The notes beneath the pieces are model-generated. The model was not told the origin of the DNA. It did no database searches and worked only from the letters and a program-made list of their open reading frames with translations. DNA of 64,000 nucleotides from Porphyra umbilicalis (lineage: Eukaryota; Rhodophyta; Bangiophyceae; Bangiales; Bangiaceae): contig KV918971.1 in assembly GCA_002049455.2 (NCBI GenBank), positions 62,001-126,000 of the forward strand, given 5' to 3'. The translations under genes and the position numbers were made by a program. Shown here in pieces: positions 1 to 64,000 of this stretch (position 1 is the first letter of the stretch; each line of letters begins with the position of its first letter).

Positions 1-1
1 T

Positions 2-2416
2 GGTGCGGTCGACTCGGAGGCACATGACCTGGGAGCTTTGGAGGACACCCTCAGCTCGGACACCGTTCCGACCTGCGATGGGATCGGCAAGGCGAACGGT
101 CATGATGACAACGAGGGCGATGCAGTTCCCGTAGAGGCACCTGACAGTATGGATGTGGCGCCACCAGCGCTTCGCGCCCTGGCCGTACAAGCATCGGAGA
201 CGGCGGCGGAAGCGGCGGAAGAGACCCCCTCCTCCCGCCGCTTGCGGGAGGAGGCTCTCGGGAATGCTGCGGTGGCCTTTCTTGGCCTGTCGCACCGTGT
301 GCTGCGGCTGCCGCCCCGCGACGTTCCGGACGTCCTGAGCCCCTACTCCTCGCCCGGTGTGGTGTCCCTGTTGGTGGACGCGGGCTTGCGCGCATCGCAG
401 GGGCCAGGCTCCGCGCCGACGCTGCTTCTACAGGCACTGGGCGTGGCGGCCGATTTGGTCGCAGCGCCCCGCGCGGTGATGCAGGCTGCTGCTGCTGCTG
501 AAGAGAATGGGGGCGATGTGCTCGGCGATGACGGGTGGGGCGGACCGACGTCGTTTGGTCCTGCGGGCTTTAACCCGTATAGCGGCAGCCCGCTCGAGCC
601 GGAGCAGGACAGTGCGCCGCCATCGGGGACAGGCAGTGGCGACAACGAGGTCACAGATAGCACGGCCGACGGAGCAGTCGCCCCAAATGCGAAGAGCATC
701 AGTGGCGCGGCCGACCTTGACATTGGCGCCTGTTTGCCCGCCGCGACGGCCGGGGCGCCAGTGGATGTTGCTGGCGACCAAGTGTCGAGCCCTACGAGCA
801 ACTCGGACCCGGTGGTGGAGAGCGACGCAAGCAAGGAGGCCAGCGCACTGACCCGGGACCTGGAAGTGGAGCTGTCGGCTCGCTTTGAGCGGCTGGCGTC
901 GCTGCTCGTTCCACCAGGCCATGTGGCTCAAGAGACGCCCGAAGCCAAGAAGCTCCGGGAGCTGCAGAGTGCCCCCCTGACATCGAGCAAGGACCAGATG
1001 CCGCTGGGCGCGGCGCGCCTCAAGGTGGCCGAGTTCTTCTCGGCGTGCCTCCGGTCGGCGGGCCCCGAAGCGCTGGAAGTGCTGTCGGCGTGCAGGGTAC
1101 CGGAGACGCTGCTCGCCCTGTTTACTCGCCACGAGTGGAGCTCCATGCTCCACGGTGTTGTATCGAGCGCGGTCATTGCCGCCGCTGAGGCTGCGTCGGA
1201 GCACCGCGAGTATGTGCTGAAGGTATGGCTGGATGCGGACATCATTGGTTGGCTCATCCCCGCCTGGACGCGCGCGTCGGCAGCGCCACACGTGGAGGAG
1301 GAGAACGGATCATCCGTCAGCACCGAAGATGGAGCGCCCGAGTCGATGGACTCGAGCCAGTCGCCCCCGCCCAATGGCTCCACCGCACCTGGCGCCTCCG
1401 CGGGTCCTCGTCGTCGTCAGAGGAGAGATCGTGATGTGCACGGGAACGTCAAGTTCCGACCTGGCTACATGGGCCACTTGATCCAGATGTCGTCGGCCCT
1501 ACGTGCCTTCCTCGTGCAGTCAACGGAGGATCAAGCGGAGCGGGCGGGCTTCACCGCCGAGATCCAGGAGAAGTTTTCTCGCTTCTGCTCCGACTTGCTC
1601 GACGATGCGGTTGCCCTGGAGGGGCGTGTCCTGGGTGGCGAGCGGCCACCAGGCGGCGTCGGTTCCGAGGGGGAGGAGGTTTGTGAGGCCGGTAGGATGT
1701 TTGACCTGAGCGGCGTGGAGCTTCAAACCGGGGAGGAGGCGTCGGACGACCTCGACAGCAACGATGTGGTTGCCCGCTTTGCGCGCATCCTCTTGGCCAA
1801 GGACCCGGGCCTGACGCTGGGCAGCTTGGAACAGGAGGACGTCCAGGCTCCAGGGACGCATGGGGCTGGCGGCGAAGCCGAAGACGCAGATTTTTCGATG
1901 GGCGAGTATGGAGCTTCGCACGGCGGGGCGCTGCCACAAGACTTCGATGAGGACGAGGACGATGAGGACGGGTCGTACGCGGCGTTCAAGCGGGAGTCGC
2001 GGCAGTCGGCGACGCTCATCCCGTCGGGCGACACCGTTGGTGCCGACGCTGTTGGCGGACGGTCTCGGCGCAGCGACGCCGGCGGCAAGTTTCCCCCTTC
2101 CTTCCGGGCCGAGTCCCAGGAGGAGCTGACCAACCAGCTGAAGCAGATTGCGGCCGCCCGGCAGGGCGGCGCTGGGGCTGCTCCGGGCGAACCCAAGGTT
2201 GCCACCGCCCCTGTCCCTGTGGTTGACCTTGACGTGGATGCGGATACGGCGCTGACGCCAGTGGATGTGGACCCCGACGCGGCTGACGCGGTGGCAACCA
2301 AGACCTTGGGTGCTGCTGGTGGCTCGTCACTTACTGACAATGCGCCGCCGTCGCCAAGCAGCGAGGAAGCGGCGGTGGCGTCCGCGGCTGCCGACGTGAC
2401 GGATACGACCGCGTAG
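2..2416 (+). CDS. SAPS-domain protein phosphatase regulatory subunit, 5' end missing
   Basis: The frame is open from the first codon of the window to TAG at 2416, so the gene begins upstream and only the C-terminal ~804 codons are present. A helical region near 1000-1250 (LGAARLKVAEFFSACLRS, then a stretch with SSMLHGVV) and the motif RPGYMGHLIQMSSAL at about 1458-1502 match the SAPS family, in which GYMGHL is a hallmark. SAPS proteins (yeast Sap155/185/190, animal PP6R) are regulatory subunits of Sit4/PP6-type Ser/Thr phosphatases and act in the cytoplasm in cell-cycle and nutrient signalling. Long acidic and Ala/Pro-rich linkers, for example 590-840 and 1900-2400, separate and follow the domain and are probably disordered. 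No intron is needed. There is no internal stop, in contrast to the mobile-element genes downstream. The family call is confident; the exact paralogue cannot be given. Confidence 0.82.
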   Translation, partial: GAVDSEAHDLGALEDTLSSDTVPTCDGIGKANGHDDNEGDAVPVEAPDSMDVAPPALRALAVQASETAAEAAEETPSSRRLREEALGNAAVAFLGLSHRVLRLPPRDVPDVLSPYSSPGVVSLLVDAGLRASQGPGSAPTLLLQALGVAADLVAAPRAVMQAAAAAEENGGDVLGDDGWGGPTSFGPAGFNPYSGSPLEPEQDSAPPSGTGSGDNEVTDSTADGAVAPNAKSISGAADLDIGACLPAATAGAPVDVAGDQVSSPTSNSDPVVESDASKEASALTRDLEVELSARFERLASLLVPPGHVAQETPEAKKLRELQSAPLTSSKDQMPLGAARLKVAEFFSACLRSAGPEALEVLSACRVPETLLALFTRHEWSSMLHGVVSSAVIAAAEAASEHREYVLKVWLDADIIGWLIPAWTRASAAPHVEEENGSSVSTEDGAPESMDSSQSPPPNGSTAPGASAGPRRRQRRDRDVHGNVKFRPGYMGHLIQMSSALRAFLVQSTEDQAERAGFTAEIQEKFSRFCSDLLDDAVALEGRVLGGERPPGGVGSEGEEVCEAGRMFDLSGVELQTGEEASDDLDSNDVVARFARILLAKDPGLTLGSLEQEDVQAPGTHGAGGEAEDADFSMGEYGASHGGALPQDFDEDEDDEDGSYAAFKRESRQSATLIPSGDTVGADAVGGRSRRSDAGGKFPPSFRAESQEELTNQLKQIAAARQGGAGAAPGEPKVATAPVPVVDLDVDADTALTPVDVDPDAADAVATKTLGAAGGSSLTDNAPPSPSSEEAAVASAAADVTDTTA

Positions 2417-3196
2417 GCGCCTCCTGTCCTCGGATGGTGACACGTGGTACTGGACGGACGCCTTTTTCTTCTCTTCTTGGGCGCGGTCGCCCGCGCGGCG
2501 CTGGCACGTTGGCCTGCCTGTGGGGCCCCGTATGCGCGTCCCAACTCAAACGTCGCTTGTGGGTGTTGTCTTCTTTTTGCCGGGGGGGGGGAAAGGGTGT
2601 CGATCTCATTTTCTTATTTTTTTTTATGCCCGCGCGCGCCTCGTCCCGCGTCGCTGGGTGCCGCCTTGGTGGTCGAGCGCTTTTCCTCTGCGCGGCCACA
2701 AGCAGGGTGTGGGAGCGGGTGCCCCAATGGCTGGGGCGACCGCTGCGGACGTCAAGGCCGACTGTACAGCCGCTTGATCGGGTTGCCTGCTGCGCTTCTG
2801 TCTTGCATACTTTCACGTTGACTTCATTTGTCTCTATTGTTTACTGCCACGCAGGGTGGCATTTGCTTTAGACTCATTTTGCTCTGTGCGTGGGCGGCTT
2901 CTGTACGGCCACGCACAGCCCCGCCCATTGCCTGCTTTTATTTTTTTTTGTCCACCCCACGGCCACGGCGGTGCGCTCGCAGCGGCGCGCACGCGGGCGA
3001 CCCGAGATCTCGACGCAACGGCCGCGCACCGCCGCGTCGCCACTGCGCGGCGCGCGCTCTGCCCAATCCCGCGCGTCCGCACGCCGCCGCTCCCCCCCTC
3101 CTGCGACCGCCGGCGGCCGCTCCGCCCGACGCCGCCCCCCCCCGCGGCGCGGTGGGTGGCGGCGCGGCGCGCGGCGGCGCAGACCCCCCCCCCCCC
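2417..3196. other. Intergenic spacer between SAPS and homoserine dehydrogenase genes
   Basis: This spacer lies between two genes on the same strand and should hold the SAPS 3' UTR and the homoserine dehydrogenase promoter. It contains T-rich blocks at about 2608-2628 and 2936-2951, a G run at 2581-2589, and a very GC-rich C-run segment from 3060 to 3196. The frame upstream of the start at 3197 is open back to about 2828 but contains no ATG. I see no RNA gene or repeat. Confidence 0.6.
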
Positions 3197-4417
3197 ATGG
3201 ATGTGGCGGTGATCCTCCTCGGCGTGGGCGGCGTCGGGCGGGCGGTGCTCGCGCGCCTCGGCCGCGCCGCGCCCGCGGTGACGGGCGTGACCTTTCGCCT
3301 CGTGGCGCTCGTCGACTCGGCGGTCATCCTCACCGCCGCCGCCCCACCCGGCGGGGCGCCCGCACCGGCGGCGGTCGCCTACCTGGACGCGCCCACCCTC
3401 GACGCCGCGGCCGCGGCCAAGGCGGGGGGGCGGCCGCTGGCGGGCTTGGCCGCCGCCCACCCCGTCACCGCCACCGCCCGCGGCGGCGGCGGCGACCATG
3501 ACCAGGGGGTGCTGCTGGCACTCGCCGCGTCGGCCGCCGCCGCCGGCGCGACGCCCCTGCTCATTGATGCCTCTGCGTCGGCGGCGACGACGGCGCTGCT
3601 GGTTGCCGCCGCCGCCGCCGGCGTGCGCGTCGTGTCGGCCAACAAGGTGCCCTTCTCCTCTGCCTTTTCCGCCTTTGCGGCGCTGCTCCCAGCGCCCGGG
3701 GCGGCCGACGATGGGGGCGCCCGCGCGTCGCGGTCGCGCCGCCTCGTGCGCGCCGAGTCGGCGGTTGCGGCGGGCACGCCCGCGATCGCCGCCCTGACGC
3801 GCCTCGTCGCGTCGGGCGACGCCGTCACCCACATTGTCGGGTGTTTTTCCGGCACGCTCGGCGTGCTGACGACCGCCGTGGCGGGCGGCACGCGGCTGTC
3901 GGTCGCCGTCGCCGCCGCGCGGGCGGCGGGGATCACCGAGCCCGACCCGCGGGCGGACCTGTCGGGCGTCGACGTGGCGCGCAAGGCGCTCATCCTCGGG
4001 CGGCTGGCGGGGTGCACGACGGCGGGGCTGGCCGACGTGCGCCTCGAACCGTTTGTGCCGGCGGCGCACCTCGACGCGGGCGGGGGGGGCGTCGACGCGT
4101 GGCTCGCCGCCCTCCCCGCCGCCGACGCGGGGGCGGCGGCGGCGGTGGCGGCCGCCGCCGCCGCGGGCGTCGTGCGCCGCTACGTCGGTGCCGTCGACGT
4201 GGCGGCGGGCACCGTGACGGTCGGGTGGGTGGAGCTCGCGCCGGACAGCGCGCTGGCGGGGCTGGCGGGCAGCACCAACGCGGTGGTGGTGACGAGCGGC
4301 AGCTACCCGCGGGGGGAGGAGCTCGTCATCCGCGGCTCTGGCGCGGGCGTCGACGTGACGGCGGTGGGGGTGGTGGCAGACGCGGTGGAGCTCGCGCACA
4401 CCGCGGCGGTGGGGTGA
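3197..4417 (+). CDS. Homoserine dehydrogenase (monofunctional)
   Basis: Homoserine dehydrogenase reduces aspartate semialdehyde to homoserine with NAD(P)H, the branch point toward threonine, methionine and isoleucine. The 406-residue product starts at the first in-frame ATG (MDVAVILLGVGGVGRAVL), which directly opens the Rossmann dinucleotide-binding fold. Further landmarks are VVSANKVPFSS (~residues 153-163, catalytic-loop Lys), AESAVAAGTPAIAAL (~190), GCFSGTLGVL (~216), and the family signature PDPRADLSGVDVARKALIL (~250). There is no fused aspartate kinase and no clear C-terminal ACT domain, so this is the short type found in fungi and some bacteria. In algae the pathway is usually plastidic. 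No transit peptide precedes the Rossmann fold in this model, so either an upstream exon is missed or the enzyme is cytosolic. The sequence is extremely Ala/Gly-rich because of GC pressure. The gene is convergent with copine. Confidence 0.9.
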   Translation: MDVAVILLGVGGVGRAVLARLGRAAPAVTGVTFRLVALVDSAVILTAAAPPGGAPAPAAVAYLDAPTLDAAAAAKAGGRPLAGLAAAHPVTATARGGGGDHDQGVLLALAASAAAAGATPLLIDASASAATTALLVAAAAAGVRVVSANKVPFSSAFSAFAALLPAPGAADDGGARASRSRRLVRAESAVAAGTPAIAALTRLVASGDAVTHIVGCFSGTLGVLTTAVAGGTRLSVAVAAARAAGITEPDPRADLSGVDVARKALILGRLAGCTTAGLADVRLEPFVPAAHLDAGGGGVDAWLAALPAADAGAAAAVAAAAAAGVVRRYVGAVDVAAGTVTVGWVELAPDSALAGLAGSTNAVVVTSGSYPRGEELVIRGSGAGVDVTAVGVVADAVELAHTAAVG

Positions 4418-4751
4418 GGGGGAAGGGCGGGGGGGGGGGGGGGGGGCGCGGCGATCGGGGCGCGCACTCGACTCGGCACTGGCGGGCAGTGGAGACCAGA
4501 GGAGGTGCTCGCTTCCGCCAGTCCTGGGCTGCGCGTTGACCAAGCGGTGAGGGCACGGCTGCTGCGCGTCCAGCCAGGCAGCGCAGCGTGGCACGGCGGG
4601 AGGAGAGAAAAAAAACAAAATCACTGAGATCAATCGTACAAAGACAACAAAACAAAAGCACAGCACGCCCAAACAGCACAAGCCGGTAGCCACACCCCCA
4701 GCCGCCGCCCCGCCGCCCCAAGCAGTCGGACGGCGGCGCCACGCCACCCGC
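4418..4751. other. Convergent 3' spacer (homoserine dehydrogenase / copine)
   Basis: This is a short region between two convergent stop codons. It contains a pure G run at 4429-4446 and an unusually A-rich block at 4603-4666 that stands out against the GC-rich surroundings. The A-rich block could hold 3'-end processing signals for one or both genes. No coding potential is seen. Confidence 0.55.
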
Positions 4752-6978
<2,227 letters not shown>

Positions 6979-7020
6979 GCCCGCCCGCGTCGGCGCGTCG
7001 CCCCGTCGGCCGCCCGCCCG

Positions 7021-7021
<1 letters not shown>

Positions 7022-7054
<33 letters not shown>

Positions 7055-7160
7055 TGTCACCGCCGCCGTCACCGCCGCCGCCGCCGCCACCGCCGCTGCC
7101 GCCGCCACCGCCGCTGCCGCCGCCACCGCCGCTGCCGCCGCCACCGCCGCCGCGCGCGCG
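7022..7160. repeat. CCG/CGG trinucleotide-rich tract upstream of copine
   Basis: A nearly uninterrupted run of CCG-type triplets with a smaller repeated unit of the form CCGCTGCCGCCGCCAC near 7093-7143. It lies just 5' of the copine start, in the presumed 5' UTR or promoter. It generates long meaningless Pro, Ala, Gly or Arg reading frames on both strands, which I do not treat as genes. Confidence 0.85.
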
Positions 7161-7737
7161 TGCCGCCAAAGGCCGCCGTCACCCTCCCACGGCCACCGAC
7201 CGACGCGGAGCGCGCACCGCGGGCGGCGCCAAAGGGAAGAGGGGGCGGGGCGGGGGGGGGGGGGCACCGCGCGGGGGACCTCGGCGCGCCGCCCCAGGCG
7301 CGCGCGCGGCCAAACGGGCGGGAGCGGCCGCGACGACGCGCGCGTGACGCGCGGGCGGGGCGGGAACAGCGTCGCTAGCGGGTGCTCTGCTGGCACCGAG
7401 CGGGGCCAGTTGGGTGTAGGAGAATAATGGGAGCAGGCGTGGACCGAGCAAGCTCTGCCAGCGGCGGTTTTTTGCAAGGTTGGTATATATAATACCCGCG
7501 CACTGTCGCTTTGGTGGCGTCTGTGCACGGAGGCCGTGTACGAAATACGTACAGGCACGTGCCAGCGGTCCGTCTCTTCTCGCCCGGCCAAGGGCCGCGT
7601 CCTTCCAGTCCGAGCGTCGACGTCCTCGTCCCCACAGCATCAGATACCCGGAGAGTACCAAGACATTTGACGAGCGTCAGCGTGCGCAGCTGACCGCGGA
7701 GTAGGGTTGAACACGACGCCCCTATTTCGGGGGCGTC
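7161..7737. other. Copine upstream region
   Basis: This region is non-coding as far as I can tell. A TATATATAA stretch lies at 7484-7492, in an otherwise GC-rich context. It could be a core promoter element, but it is ~500 bases from the copine start and no transcript can be tied to it. A C/G run occurs around 7250-7265. Confidence 0.4.
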
Positions 7738-8291
7738 AGGGCATGTCCAGCAATGGAGCCAACGGTCCAACCCAACGGCCACGTGTGGGCAACGTGTGGC
7801 CCTGCTACTGGCTCTCTAACCGCTGGGCCAAAACTAGGCACATCACGTCTCAATCTTGGGCTGCTGTAGGCGCTCTCAGACGGTGGGCCTCTTTTGTGGC
7901 GGCCCAAGCATCCGCCAAGGTCCCACCCTGGATCTGCTCCGATCACAGAGCATCTCGGGACTGTGTGATCGCCACGGGTCTGCCATCCTATTGGCGTTGG
8001 ATGGCCACGTTCGGAACCATGTTTGGGCGCAGCGCTTTGGAGCGCCGCCAAACGGGCCTGTTTGGACCTCGGTGCCGTTTCGCTGCCGTTGAAGCTCCAA
8101 AACTAAGCGATCGCGCGGGCCCCACACGAGACCGATTAGAAGACTAGAATATGTGAGGAAGGGCTATTTTTGGACCGTCACACCCAAGTTTTGGAGCTCG
8201 ACCCAGCCACCAATGCCCGGTTGGCCAAACGGAGCCACGTTTGGCCACGTTTGGAGTTTTGGACGGTTGGCTCCATTGCTGGACACGCCCT
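7738..8291. mobile_element. Non-autonomous TIR element (~554 bp)
   Basis: The segment 7738-7770 reappears as an inverted copy at 8259-8291. The shared core TGTCCAGCAATGGAGCCAAC is exact except for the last base, and flanking bases differ at only a few positions. Further inverted similarity, built from repeated GGCCACGTGTGG/CCACGTTTGG-like words, lies just inside each end. The interior has no convincing reading frame, so this is best read as a MITE-like deletion derivative of a DNA transposon. No target-site duplication could be fixed with confidence. Confidence 0.6.
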
Positions 8292-10982
8292 CAGGGCCGA
8301 GCGAGGCCAGCTCCCCATGCCTTGGGGTCGCTATCTGAGATAAGATGGTCTCGGATTGGTCGAGGGGAACTTTATCTTTCGTTATCTTGCGGCCTCGGCC
8401 AATAAGGGAGCGCCATTGAATGCCCCGCTTTGATTATCATTGGCCACCCCCGCCCCACGTCGCCGACGTCCGACCAGCTACTTTTTATTCGCACAACTCC
8501 AGCTTTTGCGTGCCAAGTCCGGAGGGGCCCCGCTCGACTTAGCGACGTCATCTGGCCGCTCGACTGGGCTATATCATGAGGCTGATTCACGGTTACCTGT
8601 TGCTTAAGATCTGGCTCAAAAGCCGGCTCAGCCACGTGTACGAGATTTACGTAATTGTAAATGAACTTCGTTTTCCCGGTTGCTTCGACTGGATTTTAGT
8701 CAGGATGGACTGAAAACAAGTCGAAGGCCCGCCACCAAACAAGCATCCCGACTGTGCTTCAGATGGCTGCAGCCAGCTTGGCATGTACGACAAGCTCATT
8801 AAATCCTAACACTATCTCCGTACGCTCAACCACATTTAGAACGGTATCCATTGAGTCCGTGACTGGGGCTCGCAACCTAGTGGCTCGTATGGGGTTCTTG
8901 TGCAGTACGTGCCATGGTGCCGGACTCTCGAGAAGGAAAGCCATCCGATTGTCAACATTCCAAAACAGAGCTACACGCCGACACCAGACACCCTATTGCG
9001 TTCCTGCGCCTTGCTACAGATATCCTCCATGGAGATTGAAGTTGTAAAGTTGGGGGGGTGCCTCCCACTGTACCGGCGAATACATGAGTGAGGCCCCGCG
9101 AGACAATCGGGCCTGTACGTGTGAGCTGCTCTCAGAGGACCGTCTAGCCGTCTGATGGCGGCTCATAAATGTCACAGCAGGGGCGCTGTTTTGTGAATTG
9201 CGACCGAGCGACCAGAGGGAGACGTTCGAACAGCGCCACACTCTACTTTCCGTACCATCCGCCTGTAAAACGCCTACTGCGCATTTCAGTACGGCTGTAC
9301 AAAGAAACGTGTGTGCACAGTGAGTAGGGGTACCTCGGGCTGACAGCTGGATGACCATTGGCTCCAGCCGTAGTCCTCTTCGAAAGACGTACAAGTTTTT
9401 GAAGCACATTCGTAGGCAGTTTGTTGTGCTGCGCTCGCGCGATCGCCGCTTGATGGCCACATGTGCTGCCGCTTGATGGTCACAGGTGCCGCATCTCTAC
9501 CGCAAGAGCTGTAACGCTCGGTCCCTGTACATGTATTTTGACGTCTTTCACTGCCTGTTCCATGTTCTCATACGAGTCTACTGCAGGTTAGCAAATCGTT
9601 TTCCCGACCTACGGCAGGTCTCTCATACAATCACTCTCCGACTGTTGCACAACTACTGTTAAGCAAAGAGTGGAGAGCAACGCATAGCATCGGAGGGTAA
9701 ACCCTCAGAAAGATGGGCTTGCGAGTCTGCCGCGGCCGTCGCCGCCGATGGGGGGATGCGGGCGCTAATCGTCCCCTCCGTAAATGGCCAGCCGTCGAAG
9801 ATGCTTTTGTGGCCGGACGCGAGCGCTCGAAATCGCTGGCGTCGCTGCTGCCAGAAGTGGCGGCCATGGCTGCGGCCGTGGGCGCTGGCGCCGCCGCGGT
9901 GCCAAGCGCCGGCCCCACCTGCCGACCAAGACGGTGAACGGCGGCCGCGCCCACTACTGCGGTCGCCGCCGAGCAGGAACTCGCAAGGCGCGCCCGACGC
10001 GCGGCGACTGCCAGCAGAAAGGGAGGAAGCACGCGCGGCGGCGACGGCGGCATCTCCACAGACGGATAGCGGCGGCGCTACCGCGCTCAATGGGAAGTGC
10101 AATTGGTGAAGAAAGATCGGCAAAAATGGACTTGCTCATTCGCATTTTGCAGAAGCTGATAATGTAAGTGGGAGTCGCCGAGTCCGGTGTTGCGGATCTG
10201 ACTCGGAATCTGGGAAGGGTCTTCGATGTGCTCCAATCCTTAAGCAGGCATCTGAGTCTCCTGGCTATTCTACAAAGTAAATCATCTTGAGTCGGAAGGT
10301 GAGTCGTGTGAACCGTGAATAGTCCTCTGGCCAGCTGGCAGCGCGCGCGCGCAGCGAAGGACCATCTACGGCGCTTCGACCCGCGGCATTTTGAAGCGCT
10401 TCGCGCGCGCACGCACTGGAAGGGCTTCCCGCACCCGCTTTGGCACTGGCGCCACTGCAGCTTGGCGCGACGCCGTGTTGGCGCGAGGGTCCGTCATCAC
10501 CCCTGCTCCGGACTCGAGCGACCGCCCTGTTGCTGCGTGCCACGATTGGCGGCACGGGTTATTGCAAACGCGCGCGTGACCGACCGCCGGCCGCCACCGA
10601 TCTGGCGGCGTCGCGGTACTCGATTTTCTGGTGGCTCGGGGGCATTTGGCGAGGAGTCCCCACCGGCTAACAGTGGCGAGTGCCTTGCACTTCGTGCGGC
10701 GCCTGTCCTCGGCGCGCCCCCTCCCCTGTCCGATTGCCGAGCGGACCGTCAACGCTCTTATCCCCCCCTACACGACTTGCTGCTCTTTGCCCTGCGCCGT
10801 ACTCGTCGCGCGCACGGTTTCCCGTCCCGTCCTGTTCCCTGGCTTCCCCCGCACATTCCCTCCGGTGCCTGTTCCTGTTCCCGCCCGCCACCGCCCTTGT
10901 CCGCCCAACCATCCCCACATCCGGCTGCTCCTCCTTCCCTCCACCTCCCCACCGCACCGGGAGTTCTCTGTGTGGTTTGACG
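8292..10982. other. Long region without a recognised gene
   Basis: The stretch 8640-9650 is noticeably less GC-rich than its surroundings and has only short reading frames, such as a minus-strand frame at 9014-9460 with no recognisable domain. It may be an old, decayed insertion. A 23-24-bp unit beginning GCCGCTTGATGG is present twice at about 9448-9491. Between 9700 and 10165 a plus-strand Arg-rich frame ends near LLIRILQKLI followed by a GTAAGT, which could be an exon with a splice donor. A second donor-like GTGAGT lies near 10291. These might be 5' exons of the transposase gene that follows, but I cannot prove this. Confidence 0.4.
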
Positions 10983-13900
10983 ATGCGGGGGGGGAAGCGA
11001 GTCGGCGCAGGGCGAAAGACCAACGCGTTCTTGGCGGCTCATGACCCGAAGCAGAGTCACCTGACGCTTCCGTCAAAGGGCACTGGCACGGTGCCTCACG
11101 GGTGGGGGGCACCGGCCGCCGCGGTTGCGCCCCCCGCCGCTCCCATCCCCCATGGCTTGGCACTTCGCGCTGGTTTCGTGACTCCCCCGGCCTTCATCCC
11201 GGCTGGTGCTCCTGCTCCTGCCGTCTCCGTGACACCACGCGCCACCCCGCCGCACACTGAGGCTGGTGCGGCCGTGCACGTGGCCCCAGCCCCTACCTCC
11301 ACCCGCGCCCCCGCCAACGCGGGTGCAGCAGCCAGCTCTGACTCGGTCCTGGCGCCCGCTGGCTACGCTCGCCCCGGCGCCGTGTGCGGGGTTACGAGCG
11401 ACGCCCTTCACGCTGATGATGGTGAGCTCCCCGTCGGCGGTCCTGTGCACGGTGTTGGTGGAGTGGCGATGGGGATCGTGACTCAAGTGTTGGTGCTGCG
11501 GCCGCTGCCCCCCATGCCCCCCGTTTTCCTCCCGATCTGCGCGCCCTCTTGGACCAGGACGACCTGATCGAGCCGCTTGCAGCAGCCGACGGGGGTGTGG
11601 AGGACGATGGTGCCAGCGACACGGACTGGGACGCACGGTCGCTGCCGGGTGCCGATGGTGATGCGGACGAAGAGCTGTTAGAGGAGGAGGAGCTTGGCGA
11701 CTTGGCGTTGCCCGTGTCCCACTGTTTCGGCGCCGACATGACTGTCGAATTGCCCGCCCTGGCATCGGGCACTGACGCGAGCGCGGCGACGGCGTTCTTT
11801 CAGTCGCCCTCCGCACGTCAACCTCCTCCTGCTCCAGGTGGGTCGGAAACGGCGACTGTGGCAGCACATGCCGCTGCCGCGGCAGCGTCAGCAACAAGGA
11901 TGGCGCCGACGGCGGCTCTGTCGTCGACCGCACCGACCAATTCGTCGACACAACCAAACCGCTCGTCGGCCGCGCCGACGAGCTCGTCGACCGCGCCGAC
12001 GGGTTGGTCCGCCGCACCGTCGGTGCAGTCGGCCGGCGTGCCGAGCGAGGCTGCGCGAGGGACCGGACCGCGACCGGCGGCTTGGTGCGCCAGCGCGCGG
12101 CGAGGGGGCAAGCGGCGCTGGACGGTGCGCCTCTACAAGCAGTGGGTGAAGAGGCGCCTCGTCAAGGGCAACCACGTTCTCCACAAGATGGTCTCCTTTA
12201 CGGTGAACCCCCCCGATCCCGTCGCCGCGCAGCACATTCTGTGCCCTGAGGACTACTACCTGCCGCGAATCATCGTCCACGCGCCGTTTGACCTGCGCGG
12301 GCCCTACCGCCCCTTCTGCCCAACGTGCGGCAGCGAGGACGTGACCGCCGACGGGTGGTCTAACTTCAGGCGGGTGATTGACATGGACGAGTGCATCTTT
12401 GCCATTTTTCGCCGCTACCGGTGCTCAAAGAACCACAAGAACAATTGCTTTCGCTCGTGGGACGACGCGCTGCTTGAGCGCGCGCCGCCGCACGTGCGCC
12501 TCGCGTTCCCGGTGATCTTCACCCGCCGCCTCGGCGTGACTCAGATGGTGTTCGACTCAATGCGGTCGTGGGCAGAGGGCGGATCGGGCTTTGGGCCCTT
12601 CGCCACCTACATGCGCGAAAACCACACGCGTCGCCACCACCGCAAGGAGCTGGCGTACATGTCGCGGCTAGCAGACCTTATGGCCGAGTCACCGACGGGG
12701 GAGAGTCGCATCTCGGGCTGCTCTGCCGAGACGGCGCGGCAGTTCCCCCGCTTTTCTCTATTCAATGACCCCGATGGCTACGACGGCGTGCATGGCTCCA
12801 AGAACTTTTACCGGTCGGTCTACACGCGCGGAATGAAGCCACTGGAGGGCTTTATGAAGCAGCGGTGCGCCATGGTACCCGCGAGGATGCTGTCGGGCGA
12901 CCATTTCTTCAAGATCCTGAAGTGCAACTTCAAGTTCAACGGCCGCCCGCTATTTATGGCGGCCTACTCCCTCGTCAATGAGCACACCGAGGTGATGGCC
13001 ACCGTGCTGACGCAGACAAAGACACTGGAGGAGCTGCGTCACGTGCACGCATCCGTCCAGCAGAGAATGATCGCGTTGGGGCTGCCGCGGATACAGATCG
13101 ACGTCTTCTTCACCGACAACCCCACCGCCGAGGCGCCGTTCCTGGAGAGCGTGTACCCGGGCTTGCGCAAGACCAGCGTCAACATGGAGCCGAATGGTGT
13201 CGGGTCCCCTGCTCTCGTCCCCTTCTCCCTCCCCGCGCCGGCCGACCACTCCGTGCATTACATCTTCCAGACGGAAGCGGCCAACGACGCCATCGACAAC
13301 ATGTACCGTTCCGTGACACGCTCGGGCGCCGAGCGCGTGCTCGGCCTCGATGCCGAGTGAAATTGTGACGGTGGACCGAGCGGCCGCGGCCCTGGCACCG
13401 TCCGGGTGGTGCAAATGTCGTCGTGGACAGAGACGCTCGTTCTCCACGTGTCGCGCATGCGGTCGTTTCCGCACCAGTTACGGGCGCTACTCGCCGATCC
13501 CACCGTAGTCAAGGCGGGAAAAAGCATTGGAGGCGACCGCAAGAAGCTGCTGGCGGACTTTGGGGTCGATGTAAAAAGCACCATTGAGCTCGGAAACTTT
13601 GCTAAGGCCAGGCAGCTTGTCGGCAGCGCGACGATCGGCCTGGCCGGGCTCGTCTCCGTGCTACTTAAGCGCGTCCTCGACAAGGACCCGGCGGTCCGGC
13701 TGTCAGACTGGTCTCGGGAGCTCACCGCGGACCAGCAGACGTACGCTGCCATGGACTCGTACGCGTCGCTGCTCGTCTACCAATACATCTTCAGCGCCGA
13801 GAGCCCCGTCCCGTCGATGACGTCGACGCTCATCGGAAAGCAGCTGTACCTCGCCGACGCTAGCGGGACGCGGCGGGTGGCGCGCTGCGTTGTCGCCGAC

Positions 13901-16429
13901 GCCCAGCCAGCCAAGTACGGCAACTTGGTCGTCGGGGCAAAGGAGCGGGTGTGGGTCAAGGTCGTGGAGGTGCTAGTGCCGGCGTTTGCTCTCCCCTACT
14001 CGCCCAAGAGGGGGCCGCGCTCGCTGGCCGAGCTCATGCGCGAGAGTGCGCAGCTTGGCAAGGACCCATTGATGGTGGCATCCCGTCTCCACCTACGTGA
14101 CGCAGACCACGCTGTCGAGCGTCGCCTGGCGGCCGAGCGCGCCCAGGTGCTGCACCCGGTCACGGCCGTGAGCGGCGGGGTGGCGGGCTGCTTTGATGCA
14201 ATGGAGGGGCTGCGCGCATCCGTGGCCACCATGTGCGAGAAGGGGGTCGTGCCGGGCGTCGCGGTCGGTGACAAGGACGCGGAGACGGACGACGAGGAGT
14301 CGCCAGACGGCGGCGCGCTTCCTGTTGGCGGTGCATTTTCCGGCAGCGGGGATGCAGGTGGAGAGGAGGCCGTGGAGGGCGACGGGGAGGACTTGAGCGA
14401 CCCTGAAGCTGCAGCAGATGGCGGAGCGGCGGCACGGGGCCTTCTCTCCGGCGTGAAGGCCGACATTTTGCACGTGTTGGACAGGGTCCTACGACACGCG
14501 CCCAAGAACCACGGCGCGACGGCGCATTTCAGTCGGTGCTTTGTGCATGCGTTGATGTTCTACAACGATGGCGACGCCCAGCTCGCTGAGCGCGTCGCAG
14601 CGGAGAAGTGGCCCGAAATGACGTGGCTTGAAGTGCTCTACCGCAAGGCGACTTCGGTGAACCGGCGCGTGCGGCGTGCGGTGCCGGCGGCGGTCGTCAT
14701 AGTCCCACGGCTGGAGGCCGTGTTCAAAGAATTTGCAAACATCCTTGACGCCAGCACTGGGCAGCGCTTGTTCAACAGCGCGGCCAAGAGCGCTGCCCGG
14801 AAAGTGATCAAGATGGCCAAGGCCGGCTGGTTGACCGACCCCACCGACGCCCCGCTCTACACGCTGCGGACGCACGACCAGGACGGGCTCCCGCTTTGGC
14901 CTTGCAGCCGTGGCACGAACTCAAACGAGGGGAGCGTGCACCAGAAGCTGGTCAAGAACTTTATGTCGATGCGGGGCGCTTCTGCAGAGCTCATCCACTA
15001 CGCTCTTGTGGAGTGGGTGCATCGCCACAACCTCCGCGCTGCGCGCAAAAATCGGACGGGCGGGGCGTGCATCGGCCACGCCGACACGTGGATCCTCGAC
15101 GACATTCTCCTCTTGCAGGAGCACGTGTTTGGGAAGGGGGTGTCCCACTTGTCGCACGAGCGCGTCGCGGAGTACACGCTACCGGAGTTCTACTGCGGCG
15201 TGACGCCGCTGGCGCCCGACGTGCTCGACGAATGCGGCTTGCAGGGAAAGGAGATGTGGAAGCAGATGGAGCCGCTGTTCAAGCGCATGTCCAAGCAAAA
15301 GCGGTACCTGGCGGCGGCGATGGGCTCTGGCGTGCCGATCCTTCCGGTCCACACCAAGGAGGAGAGGCTATTGTACTTGGAGCTGAAGGAGCGCCTGCGG
15401 CGCCAGCTGCTGGGGACGCCGACGGCTTTAGCGATGGCCAACGAGTTCAACAAGGCGGCCGCAGACGACTGGTTGCGGCACGCCACCAAGGCTGCCGCCC
15501 AGAAACACAAGCGGAAGGGGCGCATGCAGATGCCGATGATCCATTTCAAAACCGTCGGGCACATGACAATGTACCAGGCCTTCTACGACCGGAACCAGAA
15601 CATTGCCAGCACCATCTTGCGGAGCCACCCGAACAAGTCCAAGCCGCGCATCGCGGGTGCCAACGTGGGGAGGATGGGTTTCGGGGCCGCGGCCAGCAGC
15701 CACAAGCCCGTGAGCGCCCGAGTGCCGAGCAGAAGCAGTAGCGGCAAGTCTGTGTCCACCGGCGCGTCGAGTCGCTCCCATGCGGGGCAGTCACTGGCGC
15801 CGATCAACGGCGACAGTAGCACCGGCATCGTCGCTGGCGCATTGTGCGACGTGGGCGGGGCACGGAAAGGGGGCGCCGGGGCTGGCTGGGAGGAGACGGC
15901 GGGTGCCGAGGCGGTCAGGGAGATGGACGATGCGGCGGCGGTCGGGGGAGGCGGGGAGACAGTCGGTGCCGCGGAGGTCGAGACGAGCGGGGAAGCGGTC
16001 GATGCTGCGGCGGCCGGGGTGGGGAAGGGACCCTGCAGGGATCGTGCTGCCTCACCGGCCTGCACGCCGGGTGCAGGCGATGCGGCACTGGTGCCGATAC
16101 TGCCAGCGGACTTCTACCAGGCTGTGGACAGGGCGCTCAACCCTTACGACGCCTCACGACGGCGTCGGCCCTGCGCGGAAGGGGAGGAAATGGAGGATCC
16201 ATCACCTCGAAAGAGGCGCCGGCGGCACTGTGTTGTGTGCGCCAGCCCTCTGTGCAAGGGCAACGCCAACCGCTCTTCGTGCCCGTTCTACAAGTCGCCC
16301 GCCAGCAACCAGCCGCCAGAGCCGCCTCCACCCTCGGCTGGACGGTGGGCGGGGAGCAGAGGCTCACTCTCTACCCGTGCGCCTCGTAGTGGGAACAACC
16401 TGGGGTCGGGGCGATGGCAGTTCATGTAG
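10983..16429 (+). pseudogene. Large transposase: GAGRK motif, DUF6729-like zinc region, DDE core with inserted 3'-5' exonuclease
   Basis: The protein starts with MRGGKRVGAGRKTNAF (10983), a basic GAGRK motif. After a probable one-base frame change near 11460, the frame runs to TGA at 13358-13360. It resumes in the same phase from 13361 to 16429. Seen in order: Cys/His-rich FCPTCGSEDV and YRCSKNHKNNCF (~12310-12460, like DUF6729), SGDHFFKILKC (12893) and FFTDNP (13106) as likely first and second DDE acids, then a DEDDy exonuclease of the Werner type (VLGLDAE; later LSDWSRELTADQQTYAAMDS near 13700), then RGTNSNEGSVHQKL (14909) as a likely third acidic residue. The exonuclease thus sits inside the transposase core. 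The TGA occupies the position where exonucleases have Trp in the LDxEW motif. A Cys-rich HCVVCASPLCKGNANRSSCPF tail lies near 16230. Domain identities come from remembered family motifs; the catalytic assignment is inferred. Confidence 0.65.
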
Positions 16430-17082
16430 ATACGCTTTCTTTTTTTAGTACACGATGAATGCATGGCTGTACTTCAAGTTGCGCACGTCTCGGCGAGGGA
16501 AAGGGAGGCCGCCACCAGCGGCTCCGTCTTGGCGGGGTGGCCGGGTGGGTCGGCCATTCACCGTCTGTGCTTCATTGACGGTTGGCGTCGGAGGAGAAAG
16601 AGGGGGGGGGAGGAGCGACGCGCAGGGTAGGAGAGTGAGTAAAAATGGGATAGTAGGGGGGAGCGAGAGAACCACATGGTATGGGGGAGCATCACGCAGG
16701 CAAAGCATTGTCAGTAGGAGGGTTCAGGCGTAGCTACCCTCTCTTCTCTGTGCGGCGACTCCATCCAACCAGACAGGAGGCTGCCATACTGGGCGCCTTC
16801 TTGGGCGCCCGCTCCGCCGGGTCGACTTCCACGGCAACTCAACACGTCACGGCAACTCAACACGTCACGCTCCCTCACACGTACGCAAGTTGTCCGCCCT
16901 GGCCGTTGGCCATCGGTTGACCCCTGCTGCTACCCATTAGGTCGCCCGTCCCCCCCCGCACCCCATCATGTCGCCCGCCCCCCCCGCTCCCCGTCAGGTC
17001 GCCGGCCCCCCCCTGCGCCCCATCAGGTCGCCGGCCCCCCCCCAGGCCTCGTCAGGTCGCCGGTCTCGCCCCGCGCCCCATC
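16430..17082. other. Downstream region of the transposase gene
   Basis: No gene is seen. An 18-base unit GGCAACTCAACACGTCAC occurs twice in tandem at about 16833-16868. A T-rich run follows the transposase stop (16438-16446). The right end of the transposase-bearing element should lie in or near this region, but I could not identify a matching inverted repeat on the left side. Confidence 0.4.
16939..17080. repeat. C-rich minisatellite
   Basis: Four to five imperfect copies of a ~35-bp unit containing CATCAGGTCGCC followed by a C run. It abuts the left inverted repeat of the large element at 17083. The octamer CAGGTCGC from this unit also appears immediately outside that element's right end (28745-28752). 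Confidence 0.7.
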
Positions 17083-17242
17083 ATCATCGGAAAAGCTGGC
17101 GGCCCGAACAAGGCCGATCCCCGTTCGGCTTCTTGATCGGTCGAACATGATCCGAACAGTGCCATGTTCGATGGAGTCCGTCCGGACGAACAAAGGGGGT
17201 AAAACGTTTGGGTCTGATCGAGGCCGATCGACCCATTTTAGG

Positions 17243-17270
17243 CCCCTCTCAGAAGACTCTGTGAGAGGGG
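17243..17270. repeat. Perfect short hairpin
   Basis: CCCCTCTCA and TGAGAGGGG form a perfect 9-bp stem with a 10-base loop. It lies in the left subterminal region of the large two-gene element. Its function is unknown. Confidence 0.6.
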
Positions 17271-17515
17271 TATGGCTATGGTAATAATTTTCGGCGCACT
17301 ATCCTCATAAGCTCTGACTAACACGGGGCTTCGTTATCAAGAAGCATAAGTAAGATACGTGAAGAGTTTATCAAGATGGATATTACTCTGATTAGCTAAG
17401 AAGAAAGTCCTGGGGCGGACGCGAATCCGATCAGACTCGAGTACTTGAAAGATCAGCATCTGCAGCAATTTGCACCTCGGGTGCCGCTGCCTCCAAGACT
17501 CCGCCGCCGTCCTGC

Positions 17516-17655
17516 CGCCGCAATCGTGTCGCCACCATCGTGCCGCCACCACCACCACCACCGTCGTGCCGCCACCACCACCACCACCATCGTGCCGCCA
17601 CCACCACCACCACCATCGTGCCGCCACCACCACCACCACCACCGTGCCGCCGCAG
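17516..17655. repeat. CCA/ACC-rich minisatellite
   Basis: About four copies of a ~27-bp unit, TCGTGCCGCCACCACCACC plus more CCA triplets. On the minus strand it reads as poly-Val/Trp/Gly, so reading frames here are artefacts. It lies inside the left arm of the two-gene element, between the TIR and the minus-strand gene. Confidence 0.85.
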
Positions 17656-18221
17656 CTCGCGCCCTCCACCTTGCCAATCCGCCAACTCGCTGCCCGCCGA
17701 ACCCCGCCCGCTCACCCCCGCACTACTAAAGTTTATGACACGCCTGCGCCGTCGACCCCCGCCCGCCCGCCCGCCTAGTGGCGTGGCCGCGCCACTAGGT
17801 CGTTCCCGTCTCCACCACCCACGATGAGTTGACTCATGTCCCTAGCTGCCCGCCAACGCGAATGACACGCACGGCCGCCCACTGGCCGGCGGTGGAAGGC
17901 CATTCGCCGCAGTACACGTGACAGCACACGACTGTCACTCCAGCGGGCTTGCTCGCTTGCAAACGTCTATGAGCTCCCGTTGGGCTAGCCGACCTCCCTG
18001 GCGAGAAAAAAAGAAGCCAGTGAAACCGGCCTCTGGGACAGCACGCGCCAGCACGGACCCCTGCGACAAGCAGGGGACCTCCAACTCGTGCCTCCAGCCG
18101 CAGCCTCCAGCTGCCAGGTACAGATATACATCAATGCGACGCGGGTGTTCACTCAATCACTCGCCCCTCCTCACAACCAACGCTCACTTCTCGCCATTGC
18201 ACCCTCTCACGACGAGGCACT

Positions 18222-21116
18222 TCAGAATAGTCGATATGCAGACCGCACCGGCGTGATCTCATCGTCCTCTTCAGCGTCAGACGGGTTCACAGCGCGGTTG
18301 GGGGTCTTCTGCTGGACAACGCGCTTCCCCTTCAGGGAGGAACGATGATCCCCACCGTTGTCGTCCAGGTCCGCCTCGAGCTGCGCGGCGAGCCGCGCGT
18401 CACGGGCGAGGTCAGCGTCCGACTGCCCACCCCCGGTGCCGCTCCCACTCCCACCACCGTCGCCGGCCCGCGACGGAGTGACACAATTCTTGCCACTGCG
18501 TCGGTAGCGGTCGTGGAACTCCATGTTGCGCAGGGCACGGTCAGCCCGCCGTGCGGCCATGTGGGTGTCTGGCGTTGCGGGCGCAGAAATCTCCGCCGCA
18601 CGCCGCTCAGCCTCACGAGCGGCCGCACGGGCCGCTCTGGCTTGCACGCTGGGGTCATAGCCGTGTATGTCGAGCATGAGCTGGCGAGTAGCCTGCAGCA
18701 CCCGCTCTGGGAAGTGCGCCACCACCCCAGTTCCCGGAGGGCACGGAAAGAGCTTAAGCCCGTCACACGGCCTACAGCCAGCCATGTCCACCTCCGTGAG
18801 CGTCCATTCCGCCGCCAGCAGACGGCGAGGGCCGTCATCGGCGTTGTCCCGACGAGTCAAAAGCGCAGGGAGATCGGGAAGCATTACGCGGAGCCCTAGC
18901 CTAATCTGCAGACAGAAAAGCACCAGAAAAGCCGACGAAGCACGAGCCAAGGCCAATTGATTGAAAATTACAAGTATACGAAAAGACACAGAAGCACGAT
19001 CCAGTTAGAGTTCACTCTGCACCGAAACGCGCCCGCAAGCGTGGTCACGCGACAGTCACGCGACGGTCGCGCGACAGTCACGCGACGGTCACGCGACGGT
19101 CACTCGACAATGACGTCGGCACGCGCCTTAATCCGGCCAGCTCACCAGCCCTCGTGAGAAACGTACCCAGCACCGAACGATGGCGCAGTGCCCTACGCTC
19201 GTCAAGAGGTGCTCAAACGGCTCCTCGTCGGTCGCGTCCACAAACCAGCCAGTGGTGCAGTCCAGTGCTTTGTCCACGGCCATCATTGCGGCCACGACAC
19301 CCTGCTTCCCGACAGCCGACTTGCACCAGTACTCGTATCTGAAAAGGCTCACCAGGTCGGACTCGTCCAGCACGGCCGGGCCCGTCACGCCCGGCCTGGT
19401 CGCCACCCCTTTGCCATCGTTCTCGTGCATGAATGCGGTGTAGGCGAGAACCGCCACCTCCCTGAGGTGCGCTCGCTTGTGGCCGACTGGGCGCCTCAGG
19501 TACTCCTTGAGACGCACCTTTGACCAGCCGCTGGGGAAGGCCGACGACACGAGTACAGGGAACATGAACCGCGTCCCGATCTTCACCCGGGCGTCCGTCA
19601 ACTCAATGTTGAAAAAGTGGGCGATGACCTCGGCTTTGTGCTCACGCGCCGCGACACTCGACGGATAGACAAAGTCGCCGTTTGCCTCACAGAACTTCAT
19701 TGTGTATGCCGTCACGTAAGCGTCCTGTCGTTTGAGGGAGAAAAGGTACAAGACAGTCAATGCAGCTCGAAAGAAAAGGCATATCAGTCGCAGGACGCCA
19801 TAATGTCAGCATCAGCCACTCGTTGTCAAGACTAGGCGCACACTATCCCTCGTCACTTCTCCGCGACACCAGTACGCTCTCAACGCCCTGTGCAAAACTT
19901 ACCCGTAAGTCGGGACTCCAGTGTGCGCGCGGCACCTGCACGGCTTCATCGTTGCCGTTGTCGTCGTCAAAGCCGACATTCCCTCCGACGATAGCGACCG
20001 CGCCCACGTCCGCGCCCACGCCCACGCGCACGGCCGCCCCCGCTCCGGTGCCCGCTCCCAATCCAGTGGCTTGGGCCCCGTTGCCGAGCCTCTCGGAGAT
20101 CTCCTTCAACATGAGTGCAATCCCCTTGTTCGAGGCGGTCAGCCCCGAGGTCTGCTCGGCCACGTCGGAAAACTGCTCCTGGACGTGCGAGACGGCACCG
20201 CGGGCGCCACGCACGTCCGAGCGTAGCATCTGCACCTCCTTCTTGTTGCCCTTGAGGAGCTCCATCGCCTCGTCTAGCATTCTTTCCTGACGCTTGAGGC
20301 TTCCGACAACGCCACGCACCTCCGTGGCCGGAACGAAGCCCGCCAACACCTTGCCGGGATCCTTCGCGGCACGCGCCGTCGTGGCAGGCATGTAGCCCGC
20401 TGCGGCACCACCGTTCGCCTTGGTTGCCACGGGCACAGCCGCATCCGTGTCCGCAGCGTCCTCATCGGATGATACAACAGCCACAGCTCCCGAGTACCCG
20501 GAGGCAGCACCAGACGCCGAATGCTCATCCAAGTTCAGCACTGTGGCGACCTTCTTTCCCTTTCCGCCTCTTGGGGCGGAGGGCAGGCGTACACGCTTGC
20601 GCGCGGCTTGCTCTTTGGGTGGCACCTTCGGCTTCTTGGCTCTCGATGGCGGCTTGGGCAGCGTGAGAGCAGGAGGCAGGAACGACGCGAGAATCGCGTC
20701 CGAGTTGATCTCCTGCGCTGGGGCACCCGGATCCACTTGCTCTGCAGCAAAGCGGGTATCTCGTGGCACAGACTCGCAAAACCCCCCTGCTTCTGGGATG
20801 CCAGTGTCCCATGGGCCGCAGCGGGCCCGGTGTGCCCGGCGCGCGGCGTCGCCAGTCCACCTTGCAGGAAGCGCATTGGCGGCCCAGCGTAAGTGCCGGC
20901 CCCCCCCACACCGCCTGCTTCGCTCCATGTTGCAGCTGCCGCGTCATTGGTGGCGACACGAGTACCGTCACTGCCGTGGACGCTCCCCGCAGGTCGAAAC
21001 GCGGCCGCCGCCTGCCCCGAATTGACCGCCGTAGGAATGAAAACGGCCCCAACCGGCCCAGTCGGCAACGGTGGGAATCCAGGTGGCCCCGAGAGACGCC
21101 CAGTGTTGAAAGCCAT
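18222..21116 (-). CDS. Four-exon coiled-coil accessory protein of the large transposon
   Basis: The gene model on the minus strand has exons 21116-20861, 20741-19903, 19724-19167 and 18905-18222. The introns are 119, 178 and 261 bp. Donors are GTGGAC (weak), GTAAGT and GTACGT; acceptors are CTGCAG, ACGACAG and CTGCAG. Exon phases agree at every junction (1, 0, 0), giving 778 residues from MAFNTGRLSGPPGF to the TGA ending at 18222. Exon 2 has a basic, NLS-like tract (KPPSRAKKPKVPPKEQ) and a long helical, probably coiled-coil region (LKRQERMLDEAMELLKGNKK onward). Exon 3 contains GWSKVRLKEYLRRPVGHKRA, a compact basic segment that could contact DNA. Exon 4 is charged and low-complexity. I do not recognise the family. 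Its position, divergent to a transposase within shared TIRs, suggests a second transposition protein. The first intron is the least certain. Confidence 0.6.
19035..19110. repeat. Short tandem repeat inside intron 3
   Basis: Five to six copies of an ~11-base unit of the form GTCACGCGACG, with variation, within the last intron of the coiled-coil gene. Confidence 0.8.
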
Positions 21117-23094
21117 TGCGTGCTTTTCACGAAACGCGCGAAAATGCGACACGAGACCGCACACGCACACAGGCCGGCCCGAACGCGAAGATCTGCTCAG
21201 GTGCCTGCCCGTAGGACGCCTGCGCCCAATCCCGTAGACACGACGACCGTCCACAAGTGATCACGAACCGCGAGTGCCCGCACTGCCGCGCGCCCGAGAG
21301 CGTCGACCCGCCCTGCTGCGAGAGCGCACTTGACGACCTCGCTCAGCCCCTTAGCGACGACCGCCTGAGCGCACCCACAACCCGTCAGCGCGCACAGCCC
21401 CCCGCGCCCGCACCACCGCCCGGCTGTAGCCGACGACTTGCTCCGCCGCTCACAAGTCGGCGACGACCTTGCCTAGGCCCGTCGACTGGATGAACGCCTG
21501 CACGAGGCCCCGTCCTCCCAATAGCGACGACCCGTCCTGCCGCCCGCCCAAAGGCGACGACCCGCCCTGCCGCGCGCGCAAAGGCTACGACTTGCCCTAA
21601 GCGCACAGACTCAAACAACCACCGCACCACCGACCGCCCAGCACGACCCGCCGCCCGCAGAGCGCGCACGCGTTGCTGAAAAGGACCACGACGACCTCAG
21701 TCCGCTGACGCACGCTGAGGCGTGTGCCTCCCGGCACAGAGTGACGGTTGCCGACGCTCTTGTAGTCGGCTGGCCACCACGCGAGGGCGAGGGGCGCCGG
21801 CGTGCCGCACGTGGAAGAGGCGCGTGCTCTTGCCAAGGTCGGGTCATGGAGCAACGTGGTGGGAGGCCCGAGCGAGGCACAAGTGCACGTCGCGAGGGGC
21901 CGCGGGGAGTGGTCGGTCCTCTCGTGGAAAGAGGGGGGCCGAAACCCGAGGAGAGCGACAAAAGAGGCGGCGAGGTGGTTCATTGACCCGCGGTCTCGCG
22001 AACGCGGCACGTGTGGATGTCGAGGTTGATCCACGGTGCCGCATTGGGGGGAGAGCGAGCGCTGGGCGAGCCCGACGCACTCAAGCAGAAAGAAAATGCA
22101 AGTCGGAGGGGGGGGGGTGGGGGGCGGGCATACTCGTGGACGATGCATGAACGTACAAATAGGTGCGTGGGGGAGGGGGAGCAAGCGGGGTGAAGTCGGA
22201 GGGGGAGCGGGCGAGTCCGGCGCGTGTCCGCAGTCACGCAAAAAGTGCAAGTCGGAGGGGGGGGTGGGGAGCGGGCATACTCGTGGACGATGCATGAACG
22301 TACAAAGGGGTGCGTGGGGGAGGGGGAGCAAGCGTGCTGAACACGGAGGCGGAGGGTGGAGAAGGGGGAGGAAGCGGGGCCAGCACGCGGGGGCAGGGGC
22401 GGGCGGGGCGTGCGCCCTGTCGCCAACAACGCCGTGGCTGGGTGAGGGCGTGTGGCGCACAGGTACGCAGCTGAGAGGCAGGTGCGCGCTGCTGTCCTCG
22501 GCCGCCGTCGGCCGCCTGTGGCGGCAGCTCCTGTTCTTGGCCCGCGCCCCACGCGAGCGAGCTCGCCCAAAGCGGCCGATCCGCCCGCTGAAATAAATTA
22601 CACTGGCTGGATTGACTGGGCTGCTCGAACGTGGGAAAAATCGCGATCGAAATTATTTCGCGAAGCACGAGTGGCCGCGACCCTTGCAGGGGGCACAGGC
22701 ACTCGTGTGCTTCACGCCCTGCACTGTCTCTCCCGCGCTCTTGGAATCGTCGCGTGGCAGCAGTGCTCGTGTGTCCCCTCGTGCCCGCCCCGGTCCTTCT
22801 TCGCCCCACCCGCCCCCGTTCCCTTGTGTTCTGTTTGTCAGCGAGTGGGACGACGTGCCAGCGGATCATCAGCCAAGGCAAACATTGCCTTGTTTGTTCT
22901 GGCTGCTGTCCGCCGCCACCACCACCACGACGTTCGTTGCGACGGTGTCTTGACCCTCGTCGCAGCTGCAACGTCACCCACGCCGCTGAGTGTCAACGCG
23001 GCGCCCACGCGGGCTGTGCCAGCTTGCCCACTGTGAACCACTCGGCCCCCGCGGTCACCGCAAACGGTCTGGCGGCTGCCACAAACCAAGCTAC
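21117..23094. other. Divergent spacer of the two-gene element
   Basis: About 2 kb separate the start codons of the two divergently transcribed genes, so both promoters should lie here. It holds an imperfect ~32-bp tandem repeat with core GGCGACGACCCGCCCTGCCG at about 21505-21600 and a 147-bp direct duplication described separately. No reading frame here looks real. Confidence 0.5.
22095..22345. repeat. Two direct copies of a ~110-bp segment, period 147 bp
   Basis: The segment starting TGCAAGTCGGAGG near 22097 recurs near 22245, sharing ATACTCGTGGACGATGCATG and a G-rich tail GGTGCGTGGGGGAGGGGGAG. The period is 147 bp, measured between the copies of TACTCGTGG at 22131 and 22278. It lies midway between two divergent promoters, so a regulatory role is possible but unproven. 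Confidence 0.75.
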
Positions 23095-26000
23095 ATGGCG
23101 CCCCCTGTTCGTTACACGCAGGGGCGCCCGGCACCCGTGTCGTTCGAGCGCCTGTGTGGGACCTGCTCCCGTTTGTTTGCGACAAGTGCCGCTTTGCAGC
23201 GTCATCGTCTGTCGATGCATGATTCTACCAAGCCACCGCCAGCGCGTTGCGGCGAGGTATCGGCGAACCAGCGACCTCCTGCTAGATCAGCACCTCCGTT
23301 GGTGCCGCTGGTGATCGGAGGCGGCCCTTGTGTGTCTCCCCTTTCCCGTCCCAGTGCCGACGGTCTGCGACGCCCCGGCGGACTCCCCATCTTCTCGGTT
23401 GGCCGAGGACCGACAAGCGGTCCACCGTCTGTCCGGCGAGGCCGGCCCAGTGCTAATGGCGTGTCGTCAACCGGTGTGGACTTGTCGGACGAGTCAGACG
23501 GGCGGGCTGGCGTCAGCCGCAGTGCCGATTCCTCTGCTGCTCGCTCCTCCGTGACGATACCGAGGTCGTGGAGTGGCCACGACGGCGGCGGCCGCGTCGG
23601 CCACCACGACGGCGGCGGCCACGTCGGCACCGCAGGCTCTTACGGCGCCTTCGATGACACCGCTGACCGCCCGGACGTCCCCGTCGTCGGAGTGAGGGGC
23701 AGCCGGTGGTTTGAACCGCAGCCTGGAGTGCCGCTGCCGGTGCGACCGCGACCACTTGTCGGCCTTCCTGCCGCCCGAATTCTGGCGTACTACCGGGCGA
23801 AAGGTGACATGGAGCGGACGCAACCATACGTGGCCAGGGACGCCGCGAGAAAGCCGTCAAAGTTCAACACCCCTACCTTGCGCAAGTTCCGGCTCTTTGC
23901 CCTGTCAACTGGGCGCTGTGGGTTAAGCAATACGGCCCGCGCTGAGTACTGGGAGTCGGTGGTAGCCGCCGAGGTCGCAGCGGTTGCTGGGACGGGGAAG
24001 CTTGGCCCAATGCAGTCAGCCTTCGACACGGCTGCCAAATTCGTGTCGTCCCTCAAGCACGAGCAGGACAGGTTCCTGCACGAGCTGCGGTGGCGACAGA
24101 CGGCCATCATCATCGGGGAGCAGACATTCACTTTCTACTCCCGTGACCTGTGGGAGGTCGCGATTGACGCCATCCTCTCGGCACAGCAGCTGACGCTCTT
24201 CGGCCAGCGGCGCGTGCGCACGGACGGGTCCATCATCAGAACGGGGACCATGGACAGCGACTTGTTCATTGCGGAGCAGGCCAGTGTGTTTCAAATCCAT
24301 AAGCTCACACCCTCCGACAGGGTGTTTGTGATGGCTGCGCAGCTGTATTCCGACGCTGCATTGATATCTTGGTCGGGAGGTACGTCATATGGGGGGGCGC
24401 GCGTGGCGGGGGGAGCACGCTGACAGTGGAGGTGGTTTGTTTGGTTGTATTAATGCGGTCCCTTAGCCGGCCATAACGCTGACTGACGTTGACGCGTGTC
24501 ATACCTCTCGCTCGCCGCGTCTGTCCACTGTTTTTTGACCGCCTCTATGCCTTGCAGCCCACTATATCTATGCCATCAGGGCTCGGCTCCCCAACGTCCA
24601 GAAGGGAAAGTCCGAGTGGATAACCGTCGCATACATCCCACTTGTGCGCTCGCGCCACGGCGCGGGCAGCATCGAGAAGGAGCGTCTGCGGTTGCTGCGA
24701 AATGAGCTTCTTCAGCGCTGCATGGCCGTACTGCTCGACCAGTTTGCAGAACTCAGCGAGACAGGAAAGACGGTCAACATTCCCGGTAGGGGCACGTACC
24801 TCGTCATCCCTCGTATAACGTTGTACGCCGCTGACATGCCCGAGGAGCGGCACTTGCAAGGCCTCAAGATCGGGCTCTGCCACCGGCCGTGCTCATTGTG
24901 TATGATACGCAAAGAGGAATGCGGTGAGCCCCGCCACAACAACGAGCCCGCGCCGGACCTGCGATGTGTGACCGAGACGTTGACAGTGCAACTGGAGGCT
25001 GCCAGCCTCTACGACGCTAACACGGGCGCCGGGCGGCGACAACAGATCTCGGACGACTTCTCCGCAACGCACAACGTACCCTCCCTCGGTGCCGTCCACG
25101 GCCTGAGCACAGGGTGCAAGAACCTCTACAGAATCTTTGGATTCGACTCCCTCCATGTACGTTGGTGTGTGACTGGCGATATCCACCTTCTGTGTGCACA
25201 TGTTGGGAGCGAGTGCTGGCCGGTGCACGTGGTTCCGAGAGCCGCGGCTTTCCCGCATCATATCCAGCGTGTGGTCTCGTCAGCTGTGGCAGCAGCCCCC
25301 GCCGACCGAATGCTGAATTCTGACTGCTAACCTCTGGGCCTCCTCCACCTTTCCGTCTGTTCGGCATTGGTGTCCGCTTGGTTTATCCTCTGTGTGCATC
25401 CCAGGTGTGGAAGCTTGGAATTTTACGGAACCTGGGGGGACTTGTAGGGAACCTCGTCGAGTCGCTCGCCAAAGGGGGCAACTCGCTCTTTGGCACCGCT
25501 GAGAACGCCCTCATTGGCATCAACGAGAGGCTACTGCACATGAGTAGACGAGTTCGCGCAGACCTTTATCCACCCGGGTACGTGCGCAACCGTTGGCTCC
25601 AGAGTGGTGTGAGTGGTCGAGTTTTGCTTGTCTTCGGTGCGCGCTGTGACGCGGGACGAGTTTACGCAATGTTGGTGACCCATCCGACGTTGCATCCATT
25701 TTCTGACAATGTGACCTGTGGCTTGGTTGTGGAAAGTGTGGTCGTCTTTATGCACTTCATTTCGCTGCGAAGATATTTGGTCCCATCAGGCGTCACACAA
25801 CCGACGCTCACCGGCAGTGACTGGCGATACGCGGTCATGCACTTTCCAGGAATGGTGGCCGGTGCGGTGGGCCGGCGACCAGATGAGTCGAGCGCCCCCT
25901 TTGCGGGAAAGCTTCGCCGCTCACCGTACGGCAGCCGTTCCTTTCAGGAGGAGGAGCGACGTGCGCGGGTGGTCGCGCAGCGTCTCCAAAACCGCAAGCG

Positions 26001-27462
26001 CAAGCGCAGCGGCCGGTCGCCTGGCGGAAAGAACGCCACCAGGCCACGCGCGGGCCAGTGGCGCAAGGCTGACGAGAGCCACTCCTCGGCGGGAGACGCA
26101 GAGTCGGTCAATCACCGCTGGGCTACGACCGACGACGAGGACGTCGTGCCGCCTGCCGACAGGTCAGGTGTGGACTCGAAGGCTTTCGCGGATCTGTTTC
26201 CTGCCATGTCTCCTGCCGACGCGGTATTGGAAGTCATGTGTCGGGCCGCCGCGCTCTCCGGCAAGCTGTCAGGCGACAACAGGGTCGAGCAGGCACACCA
26301 AACGGAGGAGGAGGCAACGGCCATTGCCAGCGATGCCGCGGAGTTTATCTCGCGCTACGTCGCCATTCTCTTTGGGCCCCTCCACACTCCCAAGGCGCAC
26401 CGCTTGGCAAGCCACTTGTTGGCAGAGCTCCTGGACAGGGGTAACCTTACTGAGGCCGACACAAGCATCAACGAGGGGCTGCACGGGCGTTGCAAGGCCA
26501 TGTACGACCGGTCCAACAAGCACGTGTCAACCTTCACCGCTCAAATGATGCGGAGCGAGCAAACGCTGGCGTGCGTGCTGGCTGAGGCGGCCACCGAGCG
26601 GAGGGAGGACGTAGAGCGCGGGCGCGCGCTGCTCGATGCAGCTGCGGCCGAGTTTGTCGCGCCTGGACCATTCACTGAGGTGGCGGTAGATGCGGACGTG
26701 TCGGTGCCAGAGGGCCGAGAGGCGCTCTCAGACGATTCTGGCACCTCCGACGAGAACAGTGTGGCTCGTGGCGCCGCTCTTGGAGCGGAGCGTGCCGCGA
26801 CGGGAGCACGGCATGGCGGTGGCGGCCGTCGGCGAAGCCTGTCCGCTCTCCGCGTGCGCGGCAGCAGATCGACCGTCGCCGAACTGTCAACCATGAACGG
26901 CGGGGCGCTCGCAGGTCTGGGTGAGGCCGTTGGGGCTGACGACGACCAGATGGTGTACGTCGCCAACTCCCTGTCGTTTCTAGCGACGTTTGAGTGGGGC
27001 GCGTCTTCGGTCCAGCAGCGTCTCTATGCGGCACGGTCAAACCACGGCAAGCCCTTTTATGATTTCTTCCGTTTCACGGATGATTCCTCGGCCACCGGCT
27101 GTTCGTACGGCCGCGCTCTGTTAGCCATCAACGGCATCAACGGCGTTGCGCGCCGCGGCGTAGTCGTGCAACGCCTAGCCCTGGCCGAAAAGGATCCCAA
27201 GTGCGTGCGCACGCGATTTGGCGGCACCCAACTGCGGTGGGAGGTGGACGAGACGACATCGTTCCCGACTTTGTCGTTTGTGCCGCTCGACAACGTGCAA
27301 AGATTGGAGCTCGTTGAGCCCGACTTTGCGTCGCTGTGCGCGCGCCACAGCCTTTTTGCCACACCCTCCAACACCCCAAACACTGTGGAGGAGCGTGCGC
27401 TGCAGCGCTGGTTTGTGAACAACTTCTACTCGTGGACGTCTGCCAAGCTCAAGGAGCTGTGA
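23095..27462 (+). CDS. Plavaka-like (CACTA-related) transposase, four exons
   Basis: Exons are 23095-24379, 24558-25156, 25405-25577 and 25818-27462, with introns of 178, 248 and 240 bp. All three donors read GTACGT; acceptors are CTTGCAG, TCCCAG and CCGGCAG. Phases agree, giving 1,233 residues. The N-terminus carries a C2H2 zinc finger (CGTCSRLFATSAALQRHRLSMH-type; Cys, Cys, His, His all present). Plavaka hallmarks follow: LYSDAALISWSG at the first splice junction, the YIPLV strand, LLRNELLQRCMAVLL, PRITLYAADMPEE, then Cys motifs CHRPCSLC, and FGFDSLH continuing across intron 2 into VWKLGILRNLGG. A DDE-type cut-and-paste mechanism is expected. The last intron is in frame and free of stops, so retention would add 80 residues; I favour splicing because of the donor match. 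The stop is TGA at 27460-27462. Confidence 0.72.
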
Positions 27463-28717
27463 GTGACCCGGGGTTCTGTGTAGAGAGGGGGGGGGCGGGT
27501 GAACGGTCGAAAGGGGACGGGGCACGGCAGTTACAGAGGGACACGAACCGCTTATTGAGCAGGCCCTGGTCGAGGACGGGTTTGTTCCACTTGTTGTTAG
27601 CAGGGGGGTCGCTGCGCCGGTGGCAGGGAGCGTGGCACAGCCAGCAGGCTCTCGGGTGTGAGTCACACAAGAGACTGTTCACGTCTATGCTGGTCCTTAG
27701 CCCTACGCGGGGGAGTACGGCCGCCACCTCCGTCACAGCCGCCGCTACCACTTGCCCTGTCTGGGCGCCCACGGGTGGCATACCCAACAGGTGGCCTCAG
27801 AAGTTAGGCCTACCAGCGACGAGCCAGCCACTCCCCGCCTTCCACAGCAGCCAAGAATGCTGTGGACTCATAGCAGAACCGTACCAGCCCGTCTGAGGCC
27901 AAATGACGGGTGTCGAACGAGGCGGGCAACAGTTTGGAGTGGTGGTGCATCGAAGACAATGGAGACCTTGTGCTGGAATTCATCATCATTCCGTTATCTG
28001 GTGGTACTGTGCTCTACCTAAATGCACCCCAGTGAGTGGATATTACTCGATTTGACAACTAGGAGTCTGCCAGTCTGACATGAAGCCGCTGGCAGCCGAG
28101 CTATATAGAGTCGACTGCGTGTGCCTCGACCAAGGCGCTTGTTTCATAGCGAAGCACCGGGCTCTCCTGCAATACGAGTGCTGTCCTCCTGTGCTGTCCC
28201 CTTCCAACGCTCATTTTTCGGCTGTCCCCTTCTAACGCTCATTCTTCGGCCGCTACCCCTGTCGGATCATCTTTATGACAAGGCACCCAAGGCCGCTGCA
28301 CTGATGGATAGCGCGCCAATATTGGCACAAGCGCAGAGGCGCGGGCAGTAGTCTGCGCGTTAGACTCGTAACATCAAACCACACCACCTCCAGGACGTTT
28401 TGCGCTGCTCCCTTTGGTCTCTTAGTGGCACCGACCCTTAATGAGTCGTCAGTCGCTGTTCTCGACGCTCTTCTGTTCCGCTTGAGGCCCGGAATGCTGG
28501 TTGACCTGCGGGTCACACATCTGTTAGGAAATTCAATCCCGTGGCAGGGCCGTTTCATTGGCCCAGCACGTATTGAGTCACTCGTCCTGTGTCCACAGGT
28601 CAACTTTCGAGGCTCGAACAAGGAAGTCCGTCGTTGGGGCTTAGTTGGGGGCCAACAAGCCCGAACACTTTGACCTGCCGTTCGGCCGTTCGCTGCGTTG
28701 GCTCGTGTTCGGGCAGC
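27463..28717. other. Right arm of the two-gene element
   Basis: Non-coding as far as I can see, with a G run at 27487-27496. A short direct repeat (CCAACGCTCATTTTTCGGC / TCTAACGCTCATTCTTCGGC) lies at about 28203-28251. The terminal ~130 bases are rich in GTTCG/CGAAC words that mirror the left end. Confidence 0.5.
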
Positions 28718-29767
28718 GTTCGTGTCGCCAGCTTTTCCGATGATCAGGTCGCTCGACCCCCAGACAGGAAACTCTAGCATTGATCAGGGTGCGTCAAAGC
28801 TGAGGCCAGTCTGACGCAGGCATCTGATTGGCTGTATTTGACACGTCATGGCGCCTTCGAGGCCCAGTCTGTCGGGCCGTCTGGCGGCGCTCACAGCCGT
28901 TTTCGGGACCCTGCCCAATCACCCCCCAGGGAGCCACAGCCCGAACAGCCGCTCCGTCCACCCTCGCCACACTCCCTCGCCCCCCGCCAGCCCCACCACT
29001 TCCGCTACGCCCGCCCCCGCCCCAGGCACGGCCACTGCCGCCGCCGCCGCCGCCGCCGCCGCCGCCCCCGCCAGCGCCACTGCCACTGCCGCCGCCGCCG
29101 CCGCACGCCTGTGCATCACTGTGGCGGCCGCCGCCGCCTCCCACACCGCCGTGGCTCGGCCGCCGCTGCGGCGCTGAGCCCGCCCCCGGCACCGCTTTCG
29201 CCGCCGCCGCCGAAATCGCCGCTCAGCCGCCGCTGCAGCGCCTTCCTGTCGCCACCGCCCCTGTTGTCGCGCGGGCTGCCGCTGCAGTCGTGGTGGGGGT
29301 GACGCCGCCGCTGCCCCCGTTGCCACCCCTGCCACCGCCGCCCCGTTGTCCTGCCTCCGCCGCCTCTGCCGTCGCTCTGGCTGCCGTCGCCATCGCCGCG
29401 GCAGCGGTCGCCGCTGCGGCAGGCCTGGGGTGTGCCACCCACGCGCCGCCATACGGGGACCTGTGTCGCAGGCCCGTCGGCGGCGGCGATGGCGCCGTGC
29501 CGTGGCGACCAGGGCGGTCCTGGTGGTGGTGGGGAGGCGCCTGCCACGGTAGATCCTGTGTCTGTTACCAAGGGGTGTGCGGAGTTTCTGGTGTGAGTGT
29601 CTGGTCTCGTCGAGGAAGCGTAGCGCTGCTGCAGTGGGCTTCTGGTGGGATGCTGCGTGCCCTCTCATGTAGTGTTTTCGGGGTCTAGAAAACAACAGGA
29701 AGGAAGTGTTTGCGACCTTAGCCAGTACCATCAACGTTCCCAGCACCCTCAATAGGTCCTGACAGAT

Positions 29768-31787
29768 TGAGGCGCGGCACTCGAATCGCAAAAGCGCCAC
29801 TCGAATCGCATCCCAGACTCGCGCCACTTGAGCCCTCGCCCAGATTTTGGCGGGCGATCAATCAGTGGAAACCGGATCTGAGTGGTTTTCTGGGCGGGCA
29901 CCGCGTCGCTCGCCCCAACGCCCGCCCGCACCCCCCCACCCCCCACCCCATGGCACAATGGCGCCAAGGCAGTCGCCTGCTGCCGCCCTGGCCCTCCTGG
30001 AGGATGTCAAGGACATGTTTGACACGCTAGAGGATGCGCTGGTGCACGTCGCGGCCCAGACCCAGCGGTCGTTTTCTTCTTTGCGGTCGGCCTACCACCG
30101 CTCGCGGCGCATGCCAAGAGGCGGCATGGGCAGCACAAGCTGACCGCCAGCCAGGAGGACATCTTGGTGTCAGTGGCTCAGGCGTTCAGCGTCAACAACA
30201 TGGCGCTCACCGGGAGGCAGATGCGGGAGCTAGTGGCGCGCAAGTGGCAGGTGAACGTGTCACGGCAGTGGGTGACCAAGTTCCTGGCGCGCTACCGTTC
30301 CATACTGAGCAAGCGCGCCTGCAAGGCGCTGTCGGACAAGCGTGCTGGTATGGAGGTCTTCGATGGCGTCGTTGACTTCTGTAAGGAGCTCAAAGACTTC
30401 CTCTCCCACTACAGCTTCCCCAGTCATGCGGTCATCAACTACGATGAGACTAGGGTCGTCCAGAAGGGCGAGAAGCTGGTTCTGCGTCGGGTGGAGGCGG
30501 CCAACAAGGAGAGAGCCAATGTGCGCTCGACTAGGCACCAGACGGTGGCCTCCCTACTCACTTTTGTGGCAGCCGATGGGTCGGTGCTGCTCAGTGTTTA
30601 CATTCTCAAGGGGCGGTTTGGGGACGGCGACGAGGCGGCGGTCAACTTCCGCATGGAGGACGCGCCCCGCGTCACTCGCGGGACGTGGCCGCGATTCTAC
30701 GTCTGGAACGACTCGGGTACCTGGACGCCGAGATTTTCAAGGCCGTGCTCATCAAGGTCGCTGAGGAGTTTCACATCAAGTACCCCGGTCTGTCGGCCCT
30801 ACTCTTTGGCGACCAGCTTGCAGCCCACCGCCGCCCTGATATCGTGGATTTTGCGATTGGGCTGGGCCTCTTCCTTATCTCGCTGGCGAAGAACACGTCA
30901 CACATCACGCAGCCGCTTGACGAGGCGCCCTTTGGGATTCTACAAGCGGCCAGAGTGCGGCGCAACGAGGAGGCGGTCATGGATGGCATGCTCACAAACT
31001 CGGACACCAGGGACGCTCTGATGATGGCGGCCTACCAAGCGGAGCGACAAGCTTTCTCCCGCCCGGTGATAGTCGGCGCCTTCCGTCGAAGAGGTCTGTG
31101 GCCTTTTGATGCGGACCTGATGCAGGCCAATGTCCGTGCTAATTTGGGCATGGTTGAGTCGGGCGAAACCCCGGCTGAGGCCGCCCGGAAGGCGGCAGCC
31201 GAGGAAATTCAGGCGGCTCAAGAGCGCGTGAACAAGGCCGCAACTGTCTCATCCAGTGGCAAGGCGGTGGTCAAGCGGGCAGTTGTCCACTCCCCCTGGT
31301 ATCTCATGGAGCAGCAGCGCCTGATGGAGGAAGAAGCGGCTAAGGAAGTGGCGGCCAAGGCCGCTCGCCAAGAGGAGCGTGACCAGAAGAAGGAGGAGAA
31401 AGGGCAACGTCTGGTTGAGAAGGCTGTCGCACGGGAGAACCACCGCTGCCGTGTTTGTCAAGACAAGGTGCACCGCGGCGGGAAACACTGGATGGGGTGT
31501 CAGTGCGACGTGTTTTGGGTGTGCCCCGGGTGCTCGAAGACCATGGCAGCGGGCCTGGCGTTTGCAGGGCACTTCACTATGTGCGAAGCGACGGTAGAAA
31601 TTGACTTAGACCGCGAGGGTGGGTCGGGCGGGGAGGGTAGCAGCTCCGAAGAGATGTAGTAGCTCCGATAGAGATTTTATCACAGGAAACACCATTCCAG
31701 TGATGCTTTGCACTGGTTGGCCCAGATCTGTCCAGTGATTGCGATGCGATTCGAGTGGCGCTTTTGCGATTCGAGTGCCGCGCCTCA
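29768..31787. mobile_element. Pogo/Tigger-like transposon with perfect 45-bp TIRs
   Basis: Bases 29768-29812 and 31743-31787 are exact inverted copies over 45 bp. Each TIR contains the 13-mer CACTCGAATCGCA twice, 21 bp apart, which suggests paired transposase binding sites. The 2,020-bp element encodes one transposase gene in the plus direction. Perfect TIR identity points to a fairly recent insertion, although the encoded gene carries frame breaks. Flanking bases do not form an obvious TA duplication (AT on the left, TT on the right). Confidence 0.85.
29958..31659 (+). pseudogene. Pogo/Tigger-type DDE transposase with two frame breaks
   Basis: From ATG 29958 (MAPRQSPAAALALLEDVKDM) the frame must shift by one base near 30105 to reach the DNA-binding region (HKLTASQEDILVSVAQAF). 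It must shift again near 30715, after FYVWNDSG, to reach YLDAEIFKAVLIK. The DDE_1 core is clear: INYDETRVV (~30436), LLFGDQLAAHRRPD (~30800) and NTSHITQPLDEAPFG (~30895), the pogo-type second and third Asp motifs. The C-terminal part is coiled, Glu/Lys-rich (31310-31430) and ends in a Cys/His-rich finger, HRCRVCQDKV...WVCPGC...HFTMC, reminiscent of PHD-like or ZZ-like folds. Both breaks are -1 type. Because the TIRs are perfect, sequencing error should be excluded before calling the gene dead. Confidence 0.75.
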
Positions 31788-31971
31788 TTGCTCTCCCGGG
31801 GTCTCTCCAAATCGGTCCAGACGGGGGGTGCGGATGACACTTCTTCAGAATACATGAGTAACGCCATTTTTTTTTCTCCGTCGTTCCCGAGTCTATCGAT
31901 GGCGCTATGAACAGTGGTATAGGTGGCTAAGCGCACAGAAGACTTTCTCGTGTTCATTTTTACCCCTCAAC

Positions 31972-32406
31972 ATGACAGAATCTGACAACAGCCTCCCAAC
32001 CTCTCGCAGCCCACAACCTGCTGCCCAGCATCTGAGAGCCGGTCCCTACACCCCCCAGGTCCCTCAGCAAACACACAAAGTAATACAAACACCAACGCAG
32101 ATGGTGATCAACAGGAGCAGCAACAGCGAGCGGGAGGAGCAGCACCCGGGCAGCGGCGGCGGCCAGGCAGCAGCTGAAGAGGGGGAGGGGGCTGGCGACA
32201 GTGGCGACCGCGGGAGGGCGGCGGAAGGGATGACGGGCGCTGAAGCTAGCGGTAGCAGGGGGAAGCAGGCAGCAGCGGGGGCGACCGGGCGTCGGCCCGG
32301 AAGCGGTAGTGACGTGGAAGGGGCACCCCGGCTGCGCCAGCGGCCGAGCAGCGGCGGAAGCTGGGGAGAGAGGCTACTGGCAGAGGCAACCGACAGCAGG
32401 GAGTAG
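31972..32406 (+). CDS. Hypothetical 144-residue low-complexity protein
   Basis: An ATG-started frame (MTESDNSLPTSRSPQPAAQH) ending in TAG. The first ~50 residues are Pro/Gln/Ser-rich and not obviously an artefact of the local repeat. The rest is Gly/Glu/Ala-rich and follows the GGC-rich DNA. It lies in the right arm of the outer element, outside the nested pogo element. No domain is recognised, and it may not be a gene. Confidence 0.2.
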   Translation: MTESDNSLPTSRSPQPAAQHLRAGPYTPQVPQQTHKVIQTPTQMVINRSSNSEREEQHPGSGGGQAAAEEGEGAGDSGDRGRAAEGMTGAEASGSRGKQAAAGATGRRPGSGSDVEGAPRLRQRPSSGGSWGERLLAEATDSRE

Positions 32407-32859
32407 CGACGGCAGCAGCGGCGGCGGCGGTGGCGGTGGCGGTGGCCAAGCCAGGCCAGGAAAGGCCAGGCGGGTGCCGCAAGCAGGGGGCTGGGCGGCC
32501 CTGACAGGCAGCGGTTGCAGCCGGGGGGGGGAAGCAGCGCCGCGGGTTGCAGGCGGCAACACAGGGGGCAAGCGGCGGGGGGGGCGGGCGGCGGGGGGGT
32601 GGGTGGTGTGGGGGGGCTGGTGTCGGGGGTTTCGGCAACGGGGGGTGCAGGCGGCAGGGGGGGGGTGCCTTTCTTCGTACCCTGACATGCGCCTGGATGG
32701 TCCGGTCCCCCCCGCAGTGGGGCTGAAAACGAGGGTGCATATATATGAAATCAGAGGCTCTCATTGGTCAAGGAAGCTGCTACTGCGTTTACTCTTCCGG
32801 TCCACTTAAATATTCTAGTTAGCTTTGATGCAGCTTTGATGGACCCTGATCAATGCTAG

Positions 32860-35800
32860 TATTACCAAGGTTCTCGACCCACTGACCCACCAGGGTACTC
32901 GCATCGCGACGCACGCGCATAAGCACTAAGGAACTAGCGGCGGGCACCGTCTGTCGTTGCAGCTCTGGGTGGGGACTCCACAATACGTCCCAATGACCCC
33001 CCTCTCACAGCTGCCCTAGGGGATGCCCGTGCCCCCCCCGTGGGAGCTCTCGGCAGCCCCACGCGGGCGGACAAGAGTGCCGCCCCCAATCGCCGCCTGT
33101 CGCCTGCGGGCCCTCCTTCGCCTCACTATCGTGCATCAGCGGCTTCCTCTGGGCGCCATCGCGCAAAACGACAAACGCCACCACTCGCGTGCTCCCAAAA
33201 TTACAGGGTCGCCCGCGGAAAAGGCGCGCGCGCGCGCGCGCCCGCGCTGGGTCGGCGCTGGACCGACGCGACGCTGAAGGATCGGAAGCAGATCTGCCGG
33301 CCGGGGCTCCGGACAGCGGCGACTGCAAGCGGAAGGGCGCGCGCGCCCGCCTGCGGAAGCGAGGGGCAAGCCCGCTCAAACCTTCCGCCGCCAGCCTCTC
33401 CGCATCGCCGAGGACGGCCCTTCAGCGGGTCTGCTGACTTGGCGGTTGCCGATGAGAATCCACGACAAGCGTCAGTCCGTTTTCAGCCGAGGGTGATCCA
33501 CGTCACTGGCAGTCAGCATTTCAATCAACCTGATATTCTAGTGTTGCAGGGCCAGGTGTCAACCAGCTCAACGGCGGGCCCTCAGGCGGACCTCCAACCC
33601 GCCTGCAGGCGTGTCCTAGCGGCCGGCTCTGGTACACGGTGAAACACTCCAACACTCTGAGGCATTTCCAGCATCTGGGGGCAGGTCTAAGGCACAGCCA
33701 CACCCGGCTTCATTGCCCATTCCACAGCCCTTAGACATCTAGCTGAATCCGGGCGGAGAGGGGCTGTGAGGGGCTGTCTCGCGTCCGACACGTGCTCGAC
33801 TTCTGACCAATTATTGAATCCCTACTGATGGTCCGTTCTCCAACGAGCCCAAATGAATATATGGGATGTTTCGCCTCCAGACATAGTTTGAAAGCCAATG
33901 TGCCGGATCCTGCTGGTCTCGCCTGGGGCATGCCGCGCGCTAAACAAGGATGCTCACCAGCACCACTAGGGGGGGGCCGCGCCGACCCCGACGCTGTACC
34001 GCCGCGCCGCCGGCCCTCCAGCACCCGTCGCACGCCCTTCCACCCCGCCCCGCCCCACCCCACCCCACTCCGCCACGCCCCGCCCCGCCCCGTCCCGCCC
34101 CGTCTCGCCCCGCCCCTCCCCGCCGGGCCACGCCCCGCCCCGCCGCGCCCCCCCTCGGAGCGCCACGCCGCACAGCGCACCACCCCGCCCCGCCCCATCC
34201 CGCGCCGCCGCTGCTCGACGCCGCCCCGCCCCATCCCGCGCCGCCGCTGCTCGACGCCACCGGCTCCCTGATTGTGCGGCGGCGGCCACTTTCGCCGCCG
34301 CCGCTGCCGGATGCAGCCCCCTACTCTTTTTCGCACTTGCGGTGACCCCAGAGGCGGGGGTGGACGCAACGCGCCCGCCGCGCCGCGGTCGCTGACAGGC
34401 ACCGCGAGGACAGACTAAGGGCGCTGTGCCGCCGCGCGCGTCGCCGCGGCGGCGGGGGGCGGCGGCGCCCACGCTTCGCAGCCGGCTGGCGGTGCGGCGG
34501 CGGGTGGGGCGGCACGCGGTGGTGGGGGCGGCGGTGGGTCGGCGGCGGCGGTGCGGTCGGCGGTCGGCGGTCGGCCGCGGCAGCTGTGCCGACCCGCCGG
34601 CCGGGGACGGCGGCTGGCGCGGCGGCGGGCGGCCGCGCGCCGCCGCGCGGCGGGGTGGGGGGGGGGGGGGGGGGCGCCGCCACCCAAAGGGGGCACCCGC
34701 CGTGCCCGACGCGTGCGGGCGCCGGGACCGCCGCCGACCGCGCTGGTGGGGACTTTCGGTGGCGGCGGGGGGGGAGGGTCGGCGGGTGGCGTGCGTCGGC
34801 CGGCGCGCGGCGGCGGGTGGGGTGGCGCCGCGGCCGTGGGCGGGGGATGCCACCGCTGTACGGGTCGGATGCCACGGCGGTGCGCGTCGAGCGCCACGGC
34901 GGGGCGGGGGCGGCCGACCGGTGGTCGACGCGCGGTGGCCGCGCGCGAGGCGGCGGGGGGGCGGCCCGCGCGGGCGGGCGGGGGGGGCGCGCCCCAGCGG
35001 GCACGGCGGCGCGTACCGGGGAGGGGGGAGAGGGCGCCCACCGGCTGCGCGTGACGGCGAAGGCGGCGGGCGGCGCGGCGGTGAGAGCGACGGGACGCCA
35101 CCGCGTCGAAAAACGGGCGGCGTGGCGGCTGCGACAGCGACCGCGTGCGGCGCACGGGATGTCAAGGGGAGGGGGGACGCCGGCCACCGCCGCTGGCGCG
35201 CCCCCGCCTGCACCCAGAACGCACCGTCGGTGGGGGGGGGGGGCGCCGCGCGCCGCCACCAGTGGGTCGGGCGGCGCCCGCACTGCCGCAGGCCCCACGC
35301 TCCACCGCCGGCACGCCATCCGGGCGCGGGGGTCGGTGGTCGGCGGCACAACAATAAAAACAAATTACAGAGGCTGCGTACCGGGGGGCCCGGGGGGACG
35401 GTGCGGCCGCCGCAGGCGGGAGCCAAGGCCGGCCGGCTGCCGCGTGACGCAAACGGGGCCCCGGGGTGTAGCGGTCGTGTCTGCGGTTGGCAGTCGCGGC
35501 GGTGGCCTAGACTGATCGCTGGCTCGGTTGCAGCGGGCGGGACGTACCCGCTCACCCACGCAAGCTTTGACGGGAGTGGAGGTGTTCGCCGCTGGCAGAG
35601 CTGCCTGCTTGAGAGACGTGTGTGTGCGTGAAGGGGGTGGTGATGGCCCAGTGATGGGGGCGCGGCTCGCATCCTTCCGGCTCAGCTGGGTCTGCACTAG
35701 CATGGCGGAAGTCGGGAGGCAGTGCGGCCTTTGCCACGACCACCGTCTTCCTTAACGCGACCGGGCGGCGGCGCTCTTCTCGGGTTGTAGTGGGCATTGT

Positions 35801-38105
35801 GGTGGGATATAGCCACAACTCTGATTTGACATGGAATGGAATATAGAACGAAAACGATTTTATTATTTTACATAGGCTTTGCCGCCAGTGGATGTAGTTT
35901 CGTGGAAAACTTGTGTAGTGTAAATCGGCACATCATGGCATATCTCTTGGCGTGGCGCAGAGCGGGCAGTTGTAGGGCGGGTTGGAGTCGGACCCGACAA
36001 GCGGGCAAGACACTTGTTTTGACAGCGAGGTCTTGTGCGAAATAGACGCACCTCGCAGACCGACCCCCGGGTGCAGGGACATGGGGGGGGGAGGGACATT
36101 GAGGGGGTAGGGACATGGGGGGGGTAGGGACATGGGGGGGGGAGGGACATTGAGGGGGTAGGGACATGGGGGGGGTAGGGGCATGGGGGATAAATATAGG
36201 ATGATGGGAGACTTACATGTTCGCATGGCTGCATCAGAGGAAACTTACATGGGTGCGAACATGAAAATGACTTACGTGGGAAGTAGGGGATCGCAGATGT
36301 GGAGCGATGGGGGGGGGTGTGGGGCCGGGTGGAGGGGGATGCAGGGTGGGGGGGGTGCAGGTGGGGGGCGGGTGCCGAGCGAAGGGGGTGCCGGGTGACG
36401 GGCGGGGGAATGGGGCGGGGGTGGTGGGTGGAGGGGGCGGGTGTCGGAGGACGGTGATGGGACGATGACGATCGACAAAAGAGTAGGGAGGGGCAGCCGC
36501 CGCCGGCTTTATACCGCTCCGTGCCCCCCCGCAGTGCTGCAGAGGGGCGGCGCCGCTGTGTGGCGGTGCTGTAGGGCGGCGGTTGCACGCACCGTGCTTG
36601 CAGCCGCCGCGGTGACCGTGGCTGCCCTGCAGGGACGTTCGTGGCCTCGTGATGCCAGGACGTTCGGTGGCGCAGAGCTGACCACGGGGGAACCACGGAT
36701 GTGTGGGGCGCAGCAGCCACGGATCTGTGGGAAGCGGAAGCCTCAGATTCGCCCGGCACATGTGGGCCCCACACTTCGGGAAGCGTGACGTGGAGCACGG
36801 CTGACGGTCAACGCGCCTCTCAGCCGTCAGGCAATGGCTGGCTAACTGCAAAAACATAATTGTGAAGAAGTTCCCGTGCTTTCAGTACAATAGATACACC
36901 TTGAAGACAGAATTGTGAGGAGCGGGAGATTCAGTCTGCCGCGAGTTTTGTGGAGACTGCAGCGGTCGGGTGACACAGCGTGTCGTCGACGTGCTCATGT
37001 TATGAGAGCTGCCGTCGCCTGATGCCCCCGTCACTCCTATGTAGTTGCTCCCGGTTTCCCCCGTTTTCTTATCACCCACCCCCCCTGCCTGCTCATCGTG
37101 CACGTCGCAGTCGGCTCGTCTTATCTTGCTGTCCCCTTGCCCGGCCGGTTCGCTGGCTGTGTTCCGGCCATGGTCAGTCGGGACGGTAACTGTGACCCTG
37201 GTCGTTCTCCCGCCCCTGTGTCGGGCACCTCGACGGGCGCGGAGCTCCTGCTTGTCGTGAGCAGGTGGTGCAGTTTCTGGGGGGAATGGAGTGGCCTGAG
37301 GGGGGTGAGCCTGTGATTGCGCAGGTTGATAGACGACGGCGTGGATAGTGTATAGGTTGTGCTGTGGCACTGCGTGGGGGGGGGGCGGGGCGTGTGTTTT
37401 TGGATGGGGAGCGGGCGAGGTGGCGAGGGGGAGTATGCGAGTCGGACTGTGTATCATGTGCTGTGTGTCGGGCAGCTCTACATGTTCCGATATGCACGGT
37501 TCTATATCAAGCATACGACCGAGGCTGTTCGTTGCGCCTTGCACCTTCTTTAATGTGTACAGGTATTCTCTTCTTCGATATCCTTCTTCTCTCGTCCGGC
37601 TCTGCACGGGGTCTTTGTTGCACGGTTTGCGTGTTGTACGGCTGCCTGCGTTTCTCTTCTTTTTATGTTTCTGGTATCGCTGAGAGGCCGGTTGTGCTGT
37701 AAACGTCCGTGCCGTCTGTTCCTTGTATTTTGTGGACAAAAACGGCGCCGCTGTCGTCGAGCCAAACCCCCACATGTCCTGCACGGCGTGACTACAGCTG
37801 GCACTGGAGACCGCCGGGGACCTCTCCCCGTTGCCCCGCGACGGGCTGCTCTTGTCCCTCGCAGGGGGCGCGGCGACAATCGGGTGACCAACCAGCCGGG
37901 CCGGGTAGGCGGGAGCGCCGACTGCGATGGCGGCTCCATGGCCTGTGCGGGTAACAGGGCGGTGGCTGTACGCATTGGGGGGCTCGGCGCGCTCGGCACT
38001 GACGCGACGGGCAGGACGCGGGGGGGGAAGGGCGCCCGAACCCCGGTGACGCTGCCGATCTCCCTTCCACCCCGGCCGCCCCGTACCCGACGCCGGTCGG
38101 GCGCG
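32860..38105. other. 5.2-kb region without a recognised gene
   Basis: This region is very GC-rich, with several low-complexity blocks: a CGCG run at 33225-33250, CCCCGCC-type repeats at 34040-34260, a GGC/GGG-rich block at 34430-35345, and G-rich DNA at 36300-36450. Long frames occur on both strands, including 34426-35631 plus and 33966-35672 minus. They translate to Arg/Gly/Pro/Ala runs with no domain. The stretches 35750-35960 and 37540-37700 are less GC-rich but also lack a convincing frame. I see no RNA gene. Confidence 0.45.
36075..36190. repeat. G-rich minisatellite
   Basis: Two tandem copies of a ~53-bp unit built from AGGGACATGGGGGGGG and AGGGACATTGAGGGGGT subunits. It has strong G-quadruplex potential on the plus strand. 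Confidence 0.85.
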
Positions 38106-39442
38106 GCCCTACGGGAAATGCCGGATCGAAAAAGCTCGACATCCTCAGAGCGGGCCAATCAGTTTCGCGCATTTGCTCCTGTGACCCAACCGGGATCACC
38201 TCGGATGGAGTTGAAGACCTGACTCGGATCAAAGGGTGTTCCACTGCAGCACACTTCACCGTGAGTGGCCAGAGTATCAGCTGTAAACTGTAAGCTGTTC
38301 AGATGTCAGATCTAATTCGATGTAGCCCACGAGGGTTGCCTCGTAGAAGTGCATTTGTCAAAGTAGCCTTCGAGAAATGTCAGGTGATCCAGTGCCATGC
38401 CCATTTAAAGCCGTCGCCGCCGTCGTGCCCGGCACCCACAGTCGCTTCTCATCCGCGACCGCTCCCGATCGACCGCTACAACCTGACCGCCACTGGCATC
38501 GTCTCTGCTCGGCAATCGCACTCAACACTCTTTTGTCACCATCATCCCCACCACTCGCACAAACCATCATCCCCACCATCATTACCGCTCGGTGACCTCC
38601 AGGGGCCGCGGAGGTGGGCGCGGCAGCAGGGGGACGTGGCGGACGGGGGGGGGTGGGCAGGCTGACTTGGTCGTTGGTGTTTTGGGCGGGGGTGGTGTGC
38701 TTGATGGGGGGGACGGGGGGGGCGCGGTTGCCGAGGTGGCTGCGCTGGAGAGGCATTACACCCCTGCCGACGACGACGCCGACGACGACGGGCTGTCCGA
38801 CCCAGAGGAGGAGGACGACGGTAGCAAGAGCTTCCTGCTATGCTTGTAGTGTGCGGCGTGGCTCGGGGGGGGCCGAGGCGAGGGGGGGGGGAGGCGAGGG
38901 GGGGGGGGAGGCGAGGGGGGGGGGGGGCGATGGGGGGGGAGGCGAGGGGAGAGGGGGGGCGATGGGGGGGGAGGCGAGGGGAAAGGGGGGGCAGGGGGGG
39001 GGGGGGGAGGGGGGGCGAGCGTGGGGGTATGGGGGACGGAAAGAGCGCAGGTAGGTAGGCATCGCGGTCGGGGCGCCAGCGGCGGTGTAGCCGATTATAA
39101 TTGCGCAAATATGGACCCTGTGATACACGTGGGTCTCACGTGTCTCCCGCTCATTCGTGCAGAGCTAGACGCCAGCCCGGATCATGATGTCATAGGTGCA
39201 TTCTATTCGTCAGATGTACGTGCCTGGAGCAACGACAGCTGCTCAATCGAATCAATGGCAGCCGCACAATCCGTTAGGGTGCCTCCCAGGCCCTTTCCAG
39301 AGTCTCATTCATTGAGCTTTTTTGATCATCAGGCCAATGAGGAGCCGGCCTCAGTCTCACCCTCAAATTCCAGCCGAGTGGGATTTTGCGAATTCTTAAC
39401 TCCTCGAAGTGGAGCTTTTTTGATCCGGCATTTCCCGTAGGG
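38106..39442. mobile_element. Non-autonomous TIR element with a G-rich core (~1.3 kb)
   Basis: The 32-bp segment starting at 38106 (GCCCTACGGGAAATGCCGG onward) is repeated inverted at 39411-39442 with one mismatch. Inside the right end, GAGCTTTTTTGATC occurs twice in direct orientation (39314 and 39412), a subterminal repeat. The interior holds the G-rich array at 38868-39030 and no domain-bearing frame. No target duplication could be assigned. Confidence 0.65.
38868..39030. repeat. GGGGGGGCGA-type G-rich array
   Basis: A run of G tracts interrupted by CGA, CGAT or AGGCGA, with units such as GGGGGGGAGGCGAGGGG. Many consecutive G tracts of three or more give high G-quadruplex potential. It lies in the core of the 38106-39442 element. 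Confidence 0.85.
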
Positions 39443-42400
39443 CGGCGGCGAGAGGCGGCAACGCGCGGTGGATTAAGGGTGGCCGCCCGCACACCCTGGG
39501 TCCGCCGCCTGTCGCTACTGTGGGCGGGCGGGGGAGGTGGTCGCGTTTACAGCAGCGGCACGGACAGGGAGGGGGAGGAACACGAGACATGTTGTACCAC
39601 AGCAACGAGTATGAAGCCACATCCGACGGATTACCTGTGATCCGGGTGCAGCGAAAATGACCTATGATTGGTACACGATGATTCTGAGTATTACAGTCGC
39701 CAATCGATGTGTGTGGAGTGCGAGTATTACCGCGCGAGTATTACCGCGCGCGCGGACGCGCCACATGCAACAACAGCAGCTCCAAGCCGCCTCATCTTGG
39801 CGTTGCTTGCCTGCTCACAGCGTTCTGCACGGTTTTCCACCGGAAGCCTCTCGTACACACCCCCCCCTTTCCCGCGCCCGACCCCCCCCCCCCCCCCCCC
39901 TGCCTCTTGACGGCCACTAGCCTCCGCCTTCATTGCCCCCATGTCCCCCCCACCCACCACCATGTTGCGGTTCGGCTGCGATGGGCCGACCTAATCCTGC
40001 ATGTCCTCGGGCACAACAAACGAGCGGGTGGGGGTCGGACGTAGGAAATACGTAAGGGCCGGACGCGACACGAGGCAACCGCGACCACCACCGTCAGGGG
40101 GGGGATGGGAGACAGGCAGAGAAAGGAGGGCACTAGAGGCCGCGGCAAGATAGCAACGGAGTTGCTCGATGACGCCAAGCCACACACTCCGCACGAAGAG
40201 CGCCCCACGGTAGACTGCACGGTCTCACGCGACCAAGCAGCGCGCGGGGCGCCCAGGGCCAAGCGTCAACTGGGCGCGGAGATCCCCTGATCGTCACCAA
40301 GTATCGCCTGCGTGCAGTTGATCGTATCAAATACCCCATCCTGAGTGTACACGATTTCAATTCCTTAAATACACCGCTGTTATGATCAAAATCAAACCAG
40401 GGCACCCCTGGGTATTCAAAGAAAAAAAATCGCCCCAAGACATGGGGAGATAGCCCGGCCAGACCGAGGCGCAACAGGCCCCACCCCTGCGCTACCGAGA
40501 GCGTTCCGACATTCTGGTTGGTCGGACCATGATTGTCACATCGATGCTGGTGTGGCAATCGCCGATCATGGCTCATCATGAGCCCATAATATCGCATATG
40601 ATTTGGGCGCCTCTTCATTGGTGAAATCGCCGATTGTCGAGTTGACGATTGGGGCGAGAGACCATCCTTTGTGGCGCGGTCGACCGCCGAGGCCACCACC
40701 GCCGCCGCCACCGCCGCCGCCGCCGCCGCCGTCGCCGCCGCCGTCGCCGCCGCCGGCCGCGCCGCCGCCGCCCGTCGTCGACGCGCGTCGGCGGCGGCGG
40801 CGGCGCTCCCGCTGCCACAACCTCGGCAGCGGCGGTGGCGCCGCCGCCGCCCTCACCCGTCGCCCCCCCGCCTCTGTCTGCCGCCCGTCACGGGCGGGGG
40901 CTTGGGTGCCCCCGCCGCCGCCGACGGCCGCGGCGCGCACCACGGCCGGCCCCCGTCGCTGGGGCGGGTGGGGCCGGCGCGGCCGCAGCGGCGGTGCGCC
41001 AACGCCCGCCGTCGACTGCCGCGCCGCCCGACGCGCCAGCATGTCCCCCTGCCCCGCCGCCGCGGGGCACGCCGCCGTGGCCACAGTGGCGGGTGCCGCG
41101 GCGGGGACGCCAGCTTGCACCAAACGACACGGCCGTCAGGCAGCCGCCGCTCTTGGCGCGGGGGGGGGGCGGATGCTGCCATAAATGGGGGGGGCGGATG
41201 CTGCCATAAATGGGGGGGCGGATGCTGCCATAAAAGGGGGGGGCGGATGCTGCTATTGATGACCGCGCTGCGCCCGGCCGTAGCGTGGTCGTAACCGCGG
41301 GGGAGACCGGCCCGCCTGTCCGTCACACGGCTGCATCCATCGCCCTCTGGCAGTTCGTCGGCCGTCAACCGGCAGCGTTACACATCAGCGACGACTGCGC
41401 TGTGTTTTTCATTGAGTGGAGACCAGAGCTGTTTGTCGCACCCCGCGCATCCGCGGGTGGCGCCCGTTTTATTGAGACAGAAGAATGGATAACTGCCAGG
41501 CAACGCACCAATCGCACCGCGTATCACTCTTCAACATACACATCCGTGGTCGTCTCCGTGGTCTGCGTCTCGGACTGCGGCGGCGGCTTCTCCGGCGGCT
41601 TCGACGAGTCTGGCGGTGACACAGGCGACATGTAGTTGCCTGTAGGTTCCATTGCAAGTGCTACCCCAGCTCCTGGTCACCGGTCCCTTCAAGCGGCAAC
41701 GCCTGGTCTTGCGTGGGGCCCCTTAATGCAGGGGGCGTGGGAGGTCACCACTCGTGGGATGAGGCGAAGGCCGCCCAGTTGGAGGGCAGTTCTTGAAGGG
41801 CAGGCGAGGTCGAGACAAGGCGCCTAGGGATGACAGCGTAGGCAAGTTGGCGAGAGAGCTCGCAGGGGAGCGGCCCCGCCGGCCTGAGTGATGACTTAGA
41901 TGAGTTCTACGAACGAGTCACTCCGGCGCTGGGAGGCGTGACGGAATGCGCTTGGTAACGGAGGGGTGCACAGCGGGTGGCAGGGTCGGCAGGCAAGTGG
42001 AGGAGACAATCCGGCAACCGCTCCCTTGAGGCCATTTTATACCCTCTGAGCCGATGTCGCTGCGACCAACAAGAACTCGCCTGACCAGCTGCAGCGGGTC
42101 AGCTGGTTTGCCGCGCCAATCGCTGGTGTGCCACCCACGATGCGTGTCGGCTGCGCGACTGCACCTACGTTGACTGGAGCAAAAGCCCTCTCGGCAACAC
42201 TCCTGGCGACCAACATCAACCTGTTGGTACGACAAATGAGGACGAGAAAGCTTGGCCCGTCGGTGTGCGGTGCCCCTCAGCGGTGTCCACACGATCGAAT
42301 GATACCACGTGACTTGTCACACAAAGTTTAATCTATCAGTCGAAACCAGAACCATCGATACTTCTCTGCGTGTGGGATATGAATCTGGGCAATAAAAGCA

Positions 42401-42801
42401 ACTGCATCTGTTTCAAATCCTCTATTGTGAGCTCACGCTCACCATCTTATGGGATGTACCGCGCAGAAAACTGTGATCATCATTGAAAACATTCTTCACT
42501 TGACTGCGATTGCAAATCTCGCGTCTGATGTGGGTGTCGTGCACCCAACCAATGCGTACAGCAGTGCCAGGCTTCGGGCAAGACCCCGCGGCAACACTCT
42601 CTGGTAAGGGCTCTCCTACACTGTGGGCGCAGGCAGCGACGGGTTCGGGGCCAAAGTGGGCTGGCGTGGTCCTGGCGTGGACCGTTGCGGGAGGTCGGTC
42701 AACCCCATTCTGGGGACCACGACTGTTCTTGAGGACACCGACTGTCCATCAGCTTTGCAAGGCTCCCGTATCATTTCACGCCGGTGAAGCCATGGTCGCC
42801 A
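39443..42801. other. 3.4-kb region without a recognised gene
   Basis: This region contains a C run at 39888-39900, a CCG/CGG-rich block at 40684-40900 and the 25-bp tandem array near 41170. A plus-strand frame at 41285-41635 and others are short and have no recognisable domain. From about 42300 onward the composition is less GC-rich. No gene can be supported. Confidence 0.45.
41170..41260. repeat. 25-bp tandem repeat, four copies
   Basis: CGGATGCTGCCATAAA followed by a G run begins at 41170, 41195 and 41219. A fourth copy, diverging after CGGATGCTGC, begins at 41244. Confidence 0.85.
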
Positions 42802-42841
42802 CCAGTGGTACCACTGGTTGGGCACACCATGGTGTGCCCAA
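42802..42841. repeat. Two abutting perfect palindromes
   Basis: A perfect 16-bp palindrome (CCAGTGGTACCACTGG, 42802-42817) is followed with no gap by a perfect 24-bp palindrome (42818-42841, centred on ACACCATGGTGT). The sequence GCCACCAGTGGTACCAC recurs at 44196-44212, where it overlaps another palindrome, CCACCATGGTGG. The role is unknown; they could be hairpin ends of an element or binding sites. Confidence 0.85.
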
Positions 42842-43194
42842 TACATCGATGTGAAGTGTGTATTCGATGATACGGTGCTTGTTTGTATGGTATGACGCCG
42901 GATCTCTTAAACGAGCCAATCTCTATATTAATTAAGCAAGGTAGTCACGGATCTTGTAGACTTTCAGGACCGAGACCAGCAATACATGACATGGCAGACG
43001 GGAAGTGTGCCACCGTTGTCAAGCTGTGTAAATATTGCCGTTCGAAATGTTTTGGCCGACTCGAATAGGAACAGGACTGGGCCCGAACGTGATCTGGTTG
43101 GTGCACGTTATTTTCTGTTGCGCCCATTGGCCGAGGCGGCTGTTTCTGCCATTGTTGTTCTGGTTCGCATTGGCCAAAATCCAGCAAACAGCAA

Positions 43195-43330
43195 TACAGC
43201 CGTTGTCTCAAAAACCTGGCACGCCGACTGTTGCACCACTGTCACAAATCGGCCTCTGCGACCCCGTGAAGGCCGATTTGTCAGAGTGGTGCGACAGTTG
43301 GCGTGCGAGGTTTTTGCGAGAACGGCTGTA
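43195..43330. mobile_element. Foldback MITE, copy 1 (subtype A)
   Basis: 136 bp that folds back on itself almost end to end. It begins TACAGCCGTT and ends AACGGCTGTA, with a small central loop between CGGCCTCTGCG and AAGGCCGA. The outermost TA on each side fits a TA target duplication with a CAGCCGTT terminus. No coding capacity. Confidence 0.85.
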
Positions 43331-43563
43331 CATGTGTCGCCGTTGCAGTACCTCTCTCCCACAATCAGATCACCTTCCGCTTGCCGGTGGCGCCTCACTC
43401 CATTTTTGGCATCTTGAGGAGAGAAGTCGGGTGGTGGAAGCGTGTTCTGGCGCCGAGGATGACGCGAGCTCTGTTGCCCAGATGAGTTGCGAGAGCGAGG
43501 TTTTTCCTCATTGTGGTATCTGTCGTGGCGGGCCCACATCGTCTCTATAGCCATGTGCGCACT

Positions 43564-43699
43564 TACAGCCGTTCTCTGAAAAATCCCGGACTGGAACCGT
43601 TCCAAAAGTTTTCCAAATCGGCCTCTGCGGGGTCGTAGAGGCCGATTTGGAACTCTTTTGCAACATTTGGAGTGCGGGAGTTTTGGGAGAACGGCTGTA
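43564..43699. mobile_element. Foldback MITE, copy 2 (subtype B)
   Basis: Same termini and architecture as copy 1, but the centre reads GCGGGGTCGTAGAGGCCGA rather than GCGACCCCGTGAAGGCCGA. Just outside, GTGCGCACT on the left and AGTGTGCGCAC on the right extend the inverted symmetry. Confidence 0.85.
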
Positions 43700-44505
43700 G
43701 TGTGCGCACTCAAGTTGTCTCGATTTGAGCGATGAGGTGATCGCAGCGGCTCGCCGCCGAGCTTGTCTCGAACGTGCGGACGGAAAGCACCACCGGCAGC
43801 GCTAGTGCGACAGGGGTCGGTGACGCACTCTGGCAAGGTTTTGTTGTTGGAGAAAGGCAAACGCCTTCGTCTCTTTGACTGTCATTGGGTCAGAAAGTGT
43901 GTCAAGGCTTGGCAAAGAGGCGCTTTTCTGCGTTTGACTGGCGCAGACAGCAATCAGCATGACTGAGGCCTCACTAGCTAGCTGTTGCCGCAACGAACAC
44001 AAGCGAGGACCTCGTCGGTGGCGCGCCCAGTGGCTAAGAATGGAGGACACTCGACTCTGGTAGCGGTCAGTTGTCCGATTGGCCAAAGGTCGACCTCGCG
44101 TTCGAGAGTGTGAAATCGAATCTACAGCTGGTAGTGAGCCCCAGGCAGCTCTTGCCTGATGCCTGACAACCGCACCTCCCTGCCCCGTACAAAGTGCCAC
44201 CAGTGGTACCACCATGGTGGTGTCGTCCGAGCTGTGCGGCATTGCCTGATGCCGGTCACGACTGCTCTCGCTGGCTGTGGCTGTGTTGCATCCGCGACTT
44301 GCAGAGCGTCGATTGAGCGTTGTGTCACGAGGACGCACCCCTGCGCTTGGATCAAGGCGCGCACGAGGTTTCTTTCGATATCGGCTCAATGCGGGCAGTG
44401 TGGTGGCGGCAGCGCGTTCTCGGGGTGTGCGCCTAAGTAGGGTTGCCATCGCGGTGGGGTTGAGCGCAGCACTGCTGTGCATGCTTTGTTCGATTGAAGA
44501 CGGTC

Positions 44506-47500
44506 ATGATGGCCTGCTTGTGGAGGATCTGTCTTGGCCGGAGCCCTGATGAGCGTGCCGCGGTCTCTACATCGGCGGCGGCGCCGACTTCGGCAAAGGT
44601 GTCGACGGCGGCTGGCGACGGCAAGCCATGTACCCGTCTGAGAGGCAATCACGACGTGCACAAATCGGTGCGTCTGTCGTCACCTACTCTCCTCGCAACT
44701 CCATCATCACCCGCATCCGTGGGTGCCAGTCATTGTGCCGGTACCGTAGGAAGCCTTCCTCTCGTGGCTGGCGCTGCTACGGAGCGCCACTCGTCTCCTG
44801 ATGGCGGTCTTTCTCCTGGCTGCACTGACGGGGAGCATGTGCCGTCACCTGCGCCCTTTGAAAGTGTCACTGCGAGTGTCCATGCCGCTGGCGCGAGCGA
44901 TGCTGCGGCCGCTTCGCCTCACCGTAATATTGGCGTGGATGATCACGCACATGGTGACGGGGGCTATGGCACCGCTGACAAGGTCTCGGGCGCCGTCAGC
45001 TGCGGACACACCGACTGGCGTGACCAAGTGCCGGGCAGAGGCTACTCGCTGACTACGTTTCGAGTGACGTCATGTGTGCACCCCACTCGCAAGATCGCCC
45101 CTGGCTCCGAGGTGCACGCGTGCCTTGGCCGCAACGTCTACGTGTTGTGGAGCAGTCCCCGGCGCGGGGTGCCGACGACGGTTGATGACTTCCGCGCGGC
45201 TGGCCCGTCGTGCATTGTCTTAGAGCGGGGTGCTGGCGCGCTGCGGGTTGCGAGCCAGGATGAGGGCGCAGCTGGTAGTGTACTCCACACCGACCGCCTG
45301 CTGTTCGTACGAGGCAAGGAGCGCACCTCCATTTTCAGCGACCAAGACGTGTCGGACGTGCAGCTGCTGCTCGAGGCGCCGTCGGCGGGTCTGTGCGCAT
45401 CCTGGGTGACGGGCGGGGCATCGTTCCTGACCCCATGGGAGGCGCTACTGGGCGCCGGCTTGACCGATTGGAATGACGCGACGTGCGTGCATGAGGTGCT
45501 GATGTCGATGTTGCCACCGCTCCCGGAGGCCGCGGACGACCACCAGGGCTTCGCATCAAGGATACTAGGGCGTCGCGGACGGCATTTTGTGCTCAATGCG
45601 CAGCACTGGCTGGCGCCGTCGGCCTCTGTGGGGCTGGCTGGTGCTAGTGCCATCGGCACAGCGGCGGACACGGTCGACCAAGTGCCGGTCGTCGGACCTG
45701 TGCTGCGCCTATGTCTCCTCGTCGTTCAAGTTGGCACTCTGGCGGTGTTAGCGGACGGTCATGACGCTCGGCGCAAGGACGCGGTTCAGAGGTGCGAGGC
45801 CATAGCCTTTGACGTGCTCTGTCGCATCTTTGAACAATTGCGCAAGGACCCGACCGAGTTTGGGGCTGCTTATGTTGAGCAGCTGTGCTCGTTGATGGCT
45901 CAAGTTGGAAGCATTCTGGAGCAGGTGGAGGCGACGTCCTTCATGACGCCGGTCAAGGACATGATGGCGGACGCTATTGTGCACGGCTGGGAGCAGCAGC
46001 TCAAGGACATCCACGACAAGCTGATCAACTCGAGCGTGCACGGTGCGGTTGGCCGTGCGGTTGACCGGGTGGAGCACGGCGTGGGCGGGTTGATGAAGCG
46101 GATGTGCGAGCTGGGGCGGAACCTGGCCGGAAGCCTCCCCTCGGAGCCGGACCTATCCATGTACGAGGTGGGCTGGCTGCCTCCCGTGCTGGGTGGCGGT
46201 CACGTGGCGGGCGTCGACAAGCATGGCCGTGTCGAGCACGCCATCGTGTCGATGCTCGAGGGCTACGCTCGTGAAGGAGCGGCCGAGGCCCCTCGGATCG
46301 GTGTTTATGGCATTGGTGGTTGTGGCAAGTCAACTGCCTGTGCAGAGGTGGCCACGTGCGAGCGGGTGCGGACACTGTTCCCGCTGGGCACGGTCTGGGT
46401 ACAGCTCAGCGACACATCTACCTCGGAGACAGTCGCCACCGCCATATTGGCGCTCGTGTACCGCTTTTGTGGAGAGGCGGCCACCAAACGCTGTCAGCAG
46501 CTGACGGGCCGCAAGGACTTTGTAGCGCTGGCTGCTTCAGACTTTCAGGCGTCCTTGATGGTGGATGCGTCGAAATGGCTCATCATCATCGATGACGTAC
46601 GCTACGAACAGGTCGGAATGCTGACACAGCTGCTGCTGGTCGTGTCGCGGACTACCCCGGTGTTGTTCACCACGCGGTCCCAGATAGTCGTCGCTTTGGT
46701 AACAGGCGCGGTGCGGTTGTCAATTAGCTCGTGGCCTGAAGATGATGCTCGGGCGCTGCTGGCTAGAGCAATCGGCAAGCGGCCTAGAGCAATCGGCAAG
46801 CGGCCAACCGAGAACGAGCCCGTGTTCTCGGCGGAGGAGGAGGCCGCGTGGGTACGGCGGGTGCTGGACCTGACGCAGTGCCATGTTCTGTCTGTGAGCA
46901 TCGTCGCGGCCCTGCTGTCGGCGCGCTGCGGAATGTGGAGGCCGATAGTGGCGGCGCTGGAGCACCAATGGACGGACCCCTCTTTTCAACGTCCTTTGAC
47001 GGACATGAACCCGATGCGCTCCGTGCGAGCGACGCTTGATGTGAGCCGAGGGTATCTCCCTAACGACGACTACCGCAGGGCTTTTGCAGCGGTTGGCATC
47101 TTGCCCGCCAACGAGCAGATTGGCTTGCACGTGCTCGATCGCCTGTGGCGACCGCAACTCGGTGTCATCGGTGATGCGGCTGAGGGTGCGTGCCCCTCAC
47201 GCTTGAAAAGGCGCAGTGACGGCAGCGACGCGGTCCACCCAAGCACTCTTCGGCTCCTAGATGCTCTTGTCCGGGCCGGGCTCCTTCATCTTGAGGTCGC
47301 TGATGGGGACCTTGCGGGCGTAGTTATTCACCCGGTCGTCTGTGGCTATGCCCACAGCTTGCTTTGTGAAGACGGCGTTGCCACCCATCATCGTCTGGTG
47401 CATGAGTACACCAGGGAATGTCCCGCAGATGACGCGGACACGCATGGGTGGCTGAGTTACCATGTTTGGGCAGCCGCTGACGATGGCTACTGGTACAACA

Positions 47501-49530
47501 ACGTAGCGCGGCATGCCGCGGCAAGCGAGGACGTCCTTGCGCTGGCGTCCTTGATGACTGATGAGTGGTATGCTGCTCGTGCGCGGACGGGGTCACTCGT
47601 CGGGCACCAAGCAGATGTGGCGCTCGTGCTGGCGTCGCTACGTGCTATCGTTGATGACGAGGATCACTCGGCGCACAACTCCCCTATGCTGCTGGGCGCC
47701 GCACACTGGGGTCTGGCCATGGGCTTGCTCCACTACAAGGGGTACCAGACGGCAGCAATCCAGGAGGCTGCCGTCATCCTGCTGCGGAGAGGGCTGGATG
47801 AGGTATCGCAAGCCGCTGCTCCGTTTCTATGGGCCGAGATGCAGAACGACTTGGGCAATGTGTATTCGTACCGGGTCAATGGCGACAAGGCGGCCAACTT
47901 CCAGAAAGCGGTTCGCTGTTACTACAACGCGCTGGAGGTGCGGATGCAGGACACGCTTGCATGGGCAGAGACCCAGCACTGCTTGGGTATGGCGTACGCG
48001 GACCGGGAAGGTGGCAACAAGGCGGCAAACATGGAGGAGGCGTTGGCGTATTTCCGTCGCGCCCTCGACGTACGCACGCGGGACGCGGCGCCGCTGCAAT
48101 GGGCCGACTCAAACCTTAAGATGGGTGCGGCCTACGCTGCGCGGGTGGACGGTGGCAGGGCAGCAAACCTGCAGGAGGCGATGGCATGCTACCGGCGAGC
48201 CCTCGAGGTGTGGACGCGTGAGACGGCGCCGCTACAATGGGCAGCGGCCCAGCAGAACATGGGCAGAGCGTGTGCTGAGCGGGTGAGCGGCAACAAGGCG
48301 GCTAACATTGAAGAAGCGGTGGCGTTCTACCGCCGCGCCCTCCACGTGCGGACTCGAGAAGCAGTACCGCTTTCGTGGGCGCTGACTTAGCATTGCCTGG
48401 GCTTAGCGTACGCGCAGCGGGTTCATGGTGAGAAGGCGGCTAACTTGGAGGAGGCGGTGATATGCTTCGGGCACGTTCTTGACGTCTGGACGAGGGAGTC
48501 GATGCCGCTCGAGTGGGCCACTACGCAGCTCGAGCTGGCCGAGATTTATGAGCGGCGGATGGGCGTCGACAAAGACGCTCAACAAGCCAACATGAAGGAG
48601 ATGTTGGCGTGCTACCGCCGCACACTCGAGGTGTGGACGCGGGAGACCGCGCCTTATTCCTGGGCACGAATGCAGGACCGCATGGGCTCCACGCGTACGC
48701 TTGGGGTTGACCGCGACAAGGCTGAAAACTTGGAGGCGGCGGTAGCGTGCTACCGGCGCGCACTCGAAGTGTGGACGCAGGAGACGACGCCGCAGCAATG
48801 GGCCACGACGCAGGTCCGCCTGGCCGACATTTACAAGCTGCAGATGGAAGACGATAAGGAGGCTGACGAGGCCAAGATAGCAGAGATGAAGGAGTGTTAC
48901 CGCCGCGCGCTCGAGGTGTGGACTCGGGAGACGGCACCGACGTCCTGGGCGGAGACTCTAAGCAGCATGGGCTCGGCATGTGTGCGGTGCGTCGGCTGCG
49001 ACATGGCGGCCAGCATGGAGGAGGCGTTGTCGTGCTTCGGGCGCGTCCTCCAAGTTTGGACGCGAGATGCGGCGCCGCGGCAGTGGGCGTTGATGCAGGT
49101 CAACATGGCCTACGTGCACAGGCGGCGGGCGAGTGGCGGCGCGGCAGCAAACTTGGAGGAGGCGTTGGTATGTTACCAGAACGCCCTCGAGGTGTTGACG
49201 CGGGAGCATGATGCGCAGCTATGGGCCGGAGTGCAGTACAGTATGGGCACTGCGTACGCGGAGCGGGTGTACGGCGACAAGGCGGCCAATTTGGAAGAGG
49301 CGGTGGCGTGCTACCGGCACGCACTCGAGGTGCGGACGCAGGAGGCGACCCCGCAGTTGTGGGCCAAGACGACGTGGTGCATGGTGGTTGCGCTCCAAGG
49401 TGGCGAGCGTTGGGCGCAGGCGTTGGAGAAAGCCCGCGCCTTGCAGGCCTTTGGGAGCGGGTGGAAGCAGTGGGACCAGATGGAAGCCCCTCTCGTCGCT
49501 CGAGTGACGCAGCTGGAGCGCGAGGTTTAA
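44506..49530 (+). CDS. NLR-like STAND ATPase: helical N-terminus, NB-ARC, TPR repeats; one in-frame TAG
   Basis: The start is ATG 44506 (MMACLWRICLGRSPDERAAV). Residues 1-~350 are unrecognised. Residues ~390-545 (VPVVGPVLRLCLLVVQVGTL, later helices around VEQLCSLMAQVGSILEQ) look like an amphipathic helical bundle similar in style to MLKL/HeLo/RPW8-type cell-death domains. The NB-ARC module follows: P-loop GIGGCGKST (~602), hhhDD Walker B LIIIDDV (~696), LFTTRS (~720), and a winged-helix-like segment (~840-950). Eleven TPR-like repeats of ~46 residues with consensus GxKAANLEEAVACYRRALEV start near residue 1110. TAG at 48388-48390 replaces the Gln of a WAxTQHCLG-type repeat; the same frame then continues to TAA 49530. 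STAND NLRs sense a ligand through repeats and oligomerise on ATP binding. The pairing here suggests a stress or immune sensor, an inference. A 21-bp tandem duplication lies near 46763-46804. Confidence 0.75.
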
Positions 49531-52500
49531 AACCACCCGTGGCGGGCGACATTCAAAGACCTTCTACCTGGCATTGACAACGACGTTTTGGCCGCGTGAC
49601 TACCCACATGTCCCAGCTGTCGGCGGACGCGGTCGACCGCGGGGCAGTGAGGCAGAGGGTGTGGCGGCAGGGGGGTGGGTCGAGCTCCTTAGTTCGGAGC
49701 TACGTGGTCGTTGGGAGTAGGGAGTGAGCACCCGCGTACGACGATCGGGGATTGGTTGGAACACGCCATGACTCTAGCGCCTCGGGGCGGCGGCGGCGGT
49801 TGGTCACGAGCCGGAGACGAAGGGGCGCCTCTCTCGAAAATGCAAGCGCAAAGCTGAAGGACCGGCCTCGGATGTATGTTGATGATAAAGGGTGGGTGAA
49901 TAAGCACCCACAAGCACCCCATTCATTGCATGCCGAAGGTGGCCACACCCGCATGTGCTCTTTCACGAGATCACACTCTCGTCTTTCCCAACGGCGAGCA
50001 CCTCTCGCCCTCGCACGCCCGCATCCCCGGTGACGCCAGCGCCCGATGCGTCTGCCACCGGCCGCAACCACGCGGTGGCCACGACCATGGTGTGGCAAAG
50101 CGCCGCGTTGTCCTCTCTCAGCAGTTCTTCCAAGAGCACCAGCGCACCATCATCCGGTCGTTGAATGCTTGCGGCCTCGACGACCACGTCCGCTGTGGTG
50201 GCGAGAAGCGGCCGACTCGTGGAAGGCACGAGGGGTAAGCCACAGCCAGCGGACGACGCTGAGGCAGCGGCGGCAGCAGCGGCCCCTGCGGACGCGGTCG
50301 GGGTACCACCAAGGCAACCAGGGGCGGCGGCGCGGACAGGGGGGCGGTGACAGCGACATCAGCCAGCCAAAGCGCGCCCGCAGCGTCATTGTGATCCCGG
50401 TGACGGCCGCCATCACCACCCTCATGTCTCACGTGCCCACCGCCGGCCGCCGTCGGCCGCCTGCGGCACAGCCGTCGGTCGCCGACACAATGGCTTCCAA
50501 GATACCCCCCTCGACTTTTGGCCCTCCCCCGCGCCGCGTCGCAGCCTCCACCGCCCGCCGGTGGCCAACCCCGCCAGCACCACCGCAGGAATAGTGGCGC
50601 ACGACCGGAATTGCATCAACGCGGCCCAGGGACGACGACGGGGGTGAGGGGGGAAAAGGTGGCTGCCCGCCGTCACCGCCACCGCAGCCGCCGCCGCCGC
50701 CGTTGCCGCCGTAGCCGTACCCACAGCTGTCGCCTACAGCCGCCGCCCCCTCCTCCGGCAGGCACACCCCCAGAAGGCCGCGCGTCCCCATGGCCTGCAC
50801 GGCCACGTCCACCGACACCGCCGCCGCCGGCACGGTGGCCACGTCAGGCGGCTCAACCTTGTCCCGCCATGATCGACGTCATCGCCCCGCCCGGCACCGA
50901 CTGAGACGCCGCCTCGGCCACAACGTCGAAGAAGGCCCCCAATGATGCAAGGCGCCGCCAGAGGCCCGCCGCCACCCCCATTGCGGTCACGACGGCGGCC
51001 GCAACCGCCGACTGGTGGGTGGTAAAACCAGATCCCCAATGGGCTCGGACAAGGAGCGGAAGCTGTTGGGACATGAACACTGTTGCAGACACGGAAGCGA
51101 CAGAGCACTCGCTCAACCGACAAGATTTCTGTGGGGGTCATGTTCTGGTGCACGGCCCTGGGTCGCCAGTTCGTGTCTGAAACGGACGGACCAGACAAGG
51201 CAACCGGGCTCCACCGTCAACAACGAGCAGCCGCAACACAAGTTTTGAGATCCGGAAGTCTCTTTAGCAAACTGGAACAAGTGCCTCCACTTCGAATTCG
51301 AATAGGGTCGACGCTGCGAGGAAAATCCAGAGATGTTCATTGATTTTGATGTGATACAAATCAAGCTGATTTTATTGATTTTATCAATGGAAATCGATGC
51401 CTGTTTCATTGAATTCTCTTAAAATCGTTCATATAGCCCCCCTTTTTCTTGAAATATTGAAGTTGGAGGAGCCAAACTGGTGCTACATCAGTTTGGATGA
51501 CCTCTAGTGCGCTTCGTCGTGATAACTTGATTGTCCGTTTCCATCCGGCAACATGTTATTCCTGACCTCCAAAAAATGGCGGTTGCAGAGTGGTTGCAAT
51601 CATTCAACAGCGTACGTGGACCAATGGAAAGGCTAGAAATCGTGTGAGTTCCTTACACATAGTCCTCATGCAGCTCTGCGCACTGGAAACGCACATCAGG
51701 TTCTCAAGAAATCTGAAGAAATTTGTTGATCTCATGAGAGATCACAGGTCTGGCCCAGAACCCTCTCTATGCCGTCATTAGGCCAAAGCAAGCGGCCCAG
51801 AAATCTCAGGAAATCTCATTGTTGGTCGCAATGGCTCTGCGTGACTTTTGTAAGACATGTTGATTGGCTTGCAAGATTACTGGCGGCAACTCTCAGCCAA
51901 TAGTACGATCGTGGCCTGTCGAACAGCCAATCCGACTTCATTTCTATGCTGTGTCGTCGGCTCTGGCTCCCTTCTCTCTGCAACGGCCATTTTATGGAGG
52001 TTAGCATTAATATCTTTGGAAACTTCTCCGGTGTCGGAGAATGGCATCATTCTGCTACCCGGAACATACAGTGCCACCCCGTTCCTGTTCTCTATGTCCG
52101 TCCCCTTCAGGCGTGCTTGAAGTCAGGTGCCCGGAGTTCATTCTTGCCAGACGTGCGGTTCGAGATAGGGCTCCGCAGCTTACTCATGTTGAGCTGGGGT
52201 GTTGTTGGAGCTGTCCATATCTCTCGTGCTTGTTCGTCGATTGAGGCCATCAGACCCGATCATGTGTCTTCTCGTTGAACTCTCGGCTGTCTTCAGCTGA
52301 GACAGGCACCCAGAATTGGCCCTGAGGAAATCTTGATCCCACTTACCTGCTACTTGAAGTACTTGACTTGAGTATGGAGCTTTGGTTCTGGTAAGAACCG
52401 TGTACTCCTGGTGTACATTGAATCAAAAAAATAACGCACCATACGGTTTAAAATCGAGGGGTTTGTTAAATCACAAAACTTCGAGCCCACTTTCGATTCC

Positions 52501-52601
52501 AGGCACGTGCGTGCAATACCCTGGCCTTCAGGGCGGTGGCGCGCTCGGCGACCCATCGACACCGGACATGCCGGCCGGCTTCATAGCCTCGAGCACGCAC
52601 G
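49531..52601. other. 3-kb region without a recognised gene
   Basis: GC-rich DNA from 49750 to 51000 has overlapping Gly/Ala/Pro-rich frames on both strands, such as 50429-50842 minus. None has a recognisable domain, although some look less repetitive than simple artefacts. From 51240 to 52500 the composition becomes clearly AT-richer with only short frames. It may be an older insertion or a boundary of different origin. No RNA gene seen. Confidence 0.4.
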
Positions 52602-53061
52602 GCGCAGCGGGCCCAAAACCGTCGTCAAGGGCACGTCTGCTTTTGCGTGTTTTGGGAAGAACGGATTATCTGCAAACCGCCCTGGGGCTCTGTCAAGGCT
52701 GGTTTTTTGCAGAAAGGGCGCCAAAATCATCTGTTCGCCGGGATAGATGCATCTCCACTCGTAAAAAGAGAGACACAGCATAAGACATATACACTTCACC
52801 CTTCCAGAAAGAGAAAGAGGTCGAGAGGCATCTATGGCCCTGCTAGCAGGCGCAATGTGTGGAGTGAGGAACGATTCCTGTTCTCGCAAACACAAATATG
52901 CAAGGACATCGCATGGGATGGCCTCTGAGAGCCTGTCAAGGGGGGTCGATCTGTTTTTTGCGCAGGAATTCTGTTTCTTCAAACAGAAACACGGGCCTCC
53001 AAGAGGCTCAAAACAGACGAAAACAGACGTGCTTTTGACGACGGTTCTGGGCCCGCTGCGC
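52602..53061. mobile_element. Short TIR element (~460 bp)
   Basis: Bases 52602-52640 and 53023-53061 are inverted copies matching at 35 of 39 positions (GCGCAGCGGGCCCA, then AACCGTCGTCAA). Inside, CTGTCAAGG followed by TTTTTTGC occurs in direct orientation at both sides (about 52692 and 52937). There is no coding frame; MITE-like. Confidence 0.65.
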
Positions 53062-54446
53062 GGGGGCACGTACAGTCATGTTGCCGTAGCGGGGGCTGCG
53101 TGGCGCGGGGAGAGGGGTGCCGCCGCCGCCACCGCAGCGGCGGCGGCCCGCCGGCGTCGCGCGACACCCACGGGAGGGGCCGTCACTCTGCCGCGCAGCG
53201 CACCTGCGCACGGCGGGCGGGGCGGTCGGCACAGCGCACGGGCAGGCTGGTGGGACCGACCGCGCGCGTCTAACCACGCCGCTCGATGGCGTCAGAAACC
53301 GCGGACGAGCCGCCGCAACAGAAGCCGGCGCGCAGGCACGATCGCCCGCGGGTCATCGTGGGCGCGTCGAACCCCGGATCTCGCTGCGCGCGGTTTCTGG
53401 GAGCAACTCGGGGCCATGGGGGGGGTCAGGGGGGCAGGGGCCGTCCGGGCCCTGTGACCCCGGTTGCAGGACTGTCCTTCTCAGCCATATAACTTCATTC
53501 GCTTTTAGCGTCATCGTGACCTTTCCCACACTGACACGCCCTCAGGTCCCTGAGGACACGAATGTAGACTGCCTCCTCTGAAACGGAGAGCAAGTCCCTG
53601 GATCTAAGTATATTTGTGCATCACTACACTTTGAGAGCACCCTGTCCTAAAGGCCAGGGAATTTCATCACAGCTCTTGGAATACCCCTCCGTCGGGCCTG
53701 CTCAGCGAGCGTTCAGCCTGGGGCGGCGACAGGGTGGAGTATCGGTAAAGAAAACGACGTGCATGGAAATGCGCTGATTCTCTTTCCACATCAAGGGGAA
53801 GTCTGCGAGGATCAGAATCCCCCTGGAGATCCGTGTACAGTGCACTCTCGTTGCATCGTCGACGGATCCAAGAGACTTATACGAAGAAATCTGAAGTTGG
53901 CGTTGATCTCATGCGCGCTGGAAAACAAATTGAGGAGCGTGATGCTGTCCAACCGCCATAGGTTCTGGAGCGCACCGCCTCTGGCAGTTCCAAACTTGGT
54001 GGTGCGGGGCCTGGAGGTGCGGGACAGTTCAGCTCCATATCAGACAATGTGAGGACGGAGTGAGCCGGCAGGCAACGGCCACAGGATTCTGTCCGAGAAA
54101 AGGTGCTCGGGCGGTGGGGCTCTGTCTTGACGGCGCGTGGTTGGCGTGCACAATTGCGTTCTGGCCGATCAGAGCGCGACGTTGCATTCAGAGCAAACCC
54201 TGCGACGTCGATTCCATCTTCCAATTGGGGAATATAGAGGCGCAACGTGTGGCACGCTGAATGGAGAGCCCATTCTGACGGCCCTGTTGCACGCCGAGTG
54301 AAGGTGGCACATAGAGCTCCCTGCATTACACGCGGTCTACGAAAACGATACGGGCGCCATCCGGCAACGTGTAGAAGTAGCAGTGGCTAATGAGGAAATT
54401 GGGTTATCACCCAATTATATAGGCCCTCACAGTGAAAGAGAACGGG
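53062..54446. other. Region without a recognised gene
   Basis: 53100-53460 is GC-rich with an Arg/Ala-rich plus frame and no domain. 53560-54440 is moderate in GC with only short frames. Nothing else can be supported. Confidence 0.45.
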
Positions 54447-54581
54447 TACAGCCGTTCTCACAAAAGCCTCGCACCCCAACTGTTGCACCTCTCTTACAAA
54501 TCGGCCTCTGCGACCCCGTGAAGGCCGATTCGTAAGAGTTGTGCAACTGTTGGCGTGCGAGTTTTTGCGAGAACGGCTGTA
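54447..54581. mobile_element. Foldback MITE, copy 3 (subtype A)
   Basis: 135 bp with the TACAGCCGTTCTC / AACGGCTGTA termini and the subtype A centre (GCGACCCCGTGAAGGCCGA). It is closely related to copy 1, about 11 kb away. Confidence 0.85.
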
Positions 54582-54833
54582 TCTCTCGACCTCTTTGACT
54601 CGATCGTGGAAGAGCTTTCATGGTGCGCACGGGCCGGCCGCGTGTCCACGGGCCGTTCACACCGCCTGCACAGGCGGCGTGATCCGCAGTTGCCGTGACT
54701 GTGGCAGGTCACACAGCTTGGCCCATAGGCTCCGTGCGCGTCGCCGGCAAGTGACGCTGGCTGTGCGCTCCAACCAATATCAAGTGGTTGGAGGGCCATC
54801 CACGCCCGGGTTTGTGCGGTCTTTCCTGGGATC

Positions 54834-54969
54834 TACAGCCGTTCTCCGAATATTCCCGCACTCCAACTGTTGCAAAACAGTTCAAAATCGGACTCTGCGG
54901 GGTCGTAGAGGCCGATTTGGAACTCTTTTGCAACTGTTGGAGTGCGCGATTTTTTGGAGAACGGCTGTA
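54834..54969. mobile_element. Foldback MITE, copy 4 (subtype B)
   Basis: 136 bp with the same termini and the subtype B centre (GCGGGGTCGTAGAGGCCGA). It is closely related to copy 2 and lies 252 bp from copy 3, much like the 233-bp gap between copies 1 and 2. Confidence 0.85.
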
Positions 54970-55897
54970 ACAGCAACGCGGGGGCCGAGGTCCGCAAAAA
55001 GGCGCGCCCCCGTGCAGCCACGTTGTCTTTGGCGCCAATTCTACTTCGACATTTATTGGTATTCCACATCCACCTTACAAGAACGGTCTCGTCCAATGAA
55101 TGGAGAGAAATGTGCTCCTCCGCCAATAGATGCCCGTATTTGCTCTATGCGCCGGTTCACAGTGTAATAACTCGGCGTGGTTGGGGGCCAGGCGCGATGT
55201 AGTCGGGCATCGACCTGGCTGAAACCAGGCACGAGACGGTCATCCTGTTGACGTTGGAACGGCCCCCGCACTAACGCCCTCTCTGGCTCTGGATGCGTGA
55301 CTGCGGCAGTCAGCGCCGCGACCCGTCAGGGGCCGCCTCGCGGCTCCTCAGCCGTCCGACGTGTGCCGCGCCCGGCGTCTCAATTCGATGCGTGCCGCTC
55401 GACCCCCCAGCAGTCCAACGTCTGTGGTGTGGGGGCGTCTGGTCCCTGCCTGTACACGGGTCTGCGTTGTCGGGCAGTGGCGCCGGGTCGCCCCGGCTCG
55501 TCTCATCCGCTCTTTCAAACTTTATCGAGCGGGCACGGCGCCGCTGTAAACCGGCTCTACGTGCAATGAAGAGACTCATGGACGCTGGTCAGTCCTCATC
55601 CGTTACCAATACTCGGGAGCCAGGGCCCCTACGGGGTGGGCCAGGCAGACGCAGTCCCCCGACACTCGCTCACCCGCCGTCGGACGGCAGGAAGGATTGA
55701 GCTGGCAGCTGGGACGCGTCTCTTCTGCGATTGTACTCGCGGTGGAGTCTTGGGACGGCTGTGCAGCGCGCGAGCGCCACCTGCCATTCCGCCCACCCTT
55801 CCCCCCCATCTGCCCCGCCCACCCTTCCGGCCCTCTTTAACCGCTCTCATGACGCGCGTGAAAGGTGCCAACGACACGCGGCGACGCCGAGCGCAAT
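54970..55897. other. Region left of the tyrosine-recombinase retroelement
   Basis: A plus frame at 55293-55700 (135 codons) has no recognisable domain. No repeats or RNA genes are seen. The element boundary at 55898 is defined by the start of the direct repeat. Confidence 0.4.
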
Positions 55898-56079
55898 TGT
55901 TTGCATATGTTGTGTGTAACGAAGCGATTAGTGAGGGGAGCGGGCCAGATTGTAGGACCGGATAGGTTGGGGATCTGGTGACTTCCGGTGGAAGCGCCAG
56001 ATCGGGCCCGCTGTCATGAGGGAGGCCGCCGCCGACGGCGGGGCTGCTCAGCGCCGCCAAAGGTCAACCTCCCTCGCGC
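55898..56079 (+). repeat. Repeat A, first copy
   Basis: A 182-bp direct repeat starting TGTTTGCATATGTTGTGTG and ending CCTCCCTCGCGC. It pairs with 61017-61198 and marks the left end of the retroelement. Confidence 0.9.
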
Positions 56080-56243
56080 AGGACCGGCGAGTGTCTTCAT
56101 TCGCCGCGCGCTCGGGAGTTTGGCTCCAGGCCTCGTGGTCTGACAGACGACAAATCCTCTATTTCCCTCGGGTCTCCCCGTGGTTTGCTCTCTTTCCCTG
56201 TTCTGGCAGGCGGGCGAAAGCCTCTGTCAGGGCTCCACGTGGT

Positions 56244-57722
56244 ATGCCGCCGCGGTGGGAGGCGCTCCCGGCCGCTGCTGCCGCTTCGGCGGGGGCAACG
56301 GCCGGATCTGTCCCTCCTGCACCGGCGCTTAGTGGCGTGAGGACGCCCCCTGTGCGTCAGTTGCGGAGTGCCGCCGTTCTCACCCGGTTGCGGGCGGCGG
56401 CCGCCGCGGCGGCCGCCCTCGTGGCACAAGCCGAGACTCGGGCCGCCGCGGCAGCGGCTCCCGGGGGATCGGCGGGGTTGGGGCCTCTGGACGCCGAGGA
56501 GGAAGCGGACGGCGAGATCGCGCCCCTCCACCCTCGCGGGGTCCCTCCCGCTGGCGAGGCCGCCAACGCTCGTCCTCTCCGCACTGACCCCCCATCCCCA
56601 CCTCCCCCCTCGCTGGCCACTCCTCCTCCCCCGGACAGGAACATTGACCCTGACCCCGCGGCGTGGGACGCGCACCAACCTTCTCCCCCGCCTCCGCCCC
56701 CTGCGCTTCCGGCGGGGCTCCCTTCTCCGTTTGGTTATCGCGCCCAGGCACCGCCTCCGTCGCTCCTTCCTCCTCCCGTGCCACCGCTCCCGGCCTCCCA
56801 TGGGGGGTGGCAACGGCCGTCGGGGTGGGGGGGCTTCCCAACACCTCCTGGGCAAGCGGGGGCGCCCTACGGTGGGGGCGGCGGCGGCGGCGGGGGCCTC
56901 GCCGCCGCCCCGCCGGCGGGCTGGGACAACAGCGGTTGGGGCCTGGGCGGCGACGGGGGTGACGACACCCCCCTGCCATTCCTCGCGCCTACCTCCTCCT
57001 CCTACCACACCGTTCGCGACCGGTTTTCCCAGCGCGAGGCGGCGCGGGTTTACCACCGCCGCCCCCGCTGCGAGGGGTACGACGCCCCCGCCCCCAACCT
57101 CAGCGGATCTTAGGGGTACTACCCCTCCCCCTTCCGTCCCACGACCACCAAAATTTCCGACCACTTTGTCGGCTCGGAAAACACGAACGGCGGTGGTGCC
57201 CGCAGCGCCCAGGAGGCCGTCATCCTCTACCAGCTGGCAGCGTGGCTGGGGAACGCCAACAACGGGCTGGTCGAGCTCGAGACCGCCATCCGCGAGCAGC
57301 GCCTGGCCCCGGCCGATGCCGCCTCCGCCGTTGCGGGCCTGCGAACCTTTGTGTTCCAATACTGGGTGTTCGCTACCACCCGACTTGAGGTGCTCGCCCT
57401 CATGCGGCAACGCCCCCAATTTGCCCTCGACCTCGCCCGGGCCATCCTCTCCCCCCGCGACACGGGGATGGGTGGGGTGGCCACCGCCCAGTACCACCAG
57501 GCGGCCGCCATCGCGCAAGCGACAACGATCGCCCGCGACGAGGCCAACCGGGCCAACCGGGCCTCCCGCGGGGGGAGCGGCGACGGGCCTGGTTCCGACT
57601 CGGGCCGGGGGCGCGGCCATGGCTACCCTCGGGGGCGGCGGGGCAAGCGCTACCGGGACGACGGCGGGGGTGACCCCGACCACGGGAGCGATCGTGGCCG
57701 CGGACGCGGCCGCGGTCGCTAA
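56244..57722 (+). pseudogene. Gag-like protein with one in-frame TAG
   Basis: The frame is open from upstream; the ATG at 56244 (MPPRWEALPAA) is chosen because earlier codons lie partly in repeat A. An Ala-rich helical stretch (~56376-56470) is followed by a Pro/Gly-rich linker, then TAG at 57111-57113. The same frame continues without another stop to 57722. That second half contains a compact, plausibly helical region (EAVILYQLAAWLGNANNG; later FQYWVFATTRLEVLALMRQ) and a basic RGRGRGR tail suited to RNA binding. The stop separates the disordered half from the structured half. It might be read through at low rate, as in some retroelements, or be a simple nonsense mutation. Confidence 0.6.
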
Positions 57723-60000
57723 CGCGGATTTCGGGCTGGCGGTGCCCGACCGGACGCCGCCGCCTTCCGCCTCCATCCGGTCATATGGGGACCCTTCGTC
57801 GGTTTCCAGCGGATCCAGGTCTGCCTCCCCCACGGCACCTGGCCCGCAACCTCTCGCCGCCCGTCCGGCTGCCACTCGGTCGGCCGGTGTCTTCCGGGCG
57901 GCGGGTCGCCGTCCTGGCCCAGTGCGTCGTGCCCCGCCCCTGGTAGCTTCCCGCCATCCGGAAATGCCTCGCCCGCCACCTCCCCAGCTGAGCCATTTGG
58001 AGGGTACGCCGGCTCTCCACGCCCGCCTGCGGGCGGCACTCCCCGAGTGGATCAAGATGGGGGCGCCGCCCTGGGTGCTCCGGGCGATCCGCGACGGCGT
58101 GCCGTTGCCGTGGCGGTCGGCGCCCCCGCCGCACCGCGCCGCGCCATACCAATTGACCGACGTGTGGCATACCTTGGCCGTGCAGGAGGCCCAGCGCTGG
58201 TGTGCGGCGGGGTTTGCTCGGCGGCTGTCTCGTCGGGAGGCCGCGACTGCTCCGTGGGCGAGTCCGGCCTTTGTGGCGGACCGACACCGCAAGCCCCGCC
58301 TTTTGATCGACCTCAAATACGCCAACAGTTTTCTGCACGACAAGCCGTTTGCGTACGAGAGCCTAGCGTTATTTCCTGTCCCAGCTGCACCCCGACGAAT
58401 GCATGGTCAGCTGGGACGTGAAAGACGCCTTTCACCACCTCTCCCTCCAACCACACGACCGTCCCCGCCTCGTATTCCGGGTGGGGCAGCGCTTCTACGA
58501 GCCTCTCACGTTGCCCTTTGGGCTCAAGCTGGCTCCCTGGGCGTGGACCAAGCTTTGCCGCCCGATCCTACAGCGGTTGCAGCACCTCGGCTTCTGTTTG
58601 ATTGGCTACATGGACGACTTTTTGTGCCGCCCGCCGGGGGAGTCGCCGACCTCCGCGGCGTCGGCGACCGCGGGTCGGTGCGACGCGTTGGCGCTTTTCT
58701 CCCTCTTGGGTCTTGCGGTCCACCCCACGAAGGGCGCCGTGACGGGGACCCGGCGGCTGGCGGCCTTGGGCTACCTCATCGACACCTCGGCGCGGACGCT
58801 CCTTCTCCCGCCGACGCGCTTGACCAAGGTTCTTCTCTCGGCGCGCGCGCTTCTCGCCGAGTCGGCGTCTCGTCGCCGCTGGGTCGGCAATCGCCGTTTG
58901 CAGCGGTTTTGTGGCCTCGCCATGTCGACGGCCCTAGCCGTCCCGATGGCGCGCTTCCGTCTCCGCCGCCTGTACGACACCACGTCGGCGGCGGCTTCGG
59001 GCTCCGACTCCCGGCTGACCGAAGGCAGCCGCGCAGATTTGCACTGGTGGTCAACGCTGACGATGCCGGGGCGCATCGGTCGCCTCCTCTGGCAGGAGAC
59101 GGTCACCGTGGAGTTGACGACGGACGCGTCCCTGACGGGGTGGGGCGCCGTTTGCGACCGCGGCCTGCCTGCCCGTGGCCTCTTTGGCCCGGAGCGCGCG
59201 CTCGACCCGATCAACCTCAAAGAACTCGTGGCGGTCCGCCTGGCCGTCGAGTCCTTCCCGGCGGCGGTCGCGCGGGGGGGGCTGATTCGGGTCCGATGCG
59301 ACAACATGGTGGTCGTGGCGGTGCTCAACGCCATGTCCTCTCGGAGCCCGGCACTGATGGCCGAGCTCCGTCTGCTCGTGGCCCTTTTGCGCCGACTGGG
59401 GTGCCGGCTGGAGGCGTCCTGGCTCCCCACGGCGGAGAATATTTGGGCGGACAAACTTTCGCGGGACCAGGATTCGACGGATTGGCGCCTCAACCGGTCG
59501 GTCTTCCAGACCCTCAACGCCGCGTGGGGTCCTTGCGGCGTGGACCGTTTCGCGACGGCGTCGACCTCGATGCTGCCTGTTTTCAACTCGCTGGTGCACC
59601 ACCCCCGCTCGGCCGCCGTCGACGGTTGGGCGCAAGACTGGGGGGGGTCCATCATCAACTACGTGAGCCCCCCCTTCTCCCAGGCGGCGCTCGTCATCCG
59701 CAAGATCGTGCGGGATCGGGCCTCCGCGGTCGTGGTTTTGCCGGCGTGGCCCGCCCAAGTATGGTGGGCGGTAACCCTTACCGGGCCAACACGGCGGTCT
59801 TCCTCCCCGCCTCCGCCGCGCTTTACACGCGCGGCGGCTCGACTTTGCCCGCGCACCCGCCACTCTGGCGGACGATCGCCCTGCTGTACCGCGTGGGCGG
59901 TCTCCCGTGGCCGCGTTGGAGTGGTGCGGCCACGCCCACGCCGCGGCCGTGGACGGATTTGACGGGTTGGACGGCGCCGACGAGGCGGCCCGGATGCTGA
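57619..60000 (+). pseudogene. Reverse transcriptase / RNase H polyprotein with two frame changes
   Basis: The frame opens at ATG 57619 (MATLGGGGASATG), overlapping the gag end in another phase. The RT N-terminus (ASPAFVADRHRKPRLLIDLK) runs to about 58365. There the frame changes by one base, and the palm continues as MVSWDVKDAFHHLSL, then FGLKLAPWAWTKL and the catalytic GYMDDFL near 58606. RNase H follows with LTTDASLTGWGAV (59113) and a later LKELVAVRLAVE. The C-terminal part resembles the DIRS region ending PAWPAQVWW (~59740-59766). There the frame seems to change back, reaching TGA 59998-60000, which overlaps the recombinase start. Two compensating one-base changes would restore the original phase. 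Identity as DIRS-type RT is secure; activity of this copy is doubtful. Confidence 0.8.
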
Positions 60001-60947
60001 CCAACGCGCTTGCCGACTCGACGGCCGCCGGCTACCACCGCCACTGGCGCCGGTTTGCCGCCTACTGTGCCGCCCAGGGCTGCTCCGCGCTCCCTGCCGC
60101 GCCCGCCACCGTCGTCTACTACCTGGGCACCCTCCTCCGCGGTGGCCGCATCTCCCCGGCTAGTCTGCAAAACTACCTCTCCCCGATCAACACCCGGCAT
60201 GTCGACGTCGGCCTCCCCCGTCCCGCCGTCGGCCGGCTCATCCACTCCGCCCGGGTCGGATTTGCTCTCCTGCACGTCCGCTCCGTCGGCGCCCTGCCGC
60301 TCGCGCGGCGGCCGTTGCCCGCACCCGTCATATGGCGCATCGTGGAGCTGGCCTACGGCAAACCTGACTTTGGCTGGCGCGTGCGGTGGGCGGCCCTCGT
60401 GGCGGGCTTCCTCGTTGCCCGCCGCACGGCGGAGGTTCTTGGTTTGGAACGCGGTGACGTCACCGTCACCGCCGCTGGCGGTCTTCATGTGCAGGTGCGC
60501 CTGTACAAGGGCGCCGAGCGGCGCACGCGTCTGTCCCGGCTAGTTTTTGACGTGCCCCCTTCCCGCGACGCCCTCCCCGACCTACCTCTCTTGGTCTTGC
60601 GTCGCTTGCTCGCGGACCTGGACGCGCGGCGCGCGCCCCCTTCTCGCCTGTTGTTTGCACCGCCGGGCGCCACCCGGCCGCCGACTGCCGATGACTTTAC
60701 GGCTTGGCTGCTCGCCGCACTCCGGCGGCTCGACCTTTCCCCCCCGCCGGGGGTGAAGTGGTGCAGCTATTCAACCCGCGGCGGGGGGGCCACGGCCCTC
60801 CACCTTTGCGGCCTCTCGCCGCCGGCCGTCGCGCAGATGCTGGGGCACAACGGCAATGACCCGCGCACGGCGTTGGCGCACTACATTGACCTCTTGGCGC
60901 CACGCTCAACCGAGGCCTGGAGGCTGTGCGGCCGCTACGTCCCGTAG
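59994..60947 (+). CDS. Tyrosine recombinase of the retroelement
   Basis: The start is ATG 59994, overlapping the upstream TGA by seven bases; an earlier in-frame ATG at 59907 is possible. The 317-residue protein opens with the SAM-like core-binding domain (ADSTAAGYHRHWRRFAAYC) and continues into the catalytic domain. The conserved residues are in place: the first Arg in ARRTAEVLGLERGD, the second box YSTRGGGATALHL (with Ser where many recombinases have His), GHNG, and the nucleophile Tyr in ALAHYID. It would join the linear cDNA into a circle and insert it into the genome. No frame break is visible, unlike gag and pol of the same element. Confidence 0.88.
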   Translation: MLTNALADSTAAGYHRHWRRFAAYCAAQGCSALPAAPATVVYYLGTLLRGGRISPASLQNYLSPINTRHVDVGLPRPAVGRLIHSARVGFALLHVRSVGALPLARRPLPAPVIWRIVELAYGKPDFGWRVRWAALVAGFLVARRTAEVLGLERGDVTVTAAGGLHVQVRLYKGAERRTRLSRLVFDVPPSRDALPDLPLLVLRRLLADLDARRAPPSRLLFAPPGATRPPTADDFTAWLLAALRRLDLSPPPGVKWCSYSTRGGGATALHLCGLSPPAVAQMLGHNGNDPRTALAHYIDLLAPRSTEAWRLCGRYVP

Positions 60948-60992
60948 CCGCGCGCGCGTCTTGGCCGTCGCGGGCGTTCTCCATCTGATGAT

Positions 60993-61016
60993 ATCCCCTT
61001 GGTGTGTGCGAAGTTA
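60993..61016 (+). repeat. Repeat B, first copy
   Basis: 24 bases identical to 61371-61394, directly abutting the second A copy, as expected in split direct repeats. Confidence 0.9.
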
Positions 61017-61198
61017 TGTTTGCATATGTTGTGTGTAACGAAGCGATTAGTGAGGGAAGCGGGCCAGATTGTAGGACCGAATAGGTTGGGGATCTGGTGA
61101 CTTCCGGTGGAAGCGCCGGATCGAGCCCGCTGTCATGAGGGAGGCCGCCGCCGACGGCGGGGCTGCTCAGCGCCGCCAACGGTCAACCTCCCTCGCGC
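61017..61198 (+). repeat. Repeat A, second copy
   Basis: 182-bp copy of 55898-56079 with about five substitutions and no indels. Confidence 0.9.
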
Positions 61199-61370
61199 GG
61201 CCCACCCACCTTCCCAGCCGCTGGCTCCTGTCGGCACCTCGTGCCTGCCACAACGCACACGGGGTGCAATGGTCAACCTCCCTCTGACTTTGTCTTCGGC
61301 GGACAGATTGGCGATCCACTCGGGGTCGTCACTCTTCCCGCTGTAATCCAATACAATACTCGTCTATGGC

Positions 61371-61394
61371 ATCCCCTTGGTGTGTGCGAAGTTA
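61371..61394 (+). repeat. Repeat B, second copy (element right end)
   Basis: 24-base exact copy of 60993-61016; taken as the right terminus of the retroelement. Confidence 0.88.
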
Positions 61395-62542
61395 GACATC
61401 CCAACGGTCGCGCTGCCACCCCGCCTTTTCTGCCTTGCACCTGCGCGAGGCCGTGTGACCACGGCACCACCGACGCCCCCCCTCCCTTCCCCCACCTCTG
61501 CAACGGGCGCTCCACTCTGCCGGCTTTCCTGCCTCTTTCTCCCAGCTGCGCTGGTCCCAGGCAGGACGGCGCCATGTACGGGCCTCCCCGCAGACCTTTT
61601 CGCGCGTTTTGGTCGCTGCCCTCCCCGTAATCACTCCTGCCCTCGTCCTGCGGACCGGGGTGTTCGCTGGCCGCTCATGAACGGCGGCCGGCTTCCGGCA
61701 CAACACTGGCTGCCCTGCCCTCCTCATCCCCGTCGCCTCGGACCCGACGCCGGCCACACTGATTCTGACGACCGACGTTTCGTCGACGCGTCGACGACGA
61801 GGGGCGTTATCACTCTCAAGCCGGCGGCGAGAACCCCCGTCGGTGGAGCCCGCCTCGTAGACCGGCGGACCTGCCACGCGGGCCCTCTTGGCGCAGCCCC
61901 GATTGACGCCCGGCAGGCCCACCACATGGTTTCCCCCAACCTCCGTGGTGGAGCTCGCAGCGGAGACCAAATGGCTTCCCACGCGGCACTCAAAGGTGCA
62001 GCCCCCCGCGACGACCGGCGGGCCCCAGACGCTGATTTCCTCTATGGAACCCGCAGCGACGACTGGCAGGCCCGCCTGAGGACCCAACGTGTTGGCCGCC
62101 GGGGCCACCGGCCGAAGACCACCGGCGCGTGTACTGCTCGTGGCCGTCGCCACCTCCTTTTTCGTGCGCCAACGGGTACGCCAGGGCGGGCGAGCCGTGG
62201 CCAACCGGTAAGACCCTGCCGGTAGCTGGTCTTAAGCGTGGCAGCTGCCGCCGTACCCGGTGTTCCACTGTCCGGTGTTAGGAAGCGGCAAGTCATGAAC
62301 CAGGCCACACGGAGGGCACGCGTACCAGTGGGCGTTGATGACAGCTCAGCCGCAGAGAACGCCGTCGCCGTTGATGTTGCTGCCCGCGCCGCCGCAGCCC
62401 TTGACGCAGCCGACGCCGCATGAGGCAGCTCGCCAATCTCTGAACGTGGTAGGCGGGCACCAAACCCCGCCCCTCTCGATGTTTGTGCTGGTGCCTGCTC
62501 CCCCGCAGCCTCCCGAGCAGTCCCCTCCATACCTGACGCGCC
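61395..62542. other. Region right of the retroelement
   Basis: Frames on both strands (for example 61377-62225 plus) lack domains. Translation suggests short imperfect repeats containing ATTGRPA/GDDRRAP-like words, which may come from a ~100-bp repeated unit with Pro-Arg bias. Nothing can be assigned. Confidence 0.4.
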
Positions 62543-63807
62543 GATCCACCAGTGAAGGACAACCTTTCAGATTCCATTGGCTCCAGCCTGGGACGAGCGG
62601 ACGAGGACCGCATGACGCTGTGTAAGGCGAACCTGGAGATGAGAAAGGACCCTCTGACCCCCACATTTCGCTTTAAGGACCAGCAGCGGGCGGCTGTGCA
62701 CGAGAGGTAAACGGATCTACTGACTAAAAAGGGGCCCCTGTGCGTTAAACGCAACTTGAGAGCGTTAGAGAAGCATGTCAAGAAGATCCGGAAGGGGGTG
62801 AGCTCGTTTTGATCTCACTACCTCGTGGTAAAGAACATGCGAACTAACGTCAACCTGATGGAGGAGGACATCATCAGCGGTGCGGTCGCGCGGTACTGCT
62901 CGCTCGACATCTACGGGCCCATCCGAAGCGACCGGAAGAAGGACAAGCGAAAGGTCAAGAAAGCCAAACGCAAAGCCAAACTGGCGCACTAAAGGTGAGT
63001 CGGTGCTGGCGAGTTATGCACACATCCGAAAAGTTCAGTGCCGCGGCTAATTTGGCAGACGACGCGAGTGTGGACCTGGACGACTCTTCAGACACGAAAG
63101 GCGAGAGCGAAAGAAAAAGCAACCCGAACTCGCGCAACGAGGGGTATCAGCGCCGACTGCACGGCATCAAAGCGGCCAAGCTCATGCGGGCGGAGGACGC
63201 CGGTGTGGAGAAGCAGGTCAAGCCGAGCACAGCGGCGGTGGACAAGCTGACTGTTGCGCAGCAAGAGCGCACTGTGCTTCGCTCATTAGACTCTTCTGCG
63301 ATTCGTCACACGCGCGAGGGCGCCCAGTACCGGCAAGCTGTTATGCGCAGAATGGTGCAGTATGCTGGCCTGGCGGCGCGCCTTGCACCAGCTCCCTCGC
63401 CGGCACCGCCGGCAAGCAGGACTATCGAGGAAGTAAATGTGGTGTACGTTGACGACGGCGTGGCTGCTTTGGAAGTCACGACTCTCGCGGCTGATGCGTC
63501 CCCGTCGGCGCCGCCAGCAACCGGCTCTGCCGCCGGAGATAACGTGCCGCCGGGGGAGAACCCACCAGCGGCGGCTATGGCAGGAGATAAGGCATCCTAA
63601 ACGGCTCTGGCGGAGGAGGCGGAGTCGCCTGCGGCACCACCGGCGCGCGGCAGCGAAGGGGACGACGAGCAGCGTGGCCGAAAGTCGCAAGCCGCACAAC
63701 AGCGGGCCGCTGTGGCGGCTCTCAACAAGCAGCGAAGTAAATTCCGCGGCCTTGACCAAAGTAGCGAGTCTGACTCGAACGCCACCACTACCACAGTGAG
63801 TGAGTAG
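62543..63807 (+). pseudogene. Decayed NAM-associated / Myb-like transposon ORF
   Basis: A plus frame reads sensibly from 62543 but meets TAA 62708, TGA 62810 and TAA 62990. It changes phase near 62990 and continues through MHTSEKFSAAANLADDASV to TAA 63598. The same phase then goes on 68 codons to TAG 63805-63807. Recognisable pieces are FRFKDQQRAAVHE, KHVKKIRKGVSSF, MEEDIISGAVARYCS, CWRVMHTSEKF and YQRRLHGIKAAKLM. In that order they resemble the trihelix/Myb-like and NAM-associated C-terminal domains (cW-x-vL, G-x-K-AAK) of the DNA-binding protein in PIF/Harbinger-type transposons. No transposase partner is visible in the window. The resemblance is from memory of the family; the decay is directly seen. 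Confidence 0.5.
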
Positions 63808-64000
63808 CGTAGCAACTGCGTATTTTTTTGTGCTTTCTGTAATGTAGGAGCGACTCGATGACAATGAAACGTTCTTCGTTATGCTTCTTCTCGAGTTTTG
63901 CCTATTACACGTATGCCTTGCTGCGGCAAGCATAGAAGGACGGGACACACGCAGTCGCGCGTCAACAAAAGCTTTGTAGTACCGCCCCTCCACCAGCCTA

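Follow-up and report, generated by a model that had tools for sequence, protein, structure and literature searches.

A probably truncated NLR-like gene of Porphyra umbilicalis belongs to an NB-ARC-TPR family with a conserved N-terminal module and fast-evolving TPR groove positions

Results

A gene family with fast-evolving TPR positions and a conserved N-terminus

In the 64,000-nucleotide stretch of Porphyra umbilicalis contig KV918971.1 that we analyzed (the window), we found one copy of a gene family that we read as NLR-like sensors with a membrane-directed effector end. Two aspects of the family are new. In close relatives of the window gene, predicted groove positions of the tetratricopeptide repeats (TPRs) evolve fast and purifying selection acts on both the N-terminus and the ATPase, and the N-terminus itself is a conserved module that carries a membrane-grade hydrophobic helix in all 20 aligned members. 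The family probably represents a large red-algal group of NLR-like STAND receptors, with a TPR sensor, an NB-ARC switch, and a membrane-acting N-terminus. The window copy is probably truncated.

Table 1. Features of the window gene, numbered from the first letter of the window
Feature	Position	Strand	Residues	Observation
Extreme N-terminal motif MACLWRICLGRSPD	44509-44550	+	2-15	Met, Trp/aromatic, Cys, Leu/Phe; then Gly, Arg in many relatives
Low-complexity linker	44551-45021	+	16-172	Poorly conserved; dN/dS 0.66 over residues 15-172
Beta-rich domain (predicted)	45031-45510	+	176-335	Conserved, dN/dS 0.34
Helical region	45538-46140	+	345-545	Conserved, dN/dS 0.29
Hydrophobic helix VGPVLRLCLLVVQVGTLAVLAD	45691-45756	+	396-417	Helix in poor structure model
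NB-ARC ATPase	46294-46791	+	597-762	Pfam match
Walker A GIGGCGKST	46309-46335	+		In frame; GG.GK invariant 20/20
Walker B LIIIDDV	46579-46599	+		In frame; first D in 20/20, second D in at least 90%
LFTTRS	46663-46680	+		In frame; F.TR invariant 20/20
IHPVV, candidate winged-helix His	47326-47340	+		H, P, V invariant 20/20
Eleven TPRs	47830-49359	+	1109-1618	Helix-A positions 2, 5, 9, 12, 13 fast-evolving
In-frame TAG	48388-48390	+	Codon 1295	Within TPR repeat 5; present in duplicate contig C390 too
Terminal TAA closing continued frame	49528-49530	+

The reading frame and its premature stop

The range of the original prediction, 44506-49530, is not one ORF. The ORF spans 44506-48390 on the forward strand and the same frame runs on to 49530 beyond a single TAG (Table 1). 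Translation more likely starts at the second Met, at 44509, since the Met of the relatives aligns there (18/18 rows with a letter). At the position equivalent to the TAG, Gln is present in 8 of the remaining 10 repeats. We rejected the TAG as a recoded codon, as the stops of relatives (C200, C369, C439, C69, and C3) sit elsewhere and are either TAG or TAA. Contig C390, which appeared in our first search as a diverged pseudogene copy with six stops and 69% identity, proved at the DNA level to be the same locus: its blastn alignment to the window was 6156 columns long, opened 25 gaps, and contained 0 mismatches, and mafft gave 2 mismatches plus gaps. It is an unpolished duplicate contig of the window locus and was omitted from every selection count.

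There is a good chance that the window copy is a pseudogene without present function, which is compatible with our explanation of the family. The TAG in TPR 5 is found in both contigs spanning the locus. Past the stop, 7 private replacements stand against 2 private silent changes; in the TPR codons ahead of it, the ratio is 1 to 7. However, the frame is otherwise open to 49530, the 1294 codons left include the N-terminus, the NB-ARC, and four TPRs, the change counts are small, and the two contigs are non-independent evidence. Since the copy is probably truncated, the "complete" sensor, switch, and executioner of the original prediction can apply to intact relatives only.

The NB-ARC switch and the family in the genome

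A Pfam profile search of the window protein matched PF00931 (NB-ARC) with 52 bits against a curated cut-off of 23.5 (E 7.8e-14), as had been expected from the P-loop, LIIIDDV, and LFTTRS, all three of which are in frame. We take LFTTRS to be an RNBS-B-like sensor motif, and the His of IHPVV is a candidate MHD equivalent. The NB-ARC core was aligned over 444 residues in 20 sequences out of about 44 loci (A4). In close relatives, the NB-ARC has a dN/dS of 0.23, indicating purifying selection.

Upon merging matches by hand, we found the NB-ARC core at about 44 loci, 25 of which also match the N-terminus, and the N-terminus at at least 26 loci, window included (42 rows merged by hand); these locus counts are lower bounds. 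The N-terminus, earlier said to match nothing familiar, indeed has no Pfam match in the window copy at E up to 1 but recurs in the family. Eleven of the 26 N-terminal loci are broken or partial, and broken copies are typical of birth-and-death immune families. We considered whether C83 and C185 have an intron at codon 454 and rejected this, as the inserts are repeat-rich and no GT-AG pair was seen by eye at the breaks. The full N-terminal alignment and A2 hold 20 sequences and A1 and A3 hold 19 (C79 dropped); omitted were C83, C69:8134, C11, C185, C439, and C116, which are broken or partial, and C390. An NB-ARC-WD40 family is also present in the genome. The red-algal host proposed from the sequence was corroborated by nuclear phycobilisome linkers: PF00427 had 12 matches, of which 8 lie outside the plastid-like C665 and are spread over seven contigs.

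Selection on the TPR groove

The predicted array of eleven TPRs of about 46 residues was recovered, with repeat starts from residue 1109 to 1573 spaced by 44, 46, or 49; the count includes one double stretch divided by hand at 1291. TPR_12 matched the part past the stop with 60.5 bits (cut-off 30.1, E 1.8e-16), and TPR_1 matched ahead of the stop with 23.5 bits, under its cut-off of 27.8. At E up to 5, no LRR model matched either piece, and only TPR models and lesser cross-matches were seen.

By groove positions we mean five positions per TPR that are predicted to face the ligand; they were compared in 6 or 7 close relatives. Three genes of this set carry a stop (window, C200, and C369); stop codons were skipped, and C83 was used only past its insert. 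The pN/pS was 1.38 at predicted groove positions versus 0.46 elsewhere, and 0 of 2000 random position sets matched this ratio. Three non-overlapping gene pairs gave 1.06 versus 0.43, and three relatives whose frame is open over all the sequence available gave 1.76 versus 0.46. Upon shifting the register by -4 to +30, the ratio was at most 0.92. However, several observations count against our explanation of the family. At register -3, pN alone was 0.344, equal to the 0.341 of the true register. A second group of 11 genes showed only 0.58 in the groove versus 0.32, with 89/5000 random sets attaining its pN and 135/5000 its ratio. Lastly, the window copy has its stop in TPR 5 and many private replacements in its N-terminus (10 versus 3 silent). 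Fast change in the groove is what a receptor engaged in an arms race would show. The NB-ARC, the eleven TPRs, and the diversifying groove positions in close relatives together uphold the predicted sensor and switch.

The N-terminal module

The N-terminal half is a conserved module consisting of a W/C start motif, a low-complexity linker, a beta-rich domain, and a helical region. The N-terminus had been described as helical, which holds for its second half, with its conserved membrane-grade helix, and not for the other, beta-rich half. With dN/dS of 0.29 in the helical region and 0.34 in the beta-rich domain (0.23 in the NB-ARC), the N-terminus is kept by selection. Among rows with a letter, the start motif has Met in 18/18, Trp in 13/18, Cys in 16/19, and Leu/Phe in 19/19, making it a candidate membrane anchor that may be S-acylated. 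The best 19-residue hydropathy mean is 2.06 in the window copy and 1.71-2.19 across all 20 aligned members, and 40-codon windows over residues 371-490 have dN/dS of 0.16-0.21.

The proposed resemblance to MLKL/HeLo/RPW8 domains stood as far as the presence of helices, but no kinship emerged. Pfam searches of 19 members gave single, mixed matches (FPN1, E 0.0029, and Rx_N, E 0.0096, in one member each), and the hhalign scores against MLKL and ADR1 were near chance, being reached by 5/40 and 3/40 column shuffles, respectively. A single-sequence model of residues 345-545 contained six helices but was too poor to use (mean pLDDT 49.9, pTM 0.45), and the VIA-align rows were unspecific. That the beta-rich domain, whose strands are predicted from the residue pattern, is PH-like is a suggestion only. 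Alignment A1 against seven PH domains scored 16.7 (P 0.056, probability 1%), a value that 0/40 shuffles reached, and the match spans 18 columns around the final strand and helix; PH was absent among the Pfam matches of the 19 members, and the model used for this question (pLDDT 33.6) was useless.

Discussion

The NB-ARC-TPR layout is not new because such proteins are already in print for Pyropia yezoensis and P. umbilicalis (PMC6928737, PMC8307928). The statement that NLR immunity is poorly described in this lineage is only partly right, as red-algal NB-ARC+TPR genes have been published; in the available portion of one report, expression of one of four tabulated P. yezoensis genes rose significantly, by 2.31-fold, during severe red rot, an oomycete disease, and the other three showed no significant change (PMC6928737). 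As here, the published proteins have an NB-ARC followed by TPRs in a multicellular red alga, beside NB-ARC-WD40 proteins. They are set apart by their descriptions, which, in the available portions of both papers, mention neither a conserved N-terminal module nor site-wise selection (PMC6928737, PMC8307928). Brown-algal NB-ARC-TPR proteins, as partially covered in PMC11378527 and PMC8307928, also form an expanded family with variation placed in the repeats; Ectocarpus shuffles its TPR exons (PMC11378527, in part), whereas here eleven repeats lie in one frame with only the TAG between. In fungi, NLRs that combine TPR or WD repeats with an N-terminus of the HeLo/Goodbye/MLKL-like kind share the layout of a helical N-terminus, NB-ARC or NACHT, and positively selected repeats, according to the portion of PMC9815663 available. 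Unlike in those proteins, a beta-rich domain and a start motif precede the helices here, and MLKL or ADR1 gave no match above chance. Plant CC/RPW8-type NLRs share the NB-ARC, helical N-terminus, and diversifying sensor, but their sensor is an LRR and ours a TPR array.

In intact members, the inner groove of the TPR superhelix would bind a ligand that changes fast, in the simplest case a molecule from a pathogen. Ligand binding would free the NB-ARC for nucleotide exchange and assembly. The Cys-containing start motif, perhaps together with a PH-like domain, would keep the N-terminal module at a membrane, where the module would then act; insertion of its conserved hydrophobic helix, causing death or an ion leak, is the most likely mode. 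Counting against this explanation, no fold or family could be assigned to the N-terminus, and three of the four tabulated Pyropia genes did not respond significantly. Tentatively, these may be self-contained red-algal receptors with an unrecognized executioner, an acylated, PH-like-tethered helical bundle that inserts a helix and stands apart or far diverged from MLKL/HeLo/RPW8; their TPR groove would be engaged in an arms race, and short forms lacking the N-terminus may be partners of the full-length proteins.

It is conceivable, if doubtful, that the N-terminal module is no executioner but tethers the receptor to a membrane and serves as an adaptor, so that the receptor signals via partners. 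The start motif and the weak PH-like signal would suffice for tethering, and no pore-former family matched the N-terminus; however, the helix is kept beyond the needs of a tether, with hydropathy above 1.6 in 20/20 members and the low dN/dS across residues 371-490. Fungal NLRs can serve non-self recognition. Such a role between algal individuals or cells, rather than microbe defense, is improbable for this family: a family that is large, broken in part, and diversifying at TPR positions suits either role, but in a related alga an oomycete induces one of the four tabulated NB-ARC+TPR genes, according to the available part of PMC6928737.

Taken together, we favor the reading as NLR-like receptors. 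The split between red algae and the green lineage long predates land plants. Related seaweeds are farmed and suffer oomycete disease, as noted in the available part of PMC6928737. With five groove positions in each TPR as exact sites and residues 396-417 as an exact element, algal immunity becomes testable.

An NB-ARC-TPR gene family in a red alga

Searches were run on G000, the genome of 83.8 million bases on 665 contigs. The phycobilisome linker family PF00427 gave 12 matches, four on the plastid-like contig C665 (three of these in one frame) and eight on seven other contigs. Since some phycobilisome linkers here are nuclear, the host is a red alga, as the original prediction had supposed. 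Searching with the N-terminus gave 42 rows, merged manually into 26 loci without the duplicate contig C390, and searching for NB-ARC gave 54 rows, or about 44 loci once pieces were merged by hand and C390 and two weak WD40-family matches were left out. The lists share 25 loci; C116, the one N-terminal locus outside this overlap, lacks an NB-ARC row. Within the sequence examined, tblastn placed TPRs past residue 1160 in 27 clusters besides C390. No family-type N-terminus was found for nine short genes, judged by their upstream frames and the N-terminus search rows; these are the nine loci examined, and several other loci lacking an N-terminal row are fragments. Of six proteins scanned from a second NB-ARC family, four carry WD40 repeats; in the remaining two the frame ends ahead of any repeat. 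This family (sequences L001-L008) possesses a distinct long N-terminus, the final strand and helix of which aligned with a PH profile over 19 columns (P 0.0011, 0/99 shuffles).

Red-algal NB-ARC-TPR genes are already published. Both families are consistent with earlier reports, which describe NB-ARC+TPR and NB-ARC+WD40 genes in Pyropia yezoensis (PMC6928737) and, for Porphyra umbilicalis, two families of NB-ARC proteins (PMC8307928). One of four listed Pyropia NB-ARC+TPR genes was significantly induced, 2.31-fold, when oomycete infection was severe (PMC6928737), and a further report gives proteins from rhodophytes that have NB-ARC, WH-like and APAF1_C domains (PMC8891106).

The window copy is interrupted

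The domains originally predicted for the window gene, NB-ARC and eleven TPRs, were borne out: NB-ARC scored 52 bits against a Pfam cut-off of 23.5, and the TPR matches were strongest downstream of an in-frame stop (TPR_12, E 1.8e-16). That stop, at codon 1295, means that this copy is probably truncated rather than the complete sensor first suggested. The TAG falls at repeat position 4, where 8 of 10 other repeats have Gln. Repeat start 1291 was set by hand, as the pattern search merged the fourth and fifth repeats because the stop interrupts its pattern. For residues 1-545, Pfam gave no match up to an E of 5.

Coordinates of features in the window
Feature	Position	Strand	Remark
Window gene frame	44506 to TAG 48388-48390, then same frame to TAA 49528-49530	+	open apart from TAG
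NB-ARC	residues 597-762
Repeat starts	residues 1109, 1153, 1199, 1245, 1291, 1337, 1386, 1432, 1481, 1527, 1573
Tandem RAIGKRP copy	46765-46806		NB-ARC region; absent from ten other aligned rows
Reverse transcriptase frame	58403-59962		E 1.5e-10; Dam methylase E 1.5e-4, below cut-off
Repeat of ~136 bp	43195-43330, 43564-43699, 54447-54581, 54834-54969	both	upstream and about 5 kb downstream of window gene

The same TAG is present in C390, which over 6156 columns shows no mismatches and 25 gap openings against the window locus (blastn). C390 is the same locus, so its TAG lends no independent support. Its stretch 57905-64034 (contig end, G000) differs from the window locus almost only by short gaps; such an unpolished duplicate inflates gene and pseudogene counts. 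Private replacement versus silent changes in the window gene number 7 vs 2 after the stop, 1 vs 7 in the TPRs before it, 10 vs 3 in the N-terminus and 4 vs 6 in NB-ARC, small counts that we read as those of a gene being lost.

Across the 26 loci, 15 are open over all sequence examined, which in most stops short of the gene end, and 11 are broken or partial via stop, frameshift or insert (window, C200, C369, C83, C66, C69:8134, C11, C185, C439, C79 and C116), some of the frameshifts possibly being assembly errors. Two of these, C83 (sequences L042/L015) and C185 (L050/L025), are broken at the same place, codon about 454, by repeat-rich inserts of about 1.3 kb and 0.9 kb, respectively. The final 167 bp of the C185 insert are 96% identical to window 45872-46038, while a fragment resembling NB-ARC lies in the C83 insert, as though pieces of family genes were being carried along in an element. 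Elsewhere in the window, one frame matches reverse transcriptase and, below cut-off, Dam methylase, a combination known from DIRS/Ngaro-type retroelements.

A conserved N-terminal module

Twenty N-termini align well. Within residues 2-15, aligned members share Met (18/18), Trp (13/18), Cys (16/19) and Leu/Phe (19/19), a putative S-acylation motif that is followed by Arg-rich residues in many relatives (few Arg in the window copy) and then by a low-complexity linker. Residues 176-335, which on our reading of the residue pattern are probably beta-rich, hold 11 invariant columns among 19 sequences; of the columns for residues 345-520, aligned in 20, 7 are invariant and 24 nearly so. In all 20 members, a segment of the helical region around 396-417 has a 19-residue hydropathy mean of 1.71-2.19, the classical threshold for membrane-spanning helices being 1.6; the window protein has a single further stretch above 1.6, at 786. 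A poor single-sequence model of 345-545 (pLDDT 49.9, pTM 0.45) places helices at 376-390, 396-417, 421-447, 452-473, 477-508 and 512-543, and that of the beta domain (pLDDT 33.6) was useless.

The helical second half of the module and its hydrophobic helix, conserved in 20/20 members, are supported, but the MLKL/HeLo/RPW8 kinship first proposed is at most hinted at. A Pfam scan of 19 members gave no match for MLKL, HeLo, RPW8 or PH; FPN1 (E 0.0029) and Rx_N (E 0.0096) each turned up in a single member and GH3 (E 0.22) in two, with two more matches at or above 0.1. In profile comparisons with PH, MLKL and ADR1 sequences (40 shuffles each), the helical region scored 14.8 against MLKL and 16.1 against ADR1, equalled by 5/40 and 3/40 shuffles, both alignments starting at column 85 or 86 of the algal profile and covering the same stretch of it. 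The beta domain scored 16.7 against PH (P 0.056, 0/40 shuffles) over only 18 columns, the last strand and the helix with its Trp. Crossed comparisons were chance-like (beta domain against MLKL and ADR1, 16/40 each; helical region against PH, 23/40). We take these profile matches as hints rather than membership.

Selection on the TPR groove

In 10 or 15 pairs drawn from six close relatives, dN/dS by domain was 0.23 for NB, 0.29 for the helical region, 0.34 for both beta and ARC, 0.46 for TPR and 0.66 for the linker. Helix A positions 2, 5, 9, 12 and 13, which we take to be the inner face by canonical TPR numbering, gave a pN/pS of 1.38 vs 0.46 elsewhere (eleven repeats pooled, 21 pairs, seven genes), by simple counting without a codon model and with pairs inside a set sharing history. 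The values were 1.72 vs 0.52 in repeats 4-11 and 0.53 vs 0.31 in repeats 1-3. None of 2000 random five-position sets matched the ratio, and none its pN. Three non-overlapping pairs gave 1.06 vs 0.43 (Fisher P 1.2e-5), the three relatives with no interruption anywhere in the sequence examined (C145, C186 and C106) gave 1.76 vs 0.46, and the set without the window gene gave 1.62 vs 0.46. Shifting the register by -4 to +30 left the ratio at <=0.92, with pN alone at register -3 (0.344) equal to that of the true register (0.341). A second group (11 genes, six repeats) pointed in the same direction more weakly, at 0.58 vs 0.32, with 135/5000 random sets matching the ratio.

We found no description of the N-terminal module or of groove selection in the accessible portion of the open-access literature that covers red-algal NB-ARC-TPR genes. 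In the mechanism that we propose, the TPR groove would be the ligand site, NB-ARC the switch and the N-terminus the output, acting at a membrane; the data show the gene number, the motifs and the selection, whereas a ligand, assembly and death are what we infer. Membrane output is the least certain step, and its main rival is an N-terminus that tethers the protein without killing. The combination of a repeat groove that changes under selection with a conserved ATPase and N-terminus is the pattern of NLR receptors.
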